This document shows positions 1-64,000 of a stretch of 64,000 bases of DNA, in pieces. A program made the position numbers and the translations under genes. The DNA comes from Saccharomonospora cyanea NA-134 (lineage in GTDB: Bacteria; Actinomycetota; Actinomycetes; Mycobacteriales; Pseudonocardiaceae), in contig NZ_CM001440.1 of assembly GCF_000244975.1 (NCBI RefSeq), positions 310,001-374,000 on the forward strand, given 5' to 3'. The notes under the pieces were generated by a model, which saw only the letters and a list, made by a program, of their open reading frames with translations, was not told the origin of the DNA and searched no databases. Numbering within the stretch: position 1 is the first letter of the stretch; each line of letters begins with the position of its first letter.

Positions 1-1
1 A

Positions 2-445
2 TGGCGGGCACAGGTGTACTGGGAGGCCGACCGGGACGGCGCGGGGAACCCGACCGGCACCCTGAGGGTGCTGATCGGTACGGCTCTCGCCTTCACGCTG
101 CTGCTCAGCGGCGGCAACCTCGTGGTCCTGACCAGTGCTCAGGTACTCCAGCGCCGCAGGGCCCTCGCGGCGTTGCGAGCGACCGGTGTGCCACGCGGCG
201 TGCTGGGCCGTTCGTTGCTGTGGCAGAACGGAATCCCCGTGGTCGTGGGTGTCGGAGTCGCTTCGGGGGTCGGGGTGGGAGCGGCCGGGTTGCTCACGAG
301 GCTGCTCGACACGCCGTTCCGTCTCGACTGGGGTGCCCTCGCCGCGTACGCGGTCACGGCCGTGGTCGTCGTCGGCGTCGTGACCGCAGCATCGGGGGTG
401 GCTCTCAGAGCGGTCGAAGGGGAGACCTCGCTGCGCGGGGAGTAG
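2..445 (+). CDS. FtsX-like ABC transporter permease, C-terminal fragment
   Basis: The reading frame is open to the left edge, so only the last 147 codons are present. Three hydrophobic segments are visible, at about residues 25-45, 75-100 and 115-135. Between the first two lies a basic cytoplasmic stretch, RRRALAALRATG, typical of the FtsX/MacB permease domain that follows the extracytoplasmic domain. The protein ends in a short polar tail. Proteins of this kind move lipids, lipoproteins or antimicrobials with a partner ATPase, which would lie outside the window. The substrate cannot be told. Confidence 0.75.
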   Translation, partial: WRAQVYWEADRDGAGNPTGTLRVLIGTALAFTLLLSGGNLVVLTSAQVLQRRRALAALRATGVPRGVLGRSLLWQNGIPVVVGVGVASGVGVGAAGLLTRLLDTPFRLDWGALAAYAVTAVVVVGVVTAASGVALRAVEGETSLRGE

Positions 446-477
446 TGGTGTGGCTCCACCACGAGGCCGAAAGTGCG

Positions 478-483
478 TAGGCT
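478..483 (+). promoter_or_regulatory. -10 hexamer TAGGCT, leaderless promoter
   Basis: TAGGCT ends 7 nt before the GTG at 491. This spacing puts the transcription start at or next to the start codon and argues for 491 over the upstream GTG at 473. No clear -35 box is seen. Confidence 0.5.
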
Positions 484-490
484 GTCGCTC

Positions 491-886
491 GTGATCTGTC
501 CCAAGTGCCAGAACGTGATGACGACGTTGGACAAGAACGGCATCCACATCGAGCAGTGCAGTGGCTGTCGGGGCATCTTTCTGGATCGGGGTGAACTCGA
601 ACAGATCGTGAGCGCGGAGAACTCCTTCTACGGTTCCGCGCCCCCGCCGCCCTACAGCCCCGCCTCGCAGCCGCCGCCACCGCCCGTGGCGCCCACCCAG
701 CACTACGGCGCTCACGGCCACTACGGCGACTCGCCGCGCCCCTACCGGGGCGGCCACGGTGGTCACTACGCGGACTCCCCGAGGCCGTACCGCGGCGGGC
801 ATCACGACTCGCCGCGCCCGTACGGACACGGACACGGACACGGGCACCGGCGTAGGAAGAGCTTCCTGGAAAGCCTGTTCGACTGA
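491..886 (+). CDS. zf-TFIIB domain protein with His/Pro/Tyr-rich tail
   Basis: The 131-residue product opens with a four-cysteine zinc ribbon (CPKC at residues 3-6 and CSGC about 25 residues later, then GIFLDRGELE), the hallmark of the zf-TFIIB family. After residue 50 it is low complexity: a proline run, then three copies of DSPRPY with Gly/His spacers and a GHGHGHGH run. It ends in a basic motif and SFLESLFD. The GTG at 473 is possible, but 491 gives the usual family start MICPKC and fits the leaderless -10. The His-rich tail could bind metal, but this is inference. Its role is unknown. Confidence 0.75.
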   Translation: MICPKCQNVMTTLDKNGIHIEQCSGCRGIFLDRGELEQIVSAENSFYGSAPPPPYSPASQPPPPPVAPTQHYGAHGHYGDSPRPYRGGHGGHYADSPRPYRGGHHDSPRPYGHGHGHGHRRRKSFLESLFD

Positions 887-894
887 CGCCGGAC

Positions 895-1530
895 GTGCTG
901 GATCTCAAGATCTGCCCCGCCTGTGGCGACCGGGCGGAACTTCCCGTCGTCGAGGGGGAGCGGCTGGTGTGCGAGGTGTGCGGTCATCGCGCCGCGTTCC
1001 ACCGGCTGCCCCTGCTCGCTCTCACCGGGCCCAGCGGTGCGGGCAAGTCCACGGTGGGTCCCGAACTCGCGCGCCGGTTGTCGGGCGAGGTCGTGGTGCT
1101 GGAGCAGGACGTGCTCTGGACGGGGGCGCTGCGCGACGACGTGGACGGGCATCCCGCGTTCCGCTCGACGTGGTTGCGGATGGCGGCCATGATCCATCAG
1201 AGCGGCCGCCCGGTCGTGTTGTGCGGCACCGTCGTGCCGCCCGAGTTCGAGTCGTTGCCGGAGCGGGTGTTCTTCTCCGGCATCCACTACCTGGCGCTCG
1301 TCGCCGACTCCGACGTGCTGGCCCGCCGGTTGCGGGGCCGTCCGGCGTGGCGGGGCTGGGACGAGCCCCGGATCGTGGAGATGCTGGCGTTCAACGAATG
1401 GTTGCGTCAGGAAGGGCCGTCGATGTCTCCGCCGGTCGAGTTGTTCGACACCACCACCGTGCCGCTGGCCGACTCCGTGGAGCATGCGGAGAAGTGGGTG
1501 CGGCGGGTACTCGACGCGGGAACCGCCTGA
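895..1530 (+). CDS. P-loop nucleoside kinase-like protein with N-terminal zinc ribbon
   Basis: The 211-residue protein carries a zinc ribbon (cysteines 7, 10, 26, 29) followed by a Walker A motif GPSGAGKST at residues 45-53. The rest is compatible with an AAA or adenylate/nucleoside-kinase-like fold, with an RRLRGRP lid-like stretch near residue 145. It starts 8 nt after the zf-TFIIB gene, so the two are probably co-transcribed and both carry zinc ribbons. The substrate is unknown. The GTG start is the only reasonable one, but its ribosome binding site is weak. Confidence 0.7.
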   Translation: MLDLKICPACGDRAELPVVEGERLVCEVCGHRAAFHRLPLLALTGPSGAGKSTVGPELARRLSGEVVVLEQDVLWTGALRDDVDGHPAFRSTWLRMAAMIHQSGRPVVLCGTVVPPEFESLPERVFFSGIHYLALVADSDVLARRLRGRPAWRGWDEPRIVEMLAFNEWLRQEGPSMSPPVELFDTTTVPLADSVEHAEKWVRRVLDAGTA

Positions 1531-1535
1531 TCGAG

Positions 1536-1554
1536 TGCAAGCTGAGCGCTTGCA
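1536..1554. promoter_or_regulatory. Inverted repeat, candidate operator of the XRE gene
   Basis: TGCAAGC and GCTTGCA form a perfect 7-bp inverted repeat around 5 nt. A -10-like TAGCGT lies at 1573-1578, so the repeat would cover the -35 region of the promoter of the XRE gene at 1603. Autoregulation is a plausible inference. Confidence 0.45.
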
Positions 1555-1602
1555 ATAGTTAGCACCCGGGCGTAGCGTCGATCTCGGAGGTGTGGGGACG
1601 TC

Positions 1603-2037
1603 ATGGAGCGGACGTCGGAGCGCGACGACCACGCGGGCGGCCCGATGGACCGGGTCGCCGATCTGGGAAAGGACATCGGCTCCTACATCCGGCAGCAGCG
1701 CAACAACGCCAAGATCTCGTTGCGGCAGCTCTCCAGGCTCGCCGGAGTGTCGAATCCTTACCTGAGCCAGATCGAACGGGGACTGCGCAAGCCGAGTGCG
1801 GAGATCCTGCAACAGATCGCCAAAGGGCTGCGCATCTCCGCCGAGGCGCTGTACGTGCAGGCGGGGATTCTCGATCATCCCGTCGGCGGTCCCGTGGTCG
1901 AAGCGGTCCGTGCCGACACCTCGCTGAGCGAGCGGCAGAAACAGGTGCTGCTCGATGTGTACGAGTCGTTCCGCCGGGAGAACCGGGGAACGACCCCCGC
2001 AGGTGATTCGAGCAAAAGCCCAGACCACAAGGAGTGA
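1603..2037 (+). CDS. XRE-family helix-turn-helix regulator
   Basis: The 144-residue protein has a HTH_3 domain at about residues 22-80, with the recognition helix in SNPYLSQIERGLRKPS. The short C-terminal part is charged. It is followed after 6 nt by an HbhA-like gene and then a DUF2516 gene, the order I recall for Rv0474-Rv0475(hbhA)-Rv0476 of M. tuberculosis. The ATG is preceded by GGAGG. The inverted repeat at 1536-1554 is the natural candidate operator. Targets are otherwise unknown. Confidence 0.85.
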   Translation: MERTSERDDHAGGPMDRVADLGKDIGSYIRQQRNNAKISLRQLSRLAGVSNPYLSQIERGLRKPSAEILQQIAKGLRISAEALYVQAGILDHPVGGPVVEAVRADTSLSERQKQVLLDVYESFRRENRGTTPAGDSSKSPDHKE

Positions 2038-2043
2038 GTCACG

Positions 2044-2826
2044 ATGGCGACCACACGCACCGAGGACGTCCGCAAGGTGGTGAACACGGCGATGGAGCAG
2101 GTCAGGACCTCGCTGCTCGCCGCGCTCGGAGCAGGCAGTCTGGCCGGCCAGGCGGTCGCGGATGCCGTGTCGAAGGCGAGGACGCGCGTCTCCTCAAGCA
2201 GTGACGCCGCCAAGAGGAACATCGAGGACCTGCCGACGGAGCTGGAGCAACTCCGAGGCCGGCTCGACCCGGCCGAACTGCGCAAGCTCCTCGACGACTA
2301 CACCGAGGCGGCCACGAGGCTGTACCAGAGACTGGTCGCCTCCGGCGAGCAGACGTGGGAACACACGGTCGAGCCGCAGGTCAAGCGTGGGGTCGAGCAG
2401 TTGGAGGAGGCGCTGCACGCCGCGCAGGAGCAACTCGACGACGTCGCCTCGGACACGCGTGAACGCGTGGACGGCATGGTGGCGCTGCTCACCCGCCGGG
2501 CGCGCGAGGCGGAGCAGACGGTCGACGCGGCGGTCACCGGTGAGCTGTCGGAGGACAAGCCCGGCCCCGTCAAGGCCGACGTGGCGCAGGTTCCGGTGAA
2601 GACACAGAAGGGCCGGGCCCCGGCCGGCGAGGCGAAACCGACCGAGTCGGGCACGCGGACCAGAAGCGGGCAGACGAACGGGACGACTTCCTCGGCGGCG
2701 AAGACGTCCTCGGCGCGCAAGAAGGCGATGAAGCCCGGCACCGGCGCCTCCACCACGGCCCGGGCGCCGCGCGCTCGCCGCACCACCAAGCCACAGAGCC
2801 CGGGCGCCACGACCGACGAGCCGTGA
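2044..2826 (+). CDS. hbhA: HbhA-like heparin-binding hemagglutinin homologue
   Basis: The 260-residue protein has a helical, coiled-coil-like body (about residues 1-165, rich in Ala, Glu, Arg and Gln). It is followed by a Lys/Arg/Ser/Thr/Ala-rich disordered tail with repeated basic patches. This matches the design of mycobacterial HBHA, whose Lys-rich C terminus binds heparan sulfate and which also localises to lipid inclusions. It is longer than the roughly 200-residue mycobacterial protein, and its tail is more Arg/Thr-rich than the Lys-Ala repeats of the pathogen. An adhesin role in a soil organism is therefore uncertain; an envelope or lipid-associated role is as likely. Confidence 0.75.
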   Translation: MATTRTEDVRKVVNTAMEQVRTSLLAALGAGSLAGQAVADAVSKARTRVSSSSDAAKRNIEDLPTELEQLRGRLDPAELRKLLDDYTEAATRLYQRLVASGEQTWEHTVEPQVKRGVEQLEEALHAAQEQLDDVASDTRERVDGMVALLTRRAREAEQTVDAAVTGELSEDKPGPVKADVAQVPVKTQKGRAPAGEAKPTESGTRTRSGQTNGTTSSAAKTSSARKKAMKPGTGASTTARAPRARRTTKPQSPGATTDEP

Positions 2827-2906
2827 CGGCGGAGCGTGGGTCCTCGGCGGTCCTCGTGGCCGCCGTCGAGGCCCGCCGAAACCTCGGCCCTGTTGGTGTC
2901 CTGACG

Positions 2907-2912
2907 TAGGCT
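2907..2912 (+). promoter_or_regulatory. -10 hexamer TAGGCT, leaderless promoter of DUF2516 gene
   Basis: TAGGCT is followed by 6 nt and then the GTG at 2919. The spacing favours 2919 over the GTG at 2916. Confidence 0.55.
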
Positions 2913-2918
2913 GGTGTG

Positions 2919-3215
2919 GTGCCGCTACTCGCCTTCTACATCGTCATGGTCATCGACTGGGCCGGGGTGCTCGTCGGTCTCGTCGCGTTCGTGCACGCCG
3001 TGATGCAGAGGTCGGACGCTTACACGGCCGCCGACCGGTTGACCAAGCCCGCGTGGCTGGCCATCACGGCCGGCTCGACGGCCGCCATGCTGCTGTTCCA
3101 GTTCTACGGTGTCGGCATGATCTTCTGGCTCGCCGCGCTGGTCGCCAGCCTCGTCTACATCGTGGACGTGAGGCCCAAGCTCATCGAGGTGCAGCGCGGT
3201 GGGTCGAGCTGGTGA
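2919..3215 (+). CDS. DUF2516 family small membrane protein
   Basis: The 98-residue product has three hydrophobic segments (about residues 2-28, 45-65 and 68-88), and the C terminus is polar and probably cytoplasmic. Its position downstream of the hbhA-like gene matches Rv0476 of M. tuberculosis as I recall it. The function is unknown for the whole family. The start at 2919 was chosen from the leaderless -10 spacing; starting at 2916 adds one residue. Confidence 0.75.
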
Positions 3216-3234
3216 GCCCGGAAACCCGCTGAAA

Positions 3235-3240
3235 TAGTCT
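3235..3240 (+). promoter_or_regulatory. -10 hexamer TAGTCT, leaderless promoter
   Basis: TAGTCT is separated by 6 nt from the GTG at 3247, so the transcript would begin at the start codon. Confidence 0.55.
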
Positions 3241-3246
3241 GGTGAC

Positions 3247-3786
3247 GTGAGTAGCTGGACCATCGCTGGGACACTCACGCCGGTCCCGGCCTCCGAGCAT
3301 CCCGAACTGCTGGCCGAACCCGTCGCGAAGGCCCTGTCCTCCATCGAGGCCCCTGTCGGTCTCGTCGAGATCGACCCGGACCTGGCCGACACCGCAGCGT
3401 TCTGCGAGACGTACTCCTCGCCGCTGTCCGCCTCCGCCAACTGTGTGGTCGTGTCGGGCAAACGCGCGGGTGAGGTGCGCTACGCCGCCGCCCTGGTGCT
3501 GGCCACCACGCGCGCGGACGTCAACAACGTCATCCGGCGCAGGCTCGACGTGCGTAAGGCGTCGTTCGCGCCCATGGAGGAGGCCGTGGAGCTCACGGGC
3601 ATGGCCTACGGCGGCATCACACCCATCGGGCTGCCCTCCGACTGGCCGATCCTCGTCGACCAGGCCGTGGCCTCCGCGCCGGAACTGGTTGTCGGCAGCG
3701 GTATCCGGGGTAGCAAGTTGTTGGTCACCGGCGCCACGCTGGCGGCACTGCCCGGCGCCGAGGTGATCGACGGGCTCGCCAGGTGA
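3247..3786 (+). CDS. YbaK/EbsC-type aminoacyl-tRNA deacylase domain protein
   Basis: The 179-residue protein shows the YbaK/ProX fold signature: a central strand with CVVVSGKRAGEVRYAAALVLATTRAD, then RKASFAPMEEAVELTGMAYGGITPIGLP. The conserved Lys after VR and the GxxTP(I/F)G motif are typical. Family members hydrolyse mischarged Cys-tRNAPro, Ala-tRNAPro or similar in the cytoplasm. The exact substrate cannot be told from sequence. It appears to have its own leaderless promoter. Confidence 0.8.
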   Translation: MSSWTIAGTLTPVPASEHPELLAEPVAKALSSIEAPVGLVEIDPDLADTAAFCETYSSPLSASANCVVVSGKRAGEVRYAAALVLATTRADVNNVIRRRLDVRKASFAPMEEAVELTGMAYGGITPIGLPSDWPILVDQAVASAPELVVGSGIRGSKLLVTGATLAALPGAEVIDGLAR

Positions 3787-3816
3787 GCGAGCGACACCGC
3801 AGGAAGGGGCAGCGAC

Positions 3817-4257
3817 ATGGGTAGGGTCACGGCCACGGCCGAGCGCGCGATCGACGCGCCCGCCGAGAAGGTGAGCGAGCGGCTCGCCGACTACCGGGAG
3901 GTGCGGCCCCGCCTCCTCACCGAGCACTACCGCGACTACGAGGTCGTCGACGGCGGCAAGGGCGAGGGCACGGTGGTGCGCTTCAAGCTCCAGGCGACGA
4001 AGAAGCGGGTGCGCGACGTGCGCGCCACGGTGAGCGAACCCCGGCCGGGCACGCTCGTGGAGACCGACGCGAACTCCAGCATGGTCACCACGTGGACGGT
4101 GAGACCGGACGGCGACCGCAGCGTGGTCCGGGTGGAGACCACCTGGCAGGGCGCGGGCGGCGTCGGTGGGTTCTTCGAGAAGACGTTCGCCCCCAAGGGG
4201 CTCGGGCGGATCTACGACGGCGTGCTGACGAGGCTCGCCGAGGAGGTACGAGGGTAG
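3817..4257 (+). CDS. SRPBCC family protein
   Basis: The 146-residue protein has the START/polyketide-cyclase-like pattern: an N-terminal strand with RAIDAPAEKVSERLADY, central beta strands, and a C-terminal helix ending LTRLAEEV. Such proteins form a hydrophobic cavity that can bind lipids, polyketides or cofactors. It starts 30 nt after the YbaK gene with AGGAAGGGG as ribosome binding site, and its stop lies 2 nt before the next ATG, so it is co-transcribed with the reductase downstream. The ligand is unknown. Confidence 0.75.
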   Translation: MGRVTATAERAIDAPAEKVSERLADYREVRPRLLTEHYRDYEVVDGGKGEGTVVRFKLQATKKRVRDVRATVSEPRPGTLVETDANSSMVTTWTVRPDGDRSVVRVETTWQGAGGVGGFFEKTFAPKGLGRIYDGVLTRLAEEVRG

Positions 4258-4259
4258 CG

Positions 4260-5258
4260 ATGGCAGCGACGGAAGTGCGGCTCGCGTCTCGTCCCGAAGG
4301 GGCGCCGACGCTCGACAACTTCGAGGTGGCCGAGGTCGACGTGCCGAAGGCCGGTCCGGGACAGATCCTCGTGCGCAACACGTGGCTGTCGGTGGACCCG
4401 TACATGCGGGGCCGGATGAGCGCCGCCAAGTCGTACGTCACCCCGTTCGAGGTCGGCAAGGTGATGGACGGCGGGGCGATCGGCGAGGTCGTCGAGTCGA
4501 ACGCCGACGGTGTCGCGGTGGGCGATGTGGTGCTGCACGGCCTCGGCTGGCGGACGCACGCCGTGCTCGAACCCGCGCGGGTGCGTGTGCTGGACCCCGA
4601 GGCGGCGCCGGTGGAGGCACACCTGAGTGTGCTCGGCATGCCGGGCCTCACCGCGTACGCGGGGTTGTTCGACGTGGCGGGTATGCGTGAGGGCGACACG
4701 GTGTTCGTCTCCGGCGCCGCGGGTGCCGTCGGGTCGCTGGTGGGTCAGCTCGCCAAGCTGCGGGGAGCCAAGCGGGTCGTCGGCAGCGCGGGTTCGGCCG
4801 AGAAGGTGCGCTGGCTGCGGGAGGACCTCGGCTTCGACGCCGCGTTCAACTACAAGGACGCACCCGTCCGGGAGCAGTTGAAGGAGGCCGCGCCCGACGG
4901 CGTGGACGTGTACTTCGACAACGTCGGCGGAGAACACCTCGAAGCCGCGATCAGCGCGCTGAACGTGCACGGCCGGATCGCCGTCTGCGGCATGATCTCC
5001 CAGTACAACGCCACCGAGCCGACGCCGGCTCCGCGCAACCTCGCGCAGATCATCGGCAAGCGGTTCACCATGCGCGGGTTCCTCGTCGGCGACCACGAGC
5101 ATCTGCGCCCGGCGTTTCTCGACGAGGTGTCCCCGCTGGTGCGGGAAGGCCGGATCGCCTACACGGAGACCGTGGTGACCGGCATCGAGCGGGCGCCGCA
5201 CGCCTTCCTCGATCTGCTCTCCGGCGGCAACACCGGCAAGATGCTGGTGCGGCTCTGA
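4260..5258 (+). CDS. NADP-dependent oxidoreductase, MDR superfamily (CurA/PTGR type)
   Basis: The 332-residue zinc-independent medium-chain reductase shows SVDPYMRGRM near residue 45, the nucleotide-binding GAAGAVGSLVGQLAKLRGAK near residue 150, and VYFDNVGGEHLEAA near residue 220. These are typical of leukotriene B4 dehydrogenase/prostaglandin reductase/CurA enzymes that reduce enone double bonds with NADPH. The ATG at 4260, right after the SRPBCC stop, was chosen because the frame upstream overlaps that gene. The substrate is unknown. Confidence 0.85.
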   Translation: MAATEVRLASRPEGAPTLDNFEVAEVDVPKAGPGQILVRNTWLSVDPYMRGRMSAAKSYVTPFEVGKVMDGGAIGEVVESNADGVAVGDVVLHGLGWRTHAVLEPARVRVLDPEAAPVEAHLSVLGMPGLTAYAGLFDVAGMREGDTVFVSGAAGAVGSLVGQLAKLRGAKRVVGSAGSAEKVRWLREDLGFDAAFNYKDAPVREQLKEAAPDGVDVYFDNVGGEHLEAAISALNVHGRIAVCGMISQYNATEPTPAPRNLAQIIGKRFTMRGFLVGDHEHLRPAFLDEVSPLVREGRIAYTETVVTGIERAPHAFLDLLSGGNTGKMLVRL

Positions 5259-5278
5259 GGAGTCGGCGGCCTCCTCAG
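5255..5278. terminator. Short bidirectional hairpin between convergent genes
   Basis: CTGAGGAG and CTCCTCAG form a perfect 8-bp inverted repeat around 8 nt. It covers the stop codons of both the reductase and the formyltransferase. It has no clear T-run, so function as a terminator is likely but unproven. Confidence 0.45.
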
Positions 5279-6225
5279 CCCTCCGGATACCGGGTGAGGT
5301 AGCCGCCCATCGCGCGGAAGTACTCCGTGGCGGCGTGCTCGACTCCGTCGTCGGTACGCAGCTTCTCGATCGCGAGGCCGGGGCTGCGCCCGTACCGGGC
5401 GTCGGCCCCGGCGACGATCACCACGCCGTCGCCCTCGCGGATGAAGACGCGGCCCGGCGTGCCTCCGTAGGTCTTCTCGGTCACGAACGCCCGGGTGATC
5501 CGCAGCCGTTCGCCCCGGTGATAGGTGAAGGCGTTCGGGTACGGGTCGGACTGGGCGCGCACGAGCCGTTCGATGTCCTCGGCAGGCCAGCTCCAGTCGA
5601 TACGGCTGTCCTCTATGGACCTTTTGTGGAAGAACGTCGCCTTGCCGCGGTCCTGCGGTACCGGCCGGGCCCGCCCGGACGCGATCGCCTCGAGCGATTC
5701 GGTGACCAGCGGTTCGATGAGGTCCACGGTCCTGTGGAACAGGTCGGTGGCGGTGTCGCGGGGGCCGACCTCGACCGCCCGTTGCGCGATGATCGGGCCC
5801 GCGTCGAGTTCGGCGTCCATCAGGTGCGCGGTGACGCCGACCTCCTTCTCCCCGTTCAGCAGTGCCCAGATGAGCGGCGAGAAGCCGGCGTAGGCGGGCA
5901 GCAGCGAGTCGTGCACGTTGAGCGTGCCGTGCTTCGGCAGTTCGAAGATCTCGGGCGGGAGCCAGGTGCGCCAGTTGTTGGCGACGACGAGGTCGGGTGC
6001 GAGGTCGGCCAGCCGGTCGGCGAGTTCGGCGTCGGGTCGGTTGCGCAGCTCGACCGGGATGCCCGCTTCGGCGGCGAGGTCGGCCACGGAGTCGGCCCAG
6101 ATGCGCTCGTAGGCGTGGTCGGAGTGGGGGTGCGTCACGACGAGCACCACCTCGTGTTCGGAGTCCAGCAGCGCACGCAGTGTGCGATGTCCCCAGGTCT
6201 GGTATCCGAACATCGCGATCCGCAT
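5275..6225 (-). CDS. Formyltransferase, probable N5-hydroxyornithine formyltransferase for siderophore
   Basis: The 316-residue protein has the formyl_trans_N catalytic motif NVHDSLLP (N103, H105), with the second motif HLMDAELDAGPI (H134, D141), and a shorter C-terminal domain. Fmt-type enzymes transfer a formyl group from 10-formyl-THF. Divergence from an N-hydroxylase gene across an iron-box intergenic region suggests it formylates hydroxy-ornithine, as in coelichelin or rhodochelin pathways; that substrate is inference. The ATG at 6225 (MRIAMFGY) was chosen because it begins the Rossmann strand. The housekeeping methionyl-tRNA formyltransferase is the alternative, but the context argues against it. 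Confidence 0.75.
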   Translation of the reverse strand: MRIAMFGYQTWGHRTLRALLDSEHEVVLVVTHPHSDHAYERIWADSVADLAAEAGIPVELRNRPDAELADRLADLAPDLVVANNWRTWLPPEIFELPKHGTLNVHDSLLPAYAGFSPLIWALLNGEKEVGVTAHLMDAELDAGPIIAQRAVEVGPRDTATDLFHRTVDLIEPLVTESLEAIASGRARPVPQDRGKATFFHKRSIEDSRIDWSWPAEDIERLVRAQSDPYPNAFTYHRGERLRITRAFVTEKTYGGTPGRVFIREGDGVVIVAGADARYGRSPGLAIEKLRTDDGVEHAATEYFRAMGGYLTRYPEG

Positions 6226-6262
6226 CGGCCCTCCAGGCGGTCGACGGCAAAGCGGGCCATAG

Positions 6263-6281
6263 TTAAGCAAGCCTTGCCTAA
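6263..6281. promoter_or_regulatory. IdeR/DtxR-like iron box 1
   Basis: The 19-mer beginning TTAAGCAAG and ending TTGCCTAA is a near-palindrome resembling the DtxR/IdeR consensus TTAGGTTAGSCTAACCTAA. It lies 38 bp upstream of the formyltransferase start, where an Fe(II)-loaded repressor would block transcription. Confidence 0.6.
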
Positions 6282-6344
6282 CTATGCAAGACCCCGTCCG
6301 AGAGACGAGTCACCCACGAATGGGCGAACTAAGGTGGGGCTAAC

Positions 6345-6363
6345 TTAGGTTAGGGTTGCCTGG
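6345..6363. promoter_or_regulatory. IdeR/DtxR-like iron box 2
   Basis: The 19-mer starting TTAGGTTAGG matches the iron-box consensus at 14 of 19 positions; the left half is perfect. It is preceded by a partial copy (CTAACTTAG). It lies 31 bp before the hydroxylase start, so the divergent pair is probably iron-repressed from both sides. Confidence 0.6.
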
Positions 6364-6394
6364 GTTCGGAAGTCGTCGACCGATGGGGACACGT

Positions 6395-7807
6395 ATGTCG
6401 AAGGAGTTGCGAGGCGGGCGAGAGGTCCTCGACCTGCTCGGCGTCGGATTCGGTCCGTCGAATCTGGCGCTCGCGATCGCCGTGTCCGAACACAACTCCG
6501 CCGTGCCGGAGCGGGAGAGACTACGCGCGCGATTCCTGGAGCGGCAGGAGTGCTTCGGCTGGCACCGGGGGATGCTCATCGACGACGCCACCATGCAGGT
6601 GTCCTTCCTCAAGGACCTGGTGACCCTGCGCAACCCGGCCAGCGACTTCAGCTTCCTGGCCTATCTGCACGAGCAGGGCAGGCTTGTCGACTTCGTCAAC
6701 CACAAGACGTTGTTCCCCCTGCGGGTGGAGTTCCACGACTACTTCCGCTGGGCCGCGGACCGGGTGTCCCACCTCGTGTCGTACGGCACCGAGGTCACGG
6801 CCGTGCACCCCGTGGTGGGAGGTGGGCGGGTGACGCACTTCGAGGTGTCCACTCGCGACGGTTCGGTGTACGCCGCCCGCAACCTCGTGGTGGCGACCGG
6901 GCTCGTGCCGTCGCTGCCGGAGGGGATGAGCGCTTCCGAGCGGGTGTGGCACAACAGCGACCTGCTGCACAAAGTGGACGGTGTTTCGAGTGCGTCGCGG
7001 TTCGTGGTCGTCGGTGCGGGCCAGAGCGCCGCCGAAACCACGGCGATGCTGCACGAACGCTTCGCCGAGGCGGAGGTGTGTGCGGTCTTCTCCCGGTACG
7101 GGTACAGCCCGTCGGACGACAGTCCGTTCGCCAACCGGGTCTTCGACCCCGCTGCGGTCGACGAGTTCCACGGTGCCCCGCAGGACGTGCGCGACCGGCT
7201 GCTGGCCTACCACGCCAACACGAACTACTCCGTCGTGGACATCGAGCTCATCGAGGACCTCTACCGCAGGCACTACCGCGAGAAGGTGATCGGCGAACAG
7301 CGGCTGCGCATCCTCAACGCCTCCCGGGTGACCGAGGTGGCGGAGACCGACGACGGTGTACACGTCACGGTGGAGTCGCTCACCACGGGGCGGCGCACGG
7401 TGCTCCACGCCGACGTCGTCGTCTGCGCCACCGGATACCGTCCCGGCGACATGACGACGTTGCTCGGCGAAGCCGCCACCATGCTGCGCCGTGACAAGGC
7501 GGGGAGGCCGCTGGTGGCCAGGGACTACCGGCTGCTCACCGAGTCCGACGCCGACGCGGCCGTCTACGTCCAGGGCGGCGCGACCGAACACAGCCACGGC
7601 ATCACGTCGTCGCTGTTGTCCAACAACGCCGTGCGCTCGCGGGAGATCCTCGACTCCGTTCTCGGTCGTACGGCCTCCACTCAGGGCGGGAGGAACGGCG
7701 CCGAGATCGCCGACGCCTACTCCGGGGGCGCGGAGGCGCACCCGGGCGTCGGTGTGGGTGTCGGCACCGGCGCTCCCGGGGGCGGCGGGCTGCGGCACGT
7801 CGGCTGA
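6395..7807 (+). CDS. L-ornithine/L-lysine N-monooxygenase (siderophore hydroxylase)
   Basis: The 470-residue flavoprotein of the SidA/IucD/PvdA family has an N-terminal FAD motif [12 protein letters not shown] near residue 17, an NADPH motif [10 protein letters not shown] near residue 205, and a C-terminal ATGYRP. It N-hydroxylates the side-chain amine of ornithine or lysine using FAD, NADPH and O2, the first step to a hydroxamate. The formyltransferase across the divergent promoter favours ornithine (inference). The ATG at 6395 has GGGGA 5 nt upstream; 6383 is an alternative. The last 35 residues are a Gly/Val-rich tail of unknown use. Confidence 0.9.
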
Positions 7808-7877
7808 CGAGACTGCGGCTGCCCGCCCGGTGGCCGTACCGACCGGCGGACGAATGGCGACGAGTGAGGAGGAACCG

Positions 7878-8072
7878 GTGACGAACCCGTTCGACGACCC
7901 CGAGGGCCGCTTCTACGTGCTGGTGAACGACGAGGGTCAGCACTCGCTGTGGCCGTCCTTCGTCGACGTGCCCGCGGGCTGGCGGGTGGTGTTCGGCGAG
8001 GACAGCAGGCAAGCCTGCCTCGACTACGTGGAAGCCCACTGGACGGATCTGCGCCCGGCGAGCCTGAGGTAG
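7878..8072 (+). CDS. MbtH-like protein
   Basis: The 64-residue product is a typical Mbt[12 protein letters not shown] at the N terminus, the conserved [10 protein letters not shown] with S, L and W, then PAGW and a C-terminal [12 protein letters not shown]. MbtH proteins bind and activate NRPS adenylation domains. The GTG at 7878 follows AGGAGGA by 4 nt and gives the standard family start; an in-frame ATG at 7854 is less likely. No NRPS is in the window, so its partner must lie elsewhere. It is probably co-transcribed with the hydroxylase 70 nt upstream. Confidence 0.92.
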
Positions 8073-8083
8073 CCAAGCCGGGC

Positions 8084-8123
8084 GTGTCCGCAGGCTGCAC
8101 GCGTGTCCGCGGTTCGCGTACGG
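8084..8123. repeat. GCGGACAC intergenic repeat, copy A (inverted orientation)
   Basis: Two GTGTCCGC cores (8084-8091 and 8103-8110) lie 19 bp apart. Read on the minus strand, they are preceded by a 13-nt spacer CCGTACGCGAACC at 8111-8123. The module order (spacer 2, core, spacer 1, core) is the same as copy B at 9610-9651. It sits between the convergent MbtH and hydrolase genes. Confidence 0.7.
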
Positions 8124-8178
8124 GCCTCGCACCTGACGCACGAACCCGGAGGACTGCTCGGGACTTCCGGCGGGGACG

Positions 8179-8913
8179 TCATGCCGCCAGCGGTTTCGTC
8201 GTCCGCTCCACGTGCTCGGCGGCCTCCTCGACCAACCGCGACACGGTGTGCGGGGCGCCGAGCGGTACGAGATGCCACGCCTTCGGCACGATCACCAGTC
8301 GTCCGTCCACGCAGGCTTCGAGGAAGCGCTGTTCGTCGACACGCAGGTGATCGCGGCTCCCGTTGACGAGCCACACGGGACCGCCGTACCGCTCCAGGTC
8401 CCGCAGCGGGTCGGACCCGACGAGGGCGTCGAGCGTGTCCGACATCGCTTCGGTGGCGAAGCCGCGTTCGGCGATCACGGCCGCAGCCTGCCGTCCCACG
8501 GTACTGGCGAACACGCGCTGGTTGAGCCATGCGCCTCCGTCGGGGAGGGCGCGGAAGAACCGGCTCGCCGCGCGCAGCGGTAGGGTCCGTGACGGGTGGG
8601 GGATCGCCGTGCAACCGATCCCGACCAGTCCCGCCACGCGGTCACCGAGCCGCCCGGCGGCTGCGATGCCGACGTATCCGCCCAGCGACAGCCCGGTGAC
8701 GAGCGCGCGGCCACCGAGTGCGTCGATCTCCTCCGCCACGGCGTCGACGGCGGCCTCCATCGTGAACCGCTGCCCGCGCCGGCGCCCGTGCCCGGGCAGA
8801 TCGGGGGCCGACACGGCTCGGCGCTTGCCGACTTCGTTCAGTTGAGGGCGCCACATCGTGCCGCTGACGCGGATGCCGTGCAGGAACACCACGGGTAGCG
8901 GGGTGCGGGTCAT
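8179..8913 (-). CDS. Alpha/beta hydrolase
   Basis: The 244-residue protein has the oxyanion motif HGIRVSGTMW near residue 13, a nucleophile elbow GLSLGG near residue 80, and a late catalytic His in KAWHLVPLG. The acid is probably the Asp in NGSRDHL. The ATG at 8913 has GAGGAGGAC just upstream. It is divergent from a TetR gene with two shared operators, so its expression is probably controlled by that repressor. Its substrate is unknown; esterase, lactonase or haloperoxidase-like activity are all possible. Confidence 0.8.
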   Translation of the reverse strand: MTRTPLPVVFLHGIRVSGTMWRPQLNEVGKRRAVSAPDLPGHGRRRGQRFTMEAAVDAVAEEIDALGGRALVTGLSLGGYVGIAAAGRLGDRVAGLVGIGCTAIPHPSRTLPLRAASRFFRALPDGGAWLNQRVFASTVGRQAAAVIAERGFATEAMSDTLDALVGSDPLRDLERYGGPVWLVNGSRDHLRVDEQRFLEACVDGRLVIVPKAWHLVPLGAPHTVSRLVEEAAEHVERTTKPLAA

Positions 8914-8931
8914 GACGTCCTCCTCAGAAGC

Positions 8932-8951
8932 GCAACGCAACGTTGTGTTGC
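8932..8951. promoter_or_regulatory. TetR operator 1 (near-perfect 20-bp palindrome)
   Basis: GCAACGCAACGTTGTGTTGC is palindromic with a single mismatched pair. It lies 19 bp upstream of the hydrolase start codon, on the hydrolase side of the divergent region. Confidence 0.65.
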
Positions 8952-8974
8952 ATTACGCTAGTGTCCCACCGAAC

Positions 8975-8994
8975 GCAACGCAACGTTGCGTACG
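8975..8994. promoter_or_regulatory. TetR operator 2 overlapping the regulator promoter
   Basis: The 20-mer GCAACGCAACGTTGCGTACG repeats operator 1 with a perfect 14-bp core palindrome at 8978-8991. It overlaps the -10 hexamer TACGCT (8991-8996) of the TetR gene, so binding would autorepress. The centres of the two operators are 43 bp apart, about four helical turns. Confidence 0.65.
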
Positions 8995-8996
8995 CT
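8991..8996 (+). promoter_or_regulatory. -10 hexamer TACGCT, leaderless promoter of TetR gene
   Basis: TACGCT is 6 nt from the GTG at 9003, which supports that start over the longer frame beginning at 8943. Confidence 0.55.
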
Positions 8997-9002
8997 GCCG
9001 GT

Positions 9003-9608
9003 GTGGATGACAAGCTCCCCGGAACCCTTCCCGGAAGTCGGCGCCCCGGACGTGGTCCTCGTCAGGCACAGGAGATCTACCGCGCCACCCTGGAACTTCT
9101 GGGCGGAGGCGGTTACGACGCCCTGACCGTCGAGGCCGTCGCGGCGCGTTCGGGAGTGAACAAGACGACCATCTACCGCTGGTGGCCGGACAAGGACGCG
9201 TTGCTCGGCGCGGCGATCGTGCAGTCCTCGCTGCTGCGGTTCGACGTGCCCGACACCGGGACCCTTCGTGGTGACCTGAGCGGTCTCGTGCACCGCCTCG
9301 TGGGTCTGATGACCGGTGAGGCCACGTCCGGGGTGGTGGTCGCCGCGCTGGCGGCGGTCGCGGGCAGGCCCAGTCTGGCGTGGTTGGCGCGGGAGTTCGT
9401 CACCGACCGGCTGGCGGGTGAGCGTGCCGTGTTCGACCGTGCCGTCGAGCGGGGTGAGTTGTCCGGTTCGGTGGACCCGGCGTTGGTGCTCGACCTCCTC
9501 GCGGGTGCGGTGTGGTCGCGGGTGATGTTGCGGCAGGCGCCGGTGCCCGACGACTTCGCCGACGAGGTTGTGAAGGTCGTGCTGGAGGGGTGTGCCGTCC
9601 GGGCGTGA
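9003..9608 (+). CDS. TetR/AcrR family repressor
   Basis: The 201-residue protein has an N-terminal HTH (TVEAVAARSGVNKTTIYRWW at about residues 40-60), with a ligand-binding all-helical C-terminal domain. A frame extends back to 8943, but that would translate through operator 2; GTG 9003 fits the leaderless -10. It is the probable repressor of itself and of the divergent hydrolase through the operator pair. The inducing ligand is unknown, and nothing links it firmly to the iron genes around it. Confidence 0.88.
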   Translation: MDDKLPGTLPGSRRPGRGPRQAQEIYRATLELLGGGGYDALTVEAVAARSGVNKTTIYRWWPDKDALLGAAIVQSSLLRFDVPDTGTLRGDLSGLVHRLVGLMTGEATSGVVVAALAAVAGRPSLAWLAREFVTDRLAGERAVFDRAVERGELSGSVDPALVLDLLAGAVWSRVMLRQAPVPDDFADEVVKVVLEGCAVRA

Positions 9609-9609
9609 G

Positions 9610-9651
9610 CCGTACGGGAAGTGCGGACACGCGTGCACAGCCTGCGGACAC
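9610..9651. repeat. GCGGACAC intergenic repeat, copy B
   Basis: The order is spacer 2 (CCGTACGGGAAGT, 9610-9622), core GCGGACAC (9623-9630), spacer 1 (GCGTGCACAGCCT), core GCGGACAC (9644-9651). The period is 21 bp. It begins right after the TetR stop codon and ends 12 bp before an iron box. Confidence 0.75.
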
Positions 9652-9663
9652 GCCGGCGGGCGG

Positions 9664-9682
9664 GAAGGTGAGGCTAACCTAG
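9664..9682. promoter_or_regulatory. IdeR/DtxR-like iron box 3
   Basis: The 19-mer containing AGGTGAGGCTAACCTA matches the iron-box consensus at about 15 of 19 positions. It is upstream of the fecCD-type importer operon. Confidence 0.65.
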
Positions 9683-9702
9683 CCTGGACCGGTCATCGTC
9701 GG

Positions 9703-9721
9703 TTCGGTTAGCCTCACCTTA
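9703..9721. promoter_or_regulatory. IdeR/DtxR-like iron box 4 overlapping the start codon
   Basis: The 19-mer TTCGGTTAGCCTCACCTTA matches the consensus at about 16 of 19 positions. Its last base is the A of the ATG at 9721. With box 3 it forms a pair 39 bp centre to centre, so the importer is predicted to be tightly iron-repressed. Confidence 0.7.
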
Positions 9722-10800
9722 TGCCGCCGGCCGTCTTCGCTGACCCCGCTTCGGAAACCGAACCGGGCGATCGCGCCGTTTCCTCCCGGCGTTGGGCGCA
9801 CGTGCTGCGGGCGGGCGGCCTCGTGGTGATCGCCGCAGCGCTGGCCCTCGTCGCGCTGCTCAGCGTGTGGTTCGGATCCAAGGACATCCCCTTCACGGAC
9901 ACCTGGGACGTGCTGCTGCACCCCGAGGCCTGGGCGGGCTCGGACGCGGTGGTCATCATCCACGACTACCGCATTCCCCGGACTCTGCTGGGGATCGTGG
10001 CCGGTGCGGCACTGGGAATCTCCGGTGCGCTGATGCAGGCGTTGACACGCAACCCGCTCGCGGAGCCGGGACTGCTCGGGGTCAACACGGGCGCGTCCAC
10101 CGGCATGGTGGTGGCGATCGCCTTCCTCGGGGTCACGTCGGTACTGGGCTACGTGTGGTTCGCCCTGGTGGGCGCGGCGCTGGCCTCGCTGGTGGTCTAC
10201 GTGCTCGGTGCCGCGGGACGCGGCGCCGCGAGTCCGGAGCGGCTGGTGCTGGCGGGAGCGGCGATCACCGCCGTGCTCTACGCCTTCAACACCGCCGTGC
10301 TCCTGTCGGACCCGCAGGCCTACGACGAGTACCGGTTCTGGATGGTCGGCTCGCTGGCGGGCCGCTACTACGACGTGTTGCTGCCCGTGCTGCCGTTCGT
10401 GGTGGTGGGCACGGTCATCGCGCTGCTGCTGATGCGCCCGCTCAACGCCCTGGCGATGGGCGACGACCTGGGTAGGGCGCTCGGCACCCGCCCCGGCCTC
10501 ACCAGGGTGTTCGGGGCCTTCGCCGTGACGCTGCTGTGCGGCGCGGCCACGGCCGCCGTCGGGCCGATCGCCTTCGTGGGGCTCGCGGTGCCCCACGCGG
10601 TGCGGCTGCTGGTGGGGCCGGACCAGCGTTGGGTGCTGCCGTACTCCCTGGTGGCCGCGCCGTTGCTGCTCGTGGGGGCCGACGTGGTCGGACGCGTGGT
10701 CGCCTCGCCTGCCGAGGTGCAGGTCGGCATCGTCACCGCGGCCATCGGAGTGCCCGTGTTCTGCCTGTTGTGCCGACGACGGAGGCTGGCCAGCCTGTGA
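9721..10800 (+). CDS. FecCD-family iron-siderophore ABC permease 1
   Basis: The 359-residue polytopic protein has about ten hydrophobic segments. Family motifs are YRIPRTLLGIVAGAALGISGALMQ (cut here by normal variation) near residue 85, NPLAEPGLLGVN, and the ATPase-contacting ALGTRPG region followed by GPIAFVGLAVPH. It forms half of the membrane channel with the next gene. The start ATG lies inside an iron box. Its stop overlaps the next GTG by 4 nt, indicating translational coupling. Confidence 0.9.
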   Translation: MPPAVFADPASETEPGDRAVSSRRWAHVLRAGGLVVIAAALALVALLSVWFGSKDIPFTDTWDVLLHPEAWAGSDAVVIIHDYRIPRTLLGIVAGAALGISGALMQALTRNPLAEPGLLGVNTGASTGMVVAIAFLGVTSVLGYVWFALVGAALASLVVYVLGAAGRGAASPERLVLAGAAITAVLYAFNTAVLLSDPQAYDEYRFWMVGSLAGRYYDVLLPVLPFVVVGTVIALLLMRPLNALAMGDDLGRALGTRPGLTRVFGAFAVTLLCGAATAAVGPIAFVGLAVPHAVRLLVGPDQRWVLPYSLVAAPLLLVGADVVGRVVASPAEVQVGIVTAAIGVPVFCLLCRRRRLASL

Positions 10801-11903
10801 GCCACGAGACCGCCACCGAGACGCGGGCCGGTGACGCCCCCGGCGCCCCGGCCCGGCCCGTCACCGGCCGGGTGCTGCGAACGCGGCGCGAGACCGTCGC
10901 TCTGCGCCTGCCCACCCGGCCGATCGTCGTGGGCGCGGTACTCGCGCTCGCCGTCCTCGTCACGGCGACGATCACCCTGACCACGGGCGAGTACGAGTTG
11001 TCGGTGTCCGAGGTCCTCGCCGTCATCGTGGGTCAGGGCGAGGGTGCCGCCGACTTCATCGTGGGCACGTTGCGCCTTCCCCGGCTGCTCACGGCGTTGT
11101 TCGTGGGCGCGGCTCTCGCGGTGAGCGGGGCGATCCTGCAGAGCCTCATGCGTAACCCGCTGGGCAGCCCGGACTTCGTCGGTTTCACCAACGGCGCGTC
11201 CACGGGCGCGCTGTTGATGATCATCGTGGTCGGCGGGAGCATGGCGCAGGTCGCGGTCGGAGCGCTTGTCGGCGGCCTCGCGACGGCGTTGCTCGTCTAC
11301 GCGCTGTCGTACCGGCGCGGCGTGCAGAGCTACCGGTTCGTGCTCATGGGCGTGGGCGTCAACGCACTCGCGCTGTCGGTGAACTCCTACCTGATCACCC
11401 AGGCCGACATCTACGACGCCCTGACCGCCCAGGCGTGGTTGATCGGCAGCGTCAACAGCCGGGGCTGGGAGCACGTCGCCGCGTCCGGGCTGGCGCTGGC
11501 GGTGCTGCTGCCCGTGGCGTTGAGCCAGTACCGCGCGTTGTCGATGCTCGAACTCGGCGACCACTCCGCCGCGGCACTCGGGGTCGGTGTGCAACGCAGC
11601 AGGGCGATCCTGATCGCGGCGAGTGTGCTGCTCGCCGGGTTCGCCACCGCCGCGGCGGGACCGATCTGGTTCGTCGCGTTGGCGGCTCCGCAACTCGCGC
11701 GGAGGCTGACGCGCGGTGCCGCGCCGGGGCTTGTGACCTCGGCGTTGATGGGCGGGTTGCTGTTGACCGTCAGCGACCTGGCGATGGACCGGTTGTTCCC
11801 CGCCCAGCAGCTTCCCGTCGGCACCGCCACGGGCTGTCTCGGCGGGCTGTACCTGATGTGGTTGTTGGCGTCCGAGTGGCGCGGAAAGGGCAGGTACGCG
11901 TGA
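10797..11903 (+). CDS. FecCD-family iron-siderophore ABC permease 2
   Basis: The 368-residue protein has a polar N-terminal 35 residues and then about nine or ten membrane segments. Motifs are LRLPRLLTALFVGAALAVSGAILQ near residue 90, NPLGSPDFVGFTNGAS, and GPIWFVALAAPQLARRL. It is paralogous to the preceding permease and would form a heterodimer with it. The GTG start overlaps the stop of permease 1, and its own stop overlaps the ATPase start. No substrate-binding lipoprotein gene follows. Confidence 0.9.
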   Translation: MSHETATETRAGDAPGAPARPVTGRVLRTRRETVALRLPTRPIVVGAVLALAVLVTATITLTTGEYELSVSEVLAVIVGQGEGAADFIVGTLRLPRLLTALFVGAALAVSGAILQSLMRNPLGSPDFVGFTNGASTGALLMIIVVGGSMAQVAVGALVGGLATALLVYALSYRRGVQSYRFVLMGVGVNALALSVNSYLITQADIYDALTAQAWLIGSVNSRGWEHVAASGLALAVLLPVALSQYRALSMLELGDHSAAALGVGVQRSRAILIAASVLLAGFATAAAGPIWFVALAAPQLARRLTRGAAPGLVTSALMGGLLLTVSDLAMDRLFPAQQLPVGTATGCLGGLYLMWLLASEWRGKGRYA

Positions 11904-12784
11904 CCGAATCGACTTCGGGACACAGCGGCGACGGCACGGGCGGCAGGTTGCGAGCGGAGAACCTCACCCTCGCCTACGACGACGCCGTGGTGGCGCGGGA
12001 GCTCGGGGTCTCGGTGCCGGACGGGTCGTTCACCGTCATCGTGGGGCCCAACGCGTGCGGCAAGTCGACGCTGCTCAAGGCGCTCGCCCGGATGCTCAAG
12101 CCGGACGCCGGGGCGGTGTACCTGGACGGGCAGGTCATCACGAGTTACCGCTCGCGGGAGGTGGCGCGGCGGCTGGGCCTGCTGCCGCAGAGCTCCATCG
12201 CGCCCAGCGGCATCACGGTGGGCGACCTGGTGGCCAGGGGCCGTTACCCGCACCAGCGCCTGCTGCGGCAGTGGTCGTCGCAGGACGAGGCCGTGGTCGT
12301 CGAGGCCATGAGGCGCACGGGTGTGGCCGAGTTGGCGAACCGCCTCGTGGACGAGCTGTCGGGCGGGCAGCGGCAGCGGGTGTGGCTCGCGATGGTGCTC
12401 GCGCAGCAGACCCCGATCCTGCTGCTCGACGAGCCGACGACGTTTCTCGACATCGCTCACCAGATCGAGGTGCTGGAACTCTGCGCCGACCTCAACGCCG
12501 ACGCAGGCCACACGCTGGTGGCGGTGTTGCACGACCTCAACCAGGCGTGCCGCTACGCGACCAACCTGATCGTGCTCGCACCGGGAGGGCGCATCGCGGC
12601 GCAGGGCGACCCGTGCGAGATCGTCACCGCCGACCTGATCGCCGACGTGTTCGGACTGCCGTGCCGCATCGTGGACGACCCCGAGACGGGCACGCCGATG
12701 ATCGTGCCCGTCGCGCGGCGGCGTCGTTCCGGCCGCTCAGAAGACCACGGTGCGGTTGCCGTGCACGAGCACGCGGCTCTCTAG
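11900..12784 (+). CDS. Iron-siderophore ABC transporter ATP-binding protein (FepC type)
   Basis: The 294-residue ATPase has Walker A GPNACGKST at residues 49-57, signature LSGGQ at 153-157, Walker B ILLLDEPT and an H-loop in VLHDLNQ. These are standard for siderophore importers. The GTG start overlaps the permease stop by 4 nt. The last 16 or so codons run antisense into purU (48 bp overlap), giving a His/Arg/Ala tail that looks like read-through rather than a conserved domain. Confidence 0.92.
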   Translation: MTESTSGHSGDGTGGRLRAENLTLAYDDAVVARELGVSVPDGSFTVIVGPNACGKSTLLKALARMLKPDAGAVYLDGQVITSYRSREVARRLGLLPQSSIAPSGITVGDLVARGRYPHQRLLRQWSSQDEAVVVEAMRRTGVAELANRLVDELSGGQRQRVWLAMVLAQQTPILLLDEPTTFLDIAHQIEVLELCADLNADAGHTLVAVLHDLNQACRYATNLIVLAPGGRIAAQGDPCEIVTADLIADVFGLPCRIVDDPETGTPMIVPVARRRRSGRSEDHGAVAVHEHAAL

Positions 12785-13594
12785 GTGCCACCGCAGGCCG
12801 CGCGCGAGCGTGATCTTCTCGATGTCGCGGCCCTTGCGGACCATGTCGGACACGGTGTCGCGGTGGTCGACCCGGATGACGTCCTGCTCGATGATCGGCC
12901 CCGCGTCGAGGTCGGCCGTCACGTAGTGGCAGGTGGCGCCCACGAGTTTCACGCCCCGTGCGTACGCCTGGTGGTAGGGGCGCGCGCCGACGAACGACGG
13001 CAGGAAGCTGTGGTGGATGTTGATGGCCCGGCCCGCCCACGCCTCGCACAGCTCGGCGGGCAGGATGCGCATGAACCGGGCGAGTACCACGGCGTGCGGG
13101 TCGTGTTCGTCGACCAGCTTCGCGATCTCCGCGAAGGCCGTGGAGCTGTCTCCGTCGAACGGGACGTGGTGGAACGGGATGCCGTGAGCGCGCGTGATGT
13201 CGGCGAGCACGTCGTGGTTGCCGACCACGGCCCGCACGTCGGCGTCGAGTTCGCCGGAGGCCACGCGACCCAGCAGGTCGTACAGGCAGTGGCCTTCCTT
13301 GGACACCAGGATCACCACGCGACGGCGCTCGCCGGTGTCGTCGATGCGCCAGTCGGTCTCCGATCCCAGCGACCGCGCCACTCCGGCGAACCGGGCTCGC
13401 AGCTCGTCGACGTCGAACGGCACCGAGTCGGCCCTCACCGCCTGCCGGGTGAAGAACCAGCCCGTGTCGGGGTCGGTGTGATAGGCGGCCTCGACGATCC
13501 ACCCTCCGACCTCGGCGAGGAAGGACGAGATCCGGGAGACGATTCCCCTGCGGTCGGGGCAGCCGAAGGTGATGACGTACTGGCGTTCCTGCAC
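12737..13594 (-). CDS. purU: Formyltetrahydrofolate deformylase
   Basis: The 285-residue protein has an N-terminal ACT domain (YVITFGCPDRRGIVSRISSF) and a C-terminal formyl_trans domain with NIHHSFLPSFVGARPYHQAY and TADLDAGPII. It hydrolyses 10-formyl-THF to THF and formate, balancing one-carbon pools and supplying formate. Its 3' end overlaps the ABC ATPase gene by 48 bp on the other strand. Together with the formyltransferase at 5275-6225, this is the second enzyme here that uses 10-formyl-THF. Confidence 0.93.
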   Translation of the reverse strand: MQERQYVITFGCPDRRGIVSRISSFLAEVGGWIVEAAYHTDPDTGWFFTRQAVRADSVPFDVDELRARFAGVARSLGSETDWRIDDTGERRRVVILVSKEGHCLYDLLGRVASGELDADVRAVVGNHDVLADITRAHGIPFHHVPFDGDSSTAFAEIAKLVDEHDPHAVVLARFMRILPAELCEAWAGRAINIHHSFLPSFVGARPYHQAYARGVKLVGATCHYVTADLDAGPIIEQDVIRVDHRDTVSDMVRKGRDIEKITLARGLRWHLESRVLVHGNRTVVF

Positions 13595-13720
13595 GGTATG
13601 CCATTGTCGCTGGTCATGTCGGCGACGCAGCCGGTGGGCCGGAGATTCGTGACGGGGGAGACGTCACGGGCCGGCGGTGCCGCCCGCCGGTGAGCGGTAT
13701 GCGCGGCGGCGGTGGCCGTC

Positions 13721-13738
13721 CGGGGGGTCAGCCCCCCG
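13721..13738 (-). terminator. Hairpin with the stop codon in its loop
   Basis: CGGGGGG and CCCCCCG pair around TCAG. The TGA of the methyltransferase (minus strand) is the loop. It is followed by no T-run, so it is a candidate G/C-type actinobacterial terminator. Confidence 0.4.
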
Positions 13739-14522
13739 ACACGGTGTGCCACGGGACCGTCACCTCGCCGAGCCGCCAGCGGTCGCGCCTGCCGAGCACC
13801 GGCCAGCCCTGCTCGGTGAGCAGCCGTACCGCTTCGGTCCAGCGGGCGCGGGCGCCGAACGCGCCGTAGGGGGCCGCCGCGGCCCAACACGAGTCCAGAG
13901 TGGACATCAAGGCGTGGACCGGCTCGCCCTCGACGTTGCGGTGGATGAGGGCTTTGGGCAGCCGCTCGGCCAGGGTGGACGGGCGCTCCAGGCTCGCGGT
14001 CCGGCAGGACAGCGTGAGCGTGCGCGGCCCGTCGTGGGTCAGTGTGACCCACGCGCACAGCCTGCCGACCTCGTCGCACGTTCCCTCGACCAGGACACCG
14101 CCCGGGGCGATGCCCGACAGCATCGCCTCCCACGACGGGGCGACGTCGGCCTCGGAGTACTGCCGGAGCACGTTGAAGGCGCGAACGACGACAGGCCGGG
14201 TGCCCGCGAGTTCGAACCCGCCGGAGCGGAAGTCGAGCCGAGGGGGGTCGGCCACGGCCCTGCCCGCCGCGACCCGTTCGGGGTCGAGTTCCAGTCCGAG
14301 CACCCGCACGTCGGGCCGGACCGTCGAGAGCCGCTGGGCCAGTTCCACCGTGGTGACGGGGGAGGCGCCGTACCCGAGGTCGACGACGAGTGGGTCGGTC
14401 GCGGCCGAGAGCGCCCCGCGCACCAGCGGCTCCCACAGCATCCAGCGGTCGATCCTGCGCAGCCGGTTCGGGTTGGTGGTGCCGCGGGTCGGCGAGCCGA
14501 CCGGTTTCAGCCCGCGAGCCAT
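13728..14522 (-). CDS. Class I SAM-dependent methyltransferase-like protein
   Basis: The 264-residue protein has a motif I-like VVDLGYGASPVTTVEL near residue 45 and a motif II region VRVLGLELDPERV, typical of a Rossmann methyltransferase. The glycine-rich loop is GYGAS rather than GxGxG. The start at 14522 (MARGLKPVG) overlaps the end of the DUF2505 gene upstream by 16 nt, so the two are translationally coupled. The substrate is unknown. Confidence 0.75.
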   Translation of the reverse strand: MARGLKPVGSPTRGTTNPNRLRRIDRWMLWEPLVRGALSAATDPLVVDLGYGASPVTTVELAQRLSTVRPDVRVLGLELDPERVAAGRAVADPPRLDFRSGGFELAGTRPVVVRAFNVLRQYSEADVAPSWEAMLSGIAPGGVLVEGTCDEVGRLCAWVTLTHDGPRTLTLSCRTASLERPSTLAERLPKALIHRNVEGEPVHALMSTLDSCWAAAAPYGAFGARARWTEAVRLLTEQGWPVLGRRDRWRLGEVTVPWHTVSGG

Positions 14523-15001
14523 TGCTCCGTGGCGCGGGCCTCGGTCTCGAGCAGCTTCGTCACCTGCTCGACCACGAAACTCTCGATCTTGCCTCCGACG
14601 AGGGGGACTCGCACGGACACCTCGCCGCGCGTGGTCTGGACACACCCGCCGCCGCTCGGAACCAGTTCGACGTCCGCGGTGATGCGGCCGGGAATGTCGG
14701 CGACCTCGACGGTGACGGTCCCGGTGTACCGGTCGCTTTCGCGGGTCCAGACGTGCGTTCGCCGCACGGTCAGGTCACCGGAACGGAGGGTGCGCACGAG
14801 GGAGGGCAGCTTGTCGGCGGGGATGCCCTGCAGGAGCGTGTACCGGGCGCCGCGTTCGCCGACCTCGTGGTCCCGCAGCTCGGCGTGTTCGCCCCCGACC
14901 TGCGCGAGTCGCGCGCGCAGCGCCCGTTCCTCGGTCTGCGCGGCGTAGGCGTCGGCGGCGCTGTGCGGGAACGTCGCCCGATGCTCGATACGGGTGGCCA
15001 T
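14507..15001 (-). CDS. DUF2505 family protein
   Basis: The 164-residue protein has an SRPBCC-like layout: MATRIEHRATFPHSAADAYA at the start, alternating strands (TVTVEVADIPGRITADVEL), and a C-terminal amphipathic helix. DUF2505 proteins are small actinobacterial START-like proteins of unknown ligand. It is divergent from murB with only 25 bp between start codons, so the promoters overlap. Confidence 0.8.
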   Translation of the reverse strand: MATRIEHRATFPHSAADAYAAQTEERALRARLAQVGGEHAELRDHEVGERGARYTLLQGIPADKLPSLVRTLRSGDLTVRRTHVWTRESDRYTGTVTVEVADIPGRITADVELVPSGGGCVQTTRGEVSVRVPLVGGKIESFVVEQVTKLLETEARATEQWLAG

Positions 15002-15012
15002 GCCGGGGACAG

Positions 15013-15018
15013 TACCGT
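15013..15018 (+). promoter_or_regulatory. -10 hexamer TACCGT of murB
   Basis: TACCGT lies 8 nt before the GTG at 15027, compatible with leaderless or nearly leaderless transcription. It sits in the 25-bp gap between divergent starts. Confidence 0.45.
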
Positions 15019-15026
15019 TTGGGGGC

Positions 15027-16082
15027 GTGAGCACTGTCGAAACGGTCGGCCGGAAGAAGCTGCGTGAGCACACGACCCTGCGGCTCGGTGGGCCCGCGCG
15101 GCGGTTCGTCGTGGCCGAGACCACCGACGACCTCGTGGCCCACGTGCGCAAGCTCGACGAGGCCGGCGAACCCCTGCTGCTCGTCGGCGGTGGCTCGAAC
15201 CTCGTCGTCGGCGACGACGGCTTCGCCGGCACGGTCGTGCGTATCGCCACCACCGGATGGAGTGACGACTTCCGGACCGTGGCGGCGGGCCAGGACTGGG
15301 ACGCCTACGTCGGAGCCACGGTGGCGGCGGGGCTCGGCGGGTTGGAGTGCCTCTCGGGAATCCCCGGCTGCGCCGGTGCCACGCCCATCCAGAACGTCGG
15401 CGCGTACGGCTGCGAGATCAGTCAGGTGCTGGAGTCGATCGAGCTGTACGACCGCCGCGCCCGCGAGGTGAGGACCGTTCCCGCCGACGAACTCGGCTTC
15501 GCCTACCGCACCAGCGTGCTCAAGGGCACCGATTCGGGCGTCGTGCTGTCGGTGCGCTTCCGGCTCTCGGACGACGGCCTCTCGGCGCCCGTCCGCTACG
15601 CCGAGCTCGCGCGCGGGCTCGGTGTGGACATCGGAGCGAGGGTGCCCGCGAGGCGGGCCCGCGAGGCGGTGCTCGCGCTGCGTCGCGGCAAGGGCATGGT
15701 GCTCGACCCGGACGACCACGACACGTGGAGCGCGGGCTCGTTCTTCACCAACCCGATCGTGGCCGAGGCCGACGTGCCGAGGGTGCTCGAACGGATCGCC
15801 GCCGTGGTGGGCACGGAGGCTGCCGTGCCGAGGTACCCCGCCGACGGTGGGATCAAGCTCTCCGCCGCCTGGCTCATCGAACGGGCCGGTTTCGGCAAGG
15901 GGCATCCCGGCCCGGGGGGCCGGGTCTCGCTCTCCACCAAGCACACGCTGGCGCTCACCAACAGGGGCGAGGCGACCACCGCCGACCTGCTCGCCCTGGC
16001 GAGGCAGGTCCGCGACGGCGTACTGGAGCGGTTCGGTGTCGAACTGCGCCCCGAGCCCCTGCTGGTGAACTGCGCGCTGTAG
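15027..16082 (+). CDS. murB: UDP-N-acetylenolpyruvoylglucosamine reductase
   Basis: The 351-residue FAD enzyme reduces UDP-GlcNAc-enolpyruvate to UDP-MurNAc with NADPH in peptidoglycan synthesis. Visible motifs are THTTLRLGG-like HTTLRLGGPA near residue 18, the FAD loop GGGSNLVV, GIPGCAGATPIQNVGAYG, FAYRTS, the catalytic Ser in SAGSFFTNP, and a C-terminal EPLLVN. The GTG at 15027 fits the -10 at 15013 and avoids overlap with the divergent gene. Confidence 0.95.
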   Translation: MSTVETVGRKKLREHTTLRLGGPARRFVVAETTDDLVAHVRKLDEAGEPLLLVGGGSNLVVGDDGFAGTVVRIATTGWSDDFRTVAAGQDWDAYVGATVAAGLGGLECLSGIPGCAGATPIQNVGAYGCEISQVLESIELYDRRAREVRTVPADELGFAYRTSVLKGTDSGVVLSVRFRLSDDGLSAPVRYAELARGLGVDIGARVPARRAREAVLALRRGKGMVLDPDDHDTWSAGSFFTNPIVAEADVPRVLERIAAVVGTEAAVPRYPADGGIKLSAAWLIERAGFGKGHPGPGGRVSLSTKHTLALTNRGEATTADLLALARQVRDGVLERFGVELRPEPLLVNCAL

Positions 16083-16093
16083 TGCCCCGACGG

Positions 16094-16825
16094 CTATCGG
16101 CGGTGCACCCGGCTGCCGCTGTACTGCGCCGTCGGCTTGAGCACGATCTGGTCGAGGTTGACGTGCGGGGGCCGGGTCGCGGCGAACGCGACCACCTCGG
16201 CCACGTCCTCGGCCGTCAGCGGCGTCAGCCCCTCGTAGACCTTGGCCGCGCGCTCGGTGTCGCCTTCGAACCGGTTGACGGAGAAGTCGGTCTCCACCAT
16301 CCCCGGGACGATCTCGGTGAGCCGCAGTGGGTCGCCGAGGTGCTCCGACCGCAGGGTCCGGTGCAGCGCCGACTGGGCGTGCTTGGCGGAGGTGTAGCCC
16401 GCGCCGCCGTCGTAGACCTCGTGGCCCGCGATGGAGGTGACGGTGATGATGTGCCCGTCACCGGAGGCGAGCAGCTTCGGCAGCAGTGCCTTGGTGACAC
16501 GCAGGGTGCCCAGCACGTTCGTCTGCCACATCCACCGCCAGTGCTCCTCGTCGGCGTGCTCGACGCGGTCGAGGCCCTTCGCCCCACCGGCGTTGTTGAC
16601 GAGCACGTGGCATTCCGGGATCCGGGCCGCGAACGAGGTGACGGACTCGGCGTCGGTGACGTCGAGGGCGTGCGCGGTGCCGGAAAGCTCCTCCGCGAGC
16701 GGGCGCAGCTTGTCCAGGCGCCGGGCGCCGAGGACGACGTGGAAACCAGCGGCGGCGAGCGCCCGCGCGCAGGCTTCGCCGATACCGGCGCTGGCTCCTG
16801 TGATGACTGCCGTTCGGGTGTTCAT
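16094..16825 (-). CDS. Short-chain dehydrogenase/reductase
   Basis: The 243-residue classical SDR has an N-terminal cofactor motif TGASAGIG, VNNAGG, and the catalytic Ser-Tyr-Lys set (TSIAG, then YTSAK). The absence of an acidic residue right after the second strand and ARRLDKL suggest NADP(H) preference. The order murB-SDR-mshA resembles Rv0482-Rv0484c-Rv0486. The substrate is unknown. It is convergent with murB with 11 bp between them. Confidence 0.88.
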   Translation of the reverse strand: MNTRTAVITGASAGIGEACARALAAAGFHVVLGARRLDKLRPLAEELSGTAHALDVTDAESVTSFAARIPECHVLVNNAGGAKGLDRVEHADEEHWRWMWQTNVLGTLRVTKALLPKLLASGDGHIITVTSIAGHEVYDGGAGYTSAKHAQSALHRTLRSEHLGDPLRLTEIVPGMVETDFSVNRFEGDTERAAKVYEGLTPLTAEDVAEVVAFAATRPPHVNLDQIVLKPTAQYSGSRVHRR

Positions 16826-16899
16826 GCCACCCGATGCTGCCAGGTAATGTGGGCGTGCTCATCGGCGGTTCGCTGTGTGGAAGCTGTTCCGGAGGAGAT

Positions 16900-17757
16900 T
16901 TGACGAGGCGGATGAGGGCGGAGGTCGTCGGGGCGTCAGGGGTCCGGATCGGAGTGCGAATCGACGGCGAACGCCACGCTCCCGCGCTCGTGTTCGTCCA
17001 TGGCTGGGCGCAGTCGGCGCGCGCCTGGGACACCCAGTTCGCCGATCCCGAGCTTCGCGAGCGGTTTCGGCTGATCGCACCCGACCTGCGGGGACACGGC
17101 GGTTCCGAGGCACCCGAGGGCGGCTACGGGGACCCGGCGACGTGGGCGGCCGACCTCGCGGCCGTGCTGGAGCTGGCAGGCGGTGACGCGGTGGTGGTCG
17201 GCTGGTCCTACGGCGGTCTGGTCATCACCGACTACCTGCGCACCCACGGCACGCGCGGACTGGCGGGCATCGCCTTCGTCGGTGCCATCACCGAGATCGG
17301 CAAGGGCCGCCCCGGCGGCCGCGTGGGCCCGGCGATGGCGGATGCGTTGCCCGCCGCGCTGTCGGACGACCTCGGTGTCGCCCTTCCCGCGCTCACGGCG
17401 CTGGCAGAGGGGATGGCCCACCGGCCCGTCCCCGGCGAGTTCTCGCAGGCGTTGCTGGGTGCGAGCCTGGCCGTGCCGCCGAGGGTTCGCAGGGCGCTGT
17501 TCCGCAGGGACGTCGACAGCGCGGACGTGCTCGCCGCCGTCGACGTGCCCGTGCTCGTGGTGCACGGCACCGACGACGCCGTTGTGGACGTCACGGCGGG
17601 CGAGTACACGGCCGGGAAGATTGCGGGGGTGTCGGCGCGTTGGTGGCCAGGGGTGGGCCACTTACCGTTCGTCGAGTCCGCGCGGGAGTTCGACACCACA
17701 CTGCGACGGTTCGCCGAACAGGCCTTCGAGAGCGTCCTCGGACGAGCGGAAAGGTGA
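16900..17757 (+). CDS. Alpha/beta hydrolase
   Basis: The 285-residue protein has [10 protein letters not shown] (oxyanion region), nucleophile elbow GWSYGG, acid in HGTDDAV and His in [13 protein letters not shown] at 16900 lies just behind a strong GGAGGAG, while ATG 16912 and an upstream GTG at 16855 are alternatives. It is followed after 4 nt by mshA, so it may share its transcript. The substrate is unknown. Confidence 0.8.
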
Positions 17758-17761
17758 TTCG

Positions 17762-19057
17762 GTGAAGATCTCCCGGTACCGGGCGGCGGTACGGCCGCGC
17801 CGGATCGCGGTGCTGTCCGTGCACACGTCGCCGCTGGAGCAACCCGGCACGAACGACGCGGGCGGCATGAACGTCTACATCGCCCAGACGGCCGTGGAGA
17901 TGGCGCGTCGTGGAACGAGTGTCGAGGTGTTCACGCGAGCCACGTCGTCCGACCAGCCTCCGGTGGTGGAACTCGCGCCAGGCGTGCTCGTGCGGCACAT
18001 CCCGGCGGGGCCGTTCGAACCGCTGACACGGGGTGAGCTGCCGTCCCAGCTCTGCGCCTTCACGTCGGGTGTCCTGCGTACCGAGGCGTTCCAGGAGCCG
18101 GGCCACTACGACCTGATCCACTCGCACTACTGGCTGTCGGGCCAGGTCGGGTGGCTGGCCCGCGAGCGGTGGGGGGTGCCGCTGGTGCACACCGCCCACA
18201 CGCTGGCGAAGGTGAAGAACGCCGCGCTCGCGGAAGGCGACACCCCGGAACCGCGCACGCGGGTCATCGGCGAGGAGCAGGTGGTGGCGGAGGCTGACCG
18301 GCTGGTGGTGAACACCGCCGTGGAGGCCGAGCAGCTCGTGAACCTCTACGACGCCGATCCCGACGCCGTGCGCACGGTCTCACCGGGGGTGGACCTCGAA
18401 CGGTTCCGTCCGGGCAGCGTGGCCGAGGCCAGGGCGGCGCTCGGCCTGCCCGGCGACGCGGTCGTGCTCGCGTTCGCGGGCCGCATCCAGCCGCTGAAGG
18501 CCCCGGACGTGCTCCTGCGGGCCGCGGCCACCCTCGTGCGCCGCGATCCCGAGCTGCGCCGAAGGCTCGTCGTGCTCGTGGCGGGCGGCCCCTCGGGCAC
18601 GGGCCTGGACCAGCCCACGTCGCTGCGGAAACTCGCCGCGGACCTGGGCATCAACGACCTCGTCCGCTTCCTGCCGCCGCAGGGCGGGCAGGACCTCGTG
18701 AACGTCTATCGCGCCGCCGACGTCGTCGCGGTGCCGAGCCACAACGAGTCCTTCGGCCTGGTCGCCCTCGAAGCCCAGGCCTGCGGTACTCCCGTGGTCG
18801 CCGCTCGGGTCGGCGGCCTGCCCGTCGCCGTCGCCGACGGCGAGTCGGGTGTGCTCGTGCCCACCCACGCGCCCGACGACTGGGCCGACGCGCTCGCCGG
18901 GGTCGTGCTGCGTCCGCGGGTGCGGGAGTCGTTGGCGCGCGGTGCTCACCGGCATGCGGCACGGTTTTCGTGGCAGCGCACCACCGAAGCGCTGCTGGAC
19001 ACCTACGCGGAGGCCACGAGGGCGTTCCGCAGCACGGCACTGGAGGTGGCGGTGTGA
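17762..19057 (+). CDS. mshA: D-inositol-3-phosphate glycosyltransferase MshA
   Basis: The 431-residue GT-B (GT4) enzyme starts mycothiol synthesis, moving GlcNAc from UDP-GlcNAc to 1D-myo-inositol 3-phosphate. It shows the family marks [11 protein letters not shown] near residue 40, the HSHYWLSG region, [11 protein letters not shown], the catalytic loop [12 protein letters not shown], and [20 protein letters not shown] with the EX7E motif. The GTG at 17762 follows an AAAGG-type site. The stop overlaps the next GTG by 4 nt. It is good evidence of an actinobacterium. Confidence 0.95.
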
Positions 19058-19590
19058 CCGGCTCCGAACACGGTCGGCGGGTCGATGCGCTGATCCGGTC
19101 GACTCTGGACGCGGCGGGTCTCGACTACAACCGGCGGCGCGAGGGCGTGTACTTCGTCACACTGCCCGGCACGAAGAAGCTCCAGACCAACTGCTGGCTG
19201 ATCGTCAGAGAGCATTCGCTGGCCGTGGAGGCGTTCGTGTGCAGGCGGCCCGACGAGGCCCACGAGGACGTCTACCGGTTCCTGCTGCGCCGTAACGCGA
19301 AGCTCTACGGCGTGCACTACACCATCGACTCGGTGGGGGACGTCTACCTCGTCGGCCGGTTCGGGCTGGACACCGTCACCGAGCCGGAGCTCGACAAGGT
19401 GCTCGGCCAGGTCCTGGAAGCGGCGGACGGCGACTTCAACACGCTGCTGGAGATCGGCTTCGCGACGTCCATCCGGCGGGAGTGGGACTGGCGGGTCTCG
19501 CGCGGTGAGTCGCTGGCGAACCTGAGAGCGTTCGAACATCTGGTTCGCCCCGAGGCTCCGCACGCTCCGGGGTCGCTGACGTCGGACTGA
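19054..19590 (+). CDS. YbjN domain protein
   Basis: The 178-residue protein has the YbjN/T3SS-chaperone-like fold pattern ([19 protein letters not shown], then [20 protein letters not shown]). It is coupled to mshA by a GTGA overlap, as Rv0487 is next to mshA in M. tuberculosis as I recall. The function is unknown; YbjN proteins are thought to be chaperone-like or stress-related. Confidence 0.85.
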
Positions 19591-19669
19591 CCTGGCGCGG
19601 CGCGAGTCACAGCGGGAACCCGGGGGCCGCCATGATCGTTGGAGGTTGTGAGACCACCCGGCGGTAGCC

Positions 19670-19820
19670 GGTGTGTCGCGGGGCGGCTCGAGGGAGGGGG
19701 GAGTCGCGAACTCGAGCCGCCCCGCTGACGTTCCCGCCGCGTGGACCCGGTGGCGAGGGGGATGCCAACGGGGCCGGCGGGCCGCAGCTCGGCAGGGGGG
19801 AGACGAGCTGCGCCTACGCC
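19670..19820 (-). ncRNA. Probable 6C-type small RNA
   Basis: On the minus strand the region folds into two hairpins. The 5' one has a 9-bp stem (19783-19791 with 19804-19812) and a loop with six C. The 3' one has a perfect 15-bp stem (19711-19725 with 19678-19692) and an 18-nt loop, also with six C. Two hairpins each with at least six cytidines in the loop define the 6C RNA of Actinobacteria (B11 in M. tuberculosis), which pairs with G-rich mRNA regions. The ends are approximate. The longer spacing between hairpins (57 nt) and the location here are points to check. Confidence 0.65.
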
Positions 19821-19862
19821 CGCGTTCGGCCGGGGAGTGCGTGGTGACCGGCCGAGCGGGTT

Positions 19863-19904
19863 GTAGTCAACTTGTCAGACCGAGGTCTGTAATCACAAGA
19901 CTAC
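19863..19904. promoter_or_regulatory. Compound inverted repeat, possible operator
   Basis: Three nested arms pair in order: GTAGT with ACTAC, CTTGT with ACAAG, and CAGACC with GGTCTG around a 2-nt centre. A 3-nt and a 5-nt stretch interrupt the arms on the left and right. It lies about 50 bp upstream of the putative 6C RNA on the minus strand and 194 bp upstream of gpmA. The inner half resembles operators of dimeric GntR-type regulators, but no regulator can be assigned. Confidence 0.4.
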
Positions 19905-20097
19905 GCACTACCCCAATAGGGTGAAATTCGCCCCCATCGTTAACGCCTCGCAATTCTCTTCACGGGGACGACACGTTGTTGGCAGCTCGCTCAGGTTATG
20001 GGTGAAGATCAATACTGCTAAGCACAACCGTCGGTAGAAATCCCAGGTCGGCGCGCACGGTCCGACCACCCGAACGGTGGCATGGCAGGCTTGAGGT

Positions 20098-20856
20098 ATG
20101 GCCGAACTTGGAACCCTGGTGCTGCTGCGACACGGGCAGAGCACGTGGAATGCGGAGAACCTGTTCACGGGCTGGGTCGACGTCCCCCTGTCCGAGCAGG
20201 GTGAAGCCGAAGCCCGGCGCGGTGGCGAACTCCTCGTCGAGACGGGCCTGCTCCCCGACATCGTCCACACGTCCCTGCTGCGCCGCGCGATCTCGACGGC
20301 GAACATCGCCCTCGACGTCGCCGATCGGCACTGGATCGACGTGCGGAGGGACTGGCGCCTCAACGAACGGCATTACGGCGCGCTCCAGGGCAAGAACAAG
20401 AAGCAGACGCTCGAGCAGTTCGGCGAGGAGCAGTTCATGCTGTGGCGGCGCTCCTACGACACCCCGCCGCCGCCCATCGAGGCCGACAGCGAGTACAGCC
20501 AGGAAGGCGACCCGCGCTACGCCGGGATCGGCGACGCGATGCCGAGGACGGAGTGCCTCAAGGACGTGGTGGCGCGGCTGCTGCCGTACTGGGAGTCCGC
20601 GATCGTGCCCGACCTCAGGGCGGGCAGGACGGTGCTCGTCGCCGCGCACGGCAACTCGTTGCGTGCCCTGGTCAAGCACCTCGACGACATCTCCGACGAC
20701 GACATCGCCGGGCTCAACATCCCGACGGGCATCCCGCTGCGCTACGACCTCCGCGACGCCGACGGCGACCTGAAGCCGACCAACCCCGGTGGCACCTACC
20801 TCGATCCGGAGGAGGCCGCGAGGGCCGCCGCCGCCGTGGCCAGCCAGGGCCGCTGA
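20098..20856 (+). CDS. gpmA: 2,3-bisphosphoglycerate-dependent phosphoglycerate mutase
   Basis: The 252-residue glycolytic enzyme interconverts 3- and 2-phosphoglycerate. It has the phosphohistidine motif [10 protein letters not shown] near residue 10, the [12 protein letters not shown] stretch, [16 protein letters not shown], and the second His in [10 protein letters not shown]. Length and motifs are standard. It lies just upstream of senX3-regX3 as gpm1 does in mycobacteria, and is followed by a strong hairpin terminator. Confidence 0.96.
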
Positions 20857-20879
20857 CTCCTCTTTCGCACGGACCCGTG

Positions 20880-20911
20880 CCGGCTGGGGAGGTGAGCGCT
20901 TCCCCAGCCGG
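20880..20911 (+). terminator. Hairpin terminator of gpmA
   Basis: CCGGCTGGGGA and TCCCCAGCCGG form a perfect 11-bp stem with a 10-nt loop, 24 nt after the gpmA stop. It lacks a T-run, as is common in this GC range. Confidence 0.6.
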
Positions 20912-21023
20912 GATCGGCCGGCCGGTGAACGAGTGGTGACGCAGCGGCGAACAAGGTCGCGGAACATGTCACGACCGTCACGAGAATGCTTCGAGTACTA
21001 GGCCTTCGGGCCACTTCCGTGCA

Positions 21024-21029
21024 TACGAT
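21024..21029 (+). promoter_or_regulatory. -10 hexamer TACGAT, leaderless promoter of senX3
   Basis: TACGAT is 6 nt before the GTG at 21036. The two-component genes thus appear to have their own promoter separate from gpmA. Confidence 0.55.
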
Positions 21030-21035
21030 GCCACC

Positions 21036-22292
21036 GTGACGGCGCCCGCTACGTTCGCGCTGGCCATCGCCGCCGTGGTGATCGGCCTTCTTGTCGGCAT
21101 AGCCGTCGGCAGGTCCGGCCTCGCCCGCAGACGCACCGGAGCGCGCGGTCCCACGGCCGCGGAGTTGCTCGACCGGTTCATGCGCTCGTCCAACAACGGC
21201 GTGTTGATCCTCAACCGCTTCGGCGACCTGGTGCTCCACAACCGCCGCGCGGAGGCGCTCGGCCTCGTCCGCCAGAACCAGGCCGACGTCAGGGCGCGCA
21301 AGGCCGCGGAGCAGGTGGTCGACACCGACGAGGCCACGGAGATCGACCTCTCCCCGCTCGCCGTGCGTGGGCGGGGGCCACAGGCGGTGCTCGGCGAGGT
21401 GCGGCCCCTCGGGGACGGGTTCACCGTGGTCGAGGCCGTCGACCACTCCGACGCCGTGCGTCTCGAGGCCACCAGGCGGGACTTCGTGGCCAACGTCAGC
21501 CACGAGTTGAAGACGCCTGTCGGTGCCATCGCCCTGCTCGCGGAGGCCGTCCTCGACGCGGCGGACGACAGTGACGAGGTCCGGCGGTTCAGCGAGAAGA
21601 TCCTGCGGGAGTCCACGCGGCTGGGCAAGCTCGTCACCGAGCTGATCGCGCTGTCGCGGTTGCAGGGCGCGGAGAGACTGCCGGAGCTGACCGTGGTGGA
21701 CGTGGACACCGTGGTGGCCGAGGCGCTGGGTCGCACCCGGCTCGCCGCCGAGTCCGCCGACATCCGGATCACCACCGACAACGTCAGCGGCCTCACCGTC
21801 GAGGGCGACCGCACGCTGCTGGTCACCGCGTTGTCGAACCTGCTGGACAACGCCGTGGCGTACTCGCAGGCCGGAAGTCCCGTGTCGATCAGCCGCAAGC
21901 TCGTCGACGGCCACGTCGAGATCGCCGTCACCGACCGTGGCATCGGCATCGCCGAGGCCGACCAGCAGCGGGTGTTCGAGCGCTTCTACCGGGCGGACAA
22001 GGCGCGCTCCCGCGCCACCGGTGGAACGGGGCTCGGCCTGGCCATCGTGAAACACGTCGCCGCCAACCACGGCGGGGATGTCCGGTTGTGGAGCAGCCCC
22101 GGGGTCGGCTCCACGTTCACGCTACGCATACCGGCCCACCAAGGGACCGACGACCAGCCCGTCGGTGAGGTGCCGGCCGCTGTGTCCCCCGCCGCGCCCG
22201 AGGCCACCGGAAGGCCCGGACCGGGTTCGAGTGGTGAGCAGCGCACCGCGGCTGCGGTCGCGCAGGAAAGCACCAGAGGAGGAGTGTCGTGA
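21036..22292 (+). CDS. senX3: Sensor histidine kinase SenX3
   Basis: The 418-residue kinase has one clear N-terminal membrane segment (about residues 6-28), a PAS-like region (residues 40-140), HisKA with RRDFVANVSHELKTP (H156), then N box NLLDNAVAYS, and G boxes with GIGIAEADQQRVFERFYRADKARS. With RegX3 it controls phosphate-starvation genes in mycobacteria, kept off through the PstSCAB-PhoU system. Mycobacterial SenX3 is described with two N-terminal membrane helices; only one is evident here. The last 55 residues are a Pro/Gly/Ala tail. Confidence 0.93.
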   Translation: MTAPATFALAIAAVVIGLLVGIAVGRSGLARRRTGARGPTAAELLDRFMRSSNNGVLILNRFGDLVLHNRRAEALGLVRQNQADVRARKAAEQVVDTDEATEIDLSPLAVRGRGPQAVLGEVRPLGDGFTVVEAVDHSDAVRLEATRRDFVANVSHELKTPVGAIALLAEAVLDAADDSDEVRRFSEKILRESTRLGKLVTELIALSRLQGAERLPELTVVDVDTVVAEALGRTRLAAESADIRITTDNVSGLTVEGDRTLLVTALSNLLDNAVAYSQAGSPVSISRKLVDGHVEIAVTDRGIGIAEADQQRVFERFYRADKARSRATGGTGLGLAIVKHVAANHGGDVRLWSSPGVGSTFTLRIPAHQGTDDQPVGEVPAAVSPAAPEATGRPGPGSSGEQRTAAAVAQESTRGGVS

Positions 22293-22978
22293 CCAGGGTG
22301 CTGATCGTGGAGGACGAGGAGTCCTTCGCCGACCCGTTGGCCTTCCTGTTGCGGAAGGAGGGTTTCACGGCCGCCGTCGCCACCGACGGCAGGCAGGCCC
22401 TGGAGGAGTTCGACCGCAACGGCGCCGACATCGTTCTGCTCGACCTCATGCTGCCCGGCATGAGCGGCACGGACGTCTGCAAGCAGTTGCGGCAGCGTTC
22501 CAGCGTGCCAGTGATCATGGTGACGGCCAGGGACAGCGAGATCGACAAGGTGGTGGGCCTGGAACTGGGGGCCGACGACTACGTCACCAAGCCCTACTCG
22601 GCCCGGGAGCTCATCGCTCGCGTCCGGGCGGTGCTCAGGCGGGGCGGTGAGCCCTCGGGCGAGGGTCAGCAGGCGCAGCCGGTGCTGACGGGTGGCCCGG
22701 TGAGGATGGACGTCGAGCGGCACGTGGTCACGGTGGACGGCACGGAGGTGCCGCTGCCGCTGAAGGAGTTCGACCTGCTGGAGTACCTGCTGCGCAACGT
22801 CGGCCGCGTGCTCACTCGCGGCCAGCTCATCGACCGGGTGTGGGGGGCGGACTACGTCGGCGACACCAAGACGCTGGACGTGCATGTCAAGCGTCTTCGC
22901 TCGAAGATCGAGCCGGACCCCGGTTCGCCTCGGCATCTGGTCACCGTCCGTGGGCTGGGCTATAAGTTCGAAGCCTGA
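22289..22978 (+). CDS. regX3: Response regulator RegX3
   Basis: The 229-residue OmpR/PhoB-type regulator has receiver residues D9, E10 and phosphoacceptor D52 in LLDLMLPG, followed by Thr and Lys (MVTARD, YVTKPYS). The C-terminal winged helix ends VTVRGLGYKFEA. The GTG overlaps the senX3 stop by 4 nt. It is the probable activator of phosphate uptake genes. Confidence 0.95.
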   Translation: MTRVLIVEDEESFADPLAFLLRKEGFTAAVATDGRQALEEFDRNGADIVLLDLMLPGMSGTDVCKQLRQRSSVPVIMVTARDSEIDKVVGLELGADDYVTKPYSARELIARVRAVLRRGGEPSGEGQQAQPVLTGGPVRMDVERHVVTVDGTEVPLPLKEFDLLEYLLRNVGRVLTRGQLIDRVWGADYVGDTKTLDVHVKRLRSKIEPDPGSPRHLVTVRGLGYKFEA

Positions 22979-23056
22979 AACGCGACGTTCGGCGCAGCGT
23001 GGCGACCGTCGAGCGGTTCCCGCCCTATGTCACAGCAGTATCACGTCGGCGGACGG

Positions 23057-23062
23057 TACCGT
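23057..23062 (+). promoter_or_regulatory. -10 hexamer TACCGT of ppx
   Basis: TACCGT lies 8 nt before the GTG at 23071; an overlapping TAGGAC is closer. This is compatible with a leaderless start. Confidence 0.45.
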
Positions 23063-23070
23063 AGGACTTT

Positions 23071-24042
23071 GTGCGCCTAGGGGTACTCGACGTCGGATCG
23101 AACACGGTCCACCTGTTGGTGGTGGACGCGCATCGTGGTGCCCATCCCACGCCGATGCACTCCGAGAAAACGGTGTTGCGCCTCGTGGAACGGATCGACG
23201 AGGGCGGAGAGCTGGACAAGAAGGCGGCTGACGAGCTGGTACTCGCGGTCGCCGAGGCCCGCGACGCGGCCGGGCGGCTCGGTTGTGAGGAGCTCATGTC
23301 GTTCGCGACGTCGGCGATCAGGGACGCCGTCAACGCCGACGAGGTGCTCCAGCGGGTCGTCGACGAGACCGGTGTCGAGCTTCGGGTGCTGACCGGTGAG
23401 CAGGAGGCCGAGCTCACGTTCCTCGCCGTGCGCCGATGGTTCGGCTGGTCGGCGGGACGGTTGCTGGTGCTCGACATCGGCGGCGGTTCCCTGGAGGTCG
23501 CGATGGGCGTCGACGAGGAACCCGAGCTCGCGGAGTCGCTGCCCCTCGGCGCCGGACGCATCACGCGGACCCGTTTCGAGAACGACCCGCCGACCCGCTC
23601 CGAGGTGGTCTCCACCACGGCGTGGCTGGAGGATCAGCTCGGTGAGCTCGCCGACCACGTCGTGAGTGTCGGTGTGCCCGACCGGGTCGTGGCGACCTCG
23701 AAGACCTTCCGGTCGCTGGCCCGGTTGACGGGTGCGGCGCCGTCGTCGGCGGGGCCCCGGGTGAGCCGGGTACTGACCCACGCCGGTCTCCGGCAGCTCA
23801 TCGCGTTCATCTCCCGGATGTCGTCGGACGACCTCGCGCAGCTGGAAGGCGTGAGCCCCAGCCGCGCCCACCAACTCGTCGCGGGCGCGCTTGTGGCGGA
23901 GAGCACGATGCGTGCCCTGTCACTGGAATCCCTGGAAATCTGTCCCTGGGCTCTGCGAGAGGGTGTCATCCTGCAACGGTTGGACCACTCCGACGGCACA
24001 GAACAGACCGCTTTGCTGACCGGCCGGAGGCGGCACGCATGA
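23071..24042 (+). CDS. ppx: Exopolyphosphatase, Ppx/GppA family
   Basis: The 323-residue protein of the actin-like ASKHA fold shows the phosphate 1 motif LDVGSNTVHLLV at the N terminus and phosphate 2 motif LDIGGGSLEVAMG near residue 140. It is the short Ppx form without the C-terminal HD domain. It releases phosphate from the end of polyphosphate or acts on pppGpp. Position directly after senX3-regX3 (phosphate regulation) fits a role in phosphate economy and matches Rv0496. Confidence 0.9.
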   Translation: MRLGVLDVGSNTVHLLVVDAHRGAHPTPMHSEKTVLRLVERIDEGGELDKKAADELVLAVAEARDAAGRLGCEELMSFATSAIRDAVNADEVLQRVVDETGVELRVLTGEQEAELTFLAVRRWFGWSAGRLLVLDIGGGSLEVAMGVDEEPELAESLPLGAGRITRTRFENDPPTRSEVVSTTAWLEDQLGELADHVVSVGVPDRVVATSKTFRSLARLTGAAPSSAGPRVSRVLTHAGLRQLIAFISRMSSDDLAQLEGVSPSRAHQLVAGALVAESTMRALSLESLEICPWALREGVILQRLDHSDGTEQTALLTGRRRHA

Positions 24043-24094
24043 TGCCTGGGTTCAGACTGGACGTAACGAACGGGCGACGGGCACGGTGGAAAGG

Positions 24095-25711
24095 ATGACT
24101 CGAGACAGCGACGGCGGGCGGCCTCAGAAGACCGTGGCCGAGCTTCTCGCCGAGCACGGCGGGCAGGTCGGCGGCACACCGCGTCGTCGGCGGCGCCGTG
24201 CTGCCGAGGACGACGGGCCTCCCCAGCCGGGGGTCACCGACACGGCGCCGCAGGCCATCATCGACCGGGTCCGCGCTGAGGGCCCACCACCCGGCGGGGG
24301 CGCGCCGAACGGCCGACCGAGGGGACGCGCCGCGGAGGGGGAGGAGCCGCCGCGGGGCCGACCCGGTCAACCGCGTACGGGCCAGCAGCCGGTGCCGCCC
24401 CGGAGGCCACAGAACTCGGGCGGGTACCCGGCGCCGGGCGGCGGCGAGGGAGCCGCCCGCCCGCCGCGGCCACCGCGTGGTCAGGGTGCGAGGCCGGCGC
24501 AGGAGAGCTCGCCTCCCACGCCGTCGAGCCCGCCACCGAGCACCGCGCACAGCACCGGCTACGGCAAACCGACGACCAACGGATTCCGCCTGCCGCCGAA
24601 GCAACAGAGCAGCGGCCCCAACCCGGTGCCCCCTGGCGGTGGTACCACGGGAACGACGCCCAAACCGCCTCCGCCGAGCTCACCGAACCCGCCACCGCAC
24701 GACGCGGCGAGCCGGATGACGGCCACCCGCCGGGTGCCCGTGCCCGCCGCGCCGGTTCCGTCCCCACAGGAGGGAACGCTGGCGGCGAGGCTCGACGGTC
24801 TCGGTGAGGGGGACGAGCAGGAGCCGCCCACGCCCGGTGCGCAGCCACCGGCGGGGCGGGCGCAGCGCTCCGGACGGTCGCCCCTGCCGCCGCGCAGGCG
24901 GAGGCCGCCGAGGAGCGCGCCCGCGCCGCAGGCGGAACCGCACACCGAGCAGCTCCCCGCGGTGTCGGAGAGCGACGCGGAGAAGACCACGCTGTCCGAG
25001 CCGGTGAGTGCCGACGAACCACCGGCCGGGCTGGTCGGCTGGCCCGGTCACCGTGGCTCGGCCGACGACCCCGCGGAGGCGACCCGGATCCACGCCCCCG
25101 CCGAGGCGACCCAGATCCACGCCCCCGCCGCGCTCGGTACCGAGGACGTCGACACCGACGACGAAGGTCCGGCCACCGGCTACTACGTCCCGGACTTCGA
25201 CGACGACGCGGACGACCTCGGGGCGGTCACCCGTGTCGGCGCGCTGGACGACGACCCGCTCGGCGAGAGCGGTTACGACACTCGCTACGGGACTCGCGGC
25301 GACGCCGACGATCCGTACGGGGACGCCTACGCCGACGACGACTACGACGACGAGGACGACGAGGACGATCTCGATCACTCCGGCAAGGGGAAGCGACGGC
25401 AGGCAGGCGAGCCCGGCGACGCGGACGAGGGTGCCGTCGAGGACGGTTCGCCCGCGAAGCAGTGGCTCGTGCTCGCCGGGCAGCTCGCGCTCGGCGTGGC
25501 CGGTGGCGCGGGTGTCTGGCTCGGCTTCAACTGGCTGTGGGGCAAGCTGCCCGCCGCCGCGTTGATCGCCGCGCTGGTGGTGACCGTCGGCCTCGTGTGG
25601 GTCGTGCGCAAGGTCCGCAGGGCGGAGGACACGCAGACCACCGTGCTGGCACTGCTGGTCGGTCTCGTGGTGACCGTGTCGCCCGCCGCGTTGTTACTGG
25701 TGTCGCGTTAG
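24095..25711 (+). CDS. Proline-rich membrane protein, Rv0497-like
   Basis: The 538-residue protein starts with a conserved TVAELLAEHGGQ motif. A long disordered Pro/Gly/Arg region (residues 30-330) and an acidic Asp-rich region (about 370-435) follow, and the last 85 residues carry three membrane segments. Residues 330-348 hold two 9-residue repeats of AEATxIHAP encoded by a 27-nt tandem duplication. ATG 24095 has GGAAAGG upstream; GTG 24086 adds three residues. It lies between ppx and a TIM-barrel gene, as Rv0497 does. The function is unknown; M. tuberculosis Rv0497 is much shorter, so the disordered part is expanded. Confidence 0.75.
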   Translation: MTRDSDGGRPQKTVAELLAEHGGQVGGTPRRRRRRAAEDDGPPQPGVTDTAPQAIIDRVRAEGPPPGGGAPNGRPRGRAAEGEEPPRGRPGQPRTGQQPVPPRRPQNSGGYPAPGGGEGAARPPRPPRGQGARPAQESSPPTPSSPPPSTAHSTGYGKPTTNGFRLPPKQQSSGPNPVPPGGGTTGTTPKPPPPSSPNPPPHDAASRMTATRRVPVPAAPVPSPQEGTLAARLDGLGEGDEQEPPTPGAQPPAGRAQRSGRSPLPPRRRRPPRSAPAPQAEPHTEQLPAVSESDAEKTTLSEPVSADEPPAGLVGWPGHRGSADDPAEATRIHAPAEATQIHAPAALGTEDVDTDDEGPATGYYVPDFDDDADDLGAVTRVGALDDDPLGESGYDTRYGTRGDADDPYGDAYADDDYDDEDDEDDLDHSGKGKRRQAGEPGDADEGAVEDGSPAKQWLVLAGQLALGVAGGAGVWLGFNWLWGKLPAAALIAALVVTVGLVWVVRKVRRAEDTQTTVLALLVGLVVTVSPAALLLVSR

Positions 25712-25712
25712 C

Positions 25713-26513
25713 GTGGCCACTCCGACGATCCCGGTCGCGCTGTCCACGGCTTCGGTGTGGCCGCTGCGGGCGAAGCGGGCGTTCGAGCTGGCCGCCGACC
25801 TCGGTTTCGACGGCGTCGAGGTCATGGTGTGGGTCGACGCGGACAGCCAGAACGTGGAGGCACTGCGCAAGCACAGCCTGGAGACGGGCGTGCCCGTGCT
25901 GTCGGTGCACTCGCCGTCGCTGCTCATCACACAGCGTGTGTGGTCGCCGGACCCGGAGGTGCGGCTGCGCCGCTCGGTGGAGGCCGCACTGGAACTCGAG
26001 GCCTCGACCGTGGTGGTGCACCCGCCGTTTCGCTGGCAGCGCAGGTACGGAGACGCCTTCGCCGACCTCGTCGCCGAGCTGGAACAGCGGAGCGGGGTGG
26101 CGATCGCGGTGGAGAACATGTTCAAGGTCCGGCCACCCGGAGGGCGGCGCAACGCACGTGTGTCGGCGTTCCGTCCGTCGATCGATCCCACCGACGTCGG
26201 CTACGCGCACTACACGCTCGACCTGTCCCACACCGCTGCGGCGGGCATGGACGCGCTGGCGCTGGCCGACCGGATGGGTGACGGACTCGCCCACGTGCAT
26301 CTCGCCGACGGCACCGGCCTCCCGAAGGACCAGCACCTGGTGCCGGGACGGGGCGACCAGCCGTGTGCGGAGCTGCTCGAGAGACTGGTGCAGCGGGGCT
26401 ACGACGGGGCCGTGGTGCTGGAGATCAACACCCGAGCGGCCAAGTATCCGGCGAACCGGGTCGCCGACCTCGCCGAGGCGTTGCTGTTCACCCGCCTACA
26501 CCTGGGACAGTGA
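25713..26513 (+). CDS. Sugar phosphate isomerase/epimerase family TIM-barrel protein
   Basis: The 266-residue protein has the AP_endonuc_2 pattern: GFDGVEVMVW near residue 32, STVVVHPPFRWQ, VENMFKVRPP, YTLDLSHTAAAG and HVHLADGTGLPKDQHLVPGRG, giving the usual metal-binding His/Glu/Asp set. It follows the upstream gene by 1 nt, so the pair is one transcript. It matches Rv0498 in position. The substrate is unknown. Confidence 0.82.
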   Translation: MATPTIPVALSTASVWPLRAKRAFELAADLGFDGVEVMVWVDADSQNVEALRKHSLETGVPVLSVHSPSLLITQRVWSPDPEVRLRRSVEAALELEASTVVVHPPFRWQRRYGDAFADLVAELEQRSGVAIAVENMFKVRPPGGRRNARVSAFRPSIDPTDVGYAHYTLDLSHTAAAGMDALALADRMGDGLAHVHLADGTGLPKDQHLVPGRGDQPCAELLERLVQRGYDGAVVLEINTRAAKYPANRVADLAEALLFTRLHLGQ

Positions 26514-26568
26514 GCGGCGAAAAGTGAATCATCCTCCGGGTATGCCTCGCTTTCCGGCGTTCGACCCG

Positions 26569-26574
26569 TAAAGT
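26569..26574 (+). promoter_or_regulatory. -10 hexamer TAAAGT, leaderless promoter
   Basis: TAAAGT is 7 nt from the GTG at 26582 of the proline dehydrogenase gene. Confidence 0.5.
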
Positions 26575-26581
26575 TTGCGTC

Positions 26582-27508
26582 GTGGAGCCCCTGCGATCGT
26601 TGATCCTCGCCGCCGCCGGCAACGACGTGATCCGGCGTGTGGCCGCCACGGCGCCGGGCACCCGGCAGATCATCGCCCGCTTCGTACCGGGCGAGACCGT
26701 GGCCGACGCCCTGAGGGCCGTGAAGACCCTCGCCGCCGACGGACGGTGCGCGACGCTGGACTACCTGGGCGAGTACACGCGCGATCCCGCCCAGGCCGAG
26801 AGCACGGTCCGGACCTATCTGCGATTGCTCGACGAGTTGTCGAAGCAGGGACTGTCCGGTCACGCCGAGGTGAGCGTGAAACTGTCGGCGTTGACTGTGG
26901 ACGGCGATCGGGTGCTCGCCGCGCGGAACCTGGGGCTGGTCTGCGAGGCGGCCGAGCAGTGTGGCACCACGGTCACCGTCGACATGGAAGACCACACCAC
27001 GACCGACGCCACGCTGGGCGTGGTCGGCGACGCCCGGCGCACGTGGCCGTGGGTGGGAGCAGTGGTCCAGTCCTATCTTCGTCGTACCGAGGCCGACGTC
27101 GCCGCGTTGGCGTACAAGGGATCGCGGGTCCGGCTGTGCAAGGGTGCCTACGCCGAGCCTGCCGACGTCGCCTACGCCGACGCCCACGCGGTCGACCTCA
27201 GCTACGTGCGCTGCGCCAACCGGCTCCTGGAGGGCGGCGCGTACGCCATGTTCGCGACGCACGACCCACGTCTGGTGGGGCTGCTGCGGCAGCGCACGCG
27301 TTGGTACGGCAGGGAACAGGGCAGCTACGAATACCAGATGCTGTACGGAGTCCGGCCGGACGAGCAGCGCCGCCTGGCCGCGGAAGGGGAAACCGTGCGT
27401 GTGTACGTGCCGTTCGGTGAACAGTGGTACGGCTACCTGATGCGGAGGCTGGCGGAACGTCCCGCGAACCTGGCGTTGTTCCTTCGAGCCCTGGCCATCC
27501 GTTCGTGA
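26582..27508 (+). CDS. Proline dehydrogenase
   Basis: The 308-residue monofunctional PRODH oxidises proline to delta-1-pyrroline-5-carboxylate with FAD. It shows VSVKLSAL, DMEDHTTTDAT, RLCKGAYAEP with the FAD-contacting Lys, FATHDPRLV, YEYQMLYGVRPDEQ and VRVYVPFGEQWYGYLMRRLAERPAN with the substrate-binding Tyr-x-x-Arg-Arg. ProC, which makes proline from the same intermediate, is encoded two genes on. That is a catabolic/anabolic pair side by side. Confidence 0.93.
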   Translation: MEPLRSLILAAAGNDVIRRVAATAPGTRQIIARFVPGETVADALRAVKTLAADGRCATLDYLGEYTRDPAQAESTVRTYLRLLDELSKQGLSGHAEVSVKLSALTVDGDRVLAARNLGLVCEAAEQCGTTVTVDMEDHTTTDATLGVVGDARRTWPWVGAVVQSYLRRTEADVAALAYKGSRVRLCKGAYAEPADVAYADAHAVDLSYVRCANRLLEGGAYAMFATHDPRLVGLLRQRTRWYGREQGSYEYQMLYGVRPDEQRRLAAEGETVRVYVPFGEQWYGYLMRRLAERPANLALFLRALAIRS

Positions 27509-28329
27509 GTACGGTCGATTCGGGGCCGCTGACGTTCGCGGCCGCATGTGAGGTGCGCTCGCTCGGGGACGGCACGTTCACGGCGGATCTCCGGCAGGAG
27601 TGGTCGATCGGCAGACATCCCCACGGCGGGTTCCTGCTCGCTCTCGCGGCGAAGGCCGGGGTCCGGGCGTTGTGGGAGGCGGGGGAGCCGCCCGCCGAGC
27701 CGCTCGCGGTGAGCGCCGAGTTCCTGCACGCGCTCGCACTCGGCCCGGTGTTGTTGCGTACCGAGGTCCGCAAGGCGGGCAGGCGGGCCACGGTGGTGGC
27801 CGTGAGTGTGGAACAACGGGGCCGTAGCTGCGTGGAGGCGCGCGTGACGGCGGGCAGGCTCCCGCTGCGGCCACCCGTGTGGAACGACGTGCCGACGCTT
27901 CCCGCGGACCCGCCCGCCAACGCGGTGGCGTTGTCGGGCCACACCGCCGAGGGACTGTTCCACCTGGCCAAGGGCTGTGACGTCCGGATCGATCCCGCCA
28001 CGGCGGGCTTCCTCGCGGGACGCCGTGACGATCCGCCGCGCCTGCGGCTGTGGGCGAGACCGCGGCACGGCGAGCCCGACCCCTACTTCCTCCTGCTGGC
28101 GGGTGACCTCAACCCGCCGGTGGTGTTCAACCTCGGCAGGACGGGGTGGGCGCCGACGGTGCAGCTCACGGCGTTGGTGCGTACCCGCCCCCATCCGGGG
28201 TGGTTACGCATCGAGGTGGACTGCCGTGCCGTGCACGAGGGCTGGTTCGACTCCGACGCCGTCGTCGCCGACAGCCATGGCCGCATCGTGTGCCAGGCGA
28301 GACAGCTCGCGTTGTCGCCTCTGCCGTGA
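27505..28329 (+). CDS. Acyl-CoA thioesterase-like protein (hotdog fold)
   Basis: The 274-residue protein has two hotdog-like halves. The first has WSIGRHPHGGFLLALAAKAG and SAEFLHALALGPVLLRTEVRKAGRRATVV, as in TesB/4HBT_3 proteins. The second has WLRIEVDCRAVHEGWFDSDAVVAD, with the characteristic DSDA near the active site. The GTG overlaps the PRODH stop, so the two are translated together, although no metabolic link is obvious. The substrate is unknown. Confidence 0.8.
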   Translation: MSTVDSGPLTFAAACEVRSLGDGTFTADLRQEWSIGRHPHGGFLLALAAKAGVRALWEAGEPPAEPLAVSAEFLHALALGPVLLRTEVRKAGRRATVVAVSVEQRGRSCVEARVTAGRLPLRPPVWNDVPTLPADPPANAVALSGHTAEGLFHLAKGCDVRIDPATAGFLAGRRDDPPRLRLWARPRHGEPDPYFLLLAGDLNPPVVFNLGRTGWAPTVQLTALVRTRPHPGWLRIEVDCRAVHEGWFDSDAVVADSHGRIVCQARQLALSPLP

Positions 28330-28369
28330 CGAGCACCTCCCGCCGGGCATCGGCCGGGAGCGGGGTGCC

Positions 28370-28375
28370 TAGTGT
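28370..28375 (+). promoter_or_regulatory. -10 hexamer TAGTGT, leaderless promoter of proC
   Basis: TAGTGT is 7 nt before the ATG at 28383. This fixes the start, because the open frame continues far upstream. Confidence 0.55.
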
Positions 28376-28382
28376 TGCGGGC

Positions 28383-29192
28383 ATGGGAACCATCGCGGTA
28401 CTGGGTGCGGGCAAGATCGGTGAAGCGCTGCTGTCGGGGCTGCTCAGTGGCGGGCGGTCCGCCGAGGACCTGTTCTTCACCGAGCGGCATCCCGATCGGG
28501 CGGCCGAACTCCAGGCACGCTACGGGATCACGGGCGTGACCGTGAAGGAAGCGGCGGAGCGGGCCGACCTGCTTGTCGTGGCGGTGAAGCCGCAGGACAT
28601 CGACCCCGTGCTCGCCGATCTCGCGCCGGTGCTGCGGCCGGAATCCCTCGTGGTGTCGCTGTGCGCGGGACTGCCCACCTCGCTGTTCGAGCGGAGGCTG
28701 CCGTCGGGCACGCCGGTGGTACGGGTGATGCCCAACACGCCGATGCTCGTGGGAGAGGCCATGAGCGCCGTGTCCGCCGGCAGGTACGCGGGCCCGGAAC
28801 ACGTCGAGCTCGTCACCGAACTGCTGAGCTGCGTGGGCAAGGTGGTGGAGGTGCCGGAGTCGCAGCAGGACGCGGTGACCGCATTGTCCGGATCCGGCCC
28901 GGCGTACTTCTTCTACCTGGTCGAAGCCATGATCGACGCAGGCATCCTGCTGGGGCTGCCTCGCGCCGTCGCCGAACGACTCATCGTGCAGTCCGCCGTC
29001 GGGGCGGCCAAGATGCTCGACGAGGGTGAGAGCCATCCGGTGCTGCTCAGGGAGGCCGTCACCTCACCCGCGGGTACCACCATCAACGCGATCCGCGAAC
29101 TGGAGAAGCACGGTGTCCGGGCCGCGTTGCTCGCGGCCATCGAGGCGGCGCGCGACCGCTCCGTCGAACTCGGTCGAGCCCACGAGGACTGA
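28383..29192 (+). CDS. proC: Pyrroline-5-carboxylate reductase
   Basis: The 269-residue enzyme makes proline from P5C with NAD(P)H. It has the N-terminal VLGAGKIGEALLSGL motif, RVMPNTPMLVGEAMSA, and the C-terminal signature LSGSGPAYFFYLVEAM followed by TSPAGTTINAIRELE. Length is standard. It occupies the Rv0500 position. Confidence 0.95.
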   Translation: MGTIAVLGAGKIGEALLSGLLSGGRSAEDLFFTERHPDRAAELQARYGITGVTVKEAAERADLLVVAVKPQDIDPVLADLAPVLRPESLVVSLCAGLPTSLFERRLPSGTPVVRVMPNTPMLVGEAMSAVSAGRYAGPEHVELVTELLSCVGKVVEVPESQQDAVTALSGSGPAYFFYLVEAMIDAGILLGLPRAVAERLIVQSAVGAAKMLDEGESHPVLLREAVTSPAGTTINAIRELEKHGVRAALLAAIEAARDRSVELGRAHED

Positions 29193-29328
29193 GCGGGGTG
29201 AACCCGGGCACTCGCGCGGGTGGTGACTGGCGGTGTTGCCTACGTCCGAGTGCCCCTTTCCCCTCGACAGGCGTCGCACCAGCCCCACGAGTCCAGTTAC
29301 CCTCGACGAAAGCACGCGCGTGTCGGTA

Positions 29329-29352
29329 CCGCTCGGTGGGGAAGCCGAGCGG
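29329..29352. repeat. Perfect 8-bp inverted repeat upstream of the HTH gene
   Basis: CCGCTCGG and CCGAGCGG pair around an 8-nt loop, 34 bp before the ATG at 29386. It could be an operator for the HTH protein or a 5'-UTR hairpin. Confidence 0.4.
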
Positions 29353-29385
29353 CACGGCGCGTGGCAAGGGACACGGTGAATCGTT

Positions 29386-29598
29386 ATGCCGCCGAACAAC
29401 AGCGAGGATGTGCCCGGCAGGCACGTCCAGTTCCTGACAGTCGCCGAGGTTGCCGCCCTGATGCGGGTCTCCAAGATGACGGTCTACCGACTGGTGCACT
29501 CCGGGGAGCTGCCCGCCGTGCGGGTGGGCAAGTCGTTCCGGGTGCCCGAGCAGGCCGTCCACGCCTACCTCGACAACGCCTACTTCGACGTGGGGTAG
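29386..29598 (+). CDS. Excisionase-family (MerR-like) helix-turn-helix protein, Rv0500A type
   Basis: The 70-residue protein is almost entirely a winged HTH_17 domain: FLTVAEVAALMRVSKMTVYRLVHSGELPAVRVGKSFRVPEQAVHAYL. It is placed between proC and the bS22 gene as Rv0500A is. Although annotated 'excisionase', there is no integrase or phage gene nearby, so it is a chromosomal regulator. It is distantly related to the BldC homologue at 51901-52110 in this window. Confidence 0.9.
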   Translation: MPPNNSEDVPGRHVQFLTVAEVAALMRVSKMTVYRLVHSGELPAVRVGKSFRVPEQAVHAYLDNAYFDVG

Positions 29599-29696
29599 GC
29601 CGTACCGCATCGGAAGCGGGGAGGGCCACGCACGTCACGCGGAAGCAGCCGGGTAACCTGGAGAGCCGTTCGCGACCCGACTGTTAGGAGCGTGGT

Positions 29697-29798
29697 GTGG
29701 GCTCGGTAATCAAGAAGCGTCGTAAGCGTATGTCCAAGAAGAAGCACCGCAAGCTGCTTCGCCGCACGCGCGTGCAGCGTCGCAAGCAGGGTAAGTGA
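29697..29798 (+). CDS. Small ribosomal protein bS22 (AURKAIP1/COX24 domain)
   Basis: The 33-residue highly basic peptide begins [19 protein letters not shown] and contains [14 protein letters not shown]. This is the AURKAIP1/COX24 peptide found bound to the mycobacterial 30S subunit and named bS22 (Rv0500B). GTG 29697 is preceded by TTAGGAG at a good distance. It is easily missed because of its size, but the sequence is nearly invariant across Actinobacteria. Confidence 0.92.
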
Positions 29799-29952
29799 GG
29801 CCGCAGGCCCGCGGGTGTCGGCACGGCCGCGACGAGGGGATCGTCCGGCGAGGCGCGTGTGAGGTTTCGCCCCGGCACCGAAGTGTCGGGGTAGCATCCT
29901 CCCCGGTTCACACAGTCCGGGGTCGCGACCGCGCCTGTCACACGGGGGTCTG

Positions 29953-30924
29953 ATGCCGTCCAACGTCGTCCTCGTCACCGGGGTCTCCGGTGAGTTGGGC
30001 GGACGGTTGCTGTCGAGGCTGGGCGCTCGTCCAGACCTCGAACGGGTTGTCGGAGTGGACACCGCACCGCCCGGTGCCGGTGTGCTCCGCGAACTCGGCC
30101 GGGCCGAGTTCGTACGGGTCGACATCCGCAACCCGCTGATAGCCAAGATCATGACCTCCGCGAAGGTGGACACGGTGGTGCACGCCGCGCCCGCGTGTCA
30201 CCCCGCGGGATCCGGCAGGTACGCGGCGATCAAGGAAGCCAACGTCATCGGCACCATGCGGCTTCTGGCCGCGTGCCAGAACTCGCCGCACGTGCGCAAA
30301 CTCGTCGTCACCTCGACGACGGCCGTCTACGGAGCCTCGGCGCGGTCACAGGCCGTGTTCACCGAGGACGCGGAACTCTTCCCGGCCGCGGCGGCGGGTT
30401 ACTCGAAGGACGCCGTCGAGTTGGAGGGCTATGTCCGCGGCTTCACTCGGCGGCGGCCCGACGTCGGCGTGACCACGTTCCGGTTCGCCGACCTGGTGGC
30501 ACCCGACTTCGACACCGTCTTCACCCGGTACTTCTCGCTGCCGGTGGTGCCGACCGTGCTCGGTTTCGACGCGAGGTTGCAGTTCCTGCACGCCGACGAC
30601 GCGCTCGCGGTGCTGGAACGTGCCACCGTGCTCGACCGTCCCGGCGTGTTCAACGTCGCGGGCACGGGCGTGTTGTCGCTGTCCCAGGCGATCCGGAGGG
30701 CCGGGCGCGTGGGCGTCGGGGTGCCACGACTCGCCATGTCGCCCGTCGGGACGGCACTGCGTCTCACCCGGCAGGTGCACGTGTCGGCGGACCTCGTGCG
30801 GCTGTTGAACTTCGGGCGGGTCGTCGACACGGAGCGGCTGACCCACGAGTTCGGGTACTCACCCCGGTGGACGACGCGTGAGGCGTTCGACGACGCCGTG
30901 ACAGAACGGCGGGCGACGGCGTGA
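29953..30924 (+). CDS. NAD-dependent epimerase/dehydratase (GalE2-like)
   Basis: The 323-residue extended SDR has an N-terminal VLVTGVSGELGGRLL motif and TSTTAVYGAS; the Tyr-x-x-x-Lys is probably in GYSKDAVE. The C-terminal half has FLHADDALAVLERA. It matches Rv0501 (galE2) in order, being followed by an acyltransferase and a HAD gene. UDP-sugar epimerase activity is not certain; some homologues act on other nucleotide sugars. Confidence 0.85.
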   Translation: MPSNVVLVTGVSGELGGRLLSRLGARPDLERVVGVDTAPPGAGVLRELGRAEFVRVDIRNPLIAKIMTSAKVDTVVHAAPACHPAGSGRYAAIKEANVIGTMRLLAACQNSPHVRKLVVTSTTAVYGASARSQAVFTEDAELFPAAAAGYSKDAVELEGYVRGFTRRRPDVGVTTFRFADLVAPDFDTVFTRYFSLPVVPTVLGFDARLQFLHADDALAVLERATVLDRPGVFNVAGTGVLSLSQAIRRAGRVGVGVPRLAMSPVGTALRLTRQVHVSADLVRLLNFGRVVDTERLTHEFGYSPRWTTREAFDDAVTERRATA

Positions 30925-30943
30925 CGAGGGGAGAGGACGCATC

Positions 30944-31888
30944 GTGACGTCACGAGGTGCGGCGCGGGTGGTGCCGCTGCGTCCGGACAGGCGTGACGGG
31001 GAGGACGCGCGGTCGAGCGTGGTACCCCTGCCCGTGCGCAGGGCCGCCGACCGGCATACCACGCTCTCCGGCCTGGTCGACTTCGTGCGGCGCAGGCTCA
31101 GCGGTGACTACGAGGTCGACGAGTTCGGGCTGGACCCCGAGTTCACCGAGACAGTGCTGGTCCCACTGCTTCGGCCGCTGTACGAGCGGTGGTTCCGCGT
31201 GAGCACGCACGGCATCGACCACGTTCCCGCCGAGGGCGGCGCACTGCTCGTGTCCAACCACTCGGGTGTGCTGCCGCTCGACGCGATGATGACGGCGTTC
31301 GCCGTGTACGACGAACACCCTGGGCACCGGTTCCTGCGCATGCTCGCCGCCGACCTCGTTTTCGACACCCCCGTGCTGGGGTCGCTGGCACGAAGGAGCG
31401 GTCAGACGCTCGCGTGCCACCCCGACGCCGAGCGGTTGCTGCGTGCCGGCGAACTGGTGGGCGTGTGGCCCGAGGGGTACAAGGGCGTCGGCAAGCCGTT
31501 CTCTGCGAGGTACAAGCTGCAGCGCTTCGGGCGCGGGGGTTTCGTGTCGGCGGCGCTGCGGACGTCGGCGCCGATCATCCCGTGTGCGGTGGTGGGCGCG
31601 GAGGAGATCTACCCGAAGATCGGTGACATCCGGCCGTTGGCTCGCCTGCTGCGCCTACCGTACTTCCCCGTGACGCCGTTCTTCCCACTGCTCGGTCCGC
31701 TGGGGACGGTGCCGCTGCCCACGAAGTGGCACATCGAGTTCGGTGAGCCCATCCGCACCGACGGCTACGCCGCTGACGCCGACGACGACCAGATGCTGGT
31801 GCTGGGTCTCACCGACCAGGTGCGGGAAAGCATCCAGAACATGCTCTACCGCAGGCTGGCTCGCCGCCGGGGAGTCTTCACCGGCTGA
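30944..31888 (+). CDS. Lysophospholipid/glycerol acyltransferase family protein
   Basis: The 314-residue PlsC-like protein has the block I motif SNHSGVLPLDAMM, in which His and Asp are separated by six residues rather than the usual four, and block III WPEGYKGVGKPF in place of the usual FPEGTR. It acts on acyl-CoA or acyl-ACP and a glycerolipid at the membrane. It matches Rv0502. The GTG at 30944 follows GGGGAGAGG. The N-terminal 40 residues are basic and poorly ordered. Confidence 0.85.
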   Translation: MTSRGAARVVPLRPDRRDGEDARSSVVPLPVRRAADRHTTLSGLVDFVRRRLSGDYEVDEFGLDPEFTETVLVPLLRPLYERWFRVSTHGIDHVPAEGGALLVSNHSGVLPLDAMMTAFAVYDEHPGHRFLRMLAADLVFDTPVLGSLARRSGQTLACHPDAERLLRAGELVGVWPEGYKGVGKPFSARYKLQRFGRGGFVSAALRTSAPIIPCAVVGAEEIYPKIGDIRPLARLLRLPYFPVTPFFPLLGPLGTVPLPTKWHIEFGEPIRTDGYAADADDDQMLVLGLTDQVRESIQNMLYRRLARRRGVFTG

Positions 31889-31910
31889 TCCCGACGAGAC
31901 GCCGCGGTCC

Positions 31911-32019
31911 GTGTCCGCATTTCCCGCACGGGTGTCCGCACTTCTCGTGCGGGTGTCCGCGTTGTCGCCGCGGGCACGCGTGCATGAACTGCGGACACGC
32001 GTTCGTAGCCTGCGGACAC
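31911..32019. repeat. GCGGACAC intergenic repeat, copy C: symmetrical 3+3 array
   Basis: Three GTGTCCGC cores start at 31911, 31932 and 31953. Then come three cores on the opposite strand: GCGGGCAC at 31970 and GCGGACAC at 31991 and 32012. Each set has an exact 21-bp period, and the two sets face each other across 9 nt. Spacers in the left arm are of type 2 (CCGTGCGGGAAAT read on the minus strand), and those in the right arm of type 1 (GCGTGCATGAACT). The array fills the gap between two convergent genes. Confidence 0.8.
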
Positions 32020-32023
32020 GATG

Positions 32024-33013
32024 TCAGGCGATGCGTTTGCGGTAGGCCAGACCGGCGGCCACGGCACCGGCCAGTGCGCCGGCGCCCAGCACGGAGGGCA
32101 CACCGATCTTCGCGGCCTTGCGGCCGGTGCGGAAGTCGCGGATCTCCCAACCCCGGGCACGGGCCACCTCGCGCAGCCCCGAGTCCGGGTTGACCGCCAC
32201 GGCGGTACCGACCACCGACAGCATCGGGACGTCGTTCTGCGAGTCCGAGTACGCCGTGCAGCGGCGCAGGTTGAGGCCTTCCCGCGCTGCGAGTGCCCGG
32301 ACGGCGTGTGCCTTGGCCCTGCCGTGCAGCAGGTCACCGACCAGCCTGCCCGTGTAGACACCGTCGGTGCTCTCCGCGACGGTGCCGAGCGCTCCGGTGA
32401 GGCCGAGCCTGCGCGCGATGATGGCTGCCAGCTCCACCGGGGTGGCGGTGACCAGCCAGACCCGCTGGCCCGCGTCGAGGTGCGTCTGCGCGAGCGCCCG
32501 CGTGCCGGCCCAGATCTTGTCGGCCATGAGCTCGTCGTAGATCTCCTCGCCGATGGCGACCATTTCGTCGACGGTGCGGCCCGCGACGAACGACAGCGCC
32601 TGTTCCCTGCTGGACTGCACGCCCTGGTGGCTCTCCCGGCCGCCCACCCGGAACTTGACCTGCTGCCATGCGAAGCCGGCGAGGTCGGAGGTGCTGAAGT
32701 ACTTACGCGCGGCGAGTCCCCTGGCGAAGTGGAAGATCGACGCGCCCATCATCATCGTGTTGTCGACGTCGAAGAACGCGGCGGCGGTGAGGTCCTGGGG
32801 AACGGGTGTCCGCTCGACCTCGGGCGCCTCGGGTTCGGCCTCGGGTGCCTCGGCCGTCGCGACCGAGGCTGCCTCCATCGCGACGGCGGCTTCGGCCGAC
32901 GCCTCGCCTGCCAGCGCTGCGAGCCGCTCGCGTTCCCGCCCCTTACCGCGGCTCCGCCAACGAGACACGCACACCGCCTCCATACGTATGGTCCGCCTCC
33001 GGCGCTTGGTCAC
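32024..33013 (-). CDS. HAD-IB family hydrolase, SerB1-like phosphatase
   Basis: The 329-residue protein has the HAD motif [11 protein letters not shown] (nucleophile Asp and general acid Asp), motif [11 protein letters not shown], a Lys-containing region and motif [14 protein letters not shown]. Annotated homologues include phosphoserine phosphatase SerB1 and CDP-alcohol-associated acyltransferase partners; the reaction here is uncertain. A disordered Ala/Glu stretch (residues 35-70) precedes the domain, and a short hydrophobic segment lies near the C terminus. GTG 33013 or ATG 32983 may be the start. Confidence 0.82.
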
Positions 33014-33045
33014 AGGGTAACGAGCGGGGCGCGAACACCGGAGAG

Positions 33046-34125
33046 CTATCCGACGGTCACCGCGGGCAAGCCGGGAAGGATCGGCGCGATGCTCACCAGG
33101 GCGGGGTCCTCGGGCTCCGGGGTGGGCAGCCGTGGCCGGTCGGGGGACGGCACGTGGGAAACGACCGGAGCCGCTGCCACGTCGGCGGGCCGCAGGGGCG
33201 TCCGGGTATCGGCTTCGGCAGCGTGCGGGTGCTCGACGAAGGCGGTCGGCTCGTCCGCGGAGGGTGGCTCATGGCCGTTCCGCGGTTCGGGCCGCGCCGC
33301 CCGTTCCGAGGGTGCCGGGGGCCGCGGCTTCCCGGCGTGGTCCTTCGCGGGCGAAGGTGCGCACCCGCCCGCCGCGGGCAGCGCACCGAGGTCGTCGGAG
33401 TGCACCGAGGTGATCTCGTAGCACTCCATGCGTTCGGCCAGGGCCGCGCTCCGCCGCTCGATGCGGTCCAGCAGGGTCGTGACGTCAGTGCTGACCGTGG
33501 TGGGCAGCGCGGCTTCGGCAGCGGCGAGCCCGGCGGACTCCCGCTGCGCCCACGCGGCGAGCACGGTGAGTCCTCGTCCGTCGGTGCGGGTGGCGAGCGC
33601 CGTGAGCTCGGAGGCGCCCTCGGTGGCGTGTTCGGTGAAGTCGGCCAGCGCGAGCCGGTAGGTGTCGGTGTCGCGCACTCCGTGCCTGCCGAGGGTGGTG
33701 ATCTCGTCGAGTCTGCGGGAGGCGTAGGACAGCCTGCGAGCGGCGTCGTCCTCGGCGTCGAAGGTCAGGCCGAGAGTGGCGGCCTCCTGAGCGCGTTTCA
33801 GGTGGTAGAGCGGCTCGCCGGGCAGTGCGTCCTTCGCCAGCAGCAGCGCGAGACAGGCCAGGGCCGCGAGCGCCACGGCGGCGGTGGTCAGTACGGGCAG
33901 CGGCCGGCGCCGAGGGCGGGTGTCGGTGATGCGCTGTGCGATGCGTTCTCGGGTGTCGGGCTCGACGGGGACGGAGCGGCCGAGTCGGCGCAGCGCGGCC
34001 ACCACGGCGAGTTCGGTGCCGAACTCCGCCGCGCCGATGCCCGAGTCGACGGCTCCGGCGAACCGCTCGTCGTCGCCTCGGCGGGTGCGGGACCACGCAG
34101 GTTCGCCCACCGCGCCCGCCTCCAC
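33046..34125 (-). CDS. DUF5667 protein, probable anti-sigma factor (RsbN-like)
   Basis: The 359-residue protein has a cytoplasmic N-terminal 75 residues, one membrane segment (about 77-98), then the DUF5667 signature [22 protein letters not shown], a helical extracellular part and a Pro-rich tail. In Streptomyces the gene next to bldN encodes RsbN, a single-pass anti-sigma factor with a cytoplasmic sigma-binding domain. The same order and topology here suggest it restrains the sigma factor encoded 66 nt upstream. Only adjacency and topology support this. Confidence 0.75.
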
Positions 34126-34191
34126 TGGTCACCTCGCCGACATCGTCGCCGGAGCAACGAGGCACGACCCGCCGTGGTTACGCGGTGGGAC

Positions 34192-34830
34192 TCACCTGAC
34201 ACTTCGGGGCAGGAGCTTGGCGAGCCGCCGCACGGCGCGGTGTTGAAGCGCCTTCACGGCGCCCTCGTTGCGTTGCATGATGGCGGCGGTCTCGGACACC
34301 GAGTAGCCCTGGATGAACCGCAGAATGATGCACTCGCGCTGGTCGTCACCGAGGTCGGCGATGCAGCGCAGTAGTTCGTCGTTGGTGGTCCGGTTGATGA
34401 CCTGCTGTTCGGGGCCGGGAGTGGCGCTGGGACCCGCGCCGGGCTCGGCCACCTCGTCGGTGACGATCTCCAGCCGGAACCGGCTGGACTTGACGTGGTC
34501 GAACACGAGGTTGCGGGCGATGGTGGTGAACCAGGCGCCCACGTCGCGGCCCTGGTAGGAGATCGACGTGATGCGGCGCAGCGCGCGGAGGAACGTCTCG
34601 CTCGTGACGTCCTCGGCGAGGTGGCGGTCGCCGACTCGGAGCAGCACGTACCGGAAGACGCCGTCGACGTGGCGGTCGTAGAGCGTCGCGAACGCCGCGG
34701 TGTCGCCGCGCTGCGCCGCGCGGACGAGTTCCCAGTTCTCGGCGACGGTCTTCTCGGCCTGCGCGGCCTGCTTCGCTCCCCCCAGCGTCGTGGGTGCTGG
34801 ACCAGCCGCAACAGCGATCGGCATGCTCAC
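34192..34830 (-). CDS. BldN-like ECF sigma factor
   Basis: The 212-residue ECF sigma factor has region 2 with ATLYDRHVDGVFRYVLLRVGD and DVTSETFLRALRRI, and QGRDVGAWFTTIARNLVFDH. Region 4 has DDQRECIILRFIQGYSVSETA and NEGAVKALQHRAVRRLAKLLP. These stretches strongly recall BldN of Streptomyces, which drives aerial-hyphae genes such as chaplins. The GTG at 34830 follows GGAGGAGG. An N-terminal 40-residue low-complexity extension is present, as BldN also has a pro-sequence. Confidence 0.85.
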   Translation of the reverse strand: MSMPIAVAAGPAPTTLGGAKQAAQAEKTVAENWELVRAAQRGDTAAFATLYDRHVDGVFRYVLLRVGDRHLAEDVTSETFLRALRRITSISYQGRDVGAWFTTIARNLVFDHVKSSRFRLEIVTDEVAEPGAGPSATPGPEQQVINRTTNDELLRCIADLGDDQRECIILRFIQGYSVSETAAIMQRNEGAVKALQHRAVRRLAKLLPRSVR

Positions 34831-34942
34831 GTGTCGCACCTCCTCCGGGCCCGTTCCCGGCCTCCGCGTGATCATCGCCACTACGTCGCCCGATGGAGCA
34901 TACGTGTTGTTACCGCAAAGTAGGTAGTGGTGTTCTTGTTGC

Positions 34943-34964
34943 GAATCGGAGACGGCCCCGATTC
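34943..34964. repeat. 7-bp inverted repeat in a divergent promoter region
   Basis: GAATCGG and CCGATTC pair around 8 nt in the gap between the sigma-factor gene and the acyl-CoA ligase gene. This is a candidate operator or hairpin; nothing more can be assigned. Confidence 0.35.
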
Positions 34965-35003
34965 ATGTCCGCGCCCGCGACGGCTCGCTGGGACACTGTG
35001 GAG

Positions 35004-36563
35004 ATGGGAAAGGGGCAGGTTGTGACGGGTGGGACCAGCAACGTCGCCGATCTCGCCGCCGAGGCGGCACGGACCCGGACGGACAGGCTCGCGTTGATCG
35101 ATACAGCGACGGGCACCACATTGACGTGGGGCGAGCTGGAGCTCGCCGTGCGGGCCACGGCCCACCGGCTCCGGGAAGCCGGGGTCGAGCCCGGCGACCG
35201 GGTGGGCGTCCGGTTGCCGACGTCCGCGGCGTTCGCCGTGGCGTTCTTCGCGGTGCTGCGGGCCGACGGTGTCGTGGTGCCGCTGAACCCACAGGAGCCC
35301 GCGTCGGCGTCCACCGCCGTGCTCGCGGACTGCGGAGCCGAGGTCGTGCTCGGCGACGAGTCCCTGGGGTCGGCGACGCTGGTCGAACCGGTGCTCGCCG
35401 CGCCTGAGCGGCCGGGCGACGCCGGGAGCCCGGCGGAACCCTCCCGAGGAGGGGAGGACCTCGCCGCCCTGCTCTACACGTCCGGCACCACGGGGTCACC
35501 GCGTGGCGTGATGCTGTCGCACCGGGCCCTGCTCGCGGGCGTCGCGCAGTTGCGTTCGCTCACGCCCTCGCCGGTGGAGCCGTCCGACCGGGTGTTCGTG
35601 GCGGTACCGATGCACCACGTGTACGGGCTCGGTCCCGGGCTGCTCGCTCCGACGGCGGCGGGGGCGACCCTGGTGACCGCACCCCGGTTCGAGGCGCGCT
35701 CCGCGCTGTCCGACTGCCTGAACCACAGGGTCACCGTGGTGCTCGGGGTGCCCGCGATGTACGTCGCGATGGCGGCGCGGCCCGCCGACGAACTCGGTGA
35801 GAGCCTGTCGACCGTGCGGCTGCTCGTCTCCGGCGCGGCGCCGCTGCGGCCGAAGGTGCTGGCCGACATCCGCGCCGCCACGGGCTTGCAGATCTTCGAG
35901 GGTTACGGCCTCACGGAGGCGGCTCCGGTGGTGACGTCCACCCTGGTCACGGGCTATGCCAAGCCCGGATCCGTCGGCAGGCCGCTGCCCGGTGTCGAGG
36001 TGCGGTTGGTGGACGGCGACGGCACCGAGAGCGGCGTCCCGCTGGATCCGGAGGATCCCGACGACACGTTCGACGACGCCGACGGCACCGGGCTGGTGGC
36101 GGTCCGGGGAGCCAACCTGTTCTCCGGGTACTGGCCCGACGGAGCCCACGGCCCGGACGCCGACGGCTGGTTCCGCACCGGTGACGTCGGCTACGTCGAC
36201 ACCGACGGTGATCTCCACCTCGTGGACCGCGCGGGCGATCTGGTGATCGTCAACGGCTTCAACGTCTACCCGCACGAGGTGGAGGGCGTGATCTCGGAAC
36301 TGCCCCAGGTCCGCGAGGCCGCTGTGGTGGGAGTGCTCGACGAACACAGCGGCGAGGCGGTGAAGGCCGTGGTCGTGCCCGAGGAGGGGGCCACGCTGTC
36401 GGAACAGCAGGTGATCGAACACTGCGCGGCGCGGTTGGCCGGTTACAAGGTGCCCACGGTGGTGTCGTTCACCGACGCGCTGCCGCTCTCGGCGACGGGC
36501 AAGGTACGCCGGGTCGGCCTTCGGGGCGTGGACGCGGTGGGTCAGGATGGGAGTCATGCCTGA
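35004..36563 (+). CDS. Acyl-CoA synthetase (AMP-dependent ligase)
   Basis: The 519-residue ANL-superfamily enzyme has P-loop LLYTSGTTGSPRGVMLSH near residue 155, VPMHHVYGLGPG, substrate-site motif FEGYGLTEAAPV, WFRTGDVGYVDTDGDLHLVDRAGDLVIVNGFNVYP, and the C-terminal catalytic Lys in LPLSATGKVRR. It activates a carboxylic (probably fatty) acid to its CoA thioester. ATG 35004 was taken as start; GTG 35022 is an alternative. Its 3' end overlaps the glutaredoxin gene by 8 nt. Confidence 0.87.
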   Translation: MGKGQVVTGGTSNVADLAAEAARTRTDRLALIDTATGTTLTWGELELAVRATAHRLREAGVEPGDRVGVRLPTSAAFAVAFFAVLRADGVVVPLNPQEPASASTAVLADCGAEVVLGDESLGSATLVEPVLAAPERPGDAGSPAEPSRGGEDLAALLYTSGTTGSPRGVMLSHRALLAGVAQLRSLTPSPVEPSDRVFVAVPMHHVYGLGPGLLAPTAAGATLVTAPRFEARSALSDCLNHRVTVVLGVPAMYVAMAARPADELGESLSTVRLLVSGAAPLRPKVLADIRAATGLQIFEGYGLTEAAPVVTSTLVTGYAKPGSVGRPLPGVEVRLVDGDGTESGVPLDPEDPDDTFDDADGTGLVAVRGANLFSGYWPDGAHGPDADGWFRTGDVGYVDTDGDLHLVDRAGDLVIVNGFNVYPHEVEGVISELPQVREAAVVGVLDEHSGEAVKAVVVPEEGATLSEQQVIEHCAARLAGYKVPTVVSFTDALPLSATGKVRRVGLRGVDAVGQDGSHA

Positions 36564-36804
36564 GTCCCAGCACACCGTTGTCGTGATGACGCGTGTCGGC
36601 TGTTCGGCGTGCGAGCGGGCCGAGCAGGACGTGGAGCGGATCTGCGTCGAGCTCGGGGTGCCGTGGTCGACGGCCGACGTGGACACCGACCCCGAGTGGC
36701 GCGCGGAGTACGGCGACCGGGTTCCGGTGATCCTCGTCGACGACGCCGAGCACGGTTACTGGTCGGTGGACGAGGAGCGGCTGCGGTCGGCTCTGCGTTC
36801 GTGA
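36556..36804 (+). CDS. Glutaredoxin family protein
   Basis: The 82-residue thioredoxin-fold protein has redox motif GCSACERAE near the N terminus, the cis-Pro in DRVPVILVDD, and a C-terminal helix. It corresponds to Rv0508, next to hemA in M. tuberculosis. The CSAC active site differs from the usual CPYC. The start codon overlaps the ligase gene, and GGGAG lies upstream. In a mycothiol producer it may serve as a mycoredoxin-like reductase, which is inference. Confidence 0.82.
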   Translation: MPESQHTVVVMTRVGCSACERAEQDVERICVELGVPWSTADVDTDPEWRAEYGDRVPVILVDDAEHGYWSVDEERLRSALRS

Positions 36805-36871
36805 CGGTGATCCTCCGCACGTCGGCGAACGCGGGGCGGTGTGGCCTGCGTCAACGTCCTCACCAGGCGCT

Positions 36872-36889
36872 TTGTGCCTACGTTCACAA
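36872..36889. promoter_or_regulatory. Rex operator
   Basis: TTGTG and CACAA are separated by 8 nt, the half-site arrangement and spacing of the Rex box. It lies just upstream of a -10 TACCGT at 36895-36900, where bound Rex would block RNA polymerase. NADH would release it. Confidence 0.8.
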
Positions 36890-36894
36890 GTGGC

Positions 36895-36900
36895 TACCGT
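36895..36900 (+). promoter_or_regulatory. -10 hexamer TACCGT of the rex-hem operon
   Basis: TACCGT is 5 bp downstream of the Rex operator. A start near 36907 would leave a leader of about 85 nt, so this promoter is not leaderless, unlike most others in the window. Confidence 0.5.
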
Positions 36901-36992
36901 AGTGCCATCGCCGCGCGGCGCCGGTATCGAACACTACAGCGCCTGCTCGGTCAAGAGTTGATTTTTTCGATGTCTGGTGACAGGAGTCCAGC

Positions 36993-37841
36993 GTGGTGGC
37001 ACAGCGCGGCCGGCGCAATGGGCCCGCACCCGCGCCGAGGCGCGCCTCCGAGGTTTCCGAGGTTTCCGCGGCCGGTGCCGCCTCCGACGCCCTGATCGAG
37101 CCGGTGGGGGACGGTGGTGCGGGTGCCGGGGCCCCGGCGGCTTCGGGCACCGTCCGCGCGATCCCGGAGGCGGCCGTCGCCCGGCTCGCCGTCTACCTGC
37201 GGGTGCTCTCCGCCATGGCCGAGCAGGGTGCGACCACGGTGTCCAGCGAGGAGCTGTCGGCGGCGGCCGGGGTGAACTCCGCGAAACTGCGCAAGGACCT
37301 GTCGTACATCGGCTCGTACGGCACGCGGGGAGTCGGCTACGAGGTCCAGGTGCTGATCGGGCAGATCGAGCGGACACTCGGGCTGACCCGCAAGCACAAG
37401 GTCGCCGTCGTGGGAATCGGTAACCTCGGCCATGCGTTGGCAAACTATGGCGGTTTTCCCGGACGGGGTTTTCCCGTCGAGGCCCTGTTCGACATCGACC
37501 CCGACCTGATCGGGGTGCCGGTGGGTGGGGTGCCGGTGTCACATCTGGACGAAATCCCCGAGGTGTGCGCCGAGCGAGACATCTCCATAGGCGTCATCGC
37601 GACGCCACCGACCGCGGCGCAGTCGGTGTGCGACCGGCTCGTGGCCGGTGGAGTCCAGTGCATCCTGAACTTCGCCCCCGTGGTCCTGCAGGTGCCCGAA
37701 CATATCGAGGTGCGAAAGGTCGACCTGGCGGTGGAGTTGCAGATCCTGTCCTTCCACGTGGCGCGGAGGACGGCAGGCGAGGCGGAAGGCCGCGCGCGCG
37801 ACAGCAATGCCGATGGCACGAAGGATGTGGTGGTGTCCTGA
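36993..37841 (+). CDS. rex: Redox-sensing transcriptional repressor Rex
   Basis: The 282-residue protein has an N-terminal winged helix ([15 protein letters not shown] to [21 protein letters not shown], residues 57-110), a Rossmann domain with [19 protein letters not shown] near residue 135, and a domain-swapped C-terminal helix. Rex binds DNA when NADH is low and lets go when NADH rises. It starts the operon rex-hemA-hemC-hemD, as in Streptomyces coelicolor, with a matching operator upstream. GTG 36993 follows AGGAG. A 50-residue low-complexity N-terminal extension is unusual. Confidence 0.95.
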
Positions 37842-39169
37842 TGAGCGTTCTCGCGATCGGGTTGTCGCATCGCACGGCGGGCCTCGCGACGCTGGAGCGG
37901 GTCGCCGTTCCCGCAGCCGAGGTCGAGAAGGTGCTGCACGAGCTCCAGCAGGCGGACGACGTGTCCGAGGTCATGCTGCTGTCCACGTGCAACCGGATCG
38001 AGGTCTACGCGGTCGTCGAGACGTTCCACGGCGGCCTCTCCGGCATCGCCGAGGTGCTCGCCAGGCAGGCGGGTATGGAGGCCGCGCAGCTCTACGACCA
38101 CTTCTACGTGCACTACGCGGGTGCCGCCGTCGAGCACGTGTTCTCGGTGGCGTCCGGGCTGGACTCGATGGTCGTCGGGGAGACCCAGATCCTCGGTCAG
38201 GTGCGTTCCGCCTACGCCGTGGCTCGGCAGGCGGGCACGGTCGGCAGCACGCTGCACGAACTGGTGCAGACGACGTTGCGCGTCGGCAAGCGCGTGCACA
38301 GCGAGACCGGTCTGGACCGGCTCGGGGCCTCCGTGGTGTCCGAGGCGCTGGCCGCGGCCGGTGAGCTGGTCGGAACGCGGGCACTCGTCGTCGGCGCGGG
38401 GTCGATGGGCGCGCTGTCGGCGTCGCAGCTTCGCAAGGCGGGGGTCGCCGAGATCGCCGTGGTCAACCGCACGGCCGAGCGGGCGGCGAGGCTGGCGACC
38501 TCGATCAGCGAGCAGGGCGTGGCGGCCAGGGCGGTCCCGATGGCCGAGCTGGCCGAGGAGGTGGGGCGTGCCGACGTCGTCGTGGTGTGTACCGGAGCGA
38601 AGACGCCCGTGCTGGACACCGAGCACGTCGCGCCGCGTACCGACCGCCCCGTGGTGATCTGCGACCTCGGCCTGCCGAGAGACGTCGAGCCCGGCGTCGG
38701 AGACGTCCCCGGCGTCACGCTGGTGGACCTGGAGACGGTGCGCAGGCGCATGGCCGAGGCCGGTACGGCCACCACCGAGAAGCAGCTCGCCAAGGCGTCC
38801 GGCATCGTCCTCGACGAGGTGCGGGCCTATCTGGCGGGCCAGCGCAGCGCCGCGGTGACACCCACGGTGACGGCGTTGCGCAAGCGGGCGGCCGAGGTGG
38901 TGGACGCCGAGCTGCTCCGGCTCGACCGGCGTCTGCCCGACCTCGACGCCGACGTCCGTGACGAGTTGGGCCGCACGGTCCGCCGCGTCGTGGACAAACT
39001 GCTGCACGCTCCGACCGTGCGCGTCAAGCAACTCGCTGCCGAGAAGGCCGACACCGATTACGCCAACGCACTGCGGGAGTTGTTCGGACTCGACCCGCAG
39101 GCGCCCACCGTGTTGTCGAGCCCGTCGGTGGCTTCCAAGCACGAACAGATCGACGGTGAACGACAGTGA
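37841..39169 (+). CDS. hemA: Glutamyl-tRNA reductase
   Basis: The 442-residue enzyme makes glutamate-1-semialdehyde from Glu-tRNA with NADPH, the first committed step of C5 heme synthesis. Visible are [15 protein letters not shown] at the N terminus, the catalytic Cys in [12 protein letters not shown] near residue 50, [22 protein letters not shown], and the NADPH motif [12 protein letters not shown]. The ATG overlaps the rex stop by 1 nt (TGATG), and its stop overlaps hemC by 4 nt. Confidence 0.96.
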
Positions 39170-40128
39170 CTGAGACGGCTGGCACGAACGTCGGCAGAAC
39201 CATCCGCATCGGCACGCGCGGCAGCAGGCTCGCGATGGCCCAGACCGGCACGATCGCGAGAATGCTGGAGGACGCGGGGTGCAGCGTCGAGCTCGTCCCC
39301 GTGGCCACGCCGGGCGACCAGTCGTCCGCGCCGATCGCCGAGATCGGGGTGGGCGTGTTCACGTCCGCCGTGCGCCAGGCGTTGCTGGAGGGCAGGGTCG
39401 ACATCGCCGTGCACTCCTTCAAGGACCTGCCCACGGCACCGGAGCCCGGCATCGCGCTGGCGGCCGTGTCGAAGCGCGAGGACCCGCGCGATGCGCTGGT
39501 GGCGCGCGACGGGCTCACCCTGGGGGAGTTGCCACCGGGGTCCACCGTCGGGACGGGCTCGCCCCGGCGGATGACCCAGCTCCGGGCACTCGGGCTCGGG
39601 CTGAACGTGGTGCCGATCCGTGGCAACATCGACCGGCGGCTCGGCATGGTGGAGTCGGGGGAGCTCGACGCCATCGTGCTGGCCCGTGCCGGTTTGGCGC
39701 GCACGGACCGGATCGGGTTGATCACCGAGACGCTCGATCCCATCCAGATGCTGCCCGCGCCCGCGCAGGGCGCGCTGGCCGTCGAGACCCGCGTCGACGA
39801 CGTGGACACCGAGCACCTGCTTCAGTCCGTCGTGGACGACGAAGCGACGCGGGTGGCCGTGACGGCCGAGCGGGCGCTGCTCGCGGCGCTCGAGGCAGGT
39901 TGCAGTGCACCCGTGGGTGCGCTGGCCGAGGTCGTCGAGGATCTGAACAGCGAAGGAGCTGTGGTCGAACGGCTCTCGATGCGGGGCGTCGCCGCCGCCG
40001 CGACCGAGGGTGACTCCGTGCAGATCCTTCGGGCGTCGGCGACCGCCGACAAGTCCGAGGCCGACAAGCTCGGCCGCATGTTGGCCGCCGAGTTGCTCGA
40101 TCTCGGCGCCGGCGCCCTGGCGCGCTGA
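39166..40128 (+). CDS. hemC: Hydroxymethylbilane synthase (porphobilinogen deaminase)
   Basis: The 320-residue enzyme joins four porphobilinogens. It has [15 protein letters not shown] at the N terminus, [32 protein letters not shown], and the dipyrromethane-binding Cys in [12 protein letters not shown]. Translation is coupled to hemA by GTGA overlap. Confidence 0.96.
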
Positions 40129-40200
40129 CATTCCCGAAAGCAAGGAAGAACGAACGGTCGACCGTGGCAAGCGCGGTCGACGACGAGGAGAGACGACGTA

Positions 40201-41736
40201 ATGACCCGCGCACGCAAAACCACGGGGCGTGTCGCTTTCGTGGGCTCGGGCCCCGGGGACACCGGGCTGTTGACGGTCCGGGCCCAGGAGCTGCTCGCGA
40301 AGGCCGACCTCGTGGTCACCGACCCCGATGTGCCTTCCGGAGTGCTCGCCTTCGCCGGTGCCGACGCCGAGGTGCGTCCCGCCGTGGGCGACCCCGGTGA
40401 TGTGGCCAAGGACCTGGCGACGGAGGCCAAGGCGGGCAGGCTGGTGCTGAGGCTGACGGCCGGTGACCCGCTGACCCAGCAGGCGGTCGTGGCCGAGGTG
40501 CAGGCGGTGTCGCGTACCAGCGCGGTCTTCGACGTGGTGCCCGGCGTGTCCGCGGGCACGGCGGTCCCCGCGTACGCGGGTGTGGCACTCGGTGCCGCGC
40601 ACGCCGAGGTGGACCTGCGGGCAGGCGAGGTCGACTGGGCGAAGCTCGCGGCCACCCCCGGTGCCATCGTGTTGCACGCGACGTCCAGCCACCTCGCGGA
40701 GGCGGCGTCGGAGCTGGTCGAGCACGGTCTCTCGGCGCAGACACCGGTCGCGGTGACCTCCAACGGCACCATCAACACGCAGCGCACGCTCGACTCCACT
40801 CTGGCCTCACTGGCCGCCGACGCGGGCGAGCTCGTTGGCCCGCTGGTGGTGAGCATCGGCGAGGCCGTGAGCAACCGGCAGAAGCTGTCGTGGTGGGAGT
40901 CGCGTGCGCTCTACGGCTGGAAGGTGCTCGTGCCGCGGACGAAGGAGCAGGCCGGTGACATGGCCGAGCGGCTCCGCAGCCACGGCGCGACCTCCCACGA
41001 GGTGCCCACGATCTCGGTGGAGCCACCGCGCAGCCCCGCGCAGATGGAGCGCTCGGTGAAGGGCCTCGTCGACGGCCGCTACCAGTGGATCGTGTTCACC
41101 TCGGCCAACGCCGTGCGTGCGGTGTGGGAGAAGTTCGGTGAGTTCGGTCTCGACGCCAGGGCGTTCTCCGGTGTGAAGATCGCCTGCGTCGGCGAGTCGA
41201 CCGCCGAGAAGGTGCGTTCGTTCGGCATCATCCCGGAGCTCGTGCCCAGCGGTGAGCAGTCGAGCGAGGGGCTGCTGGCGGAGTTCCCGCCCTACGACGA
41301 CGTGCTCGACCCGGTCAACCGCGTGCTGCTGCCGAGGGCCGACATCGCCACCGAGACGCTGTCGGCGGGCCTGCAGGAGCGCGGCTGGGAGGTCGACGAC
41401 GTGACGGCCTACCGCACCGTGCGTGCCGCGCCGCCGCCTGCCGAGACCCGCGAGATGATCAAAACGGGCGGTTTCGACGCGGTGTGCTTCACCTCGTCGT
41501 CCACGGTCCGCAACCTGGTCGGGATCGCGGGTAAGCCGCACGCGCGCACGCTCGTGGCGTGCATCGGCCCGAAGACGGCGGAGACCGCCACGGAGTTCGG
41601 GCTTCGCGTGGACGTGCGGCCGGAGAAGCCCAACGCGGTGATGCTCGTGGACGCCCTTGCCGAGCACGCGGCCAAGCTGCGCGCCGAGGGCGCCCTGCCG
41701 CCGCCGCGCAAGGCCAAGCGGACCCGCCGCTCCTGA
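40201..41736 (+). CDS. hemD: Fused uroporphyrinogen methylase-like domain / uroporphyrinogen-III synthase
   Basis: The 511-residue fusion: residues 8-235 resemble a SUMT/CobA methylase (VGSGPGDTGLLTVRAQELL, RLTAGDPLTQQAV, VVPGVSAGTAVPAYAG), and 245-500 are HEM4 (WKVLVPRTKEQAGDMAERL, FTSANAVRAVWEKF, PRADIATETLSAGLQERGW, FTSSSTVRNLVGIAG). The C-terminal half closes hydroxymethylbilane to uroporphyrinogen III. The methylase half lacks the usual GRGGEE-type segment after GDP, so it may be inactive. The same fusion exists in mycobacterial HemD. GAGGAGAG precedes the ATG. Confidence 0.93.
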   Translation: MTRARKTTGRVAFVGSGPGDTGLLTVRAQELLAKADLVVTDPDVPSGVLAFAGADAEVRPAVGDPGDVAKDLATEAKAGRLVLRLTAGDPLTQQAVVAEVQAVSRTSAVFDVVPGVSAGTAVPAYAGVALGAAHAEVDLRAGEVDWAKLAATPGAIVLHATSSHLAEAASELVEHGLSAQTPVAVTSNGTINTQRTLDSTLASLAADAGELVGPLVVSIGEAVSNRQKLSWWESRALYGWKVLVPRTKEQAGDMAERLRSHGATSHEVPTISVEPPRSPAQMERSVKGLVDGRYQWIVFTSANAVRAVWEKFGEFGLDARAFSGVKIACVGESTAEKVRSFGIIPELVPSGEQSSEGLLAEFPPYDDVLDPVNRVLLPRADIATETLSAGLQERGWEVDDVTAYRTVRAAPPPAETREMIKTGGFDAVCFTSSSTVRNLVGIAGKPHARTLVACIGPKTAETATEFGLRVDVRPEKPNAVMLVDALAEHAAKLRAEGALPPPRKAKRTRRS

Positions 41737-41754
41737 GAGCGTCGACAGCGTCGC

Positions 41755-41798
41755 CGTCGAAGGCCACCCATGCCCGTGCGGATGGGTGGCCTTCGACG
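41755..41798 (+). terminator. Strong hairpin terminator after hemD
   Basis: A perfect 17-bp stem (41755-41771 with 41782-41798) encloses a 10-nt loop, 18 nt after the hemD stop. It separates the rex-hemACD transcript from hemB. Confidence 0.75.
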
Positions 41799-41855
41799 TA
41801 TCCCGGTATCCCGTCGGGTCCGTGGTCAGCGGGTATTTCCGCGCCTACCGCGAGG

Positions 41856-41861
41856 TAAGCT
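41856..41861 (+). promoter_or_regulatory. -10 hexamer TAAGCT, leaderless promoter of hemB
   Basis: TAAGCT is 7 nt before the GTG at 41869, so hemB is transcribed separately from hemACD and outside the Rex operator. Confidence 0.6.
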
Positions 41862-41868
41862 CGGGAGG

Positions 41869-42840
41869 GTGTTTCCGGAGCATCGTCCCCGTCGGTTGCG
41901 CACCACTCCCGCCATGCGTCGCCTGGTGAGTGAGACCACGCTGCGCCCGCGCCAGTTGATCCTGCCCCTGTTCGTCGCCGAAGGCGCCGAGGAGCCTCGG
42001 CCCATCGCCAGCATGCCGGGTGTGGTCCAGCACACCCGCGAAACCCTGCGCAAGGCCGCCGCCGAAGCCGTCGAGGCGGGAGTCGGCGGCCTGATGCTGT
42101 TCGGGATTCCGGCGACCCGCGACGCCGTGGGCAGCGCCGCCACCGACGCCGACGGCATCCTCAACGTCGCGTTGCGTGATCTGCGTGCCGACCTCGGCGA
42201 CGACACCGTGTTGATGGCGGACACCTGCCTCGACGAGTTCACCGACCACGGCCACTGCGGGGTGCTCGACCCGTCCGGCGTCGTCGACAACGACGCGACG
42301 CTGGAGCGCTACGCCGAGATGGCGCTCGCGCAGGCGGAGGCCGGGGCGCACATGCTGGGTCCGAGCGGCATGATGGACGGCCAGGTCGGCGTCATCCGCC
42401 GTGCCCTCGACGACGCCGGGTACACCGACACCGGCATCATCGCCTACTCGGCGAAGTACGCGAGCGCCTTCTACGGCCCGTTCCGTGAGGCCGTCGACTC
42501 GCAGCTCACCGGCGACCGCAAGACCTACCAGCAGGATCCCGGCAACGCGCGGGAAGCCCTGCGGGAGATCGAGCTGGACGTCGCGGAGGGCGCCGACATG
42601 GTCATGGTGAAGCCCGCGCTGGCCTACCTCGACGTCGTGAAGGCCGCTGCGGAGTCCTCGCCGGTGCCGGTGGCGGCCTACAACATCTCCGGCGAGTACT
42701 CGATGGTCGAGGGCGCCGCCGCCAACGGCTGGGTCGACCGGCGGAGCACGATCCTCGAAGTGCTCACCTCGATCCGCAGGGCGGGAGCCGACCTGGTCCT
42801 CACGTACTGGGCGGCTGAAGCGGCAGCCTGGCTGGACTAG
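41869..42840 (+). CDS. hemB: Delta-aminolevulinic acid dehydratase (porphobilinogen synthase)
   Basis: The 323-residue enzyme condenses two ALA molecules to porphobilinogen. It has [10 protein letters not shown] near the N terminus, [19 protein letters not shown] (metal site; only the Cys and His pattern of the zinc-poor, Mg-type enzymes is present), and the Schiff-base lysines in [17 protein letters not shown] and [14 protein letters not shown]. The frame is open further upstream into the terminator, so the start was placed at GTG 41869 using the -10. Confidence 0.96.
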
Positions 42841-42843
42841 GCT
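42838..42843 (+). promoter_or_regulatory. -10 hexamer TAGGCT, leaderless promoter overlapping the hemB stop codon
   Basis: The TAG stop of hemB forms the first half of TAGGCT, which is 7 nt from the GTG at 42851. The downstream membrane genes thus may have their own start. Confidence 0.5.
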
Positions 42844-42850
42844 CGGGGTT

Positions 42851-43411
42851 GTGACTGAGCCAGGCGAATCGGACGGCGCACCGGAGCGCCGGGAGTCGGA
42901 CGACGAGCGTCGCGCGAAGGGGCTGCCGCCCGAGCCGAGCGTGCCGGGGCAGGCCGGGAGCGTGGGGAAGCCGCCGACTCCGGTCACGGTCGCCTTCTGG
43001 CTCTACGTGCTGGCGGGACTCGTCCTCGTGGCCTCGTTCGCCTACACGCTGACCCAGCAGGAGGCCGTGTCGAACGCGCTGATCGACCTCAACACCAACG
43101 ACAGCCTCGACGAGGAGCAGATCCGGACCGGTGTGACGACACTGCTGTGGACGCTGTTCGTGGGCTCGGTGGTGTTCGCGATCCTCTTCGCGCTGTTCGG
43201 CTGGAAGGCCAGGGAGGGCACGCGGTCGGCCCGCACGATCCTCACGGTGCTCGCCGCCATCACGCTGCTGATCCAGTTGTTGCTGTTCTCCACCAGCCTG
43301 CCGGTCCTGGTCGCGGCCTTCCTGGCGGTGGTGGCGACGGCGCTGCTCTACCTGCCGAGCGTGGCCGGCTACTTCCCACCCGTCAGAGGTTTCGGGGGCG
43401 GGCGGCGCTGA
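42851..43411 (+). CDS. Small membrane protein, four predicted helices
   Basis: The 186-residue protein begins with a charged, proline-containing 45-residue tail, then four hydrophobic segments (about residues 42-65, 90-118, 122-142 and 145-170). It occupies the Rv0513 position after hemB. No motif is recognised; the function is unknown. Confidence 0.75.
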   Translation: MTEPGESDGAPERRESDDERRAKGLPPEPSVPGQAGSVGKPPTPVTVAFWLYVLAGLVLVASFAYTLTQQEAVSNALIDLNTNDSLDEEQIRTGVTTLLWTLFVGSVVFAILFALFGWKAREGTRSARTILTVLAAITLLIQLLLFSTSLPVLVAAFLAVVATALLYLPSVAGYFPPVRGFGGGRR

Positions 43412-43854
43412 GCGCATCGGGAGACGTCCGTTACCACGAGCCCGGCGCGAGCGGGTGGGCCCTGACGTGGGGCCCACTGTTCGCGCTGGCGGGTTACTGC
43501 CTCGAACTGCTCGCCGGGGTGCGGGCCCACGCGGGGCTGTGGCTGCTGGTGGGCGCCGGGCTTCTCGCGCTGACGGCGCTGTGGGTGTACGCGCGGCGCC
43601 GGTTTTTGAGCGTGCGGCTGACCGGTACCGAGTTGTGGCAGGGCGGTGAGCAGCTCCCGGTGGACCGCATCGCTGCGGTCGACGACGTGGAGGCGCCTCC
43701 CGGAACGCGGGTGCTCGGTGGCGGGCTCGGAGTGCCACGCAGGTTCGCCGAGGTGCCGTTGCGGCTGACCGACGGCACGGTGGTGCTCGCCTGGGCCCGT
43801 GACGGCGCCGCGCTGCGTGAGGCTCTGCGCTCGGGGCTGCGGGACCGAGCCTGA
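43408..43854 (+). CDS. Membrane protein with two helices, apparent CTG start
   Basis: The coding frame is clear from RYHEPGASGWALTWGP onward: two hydrophobic segments (about residues 17-32 and 38-55), then a soluble PH-like part (LTGTELWQGGEQLPVDRIAAVDDV). No ATG, GTG or TTG is available at its beginning. A CTG at 43408 overlaps the TGA of the previous gene exactly as GTGA and ATGA overlaps do elsewhere in the window. Non-canonical CTG initiation or a +1 fusion with the upstream gene are the options. The function is unknown. Confidence 0.65.
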   Translation: MSASGDVRYHEPGASGWALTWGPLFALAGYCLELLAGVRAHAGLWLLVGAGLLALTALWVYARRRFLSVRLTGTELWQGGEQLPVDRIAAVDDVEAPPGTRVLGGGLGVPRRFAEVPLRLTDGTVVLAWARDGAALREALRSGLRDRA

Positions 43855-43880
43855 GACCGCGTGAGGCGGCAAGGGAGAGT

Positions 43881-43910
43881 GTGAGACAGCGTGAGACAGC
43901 GTGAGACACT
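43881..43910 (+). repeat. Three tandem copies of a 10-nt unit
   Basis: GTGAGACAGC occurs at 43881 and 43891, then GTGAGACACT at 43901; a degenerate GTGAGGCGGC stands at 43861. Each copy begins with GTG. The repeat spans the possible translation start of the next gene. Confidence 0.7.
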
Positions 43911-43917
43911 GCCCGCC

Positions 43918-44277
43918 GTGACCGACGCTGCCGACCCTTCGACCTCGACCGCGGTCCCGGCTCGGGACGACCGGCTGCACCAGCCGTGGCGGCTGGCGGT
44001 GGCGGCGGTGGAGCTGGTGCTCGCGGTGGCGGCGGGCTGGGCGGCGACATGGTGCTGGGGTTCCGCCGTGACCACGGTGACGATTCACGCCGACGACGGG
44101 ACCGAGCTGGTCTCGCACGTGTACGAGGGCAACTGGATCGGCCTGGCGTTCGTCGCGGCCGCGGTCGCGGGACTGCTGCTCGTGGACGGTGCGCGGCAGA
44201 TCGTGCTGGGGGTGCGGACCCGGCGGCGCCGGAGGCGACGTGTGTCTCCCCAGGCCCGGCCGGCCGACGCACGGTGA
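43918..44277 (+). CDS. Small membrane protein, Rv0514-like
   Basis: The 119-residue protein (128 residues if started at GTG 43891) has two hydrophobic segments (about residues 22-45 and 70-92 from 43918) separated by a short loop [18 protein letters not shown], and a very basic C-terminal tail RRRRRRR. It corresponds to the small membrane gene before hemL in mycobacteria. The start is uncertain because of the GTG-bearing tandem repeat; 43918 gives a conventional N terminus. The function is unknown. Confidence 0.65.
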
Positions 44278-44302
44278 AGCCGACTTTGCGAGACTGGCAG
44301 AC

Positions 44303-45607
44303 GTGACAGGAGCAGTCGAGCAGTCCAGGTCCTGGTTCGAACGGGCGACGGCCGTGACGCCCGGTGGGGTGAACTCGCCGGTACGAGCGTTCGCGGCGGT
44401 GGGCGGAACTCCCCGGTTCATGGTGCGCGGCGAGGGCGCGTACCTGTGGGACGCCGACGGCAACCGCTACGTCGATCTGGTGTCCTCGTGGGGGCCGATG
44501 ATCCTCGGACACGCCCATCCCGAGGTGGTGGAGGCGACGCGTGCGGCCGCGTCGTCCGGGCTGTCGTTCGGCACGCCGACGTCGGGCGAGGTGGAACTCG
44601 CCGAGGAGATCGTGCGGCGGGTGGAGCCGGTGGAGCGGGTGCGCCTCGTGAACTCGGGCACCGAGGCCACGATGAGCGCCATCCGGCTGGCCCGAGGCTT
44701 CACGGGCCGCAGCAAGATCATCAAGTTCGCCGGCTGTTACCACGGTCACGTGGACGCCCTGCTGGCTCAGGCGGGCTCCGGGGTGGCCACGCTCGGCCTG
44801 CCGACGTCGCCGGGGGTCACGGGCGCGCAGGCCGCGGACACGCTGGTGCTCCCGTACAACGACCTCGACGCCGTGCGGGCGGCGTTCGCCGAGAACCCCG
44901 ACTCGATCGCCGCGGTGATCACCGAGGCCGCGGCGGGCAACATGGGCGCCGTCGCGCCGCACGACGGCTTCAACGCCGGGTTGCGCGACCTGGCGCACGA
45001 GCACGGTGCGCTGCTCATCATGGACGAGGTCATGACCGGCTTCCGGGTCTCTGCCGCGGGCTGGTACGGCCGAGAGGGTGTGGCGGGCGACCTCTACACG
45101 TTCGGCAAGGTGATGTCGGGCGGGCTGCCCGCCGCCGCGTTCGGCGGTCGGGCCGACGTCATGGAACGGCTCGCGCCCACCGGGCCGGTGTACCAGGCGG
45201 GCACGCTGTCCGGGAACCCCGTGGCCGTCGCGGCCGGGTTGACCACGCTCCGGCTGGCGGGCGAGTCCACCTACCGCGCACTCGACACATGCGCCGAGCG
45301 TCTCGGCGGCCTGCTCGGGCGGGCGCTCGACGCGGCCGGTGTCGCCCACACCGTGTCCTACGCGGGCAACCTGGTCTCGGTGTTCTTCACCGACGCGCCC
45401 GTGCACGACTACGCCGCCGCCGCGGCGTCGGAGACGTGGCGCTTCAAGCCGTTCTTCCACGCGTTGCTGGACGCCGGCGTGTACCCGCCGCCGAGCGCGT
45501 TCGAGGCGTGGTTCGTCAACGCCGCCATGGACGACGCCGCGTTCGAGATCATCGAGGCGGCTCTGCCGAAGGCCGCGCAGGCCGCTGCCTCGGCGGAGCG
45601 GCCATGA
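44303..45607 (+). CDS. hemL: Glutamate-1-semialdehyde 2,1-aminomutase
   Basis: The 434-residue PLP enzyme converts glutamate-1-semialdehyde to 5-aminolevulinate, completing the C5 route begun by HemA. It shows [54 protein letters not shown], and the PLP Lys in [21 protein letters not shown] 44303 was chosen, as the frame runs on upstream. Its stop overlaps the next ATG by 4 nt. Confidence 0.96.
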
Positions 45608-46242
45608 GCCGGGGCACGCGCACCATCGTCCACCTGTTGCGGCACGGTGAGGTGCACAACCCGGAGGGCGTGCTGTACGGCCGGATGCCGGGTTACCGGC
45701 TGTCGGAGCGAGGACGGCAGCAGGCGCTGCTCGTCGCGGAAGCGCTGGCGTCCCACCGGCTCACGCACGTCGTGGCCTCGCCACTGGAGCGGGCGCAGGA
45801 GACCGCAACGCCGTCGGCCGCGGCGCACCGGCTCGACGTGGCCACCGACGAGCGCCTCATCGAGGCGGACAACCAGTTCGAGGGGTCGAAGGTCAGTGTC
45901 GGCGACGGCGCGCTCCGCCAGCCGAGGCACTGGCCGAAACTGCGCAACCCGCTGCTGCCGTCGTGGGGCGAGCCGTATCTGGAGATCGCCCACCGGATGC
46001 TGGGTGCCGTGCACGCCGCGCGTGCGGCGGCCGAGGGACACGAGGCACTGTGCGTGTCACACCAGCTCCCGATCTGGACGCTGCGCCGCTACCTGGAGGG
46101 CAAGCGCCTGTGGCACGACCCGAGGCGGCGGCAGTGTTCACTCGCCTCGCTCACCAGCCTGGTGTTCGTCGACGAGCAACTCGTGGATATCGTCTACAGC
46201 GAACCGGCAGGAAGCACCGACCCGAGGGTGACCGGCGCATGA
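45604..46242 (+). CDS. Histidine phosphatase family protein
   Basis: The 212-residue protein has the phosphohistidine motif [13 protein letters not shown] at the N terminus, the second Arg in [12 protein letters not shown], and the second His in [13 protein letters not shown]. It is coupled to hemL (ATGA) and to the thioredoxin gene (ATGA) downstream, as Rv0525 lies between hemL and Rv0526. The substrate is unknown; it is probably a small phosphomonoester. Confidence 0.87.
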
Positions 46243-46841
46243 GGGCACAGTCGACGCGCAGGATCGCCGCCGCGGTGATGGCGGCGGCCGCCGTGGCTCT
46301 CACCGGGTGCAGCACCGGCGACGACGCGGTGGTCAGCGGCGGGAGCTTCAGTTTCGTGGCTCCCGGTGGCAAGTCCGACATCTACTACGACGAGGGGCAG
46401 CGGCAGGAGCTGCCCGAGGTGGCGGGCGAGGACCTGTTCGATCCGAACAAGCGCATCGCCGCCTCGGACTACGAGGGCGACGTCCTCGTCATCAACGTCT
46501 GGGGCCAGTGGTGCGGTCCGTGTCGCGCGGAGGCCCCCGAGATGCAGAAGCTCTACGACGAGACCAAGGACGACGGCGTGGTCGTGCTCGGTATCGACGT
46601 GCGCGACCACGACCGTTCGGCTCCGCAGGACTTCATGCGCGACCGGGGGTTGACCTACCCGTCGATCTACGACCCGTCGGGCCGGTCGCTGCTCAACCTG
46701 TCCGGTTATCCGCGCAGTGTGGTGCCGTCGACCATCGTGGTCGACCGGCAGGGCCGCGTCGCGGCCGTGTTCCTGCGCGACCTGCTGGCCGAGGACCTGC
46801 GCCCGCTGGTCGACCGGCTGGCAGCCGAGAAGGCGTCCTAG
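46239..46841 (+). CDS. TlpA/ResA-like thioredoxin lipoprotein
   Basis: The 200-residue protein begins with a lipoprotein signal (basic MRAQSTRR, hydrophobic run, lipobox LTGC with Cys at about residue 25). It then has a thioredoxin fold with VWGQWCGPCRAEAPE. It would be anchored outside the membrane and reduce the apocytochrome c CXXCH cysteines for heme attachment, with electrons from CcdA downstream. The order matches Rv0526-Rv0529. Confidence 0.92.
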   Translation: MRAQSTRRIAAAVMAAAAVALTGCSTGDDAVVSGGSFSFVAPGGKSDIYYDEGQRQELPEVAGEDLFDPNKRIAASDYEGDVLVINVWGQWCGPCRAEAPEMQKLYDETKDDGVVVLGIDVRDHDRSAPQDFMRDRGLTYPSIYDPSGRSLLNLSGYPRSVVPSTIVVDRQGRVAAVFLRDLLAEDLRPLVDRLAAEKAS

Positions 46842-46910
46842 AGCCCGGCATTCCGGTCATCCAGCTCACTCGTCCCACCAGCCAGTGGGCTTCACGCGGA
46901 CCGTATTCCC

Positions 46911-46916
46911 TACGCT
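46911..46916 (+). promoter_or_regulatory. -10 hexamer TACGCT before ccdA
   Basis: TACGCT is 7 nt from the GTG at 46924, the leaderless spacing, but only 1 nt from the ATG at 46918. This favours 46924 as start. Confidence 0.5.
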
Positions 46917-46923
46917 GATGCGC

Positions 46924-47697
46924 GTGAATGCGGTATCCGAGCTGGCGGCCTCCGGGCCGCTGTTGCTCGCCGCGGGACTGTCGCTGCTCGCGGGGGCGAT
47001 CTCGTTCGCCTCACCCTGCGTGGTCCCGCTCGTGCCCGGCTACTTGGCCTACCTCGCTGCGCTCGTCGGCGCCGACGCGCCCGCGGTGCGGGTCGGCGAG
47101 GAGCGTAAGAAGGGGCGGCTCGCCGTCGTCGGTGCGGCGGGGCTGTTCATTCTCGGGTTCACCGTGGTGTTCGCCGCCGGGGTCGGAGGGCTGGTGTGGC
47201 TGGCCGACGCCCTGTTGCTCAACCAGGAGCTGCTGCAACGCGTCGGCGGTGTGGTGACCATCGCGATGGCCTTCGTCTTTCTCGGCTTCATCCCGATGCT
47301 CCAGAAGGACGCCCGCCTCCACCACGTCCCTCGGATGGGACTGTGGGGAGCTCCCGTGCTCGGTGCCGTGTTCGGTCTCGGCTGGACACCGTGCATCGGC
47401 CCGACGCTGTCCGGTGTGTTGACGATCGCCACGGCCAGCGGCGCCACGGGCGCCAGGGGGGTCTTCCTCGTCCTGCTGTACTGCCTCGGTCTCGGGCTGC
47501 CCTTCCTGCTGCTCGCCGCGGGAGCGCGCTGGGCCGTGGGGGCCACCGAGTGGCTGCGCCGCAACGGCCGCAAGGTGCAGGTCTTCGGCGGGGTGCTGTT
47601 GCTCGTCGTCGGCGTGCTGCTGGTGACGGGCCTGTGGACCGACCTGACGAGCTGGATGCGTGACGCCTTCATCACGGACACGAGGCTGCCGCTGTGA
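46924..47697 (+). CDS. ccdA: Cytochrome c biogenesis protein CcdA
   Basis: The 257-residue membrane protein has six hydrophobic segments. The conserved Cys is in FASPCVVPLVPGYLAYLAALVG near residue 25, and the second in LGWTPCIGPTLSGVL near residue 155. These form the thiol relay that carries electrons across the membrane to the ResA-like protein. ATG 46918 would add two residues. Its stop overlaps resB by 4 nt. Confidence 0.94.
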   Translation: MNAVSELAASGPLLLAAGLSLLAGAISFASPCVVPLVPGYLAYLAALVGADAPAVRVGEERKKGRLAVVGAAGLFILGFTVVFAAGVGGLVWLADALLLNQELLQRVGGVVTIAMAFVFLGFIPMLQKDARLHHVPRMGLWGAPVLGAVFGLGWTPCIGPTLSGVLTIATASGATGARGVFLVLLYCLGLGLPFLLLAAGARWAVGATEWLRRNGRKVQVFGGVLLLVVGVLLVTGLWTDLTSWMRDAFITDTRLPL

Positions 47698-49334
47698 GCG
47701 AGAAGACCACGACGACCGAACCGACGGAGTCCCCACGACCGGCCTACCGGCAGACGCCCGTCCGCCGGGCGCTGGCGTTCCTGCGCAACACGTGGCGCGG
47801 GCTCACGTCCATGCGCACCGCGCTCGTGCTGCTCTTCCTGCTGGCTCTCGCGGCGTTGCCGGGCGCTCTGCTGCCGCAGTGGGACCTGAACGCCGCCAAG
47901 ACCGAGGAATACATCGCCGAGTACGGCTGGTGGGGGCGGCTGCTCGACCGGCTGCAGTTCTTCGACGTCTACTCGAGTGCCTGGTTCTCGGCCATCTACC
48001 TGTTGCTGATGGTGTCGCTGATCGGGTGCCTGGTGCCGAGGACGGGCGAGTACCTGCGCGCCATGCGGGCCGGGCCGCCTCTGACGCCGAGGAACCTGTC
48101 GAGGCTGCCCCATCACACCAGGGCCGAGGTCGAGGGCGACCCCGACGAGGTGCTCGCGGTGGTGCGGCGAAGGCTGCGTGGCTGGCGGGTGGCCGAACGC
48201 ACGCAGGACGACGGCACGCGCACGGTCAGCGCCGAACGCGGCTACCTGCGCGAGACCGGCAACCTGGTCTTCCACTTCGGGATGCTCGGCCTCATCGCCA
48301 CCTTCGCGCTCGGCGCGATGTACTCGTACGAGGGCCAGGTGATCGTCCACGCGGACGGCCACGAGTTCTGCAACTCCGGTGTCTTCGCCTACGACTCCTT
48401 CGATCCGGGGCTGCGGGTCGACGGCACCCAGCTCTCGCCGTTCTGCGTGAGGGTGAACGACTTCGAGGCCGACTTCACCGACGCGGGCCAGCCGATCAGC
48501 TACGAGGCAGACATCCAGTACCAGTCGGGCGCCGACCTGGAGTCGGGAACGTGGCGTGACTACCACCTGGAGGTCAACGAGCCGCTGCGGACGGCCGGCG
48601 ACCGGGTGTACCTGCTCGGGCACGGCTACGCGCCGACGTTCACGGTGACCTGGCCCGACGGCGAGTCGCGGACGCAGACCATTCAGTGGCGGCCCACCGA
48701 CGTGACGACGATGCTGTCGCAGGGCGCGACGAAGTTCGATCCGCCCGGCATCAGCGACTCGGTGGAGCGCAGGAAGAACCAGCTCGCGGTCACGGGTCTG
48801 TTCGCGCCCACGGCGGCGTTCCACGGCAACATCCTCACGTCGTCGTTCCCCGATCTCACCGACCCCGCGGTCGCGGTCGACGTCATGCGCGGGGAGCTGG
48901 GCGTGGAGTCCGGACGTTCGCAGTCGATCTTCGAGATCGACCAGCGGATGGTCGATGCCGGCAGGCTGGAGCGGGTGGCTCGGGAGAACCTGCGGGTCGG
49001 CGAGAGCATCACGCTCGACGACGGCACCACGGTCAGCTTCGACGGTGTCCGGCGCTGGGTGTCGTTGCAGGTGTCGCACGACCCCACCCAGGGTTGGATG
49101 CTCGGGTTCGCCATCGTGATGTTCGCCGGGCTCGGAGCGTCGTTGTTCGTGAAGCGCCGCCGTTTCTGGGTTCGGGTGACGCCGGACGGTGACGGTGCCG
49201 ACAGTGATCTCCGACGCACTGTAGTAGAGTTGGGCGGGCTCGCCCGTACCGATCAGGCCGGGTACGGCGAGGAGTTCACCGCCATCGCGCGGGACATCCT
49301 CGAACGCACGCCGCAGGAGAGAAAGGCACGCTGA
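47694..49334 (+). CDS. resB: Cytochrome c biogenesis protein ResB (CcsB/Ccs1 family)
   Basis: The 546-residue protein has membrane segments near residues 40-60, 95-120, 195-215 and 455-475, with a large extracytoplasmic domain between the third and fourth. N-terminal features include SMRTALVLLFLLALAALPGALLPQ. With ResC/CcsA it forms the system II heme export and apocytochrome ligation complex. It is coupled to ccdA by GTGA overlap and to the next gene by TGATG. Confidence 0.93.
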   Translation: MSEKTTTTEPTESPRPAYRQTPVRRALAFLRNTWRGLTSMRTALVLLFLLALAALPGALLPQWDLNAAKTEEYIAEYGWWGRLLDRLQFFDVYSSAWFSAIYLLLMVSLIGCLVPRTGEYLRAMRAGPPLTPRNLSRLPHHTRAEVEGDPDEVLAVVRRRLRGWRVAERTQDDGTRTVSAERGYLRETGNLVFHFGMLGLIATFALGAMYSYEGQVIVHADGHEFCNSGVFAYDSFDPGLRVDGTQLSPFCVRVNDFEADFTDAGQPISYEADIQYQSGADLESGTWRDYHLEVNEPLRTAGDRVYLLGHGYAPTFTVTWPDGESRTQTIQWRPTDVTTMLSQGATKFDPPGISDSVERRKNQLAVTGLFAPTAAFHGNILTSSFPDLTDPAVAVDVMRGELGVESGRSQSIFEIDQRMVDAGRLERVARENLRVGESITLDDGTTVSFDGVRRWVSLQVSHDPTQGWMLGFAIVMFAGLGASLFVKRRRFWVRVTPDGDGADSDLRRTVVELGGLARTDQAGYGEEFTAIARDILERTPQERKAR

Positions 49335-50323
49335 TGCCGGTGAACGAGACGCTGTCGCAGTACAGCGACTGGTCGTACACCACGGCTGTCGTGGTGTACG
49401 TGCTGGCGATGATCTTCTTCCTCGTGGAGCAGTCGTTCGGAAAACGCGGCGTCCGGGCCGCGGAACGCACCCGCACCAGGCAACTCGCCGGTGTCGGCGG
49501 TGGTTCCTCCGCCGACGTGTCCCGGCAGTCGTCCGCCGAGGACGGCGGAGCGGGCAGGTCGCCGAGGACACGCACCGAGCGCATCGGCCGGATGGGAGTC
49601 GCGCTCGCCGTCCTGGGGGTGCTCCTGCACCTGGCCGCGCTGGTGCTCCGCGGTCTGGCCACCAGCCGGTTCCCCCTGGGGAACATGTACGAGTACATCA
49701 TGGCCATCACGCTGGTCACCGTGGCCGCGTGGCTCGTGATGATGCGCAACCACCCCATCCGCCACCTGTCGGCGTTCATGCTGCTGCCCGTCGTCATCCT
49801 GATGTTCGTCGGCGGCACGATGCTCTACGCCGTCGCGGCCCCGGTGCAGCCGGCGTTGCAGTCCTACTGGCTCGTCATCCACGTCACCGCGGCCGCGGTG
49901 GGCTCGGGTGTCTTCCTGGTGCCGGGCGTGGCGAGCATCCTGTACCTGATCCGGTCCGCCTACGACCGGGACCCGGTGAAGTTCGGCAAGCTCGGGCCGA
50001 AGCTGCCGGCGGCCGACGTGCTCGACCGGGTCGCCTACCGGACCACCGTGTTCGCCTTCCCGGTGTTCACCTTCGGCATCCTGTGCGGCGCGGTGTGGGC
50101 CGAGGCGGCGTGGGGCCGGTTCTGGGGCTGGGACCCCAAGGAGACGGTCGCCTTCGTCGCGTGGGTCATCTACGCCGCTTACCTGCACTCCCGCGCCACG
50201 GCGGGCTGGCGGGGCACGCGGGCCGCGGTGATCAACGTCGTCGGCTTCGCGGCCACCGTGTTCAACCTGTTCTTCGTCAACCTCGTCTCGGCGGGTCTTC
50301 ACTCGTATGCCGGAGTCGGCTGA
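49334..50323 (+). CDS. Cytochrome c biogenesis protein CcsA/ResC
   Basis: The 329-residue membrane protein has about eight hydrophobic segments and the heme-handling WWD motif WGRFWGWDPKETVAFVAWVIYA cut to its family form, plus conserved His residues in HVTAAAVG and YLHSRA. It has a 45-residue polar insertion (residues 37-80) after the first helix. It is the partner of ResB. In different naming schemes it is called CcsB, CcsA or ResC, so no symbol is given. Confidence 0.94.
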   Translation: MPVNETLSQYSDWSYTTAVVVYVLAMIFFLVEQSFGKRGVRAAERTRTRQLAGVGGGSSADVSRQSSAEDGGAGRSPRTRTERIGRMGVALAVLGVLLHLAALVLRGLATSRFPLGNMYEYIMAITLVTVAAWLVMMRNHPIRHLSAFMLLPVVILMFVGGTMLYAVAAPVQPALQSYWLVIHVTAAAVGSGVFLVPGVASILYLIRSAYDRDPVKFGKLGPKLPAADVLDRVAYRTTVFAFPVFTFGILCGAVWAEAAWGRFWGWDPKETVAFVAWVIYAAYLHSRATAGWRGTRAAVINVVGFAATVFNLFFVNLVSAGLHSYAGVG

Positions 50324-50403
50324 CGTCCCCGCGCTGCTGGGGCTACCGTCACACGTGTGAAGCGTGAGGGGGACGCTCGGCAACCCATCGGAGGACTGAC
50401 GCG

Positions 50404-51558
50404 GTGACCGCACCCAACGAACGCGGCGGGCAGGATCATCCGCTCTATTCCGAGGCGAACACGGACTCGACACCCCACCCGGCGCAGCCGGCCTGGCAGC
50501 AGGGGCCGCCTTCCGGTTGGCAGGGTGCCGTGCCGCCCGCCGCGCCGCAGGCCCGGTTCGACGGGCTGGGGCAGCCGCCCCTGCCCCAGCCGCGGCACCA
50601 GCCCGGCTATCCGTATCCCGGCGGCCCGCCGGGGCTCGACAGCACGCAGTTCGTGCGCAAGCCGAAGCGGGAACCCAAGTCGGGTTGGCGCAGAGCCGTG
50701 TACCTGGCGACGGGCAAGCTGGTCAATCCCGGTGAGGGGCCTGCCGATCGACGGCGCAGGGAACTCGTGTCGCGGGTGAACCAGCCGCTGCGGGGCTGCC
50801 ACCGCATCGCGCTGCTGAGCCTGAAGGGCGGGGTGGGCAAGACCACCACCACGACCACGCTCGGCTCCACGTTCGCGTCGCTGCGAGGCGACCGGGTGAT
50901 CGCCGTCGACGCCAACCCGGACGCGGGCACGCTGTCGCAGAAGATTCCCATCGAGACCACGGCGACGGTACGGCATCTGCTGCGTGACGCCGACCGCATC
51001 ACGCGCTACAGCGACGTACGCGCCTACACCTCACAGGGGCCCAGCAGGCTGGAGATCCTGGCCTCGGACGCCGATCCCGCCGCGTCGGAGGCGTTCTCCG
51101 AACACGACTACCTGCGTGTCATGGCGGTGCTCGAACGCTTCTACAACATCGTGCTCACCGACTGCGGTACCGGCCTGATGCACTCGGCGATGAAGGGCGT
51201 GCTCGACTCCGCCGACGCGCTCGTGGTGGTGTCGTCGGGCTCGCTGGACGGCGCACGCAGTGCGTCGACGACGCTCGACTGGCTCGAGGCACACGGCTAC
51301 GGCGACCTCGTGGGACGTTCGGTAGCGGTGATCAACTCGGTCCGCCCCAAAGCGGGGTCGGTGGACCTGGACAGGCTGGCGGCGCACTTCGCGGCCCGCG
51401 TGCGCGCGGTGGTGCGCATCCCGTTCGACCCGCACCTTGAGGAGGGCGCGGAGATCGAACTCGACCGCCTTTCCGGTGACACCCGGGCGGCACTGCTGGA
51501 ACTCGCCGCCGCGCTCGCCGACGGGTTCGGGGTGACGGGAACGCCGCTGTTGCGCTGA
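50404..51558 (+). CDS. MinD/ParA-like ATPase with proline-rich N terminus
   Basis: The 384-residue protein has a disordered Pro/Gln/Gly-rich first 75 residues, then a deviant Walker A LSLKGGVGKTTTTTTLGS near residue 137 with the signature Lys, VDANPDAGTL, and a switch-like LTDCGTGL. It resembles Rv0530 and the ESX-associated EspI-type ATPases in layout (Pro-rich N terminus plus MinD domain). It might take part in spatial organisation or secretion, but no partner gene is nearby. GTG 50404 follows GGAGG. Confidence 0.82.
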   Translation: MTAPNERGGQDHPLYSEANTDSTPHPAQPAWQQGPPSGWQGAVPPAAPQARFDGLGQPPLPQPRHQPGYPYPGGPPGLDSTQFVRKPKREPKSGWRRAVYLATGKLVNPGEGPADRRRRELVSRVNQPLRGCHRIALLSLKGGVGKTTTTTTLGSTFASLRGDRVIAVDANPDAGTLSQKIPIETTATVRHLLRDADRITRYSDVRAYTSQGPSRLEILASDADPAASEAFSEHDYLRVMAVLERFYNIVLTDCGTGLMHSAMKGVLDSADALVVVSSGSLDGARSASTTLDWLEAHGYGDLVGRSVAVINSVRPKAGSVDLDRLAAHFAARVRAVVRIPFDPHLEEGAEIELDRLSGDTRAALLELAAALADGFGVTGTPLLR

Positions 51559-51573
51559 CGTCCGGCCAACGGG

Positions 51574-51759
51574 TCAGCTGCTGGGGTCGTCGTCCTTGCG
51601 CTTCTTCTGCTGCTCGGAGAGGCGGCGCAGGAACTCCGGGTCGTCGTCAGGCGCGACCGGGGCCTGCCGCGCGGACACGCCGACGCGGTCGGCACCGAGC
51701 ATGCGCCACAGGAGGAAAGCGACAGTGGCGGCGCCGATCGCCGCGAGCAGGTAGATCAT
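51574..51759 (-). CDS. Small single-pass membrane protein
   Basis: The 61-residue protein has one N-terminal hydrophobic segment (residues 2-20) and a charged C-terminal tail ending SEQQKKRKDDDPSS. The ATG is preceded by a GGAGC-type site. It is convergent with the MinD-like gene. The function is unknown; similar short proteins are common in this order. Confidence 0.65.
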   Translation of the reverse strand: MIYLLAAIGAATVAFLLWRMLGADRVGVSARQAPVAPDDDPEFLRRLSEQQKKRKDDDPSS

Positions 51760-51837
51760 GCTCGCTCCTTTCGGTGTGTCGCGCGAGTGACCACACTACT
51801 GCACCCGAGATTAGCCCTTTTGTCCATTGCGCTGTTC

Positions 51838-51889
51838 GGGGTGTCCTTCGCGAGAGCAGGGGACCGGAAAGGCACGCGAAGGACACCCC
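51838..51889 (-). terminator. 15-bp perfect inverted repeat downstream of bldC
   Basis: GGGGTGTCCTTCGCG (51838-51852) and its exact complement (51875-51889) enclose 22 nt. It begins 12 nt beyond the bldC stop on the minus strand and is a strong hairpin, with no T-run. Confidence 0.6.
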
Positions 51890-51900
51890 GTAGCGAGGGG

Positions 51901-52110
51901 TCAGTTACGAGGACGCTCACGTGCGTCCGTGGTCAGCTCGGCAAGGAGCTGGTTGACCTCGGACTCGCGGAAACGGCGATGGCCCCCAGGGGTGCGAATC
52001 GATCCGATCCGACCCGCCGTCGCCCAGCGCGTCACCGTCTTCGGGTCGACTCGGAACAAAGCGGCGACTTCGCCCGGCGTCAGGAGCCGGCCTCCAGTGC
52101 TCGCGGTCAC
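51901..52110 (-). CDS. bldC: Developmental regulator BldC homologue
   Basis: The 69-residue MerR-like winged-helix protein has LLTPGEVAALFRVDPKTVTRWATAGRIGSIRTPGGHRRFRESEV (shown here across the HTH and wing). This is nearly the same as the Streptomyces BldC sequence I recall. BldC binds cooperatively to direct repeats and times the start of development. The ribosome binding site GGAGGCGAAG precedes the ATG. Annotated as excisionase-like elsewhere, but no mobile element is present. Confidence 0.92.
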   Translation of the reverse strand: MTASTGGRLLTPGEVAALFRVDPKTVTRWATAGRIGSIRTPGGHRRFRESEVNQLLAELTTDARERPRN

Positions 52111-52250
52111 TCTTCGCCTCCTTCACTACTCGGAGATCACAATCGTGTCACTTCCCCCGCCGGGTACTCGAACGGTTGTCAATGAGTAAAGAGGTAGTAA
52201 GGGACAAACGGTGCTGTTCGGGCGCTCCACCGGTCGGGTGGGACACGGCG

Positions 52251-52256
52251 TAGCCT
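52251..52256 (+). promoter_or_regulatory. -10 hexamer TAGCCT, probable leaderless promoter
   Basis: TAGCCT is 8 nt before the GTG at 52265 and supports that start over the open frame extending to 52211. Confidence 0.45.
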
Positions 52257-52264
52257 CGGATGGC

Positions 52265-52606
52265 GTGAGTGACCGCCGATCCGACACGCTTGTCCGTGAT
52301 CTTGCTCTGTACGTCCTCGCCCGGTTCTCGCTCGTCGCGGTGATCACGGCGATCCTCGTGCTCGTCCAGGTGCCGCTGCTCGTCGGCCTCGTCATCGGGC
52401 TGGTCGTCGGGTTGCCGCTCGGTCTGCTGCTGTTCCGGTCCCTCAACGCCAAGGTGACCGCCGGGCTCGCGGCGCGCAACGAACGGCGAGCCACCGAACG
52501 CGCACGCCTGCGGGCCGAGTTGCGCGGCGAGAGACTCGACACCGACGACGAGGCCGAGTCACACGGTGTCGACCGCAAGGGCGCCGACGAGACGGAGGAG
52601 CGGTGA
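52265..52606 (+). CDS. DUF4229 family membrane protein
   Basis: The 113-residue protein has two closely spaced hydrophobic segments (about residues 15-35 and 37-58) and a long charged C-terminal tail rich in Arg, Glu and Asp. DUF4229 is an actinobacterial family of unknown function. The stop overlaps the next GTG by 4 nt. In mycobacteria a DUF4229 gene also lies next to menA-region genes. Confidence 0.8.
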
Positions 52607-53667
52607 ACGACGAGTGGGTGCGGGAAGCCGTCCGCATCATCGAGGCCGACGCCAACCGCAGCGCGGACACCCACCTGCACGTCTTCCCCCTGCCCGCTGA
52701 GTGGGGGATCGACCTGTACCTCAAGGACGAGTCCGTCCACCCCACCGGCTCGCTCAAACACCGGCTGGCGCGGTCACTGCTGCTCTACGGCCTGGTGAAC
52801 GGCCAGATCGGTCCCGACACGGTGCTGGTGGAGGCGTCGAGTGGATCGACGGCGGTGTCGGAGGCGTACTTCGCGCGGATGCTCGGGCTGGAGTTCGTCA
52901 CCGTGGTGCCGCGGAGGACGAGCCAGGAGAAGATCGACCTCATCGAGTTCTACGGCGGACGCTGTCACTTCGTCGACCGCCCGCCGGACATGTACACCGA
53001 GGCCGAGCGGCTCGCCGCCGAGTGCGGCGGCCACTACCTCGACCAGTTCACCTACGCCGAGCGGGCCACCGACTGGCGCGGCAACAACAACATCGCCGAA
53101 TCGGTGTTCACGCAGTTGCGTTCGGAGCGCCACCCGGTGCCCTCGTGGATCGTGGTCGGCGCCGGCACGGGCGGCACCAGCGCGACGTTCGGCCGGTACG
53201 TCCGCTACCGCAGGCACGCGACGAAGATCGCCGTGGTGGACCCCGAGAACTCCGCCTTCTACGGCGCGTGGCAGACCGGAGCGCGGGACTACCAGACGGG
53301 CATGCCGTCACGGATCGAGGGCATCGGACGGCCGAGGGTGGAGCCGTCGTTCCTCCCCGAGGTGATCGACGAGATGATCCAGGTTCCCGACGCCGGGTCG
53401 CTGGCGGCGATCCGCTTCCTGCGCCGCCACACCGGGCACTGGGCCGGCGGTTCGACGGGCACCAACCTCTACGGCGCCTTCACGCTCATCTCGCGGATGC
53501 TCGCCCGAGGGGAGCGCGGCAGCGTGGTGACGCTGCTCTGCGACGGCGGCGAGCGCTACGCCGGGACGTACTACGACGACACCTGGCTGGCCGAGCGCGG
53601 GCTGGACGTCGAGCCGCACCTCAAGGCGTGCGAGCGCTTCCTGGAGACCGGGATGTTCCCCGGCTGA
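52603..53667 (+). CDS. PLP-dependent cysteine synthase family protein (CysK2-like)
   Basis: The 354-residue fold-type II PLP enzyme has the Schiff-base Lys in [11 protein letters not shown] near residue 52, the substrate loop [15 protein letters not shown], and the phosphate-binding glycine loop [10 protein letters not shown]. The SGSTAVSE loop and long C terminus resemble M. tuberculosis CysK2, an S-sulfocysteine synthase, more than CysK1. The sulfur donor cannot be decided from sequence. It is convergent with menA. Confidence 0.85.
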
Positions 53668-53676
53668 CGTCCTCGC

Positions 53677-54561
53677 TCAGCCCGCGAGTGCGAGTGCCGT
53701 GCCCGTGAGCACCGCCCACGCGAGCATGGCGAAACCCGTGTCGCGCAGCACCGGGATGAGCGCCAGACCTCCCTGACCGCTCGTGATCGTGCGCACCGGG
53801 TTCACGAGAAGCGCCGCCGTCAACAGACCCACGAGCGTCGCGGGATGGGCGAAGCCCAGCGCGACGGTGACGAGGAACGGCACGGCCACGAGCCCGACGT
53901 AGAACCGGCGGGTGCCCGCGTCACCGAGCCGCACGGCGAGCGTGATCTTGCCCGCGACGCGGTCGGTGGGGATGTCCCGCAGGTTGTTGGCCACGAGCAC
54001 CGCCATCGACAGGCACCCGACGGCCACCGCGCAGCCGAGAGCCTCCCAGCTCACCCGGCCCGCCTGCACGTAGACGGTGCCGAGCACGGCGGCGAGTCCG
54101 AAGAAGACGAACACCGCGACCTCGCCGAACCCGGCGTAGCCGTACGGGCGGGAACCCCCGGTGTAGAACCACGCTCCGGCGATGCATGCCGCCCCCACCA
54201 GCAGCAGCCACCACTCGCCCGTCACCAGCACGAGCACGAGTCCGAGCAGTCCCGCCACCGCGAACGACGTCAGCGCCGCGGCCAGCACGGCCCTCGGTGG
54301 CGCGGCTCCCGAACCCACCAGCCGCAGCGGACCCACGCGCTCGGCGTCGGTGCCCTTGACGCCGTCGGAGTAGTCGTTGGCGAAGTTCACGCCGACGATC
54401 AGGGCCAGCGCGACCAGCAGAGCGAGCAGCGAGCGCCACCACGACAGCGCGTCGAGCTGAGCCGCCGCTCCCACGCCCACCAGCACGGGGGCGACGGCGT
54501 TGGGCAGCGTGCGCGGCCGCGCGCCCTCGATCCACTCAGCGACGGTTGCCATGCGGATCAT
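53677..54561 (-). CDS. menA: 1,4-dihydroxy-2-naphthoate polyprenyltransferase
   Basis: The 294-residue UbiA-family membrane enzyme has about eight helices. It joins a polyprenyl chain to DHNA to give demethylmenaquinone. The first Asp motif is in [22 protein letters not shown]-like sequence near residue 60 (N-D-x-x-D), and the second in [22 protein letters not shown]. The ATG overlaps the menE stop (ATGA). Confidence 0.94.
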
Positions 54562-55736
54562 TGTTGGGCATCGGCGACCGAGCGATCGAGGTGGCCGAGC
54601 AGAAGGCGGCGCACGGCACCCTGGTCGACCTTCCCCGGCCCGATCAACGGCAACTCGTCGACCACCCGCACCTGCTTGGGCGCGGCGGCGTCACCGAGGT
54701 CGGCCCTCACCGTGTCGCGGAGCCGCTCGACGGGAACGTCCTCGGTGGTCACGACGACGGCCGCCACCCGCTGCCCCCACTCCGGGTCGGGCAGCCCGAC
54801 GACGCACGCGGCGCGCACGCCGGGACAGGCGGTGAGCGCGTCCTCCACCTGCCGGGCGGGCACCTTCACCCCGCCCGTGTTGATCATGTCGTCGACGCGG
54901 CCGAGCACCTGGAGCCTGCCGTCGTCGGTGAGACTGCCGACGTCGCTCGTGCGGAACCAGCCGCCTGCGAACGACGCCGCCGTGAGCTCGGGGTCGAGCC
55001 GGTAACCGTGGGCGAGCACGGCACCGGAGATCTCGACGCGGTCGTCCTCACCGAGCCGGACCCGCACGCCGTCGAGCGGCACCCCGTCGTAGACGCACCC
55101 GCTCGCGGTCTCGCTCATCCCGTACGACGGCACCACGGAGAGCCCGGCGCGCTCGGCCCTGCTCCGAAGGTCGTCCGGGTACGCGGCCCCGCCGAGCACG
55201 ATCGCGTCGAACGAGGCCGCCAGGGTCACCGCCGCGCCGCCCGCGTCGAGCAGCCGGGCGAGCTGGGTCGGCACCAGCGCGGTGTAGTGCGGCCCCGGCG
55301 AGGCCAGGACCTCGCGGGCGGCATCGGTGAACGCCTCCGGCCGGAAGCCACGGGACGAGTCCATGACCACGGGGGTGGTGCCCGCGAGGTGCGAGCGCAC
55401 GAGCACCTGGAGCCCGCCGACGTAGCCGGGCGGGGTGGCGAGCAGCCACCTGCCGGGGCCGCCGAGTCGCGCGTGGGTGGCGCGGGCGGAGGCGAGCAGC
55501 GCCCGCGCCGACAGCAACGTGCCCTTCGGCCGTCCCGTCGAGCCGGAGGTGGTGATGATCACAGCGGTGTCGGGTTCCACCGGTTCGTCGGGCCGCATGG
55601 CGTCGCGGACGGCGTCGGCGACGGGGTTGCGGGGATCGAGGGGCAGCACGGTGGGCCCACCGTCGAGCGCGTCGAGCACGGCGTGGGTGAGTTCGGCCAC
55701 CGACTCGGAACGCCCGTCCGACCAGATCACGCGCAT
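54558..55736 (-). CDS. menE: o-succinylbenzoate--CoA ligase
   Basis: The 392-residue ANL enzyme is compact, as actinobacterial MenE usually is. P-loop [17 protein letters not shown] is near residue 90, [12 protein letters not shown] near 225, [30 protein letters not shown] near 285 and the catalytic Lys is in LIGPGKVDQ. It makes OSB-CoA for MenB. It is coupled to menA, so menE-menA form a minus-strand operon. Confidence 0.92.
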
Positions 55737-55754
55737 GCTTCACGGTCCCTTCAC

Positions 55755-55898
55755 ATGGCAGGTTTTCCCGGACTACTCACCTACGGCGCGCTCACCGCGG
55801 TGTTCTTCTTCATCCTCTACTTCGTGGTGAGGGCCGCCGTTCGCGACGGCATCCGGGAGGCCCGTCAGGCCCCGGGCGGGCCCAAGCAGGGGGCCTGA
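55755..55898 (+). CDS. Short single-pass membrane protein
   Basis: The 47-residue product has a hydrophobic segment (residues 6-28, with FFFILYF), followed by RAAVRDGIREARQAPGG, a tail type often seen in tiny actinobacterial proteins. It starts only 18 bp from the divergent menE start. No ribosome binding site is obvious, so the call is tentative. Confidence 0.5.
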   Translation: MAGFPGLLTYGALTAVFFFILYFVVRAAVRDGIREARQAPGGPKQGA

Positions 55899-55902
55899 CG
55901 GC

Positions 55903-55931
55903 GCGGACACGCGTGCACAGCATGCGGACAC
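55903..55931. repeat. GCGGACAC intergenic repeat, copy D
   Basis: Two GCGGACAC cores, at 55903-55910 and 55924-55931, enclose a type 1 spacer GCGTGCACAGCAT, period 21 bp. Spacer 2 is absent. It lies between the short membrane gene and menB, which are convergent. Confidence 0.75.
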
Positions 55932-55959
55932 GGTGCCCGTAGGTCGGTATGTCAGCCGG

Positions 55960-56883
55960 TCAGTAGTAGTACGGGTAGTCCGACCAGTCCGGGTCGCGCT
56001 TCTCCAGGAAGGCGTCGCGGCCCTCCACGGCCTCGTCCTGCATGTAGGCCAGCCTGGTGGTCTCACCCGCGAACACCTGCTGGCCCACCAGGCCGTCGTC
56101 GACGAGGTTGAACGCGTACTTGAGCATCCGCTGCGCCGTGGGCGACTTGCCGAGCACGTCCCACGCCCACTCCAACGCCTCGGCCTCCAGCCGCTCGTGC
56201 GGCACGGCCCTGTTCACGGCGCCCATCGCGTGAGCCTCCTCGGCCGTGTAGGGCCGCCCGAGGAAGAAGATCTCGCGCGCGAACTTCTGACCGACCTGCC
56301 GTGCCAGGTAGGCCGAGCCGAACCCGCCGTCGAAGGAACCCACGTCGGCGTCGGTCTGCTTGAACCGTGCGTGCTCCGCCGAGGCGAGCGTGAGATCGCA
56401 CACGACGTGCAGCGAGTGACCGCCACCCGCGGCCCAGCCCGGCACGACTGCGATCACGACCTTCGGCATGAACCTGATCAGGCGTTGCACCTCCAGGATG
56501 TGCAGCCTGCCCGCCCTGGCGGGGTCGATGGTGTCCGACGTCTCGCCGCTGGCGTACCGGTAGCCGGACCGGCCGCGAATACGCTGGTCACCACCGGAGC
56601 AGAACGCCCAACCGCCGTCCTTGGGAGAGGGTCCGTTGCCGGTGAGCAGGACGCATCCGACGTCGGAGCTCATCCGAGCGTGGTCGAGGGCGCGGTACAA
56701 CTCGTCCACGGTGTGCGGGCGGAAGGCGTTGCGCACTTCCGGCCGGTCGAACGCCACACGCACGACGCGCTTGCCGGACCGGGTTCTCCTCGAACGGTGG
56801 TATGTGATGTCGGTGAAGTCGAAGCCTGCGACCTCGTCCCACTCGGCGGGGTCGAACAGCTCCGAAACCTGGGTTTGGCGCAC
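55960..56883 (-). CDS. menB: 1,4-dihydroxy-2-naphthoyl-CoA synthase
   Basis: The 307-residue crotonase-fold enzyme cyclises OSB-CoA to DHNA-CoA. It has ITYHRSRRTRSGKRVVRVAFDRPEVRNAFRPHT-type N-terminal region, SGGDQRIRG, the oxyanion loop GWAAGGGHSLHVVCDLTLAS, and the C-terminal EKRDPDWSDYPYYY. GTG 56883 was chosen over the frame start at 56937 because a TATTCT -10 lies 7 nt away. Confidence 0.95.
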   Translation of the reverse strand: MRQTQVSELFDPAEWDEVAGFDFTDITYHRSRRTRSGKRVVRVAFDRPEVRNAFRPHTVDELYRALDHARMSSDVGCVLLTGNGPSPKDGGWAFCSGGDQRIRGRSGYRYASGETSDTIDPARAGRLHILEVQRLIRFMPKVVIAVVPGWAAGGGHSLHVVCDLTLASAEHARFKQTDADVGSFDGGFGSAYLARQVGQKFAREIFFLGRPYTAEEAHAMGAVNRAVPHERLEAEALEWAWDVLGKSPTAQRMLKYAFNLVDDGLVGQQVFAGETTRLAYMQDEAVEGRDAFLEKRDPDWSDYPYYY

Positions 56884-56890
56884 GCCTGGG

Positions 56891-56896
56891 AGAATA
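56891..56896 (-). promoter_or_regulatory. -10 hexamer TATTCT, leaderless promoter of menB
   Basis: On the minus strand, TATTCT is followed by 7 nt and the GTG at 56883. Confidence 0.55.
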
Positions 56897-56985
56897 GGCC
56901 GTGTGCTTCCCCCGATCGACGCCCCGGCGAGCCGCATCCGCCGTCAGCGGTCACGGCGAGGTAGCGAGGCGGAGGGGGCCGACCG

Positions 56986-58668
56986 GTGAATCCCTCCACA
57001 GCGCAGGCCCGCGTTCTCGTGGACGAGCTCGTGCGCAACACGGTCTCGCACGTGGTGCTCAGTCCCGGCTCTCGTAACGCACCGCTGTCGTTCGCCCTTC
57101 ACGACGCCGCGGCCCAGGGCAGGCTCACGCTGCACGTGCGCATCGACGAGCGCAGCGCGGCGTTCCTCGCGCTCGGCATCGCCGCGCGCACCGGCAGGCC
57201 GGTCGCGGTGGTGTGCACGTCGGGTACGGCCGCCGCGAACTTCCACCCAGCGGTGCTGGAGGCCGACCGGGCCGGGGTGCCGTTGATCGTGCTGACGGCC
57301 GACCGGCCGCCCGAGCTGCGGGCCTCGGGGGCGAACCAGGTGATCGACCAGCGCGGCCTGTACGGGGACGCGGTGCGCTACTTCGACGAGTTGGCCGTGG
57401 CCGAGCGCAGGCCGGGCCAGAACGCGTACTGGCGCAGCCAGGTCTGCCGGGCGTGGAACGCGGCGTACGGCGAGTGGCGCTGCGGTCCCGTGCACCTCAA
57501 CGTTCCGTTCCGCGAACCGCTCGTGCCCGACACCTCGAACGGTTCGGACGCCGACTGGCCCGAGTCGCTCGACGGCAGGCCCCAGGGAGCTCGTTGGACG
57601 GAGCTGCCCGACTTCGGCGCGTTGCCGTCGTTCGTGGTGCCCTCCGCGCGGCACGGCCTGGTGATCGCGTGTGACGCGGGAGTGCGGGCGGCGGGTGAGT
57701 GGGCCGAGCTGCACGGCTGGCCGGTGATCGCGGAGACCGGCGGTCTTGGTCTCGGCGGCACGACGGCGATCTCGGCCGGGGTGTGGTTGCTCGGGCTGGA
57801 GGAGTTCCTCGCCGAGCACAAGCCGGAGCAGGTGCTGTGCATCGGCAGGCCCACCGTGTTCCGACAGGTGCAGCGGGTGCTGTCCGATCCCGACGTCGAG
57901 GTGCTGCTCGTGCGGCCAGACTCCGACTGGCCCGCTCCTGCGCACAACGTGCGGCAGGTGGGGCAGTGGTTCGACGAGCCGGCCAAACCCGCCGATCCGG
58001 ACTGGCTGTTGCGGTGGCGCCGGGCCGACGCGGCGGCCGCGTCGGCGGTGCGGCAGACGTTGGCGGCGCGACCGTGGCCGAGCGGGTTGAGCGTGGCGCA
58101 CGAGTTGGTGGAGACACTGCCGGAGGACTCACTTCTGGTGGTGGGCTCGTCCAACCCGGCGCGCGACGTCGCTCTGGTCGGTGGGTGCAGGCCGGACGTG
58201 CTGGTGCATCGCAACCGCGGGGTCGCGGGCATCGACGGCACGGTCTCCACGGCGATGGGCGCGGCACTGGCGCACCCGGGTCCGTCGTACGCGTTCGTGG
58301 GGGACCTGACGTTCCTGCACGACATCAACGGCCTGCTCACGGGCCCGGCGGAGCTGCGGCCCGACCTCACGATCGTGGTGCTCAACGACGACGGCGGAGG
58401 CATCTTCTCGCTGCTGGAGCAGGGCGAGGAGCAGCACCGCGGCAGCTTCGAACGGGTCTTCGGCACGCCGCACGGCTCCGAGCTGTCGGCGCTGTGCGCG
58501 GGATACGGGGTGTCACACACGCTGGCCGAATCGCGCACGGCGCTGCGGGAGGCGCTCCGGCCCGCGCCAGGGTTGCGGGTGGTGGAGGTGCGGGTCGACC
58601 GCTCGCGCCACCGTGACCTGCACGCGTCGCTGCGGGCGGCGGTGGCCAGGGCCGTCGCCACCCGATAG
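56986..58668 (+). CDS. menD: 2-succinyl-5-enolpyruvyl-6-hydroxy-3-cyclohexene-1-carboxylate synthase
   Basis: The 560-residue ThDP enzyme adds the succinyl semialdehyde unit from 2-oxoglutarate to isochorismate. It has VLSPGSRNAPLSFALHD near residue 25, VVCTSGTAAANFHPAVLEA, and the ThDP-Mg motif GDLTFLHDINGLL followed by NDDGGGIFSLLEQG. The GTG start has GGAGGGGG upstream. It is the only men gene on the plus strand before the methyltransferase; no menC is nearby. Confidence 0.95.
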   Translation: MNPSTAQARVLVDELVRNTVSHVVLSPGSRNAPLSFALHDAAAQGRLTLHVRIDERSAAFLALGIAARTGRPVAVVCTSGTAAANFHPAVLEADRAGVPLIVLTADRPPELRASGANQVIDQRGLYGDAVRYFDELAVAERRPGQNAYWRSQVCRAWNAAYGEWRCGPVHLNVPFREPLVPDTSNGSDADWPESLDGRPQGARWTELPDFGALPSFVVPSARHGLVIACDAGVRAAGEWAELHGWPVIAETGGLGLGGTTAISAGVWLLGLEEFLAEHKPEQVLCIGRPTVFRQVQRVLSDPDVEVLLVRPDSDWPAPAHNVRQVGQWFDEPAKPADPDWLLRWRRADAAAASAVRQTLAARPWPSGLSVAHELVETLPEDSLLVVGSSNPARDVALVGGCRPDVLVHRNRGVAGIDGTVSTAMGAALAHPGPSYAFVGDLTFLHDINGLLTGPAELRPDLTIVVLNDDGGGIFSLLEQGEEQHRGSFERVFGTPHGSELSALCAGYGVSHTLAESRTALREALRPAPGLRVVEVRVDRSRHRDLHASLRAAVARAVATR

Positions 58669-58731
58669 GGACGCGATCAGCCCACTTTCGCCCGTGTTCG
58701 ACCGGTGTCGAGGGCGCTACCGTTCGTGAGC

Positions 58732-60231
58732 ATGCGTATGCGAACACGTGTCTACTCCGGCGGCGTCGCGGCGTGCCTGGTCACGGTGCTGACCGCCACC
58801 ACGGCGAGTGCCGTGCCCGCACCGGGAGCTCCCGGGGTCGGCGACCCGTACTACCCCGGTGACGGCAACGGTGGCTACGACGTCACGCACTACGACGTCC
58901 GGCTGACCTACCAGCCGGAAACCGACCGGTTGTCCGGCACCACGACGATCCTGGCGACGCCCACCACGGAGCTGTCGAGCTTCAACCTCGACTTCGCGTT
59001 GAGGATCCAGTCGGTCCGCGTGAACAACAGTCCGGCCCGAGTGGAGCGGGACGCCACCGACCCGACCGAGGTGGTGGTCACCCCGAAGCGCTCCCTGCGG
59101 GCCGGAGACCCCGTGACGGTGGTCGTCCGCTACGCCGACACGCCGTCGAAGGTGGCGGTGGACGGCTTCACCGCGTGGAAGCGCACCGACACCGGTGCCC
59201 TCGCCGTCGACCAGCCGCACATCGCCGAGTGGTGGTTCCCGTCGAACGACCACCCCACCGACAAGGCGACCTACGACGTGTCGGTGGAGGTGCCCGACGG
59301 CGTCGCCGCCCTGTCGAACGGCGTGCTCACCAGCCGCACCGAGCAGCGTCCCGGCTGGTCGCGCTGGAACTGGCGCAGCACCGAGCCGCAGGCCACCTAC
59401 CTGGCGTTCCTCGCTGTGGGCGACTACGACGTGCGGTACTCCACCGCGCCGAGCGGCCTTCCGGTGGTCAACGCCTACGACACGGCCCTGGGGGACATCC
59501 GGCCCGCCGCGGAGGCCAGCGTCGAGCGCACCCCCGAGGTGGTGGAGTTCCTTGAGGGGCTTTTCGGCCCGTATCCGTTCGAGGCGCAGGGCGGTGTCGT
59601 GACCCACGGCCTCGGTTTCGCGCTGGAGACCCAGACCCGGTCGGTGTACGACGCGGGGTTCTTCGCCCGAGGCTCGAACATGTCGGTGGTGGTGCACGAG
59701 AACGCCCACCAGTGGTTCGGGGATTCCGTGTCGCTGGGGAAGTGGAGCGACATCTGGCTCAACGAGGGCTTCGCCACCTACGCGGAGTTCCTGTGGTCGG
59801 AGCACGTGGGTGAGGGCACGGCCGCCGAACTCGCGCGGTACCTCTACGACTCGATTCCGGCCGACGACGAGTTCTGGCAGGTGCTGCCCGGTGATCCGGG
59901 TGCGGAGAACCAGTTCCACCCGGCCGTCTACGACCGGGGCGCTCTGGCGGTCCACGCCCTGCGCACGACGGTGGGTGACGAGGTGTTCTTCGAGCTGCTG
60001 CGCACGTGGCTCGACGAGCGGCGGGACGGCCACGGGACCATCGAGGAGTTCGTCGCGCTGGCCGAGGAGTTGTCGGGCACGCAGCTCGACGAGGTGTTCG
60101 AGGTGTGGCTGTTCACGAAGGGCAAGCCGGAGGTCGGGCCCGGTGGTGCCGAGGCGCGAGCGGCGGTGACCGAACCCGAGTCCTACCGCGAGATCGCCTT
60201 CACCCACCAGCAATTGGCGAAGCGCCAGTAA
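58732..60231 (+). CDS. Secreted M1-family metallopeptidase
   Basis: The 499-residue protein has a signal peptide (MRMRTRVYSGGVAACL to ATTASA, cleavage near residue 30) and the M1 zinc site HENAH at residues 322-326 with the third ligand E345 in WLNEGFATYAEF. In place of the exopeptidase motif GXMEN it has GFALETQ. The C-terminal helical domain of PepN-like aminopeptidases is missing, so it is a short extracellular form. A -10 like TACCGT lies 8 nt before the ATG. Confidence 0.9.
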   Translation: MRMRTRVYSGGVAACLVTVLTATTASAVPAPGAPGVGDPYYPGDGNGGYDVTHYDVRLTYQPETDRLSGTTTILATPTTELSSFNLDFALRIQSVRVNNSPARVERDATDPTEVVVTPKRSLRAGDPVTVVVRYADTPSKVAVDGFTAWKRTDTGALAVDQPHIAEWWFPSNDHPTDKATYDVSVEVPDGVAALSNGVLTSRTEQRPGWSRWNWRSTEPQATYLAFLAVGDYDVRYSTAPSGLPVVNAYDTALGDIRPAAEASVERTPEVVEFLEGLFGPYPFEAQGGVVTHGLGFALETQTRSVYDAGFFARGSNMSVVVHENAHQWFGDSVSLGKWSDIWLNEGFATYAEFLWSEHVGEGTAAELARYLYDSIPADDEFWQVLPGDPGAENQFHPAVYDRGALAVHALRTTVGDEVFFELLRTWLDERRDGHGTIEEFVALAEELSGTQLDEVFEVWLFTKGKPEVGPGGAEARAAVTEPESYREIAFTHQQLAKRQ

Positions 60232-60240
60232 GCGGGTCGA

Positions 60241-60246
60241 TATGCT
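60241..60246 (+). promoter_or_regulatory. -10 hexamer TATGCT, leaderless promoter
   Basis: TATGCT is 6 nt before the GTG at 60253. Confidence 0.5.
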
Positions 60247-60252
60247 CGCGAC

Positions 60253-60762
60253 GTGAGGACCGTCGGCCCCGAGCACACCCGGGAAGCGCAGGTGCCCGAG
60301 GCGCGGCGCGCACACGCGTTGCGCCTGGGCTCCTGGGGCGTGCTCGGCGCGGCGTTCGTGATCACTCTGCTCGGCGTGGTGCTCGTGATGGGTGCCTTCC
60401 GTAACGACCAGGTGATCGCCGAGAACCACGGCACGGCCACGGCCCTGGTCGAGCAGGTGCTGTTCGACCGCACCCTCATCCGGTACGAGACACCCGACGG
60501 CGTGTCGCACAGCCCCGAGAACGGCGTGCTCTACCCGGACGGACTGACCGCCGGACAGCTCGTCCGCATCGAGTACGACACCACCGATCCCGAACTCGCC
60601 AAGGTCGCCGAGCGCACGTGGCTGCTCACCCTGCTTCCCGTTTCGACGACACTGCTCGTCACGTGGCTCGTGGCCGGCCCGCTGGTGTGGTTCCTACGCT
60701 CCCGACTGCGCGCGCTGGCCGCGCCGGCCGGAGCGGCGGAACCTGCCGGGCCGACCGGTTGA
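60253..60762 (+). CDS. DUF3592 domain membrane protein
   Basis: The 169-residue protein has two membrane segments (about residues 28-50 and 123-148) that flank an extracytoplasmic beta-rich domain with ATALVEQVLFDRTLIRYETPDG and DGLTAGQLVRIEYDTTDPELAK, the DUF3592 pattern. It corresponds to Rv0556-type proteins next to menD. The function is unknown. Confidence 0.8.
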   Translation: MRTVGPEHTREAQVPEARRAHALRLGSWGVLGAAFVITLLGVVLVMGAFRNDQVIAENHGTATALVEQVLFDRTLIRYETPDGVSHSPENGVLYPDGLTAGQLVRIEYDTTDPELAKVAERTWLLTLLPVSTTLLVTWLVAGPLVWFLRSRLRALAAPAGAAEPAGPTG

Positions 60763-60776
60763 GCGGCTTGGAGCTC

Positions 60777-61658
60777 CTAGTCACGCAGCCACGACAGCAC
60801 CTCACCGACCACCCCGGGAGCGCAGAGCAGCAACGCGCCGTCCGGCAGCCCGATCGCGTCCTCGACGACGACGGCCGCCGCTTCGACGGCCAGTGCGAGT
60901 GCTCCCGCCACCTCCGCCTCGCGGTACCGGGGCAGGATCGCCGCCGCGGCCCGTCCCAGCGCCACCTGCGTCACCGACAGCGCCGCCGAACCGAGCACGC
61001 GTGCCGACGCCCGCGCGGCGCCGGCCCGATCGACGAACGTGGCCAGGCCCGGCCACGGGCACTCCGGGTCCGGTTCGACGCACACGATCGCGCCCTCGGT
61101 GTCGCGGCACCGGTGGGGGCGCACGGGGCCTTCCTGCGTGCGCACCCCGCGACCACGTGCCGCCGCGTACGTCGTGCCGCCACCAGGGGCGGTGACCACC
61201 CCGACCACCGGGCCGGACGGGTCCATCAGCGCCAGGCTGTAGGCGTACCAGGGCAGGCCCGCGACGTAGTTCGCCTCGCCGTCCAGGGGTGTCACCAGCC
61301 AGCGGTACGGCGTCGCGCCGGGGTCGTCGGGCCGCGAGTCCGGTCCCAGCACGGGGATACCGGGGAACTCGGCCGCGAGCACCCGCCGGGTGTGCCGGTC
61401 GAGTACGGCGTGCGTGTCGCGTACCCAGTCGAACGGCGAGTCGGTACCGCCGTCGAACGGCGAGTTGCTACCGCCGTCGAACGGCGAGTTGCTACCGCCG
61501 TCGAACGGCGAGTTGCTACCGCCGGGTCTCGTCGCCCTGCCCGCCGTGGCCGAGAGGACGTCGCCCGCCTCGTCGGCGAGGTGCGCGGCGACGTCCAGTG
61601 CGCGGGACACGAAACCGGGCTCGGTGGGCCACGCGGGTGCGGACGACAGAAGTGCCAT
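60777..61658 (-). CDS. Inositol monophosphatase-like protein with degenerate active site
   Basis: The 293-residue protein has the IMPase core fold markers, but key residues differ. The metal motif reads WLVTPLDGEANYVAGLP, so the first Asp of the DPxDGTxN motif is Thr. The GEE region reads LGPDSR, and the C-terminal WDxAAG is REAEVAG. Residues 46-76 contain four repeats of an 8-residue unit (three GGSNSPFD-like, one changed). Catalysis is doubtful; a binding or regulatory role is possible. Confidence 0.75.
   Translation of the reverse strand: MALLSSAPAWPTEPGFVSRALDVAAHLADEAGDVLSATAGRATRPGGSNSPFDGGSNSPFDGGSNSPFDGGTDSPFDWVRDTHAVLDRHTRRVLAAEFPGIPVLGPDSRPDDPGATPYRWLVTPLDGEANYVAGLPWYAYSLALMDPSGPVVGVVTAPGGGTTYAAARGRGVRTQEGPVRPHRCRDTEGAIVCVEPDPECPWPGLATFVDRAGAARASARVLGSAALSVTQVALGRAAAAILPRYREAEVAGALALAVEAAAVVVEDAIGLPDGALLLCAPGVVGEVLSWLRD
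61429..61524. repeat. Four 24-nt tandem repeats inside the IMPase-like gene
   Basis: The unit starts TCGAACGGCGAGT and is repeated four times in frame. Three copies are identical and the copy at 61429 has diverged. It encodes SNSPFDGG on the minus strand. Copy number may vary between strains. Confidence 0.85.
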
Positions 61659-61887
61659 GCCGGTTCAGTGTGGCCGGTGAGGGTGTCGGCGACGCGACAC
61701 CGAGGTGACGACCCGGCGCGACCTGCGTGAACCCTGACGTCACACGTCGCCCGATCGGGGCATCCGACTCGGTCGGCGAACGCGGACCGCGCCGGTGGGC
61801 GCCCGGCTCCGCGACGCCCGCGCTGGGCGGAGCGGGCTCGCGGAGGACGCCGGGGTCGCGGGCCACAGCCGGTCGAGGGGGCCCGAC

Positions 61888-61893
61888 TAGACT
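61888..61893 (+). promoter_or_regulatory. -10 hexamer TAGACT, leaderless promoter of menG
   Basis: TAGACT is 6 nt before the ATG at 61900. Confidence 0.6.
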
Positions 61894-61899
61894 CCCGAC

Positions 61900-62598
61900 A
61901 TGGCCCGAGCGAGCCTGGACAAGGACCCAGCCGATGTCGCGGCGATGTTCGACGACGTCGGAAAGCGTTACGACCGCACGAACTCCGTGATGACGTTCGG
62001 CTTCGACCGCCGGTGGCGCGTCATCACGGGCCGGGTGCTCGACGCCCGCCCCGGCGAGAAGGTGCTCGACCTCGCCGCGGGAACCGCCGTGTCCACCGAG
62101 GAGTACGCCAGGGGCGGGGCGTGGTGCGTCGCCGCGGACTTCTCGATCGGCATGCTGCAAGGTGGAAAGCACCGCCGGGTGCCGATGGTGGCCGCCGACG
62201 CGTTGCGGCTGCCGTTCGCCGACTCGTCCTTCGACGCGGTCACGATCTCCTTCGGTATCCGGAACTTCGTCGACACCAAGGCAGCGCTCACCGAGATCGC
62301 CCGGGTGGTCAAGCCCGGGGGCAGGCTGGTCGTGTGTGAGATGTCGACGCCGACGTTCGCTCCGATCCGGTTCGCCTACCACAAGCTGATGCTGCCCCTG
62401 CTGACCTGGGTCGGTCGGCGGGTGTCGTCGAACCCGGACGCGTACGCGTACCTGTTCGAATCCGCGCTGACCTGGCCCGACCAGCGGCGGCTCGCGGAGC
62501 TCATCGCCGATTCCGGCTGGCGTGGCGTCGAGTGGATGAACCTCACATTCGGCGTGGTGGCCATCCACCGTGCGTGGAAGAACCCGGACGACTCGTAG
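61900..62598 (+). CDS. menG: Demethylmenaquinone methyltransferase
   Basis: The 232-residue UbiE-family SAM methyltransferase makes menaquinone from the product of MenA. It has [22 protein letters not shown] at the N terminus (cut form), motif [18 protein letters not shown] near residue 55, [24 protein letters not shown], and a C-terminal [15 protein letters not shown]. It is also called ubiE or menH in other naming. Confidence 0.93.
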
Positions 62599-62601
62599 AC
62601 T
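62596..62601 (+). promoter_or_regulatory. -10 hexamer TAGACT overlapping the menG stop codon
   Basis: The TAG stop of menG is the first half of TAGACT, which lies 6 nt before the ATG at 62608. The downstream reductase may thus be expressed separately without a leader. Confidence 0.55.
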
Positions 62602-62607
62602 CGCCGC

Positions 62608-63882
62608 ATGACTCACGACGCCGAGGTCATCGTCGTCGGTGCGGGCCCGGCGGGCTCCACCGCGGCCACCTATCTCGCCCGTGCGGGTGTCGACGTGCTC
62701 CTGCTGGAGAAGACGAGCTTCCCCCGCGAGAAGGTGTGCGGTGACGGCCTGACGCCGCGCGGCGTCAAACAGCTCATCGACCTCGGCATCGACACCAGCC
62801 GCGAGGCGGGTTGGGTGCACAGCAGGGGACTGCGCATCCTCACCGGCGAGTTGACTCTGGAGCTCGACTGGCCCGACCTGACCGCCTACCCGCCCTACGG
62901 GGTGACCCGCACCCGCCACGACTTCGACGACCTGCTGGCGAAGACCGCCGTCAAGTCGGGTGCCCGGCTGTTGGAGCGCACCACGGTGACCGGCGCGATC
63001 ACCGACGAACGCACGGGCCGGGTCGTCGGGGTGCAGGCCAAGCAGGGACCCGAGCGCGAGCCGGTCTCCTACCGTGCTCCGCTGGTGCTGGCGTGCGACG
63101 GGGTGTCCGCGCGGTTGGCGCTTTCGGTGGGCATCCGGAAGAACGACAGCCGTCCGATGGGGGTCGCCGTGCGCCGCTACTACCGCAGCCCCCGCCACGA
63201 CGACGCCTACATCGAGGGCCACCTGGAGCTGTGGGACCGCAGTGATCCGCGCGACCCGCAGTTGCTGCCCGGCTACGGGTGGGCGTTCCCGCTCGGCGAC
63301 GGCACGGTGAACGTCGGGCTGGGGATGCTGTCGACCTCGAAGTCGTTCCGCAACATCGACTACCGCGCGTTGCTGCGTTCGTGGCTCGATTCGACGCCGG
63401 ACGAGTGGGGTTACCGCGAGGAGAACGCGGTGGGGCGCATCGGTGGCGCCGGTATCCCGATGGGTTTCAACCGCACACCGCACTACCGCGACGGGCTCCT
63501 GCTGCTCGGTGACGCGGGCGGCATGGTGAGCCCCTTCAACGGTGAGGGCATCGGGGCCGCGATGGAGTCGGCCAAGGTGGCGGCCGAGCACGTGGTGCAG
63601 GCGCTCGCCCGTCCGGAGGGGCCGTCGCGGGAGCGCGCGTTGCAGGGCTATCCGCGCGCGGTCGCGGAGCTGATGGGCGGGTACTACCGGCTCGGCAACC
63701 TGTTCGCCAAGGCCATCGGCAACCCGAAGGTCATGCGTGCGGCCACGAAGTACGGGCTGCGCGTCAGCCCGTTGATCCCGCTGGTGTTCAAGGGCCTTTC
63801 CGGCTGCTACGACCCGAAGGGCGGCGACGTCGTCGACCGTCTCGTGGCCACGTTGTCACGGCTGGCGCCCGCGCCGCGCTGA
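62608..63882 (+). CDS. menJ: Geranylgeranyl reductase family flavoprotein, probable menaquinone reductase
   Basis: The 424-residue FAD protein has the dinucleotide motif VVGAGPAGSTAATYLARAG at the N terminus, PREKVCGDGLTPRGV, and the late LLLGDAGGMVSPFNGEGIGAAMESAK. The homologue Rv0561c (MenJ) saturates one isoprene unit of menaquinone in mycobacteria, and position next to menG agrees. Reduction of other polyprenyl lipids is the alternative. Confidence 0.87.
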   Translation: MTHDAEVIVVGAGPAGSTAATYLARAGVDVLLLEKTSFPREKVCGDGLTPRGVKQLIDLGIDTSREAGWVHSRGLRILTGELTLELDWPDLTAYPPYGVTRTRHDFDDLLAKTAVKSGARLLERTTVTGAITDERTGRVVGVQAKQGPEREPVSYRAPLVLACDGVSARLALSVGIRKNDSRPMGVAVRRYYRSPRHDDAYIEGHLELWDRSDPRDPQLLPGYGWAFPLGDGTVNVGLGMLSTSKSFRNIDYRALLRSWLDSTPDEWGYREENAVGRIGGAGIPMGFNRTPHYRDGLLLLGDAGGMVSPFNGEGIGAAMESAKVAAEHVVQALARPEGPSRERALQGYPRAVAELMGGYYRLGNLFAKAIGNPKVMRAATKYGLRVSPLIPLVFKGLSGCYDPKGGDVVDRLVATLSRLAPAPR

Positions 63883-63911
63883 CCGGCCGCCCAGTCAGTG
63901 GGAAACATCAC

Positions 63912-63925
63912 AGTACGCGCGTACT
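63912..63925. promoter_or_regulatory. Perfect 14-bp palindrome AGTACGCGCGTACT
   Basis: It stands in the last gene-free stretch (63883-64000), which is AT-richer than the rest and looks like a promoter region for a gene beyond the window. In related actinobacteria the nuo operon often follows; that is inference. Confidence 0.4.
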
Positions 63926-64000
63926 TCTATGTGTTCCGGGACACGTTCCCGAGTGTTTTACGCAGGTCGCACAGGGTGCCCCCTCGGGGGCCGGAAAAGT

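Follow-up and report, generated by a model that had tools for sequence, protein, structure and literature searches.

What is a symmetrical array of six 8-bp words, three facing three at an exact 21-bp period, doing between the stop codons of two convergent genes? In the window (the whole 64,000-nt stretch of DNA that was analysed), the 3+3 arrangement, its period and the 9 nt between the arms are all borne out as an earlier note had described them, and so is the convergence of the flanking genes, which encode an acyltransferase and a HAD hydrolase and have their stop codons toward one another (Table 1). Five of the six cores are exact, the exception being GCGGGCAC at 31970-31977, which the note had covered by the wording 'GCGGACAC-type'. 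The left arm, assigned a period of 21 and 2.4 copies by Tandem Repeats Finder, reads away from the acyltransferase stop codon, with 22 nt from the stop to the first core; the right arm, on the minus strand, begins 4 nt past the stop codon of the HAD gene; and the centre is one base shorter than the commonest family spacing (10 nt or 10+21k). The window holds 20 cores versus 10.9 expected. Four Rfam 15 matches to positions 31000-33000 each stay under the gathering score, and plasmid and phage collections contain no match to positions 31880-32040. The element is best read as a member of a lineage-specific family of gene-end elements. As a separate observation, inverted TTAGG/CCTAA-type motifs lie at 9665-9725 of the window, upstream of a FecCD transporter gene, and resemble the box of an iron regulator (IdeR/DmdR).

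Table 1. Coordinates of the element, its flanking genes and further arrays of the same family (positions in the window unless another stretch is named)
Feature	Position	Strand	Remarks
Left arm, three GTGTCCGC cores	31911..31960	+	cores at 31911, 31932, 31953; pitch 21 bp
Centre between facing arms	31961..31969	none	9 nt
Right arm, cores GCGGGCAC, GCGGACAC, GCGGACAC	31970..32019	-	cores at 31970, 31991, 32012; pitch 21 bp
Head tetranucleotide, stop codon to first right-arm core	32020..32023	-	minus strand TGA-CATC-GTGTCCGC; fits C(A/G)NC
Acyltransferase (Pfam PF01553), ended by left arm	30968..31888	+	stop 31886-31888; longest ORF from 30944
HAD hydrolase (PF12710), ended by right arm	32024..32983	-	stop 32024-32026; longest ORF from 33013
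Same family, two cores	8084..8110	+	rarer 19-bp pitch; first core 11 nt past stop of called + gene 7854-8072
Same family, two cores at 21 bp	9623..9651	-	minority orientation; reads toward stop of + TetR-type gene 9003-9608
Same family, two cores at 21 bp	55903..55931	-	first core 28 nt past stop of minus-strand enoyl-CoA hydratase-type gene 55960-56883
Region with an array upstream of L10-like gene	L141 5646-7480 (G000), L397 11220-13046 (G090)		unusual promoter-side position

Tandem pairs of the form GCGGACAC-N9-16-GCGGACAC, counted at 17-24 bp start-to-start, number 113 in the one-contig, 5,408,301-bp genome of the window (G000; other G numbers denote the relatives compared), versus 0 for a reversed-pattern control, so that such pairs, for which the earlier note had proposed a comparison with chance, are far above it. 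Further measurements were made on 60 stretches (803 kb including the window) around the pairs listed, namely the first 100 of the 113 (up to 4.84 Mb), and on eight 20-kb background stretches; background stretches at round-coordinate places, 16 in all (320 kb), held one array. The spacing of exact same-strand cores in G000 has a single peak at 21 bp (97 pairs; two at 19 bp and one each at 20 and 17 bp), with further peaks near multiples of 21, and 97 of the 102 neighbouring cores within 9-40 bp lie exactly 21 bp apart, as do 71/71, 66/66, 58/59 and 67/70 in four relatives. Read in the sense direction, the G000 unit is about GTGTCCGCA-(GBY)-TGYGYACGC; the conservation of the core in this consensus is no evidence, because cores were the search criterion, and outside it a G occupies position 16 in 97-100% of units while positions 12, 13, 15 and 17 are mostly pyrimidine (four genomes). 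A protein-coding repeat (21 bp being seven codons) was rejected, as 18- and 24-bp spacings are missing from G000 and a sister version has a pitch of 22 bp; a Z-DNA-like alternating tract is found in the G000 consensus and, judged by eye, is broken in G024, and was likewise dropped.

Where do these arrays sit? With genes called by a home-made codon-usage gene caller and an array defined as at least two exact cores, the 86 arrays of the G000 sample form 73 elements, of which 34 lie between convergent genes, 32 between tandem genes, 5 between divergent genes and 2 inside a called ORF. Relative to intergenic length, a background taken mostly from array-centred stretches with the array-bearing gaps included, convergent regions are enriched (34/71 elements versus 18% expected) and divergent regions depleted (5/71 versus 31%). 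Placement inside coding regions as often as outside, which would have spoken against the earlier note, is not what is seen: only 3 of the 86 arrays fall within called genes, although 88% of this DNA is coding; the figures in relatives are 0/31 for G024, 7/32 for G020 and 0/31 for G009. In 65 of the 86, GTGTCCGC points away from a stop codon that lies no more than 300 nt off; 50 arrays are within 25 nt of a stop codon, and the distance seen most often is exactly 4 nt (18 arrays), followed by 11 nt (10 arrays). Among the 18 heads of 4 nt, 16 fit C(A/G)NC and 17 come after TGA. The orientation and distance rule is broken by 21 of the 86. Stop-codon anchoring as a rule, like the genome-wide family, was out of reach of the earlier note. 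Relatives behave alike: where an array has its upstream gene in sense, it begins no more than 25 nt from the stop codon in 19/21 (G024), 15/21 (G020) and 18/24 (G009) cases, counts that include three (G024) and one (G009) arrays containing the called stop codon. Across five genomes, a gene 3' end lies within 120 nt of 149 of 172 elements, and the other 23 have none at that distance. Promoter-side arrays, which might have pointed to a regulator gene, have no recurrent gene beside them, bar the same loci in two close relatives; one such array stands 281-291 nt upstream of a gene that by eye is ribosomal protein L10-like, in G000 and G090. An array has also been multiplied together with its gene: in L143 6549-16834 (about 652-663 kb of G000), three called genes in a row, with about 1,090 codons apiece, all carry the same array 34 nt after the stop; the first has a subtilase domain (PF00082), and the other two are similar to it only by eye and at the N-terminus.

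The two halves of an element are also, for the most part, placed in register with one another. Inward-facing exact cores at up to 60 bp are separated by 10, 31 or 52 bp in 34 of 46 core pairs in G000, 25/25 in G024, 31/48 in G020 and 32/35 in G009, with the reservation that these counts cover gaps seen at least twice and that pairs within one element are not independent. Gaps of 29/50, 30/51, 39 and 60 also occur, and outward arrangements are fewer than inward-facing ones. The 10-bp centre is roughly RYCGYRCGRY; covariation of its end bases was dropped as independent evidence, since it follows the lineage's base at unit position 9. A relation to the replication arms, raised in the earlier note, found no support, the strands being mixed in both halves (26 plus and 28 minus; 20 plus and 12 minus), and replication-arm polarity was set aside for want of a strand-by-half bias. 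Among the pairs listed, to 4.84 Mb, element density is higher toward dnaA than around 2.0-4.0 Mb. By eye, the G000 contig begins with a dnaA-dnaN-recF-gyrB-like gene order.

A family-wide scan of 249 genomes, which follows up the search of related Pseudonocardiaceae suggested earlier, found the arrays to be abundant only in Saccharomonospora and a few related genera: 8 of the 12 genomes of the same genus carry 113-339 pairs and the other four 0, 0, 0 and 4, while in other genera there are 155 (G009), 128 (G020), 42 (G058), 33 (G028) and 7 (G146), the remaining genomes having 13 pairs or fewer. A scan of the order (397 genomes) shows the exact-21 pattern to be abundant in no further lineage, with at most 4 in any genome outside the family. 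Names assigned via shared 50-mers are Saccharomonospora piscinae for G024, MAG DX1.bin91 for G173, S. saliphila for G196 and a MAG labelled Actinophytocola for G028. All seven pairs of G146 fall within a single region of 2.6 kb next to a metabolic gene cluster, and this region was considered and set aside as a carrier of a trans-acting factor, as it flanks that cluster and shows no candidate by eye. The 13 pairs of G065 belong mostly to a version with a 22-bp pitch, about GTGTCCGCCTTTCCGGCACCCC, which is present in three g27 genomes including G093, a member of the window's own family that is ~94-96% identical to Kibdelosporangium aridum over the shared stretch. The stretch L086 (JOAA01000019.1, 'Rhodococcus rhodnii NRRL B-16535') is 100% identical to G093 (L463) over 7,183 bp (positions 1-7183) and ~94-96% identical to Kibdelosporangium aridum (L087), so that its species label is probably wrong.

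What do the array-free members of the genus have instead? Three of them, G160, G185 and G207, contain 151, 78 and 95 copies of GAAGGNNNCCTTCACGGC (control 0), which is found 0 times in seven array-bearing members, 7 times in S. piscinae, 4 in G009 and once in G196, and whose 30-bp arrays form long inverted repeats at gene ends. In 20 stretches (19 of G185 and 1 of G207), 51 units of GAAGGNNNCCTTC make up 22 elements, none in called genes, with a same-orientation pitch of 30 bp (7/7) and facing pairs at 30, 60 or 90 (23/25); 10 of the 22 elements are convergent versus 24 of 103 gaps. A similar design therefore exists with another word and another pitch. Replacement of 21-bp by 30-bp arrays at orthologous ends was looked for with 30 genes that 30-bp arrays terminate: 4 were matched in the G000 DNA compared and 1 of these 4 is array-ended there; the 30-bp family in the place where others carry 21-bp arrays is directly visible only at a locus encoding an EF-G-like protein.

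Do the arrays stay at the same gene ends? At the window's locus, followed in 16 genomes, two or more exact cores with 21-bp spacing are present in G000, G090, G111, G062, G024 and G009, i.e. in 5 of the 8 array-bearing Saccharomonospora, with differing architectures, and in G009; G144 has exact cores and decayed units, G173 one facing pair and G128 decayed units only. No array was found there in G196, G020, G058 or G028, nor in the readable part of the partly masked locus in G160, G185 and G207. Two further loci were picked for having arrays already known from two genomes. At one, encoding an O-methyltransferase-like protein, at least one exact core occurs in 9 of 14 genomes, these being the 8 array-bearing Saccharomonospora and G009; at the EF-G-like locus, the ten gene ends that were readable among 14 genomes comprise four with 21-bp arrays, three with the 30-bp family (G160, G185 and G207) and three with neither, and in G090 the whole element is absent, the TGA being followed directly by the flank. 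L157 (G000) and L361 (G090) carry identical copies of the O-methyltransferase-like protein and of the arrays on its flanks, although the third codon positions of other genes differ by 18%, which suggests that this stretch was exchanged recently between the two genomes.

A broader comparison of G000 with G090 used 20 stretches picked by synteny, and not by G090 arrays, plus the window's locus and the O-methyltransferase-like and EF-G-like loci, giving 197 orthologous genes and 193 gene ends compared. Arrays stand at 29 of these ends in G000 and at 25 in G090, and 19 are common to both versus 3.8 expected (P about 3e-14); after removal of the one identical, probably exchanged stretch, 16 are shared versus 3.0 expected (P about 4e-12). 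Among the shared arrays, the 16 that are not identical differ in the core at 7 of 256 sites (a single array with a 19-bp pitch accounts for four of these), a conservation flattered by the choice of shared arrays, each of which had to qualify as an array in both genomes, whereas 63 of 208 spacer sites (30%) differ; third codon positions differ by 18% (156 genes) and array-free downstream sequence by about 12% (median of 153 gapped alignments). Orthologous spacers are not significantly closer to one another than spacers from different loci (3.94 versus 4.39 differences, P 0.10). Shared places, a nearly unchanged core and diverged spacers together indicate that position, core and pitch are kept and the rest is rewritten. 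In three more distant genomes, for which a cruder comparison covered 15% of G000, 4/49, 4/47 and 3/46 array-flanking genes have an array-flanking match in G000; when only genes with any match are considered, the proportions are 4/10, 4/7 and 3/5, as against 3/15, 2/7 and 2/16 for non-flanking genes.

What kind of element would behave in this way? The reading that we favour, tentatively and at slightly less than even confidence, is that of a bidirectional gene-end element, i.e. a terminator or insulator, that is read by a putative sequence-specific factor. The core would be recognized by this factor, most likely a DNA-binding protein, at one unit per two helical turns; the bound arms would halt RNA polymerase as it leaves each gene and so insulate neighbours that converge; once transcribed, the inverted repeat may also contribute a long 3' stem, whose pairing would not be what selection preserves; and new units would arise by local tandem duplication. 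Recognition at the DNA level is favoured because the pitch is kept despite spacer divergence, the arms are phased and the word is fixed. The earlier note had proposed cooperative protein binding on one face of the DNA, and of this the 8-bp core, the maintained 21-bp pitch and the phased arms speak in favour, whereas the helical-face argument itself is weakened because the sister version has a pitch of 22 bp and the unrelated family one of 30 bp; two exact helical turns are evidently not essential. Other observations sit uneasily with the terminator/insulator reading as well: 21 of 86 arrays are off the rule, 23 of 172 elements are without a nearby gene 3' end, 7 of 32 arrays in G020 lie in genes, and no gene recurs beside promoter-side arrays except at the same loci of two close relatives. 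A bolder form of this reading, which we consider rather unlikely, holds that phased 21-bp arrays running outward from the stop codon become coated with a DNA-binding protein and constitute a new kind of polar roadblock that ends transcription, insulates convergent genes and comes in lineage dialects, these being the 21-bp GTGTCCGC form, the 22-bp version and, in sister species without 21-bp arrays, the unrelated 30-bp GAAGGNNNCCTTC form.

Could RNA pairing alone do the work, the element being a purely intrinsic bidirectional terminator or an mRNA 3'-protecting stem? The complete elements do fold strongly, and a hairpin could in principle suffice: for the window element the folding energies are -78.4 kcal/mol (z -4.7) in one direction and -73.0 kcal/mol (z -4.6) in the other. 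Median z is -4.9 to -9.1 in gene gaps that hold two arms (3 to 11 gaps per genome), -1.7 to -2.8 in those with one arm and -0.6 to -1.7 in array-free ones, and the inverted repeats that the 30-bp family forms at gene ends are cleaner still (median z -7.2). The earlier note's alternative of bidirectional termination or mRNA stability thus draws support from this two-way fold and from arms lying just past stop codons on both sides; its weak point is the T-tract, since the long stem has none and no terminator-like site was found within 31700-32200. The arms by themselves fold no better than shuffles in G000 (median sense z -0.16 and -0.14), although they lean mildly to folding in three other genomes (median z -0.4 to -1.7 versus 0 to -0.5 for controls), a point against the factor-read gene-end element. 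Sense and antisense fold energies do not differ significantly in four genomes, and arm covariation, assessed on 4 to 7 elements per genome, gives pairing within an element that is not significantly above pairing between elements (P 0.90, 1.00, 0.06 and 0.95). The 21-nt unit is an imperfect dyad in G000, G020 and G009 and is broken in G024 at pairs 2-20 and 3-19. An RNA hairpin at the level of the unit, which the G000 consensus had suggested, was on balance set aside in view of this break, of the G000 arms, which show no excess fold, and of the lack of strand asymmetry in the four genomes. The missing arm covariation, the missing arm fold in G000 and the broken G024 hairpin all favour recognition of DNA; moreover, pairing alone would hardly maintain one 8-mer over so many loci. 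A purely intrinsic stem is for these reasons improbable, and in our judgement selection acts on the word, with the stem as a by-product of the two inverted arms or an aid to them.

The main rival to the terminator/insulator reading is a selfish, non-autonomous repeat of the REP/BIME class, in which REPINs are also counted, spread by an enzyme and tolerated after stop codons, where insertion harms least. It would fit the abundance, lineage restriction and patchiness of the arrays, and a copying, mobile element would also suit the finding that spacers at orthologous ends resemble each other no more than unrelated spacers do. Gain and expansion are suggested at individual loci: at the EF-G-like gene end of G090, a near relative, the entire element is missing; ~300 extra bp that start with repeats of this kind lie past a stop codon in the Kibdelosporangium-like genome G093 (as in L086), where gain is the simpler reading because three relatives have a short gap; and an identical tandem expansion of 12 units is found in G090. 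Local tandem duplication of units is visible in this expansion and in adjacent spacers, which are more alike than those between arrays in G090, G009 and G020, and not in G024 or in G000, where adjacent spacers differ at 5.30 of 13 positions versus 4.77 between arrays and are thus no more alike. Against such a repeat, PF01797 (IS200/RAYT-type) has no match at E 0.001 in 8 of 12 array-rich genomes, namely G000 (closed), G062, G090, G144, G173 (91% complete), G009, G020 and G058, on which ground an element driven by RAYT/IS200 was rejected; the domain is present in array-rich G024, G111, G128 and G028 and in array-free G160, G005 and G012. Nor were near-identical dispersed copies noticed among the arrays inspected, bar the three beside tandem gene copies, the element has no plasmid or phage match, and persistence at the same gene ends far above chance, with the core held while spacers drift, is not what this origin would lead one to expect. 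A selfish repeat is therefore unlikely, if still to be taken seriously. Much less probable is a chromosome-organising site that binds gyrase or a nucleoid protein and absorbs supercoils between convergent genes: convergent enrichment, dyad arrays and the density toward dnaA would suit it, as would the report that BIME-2 elements bind gyrase (PMC2817692), whereas stop-codon anchoring and polarity to each gene would not be needed by such a site, and strand-by-half bias is missing.

How do the arrays compare with known systems? The factor-read gene-end element has an analogy of design in the Reb1 and TTF-I 'Sal box' arrays of eukaryotic rDNA, which are protein roadblock terminators. Like these, the arrays present a short, repeated motif resembling a protein site downstream of genes and in a polar manner, with a fixed word, a fixed spacing and polarity to the gene (65/86 arrays in G000); unlike them, they are bacterial and dispersed over the genome, so that the likeness is one of design only. 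The DNA uptake sequences of Neisseria likewise consist of a short fixed word with lineage dialects and are often paired in inverted orientation at gene ends, but are not set out in 21-bp tandem arrays. Intrinsic bidirectional terminators resemble the arrays in position, two-way symmetry and a strong stem in both transcripts, and differ in that the arrays have no T-tract, use one sequence at dozens of loci and show no arm covariation. Among the papers listed in a literature search, partly ranked by sequence letters, none describes the array element in its title or abstract opening; the earlier note, too, knew of no described element with this design. REP/BIME elements, for which links to transcription termination are reported (PMC2817692), are similar in occurring in more than 100 copies, mostly extragenic, with palindromic character, both orientations per element and species-specific alphabets, at least as that source describes them; the arrays depart from them in their 21-bp direct repeats, fixed core and stop-codon-anchored arms that are mostly in phase, and from the RAYT-associated kind in the absence of an IS200/RAYT-type transposase from 8 of 12 array-rich genomes. 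The nearest kinds are thus REP/BIME repeats and bidirectional terminators, and each lacks a defining feature here, the cognate RAYT in the one case and the T-tract in the other.

The repeated word, its exact pitch and its anchoring to stop codons at dozens of loci provide a testable handle on transcript ends. The way in which transcripts end in GC-rich actinobacteria without T-tract terminators is, to our knowledge, poorly resolved. The dialects, together with the unrelated family of the sister species, offer in addition a natural experiment on how dispersed repeats originate, spread and are replaced.
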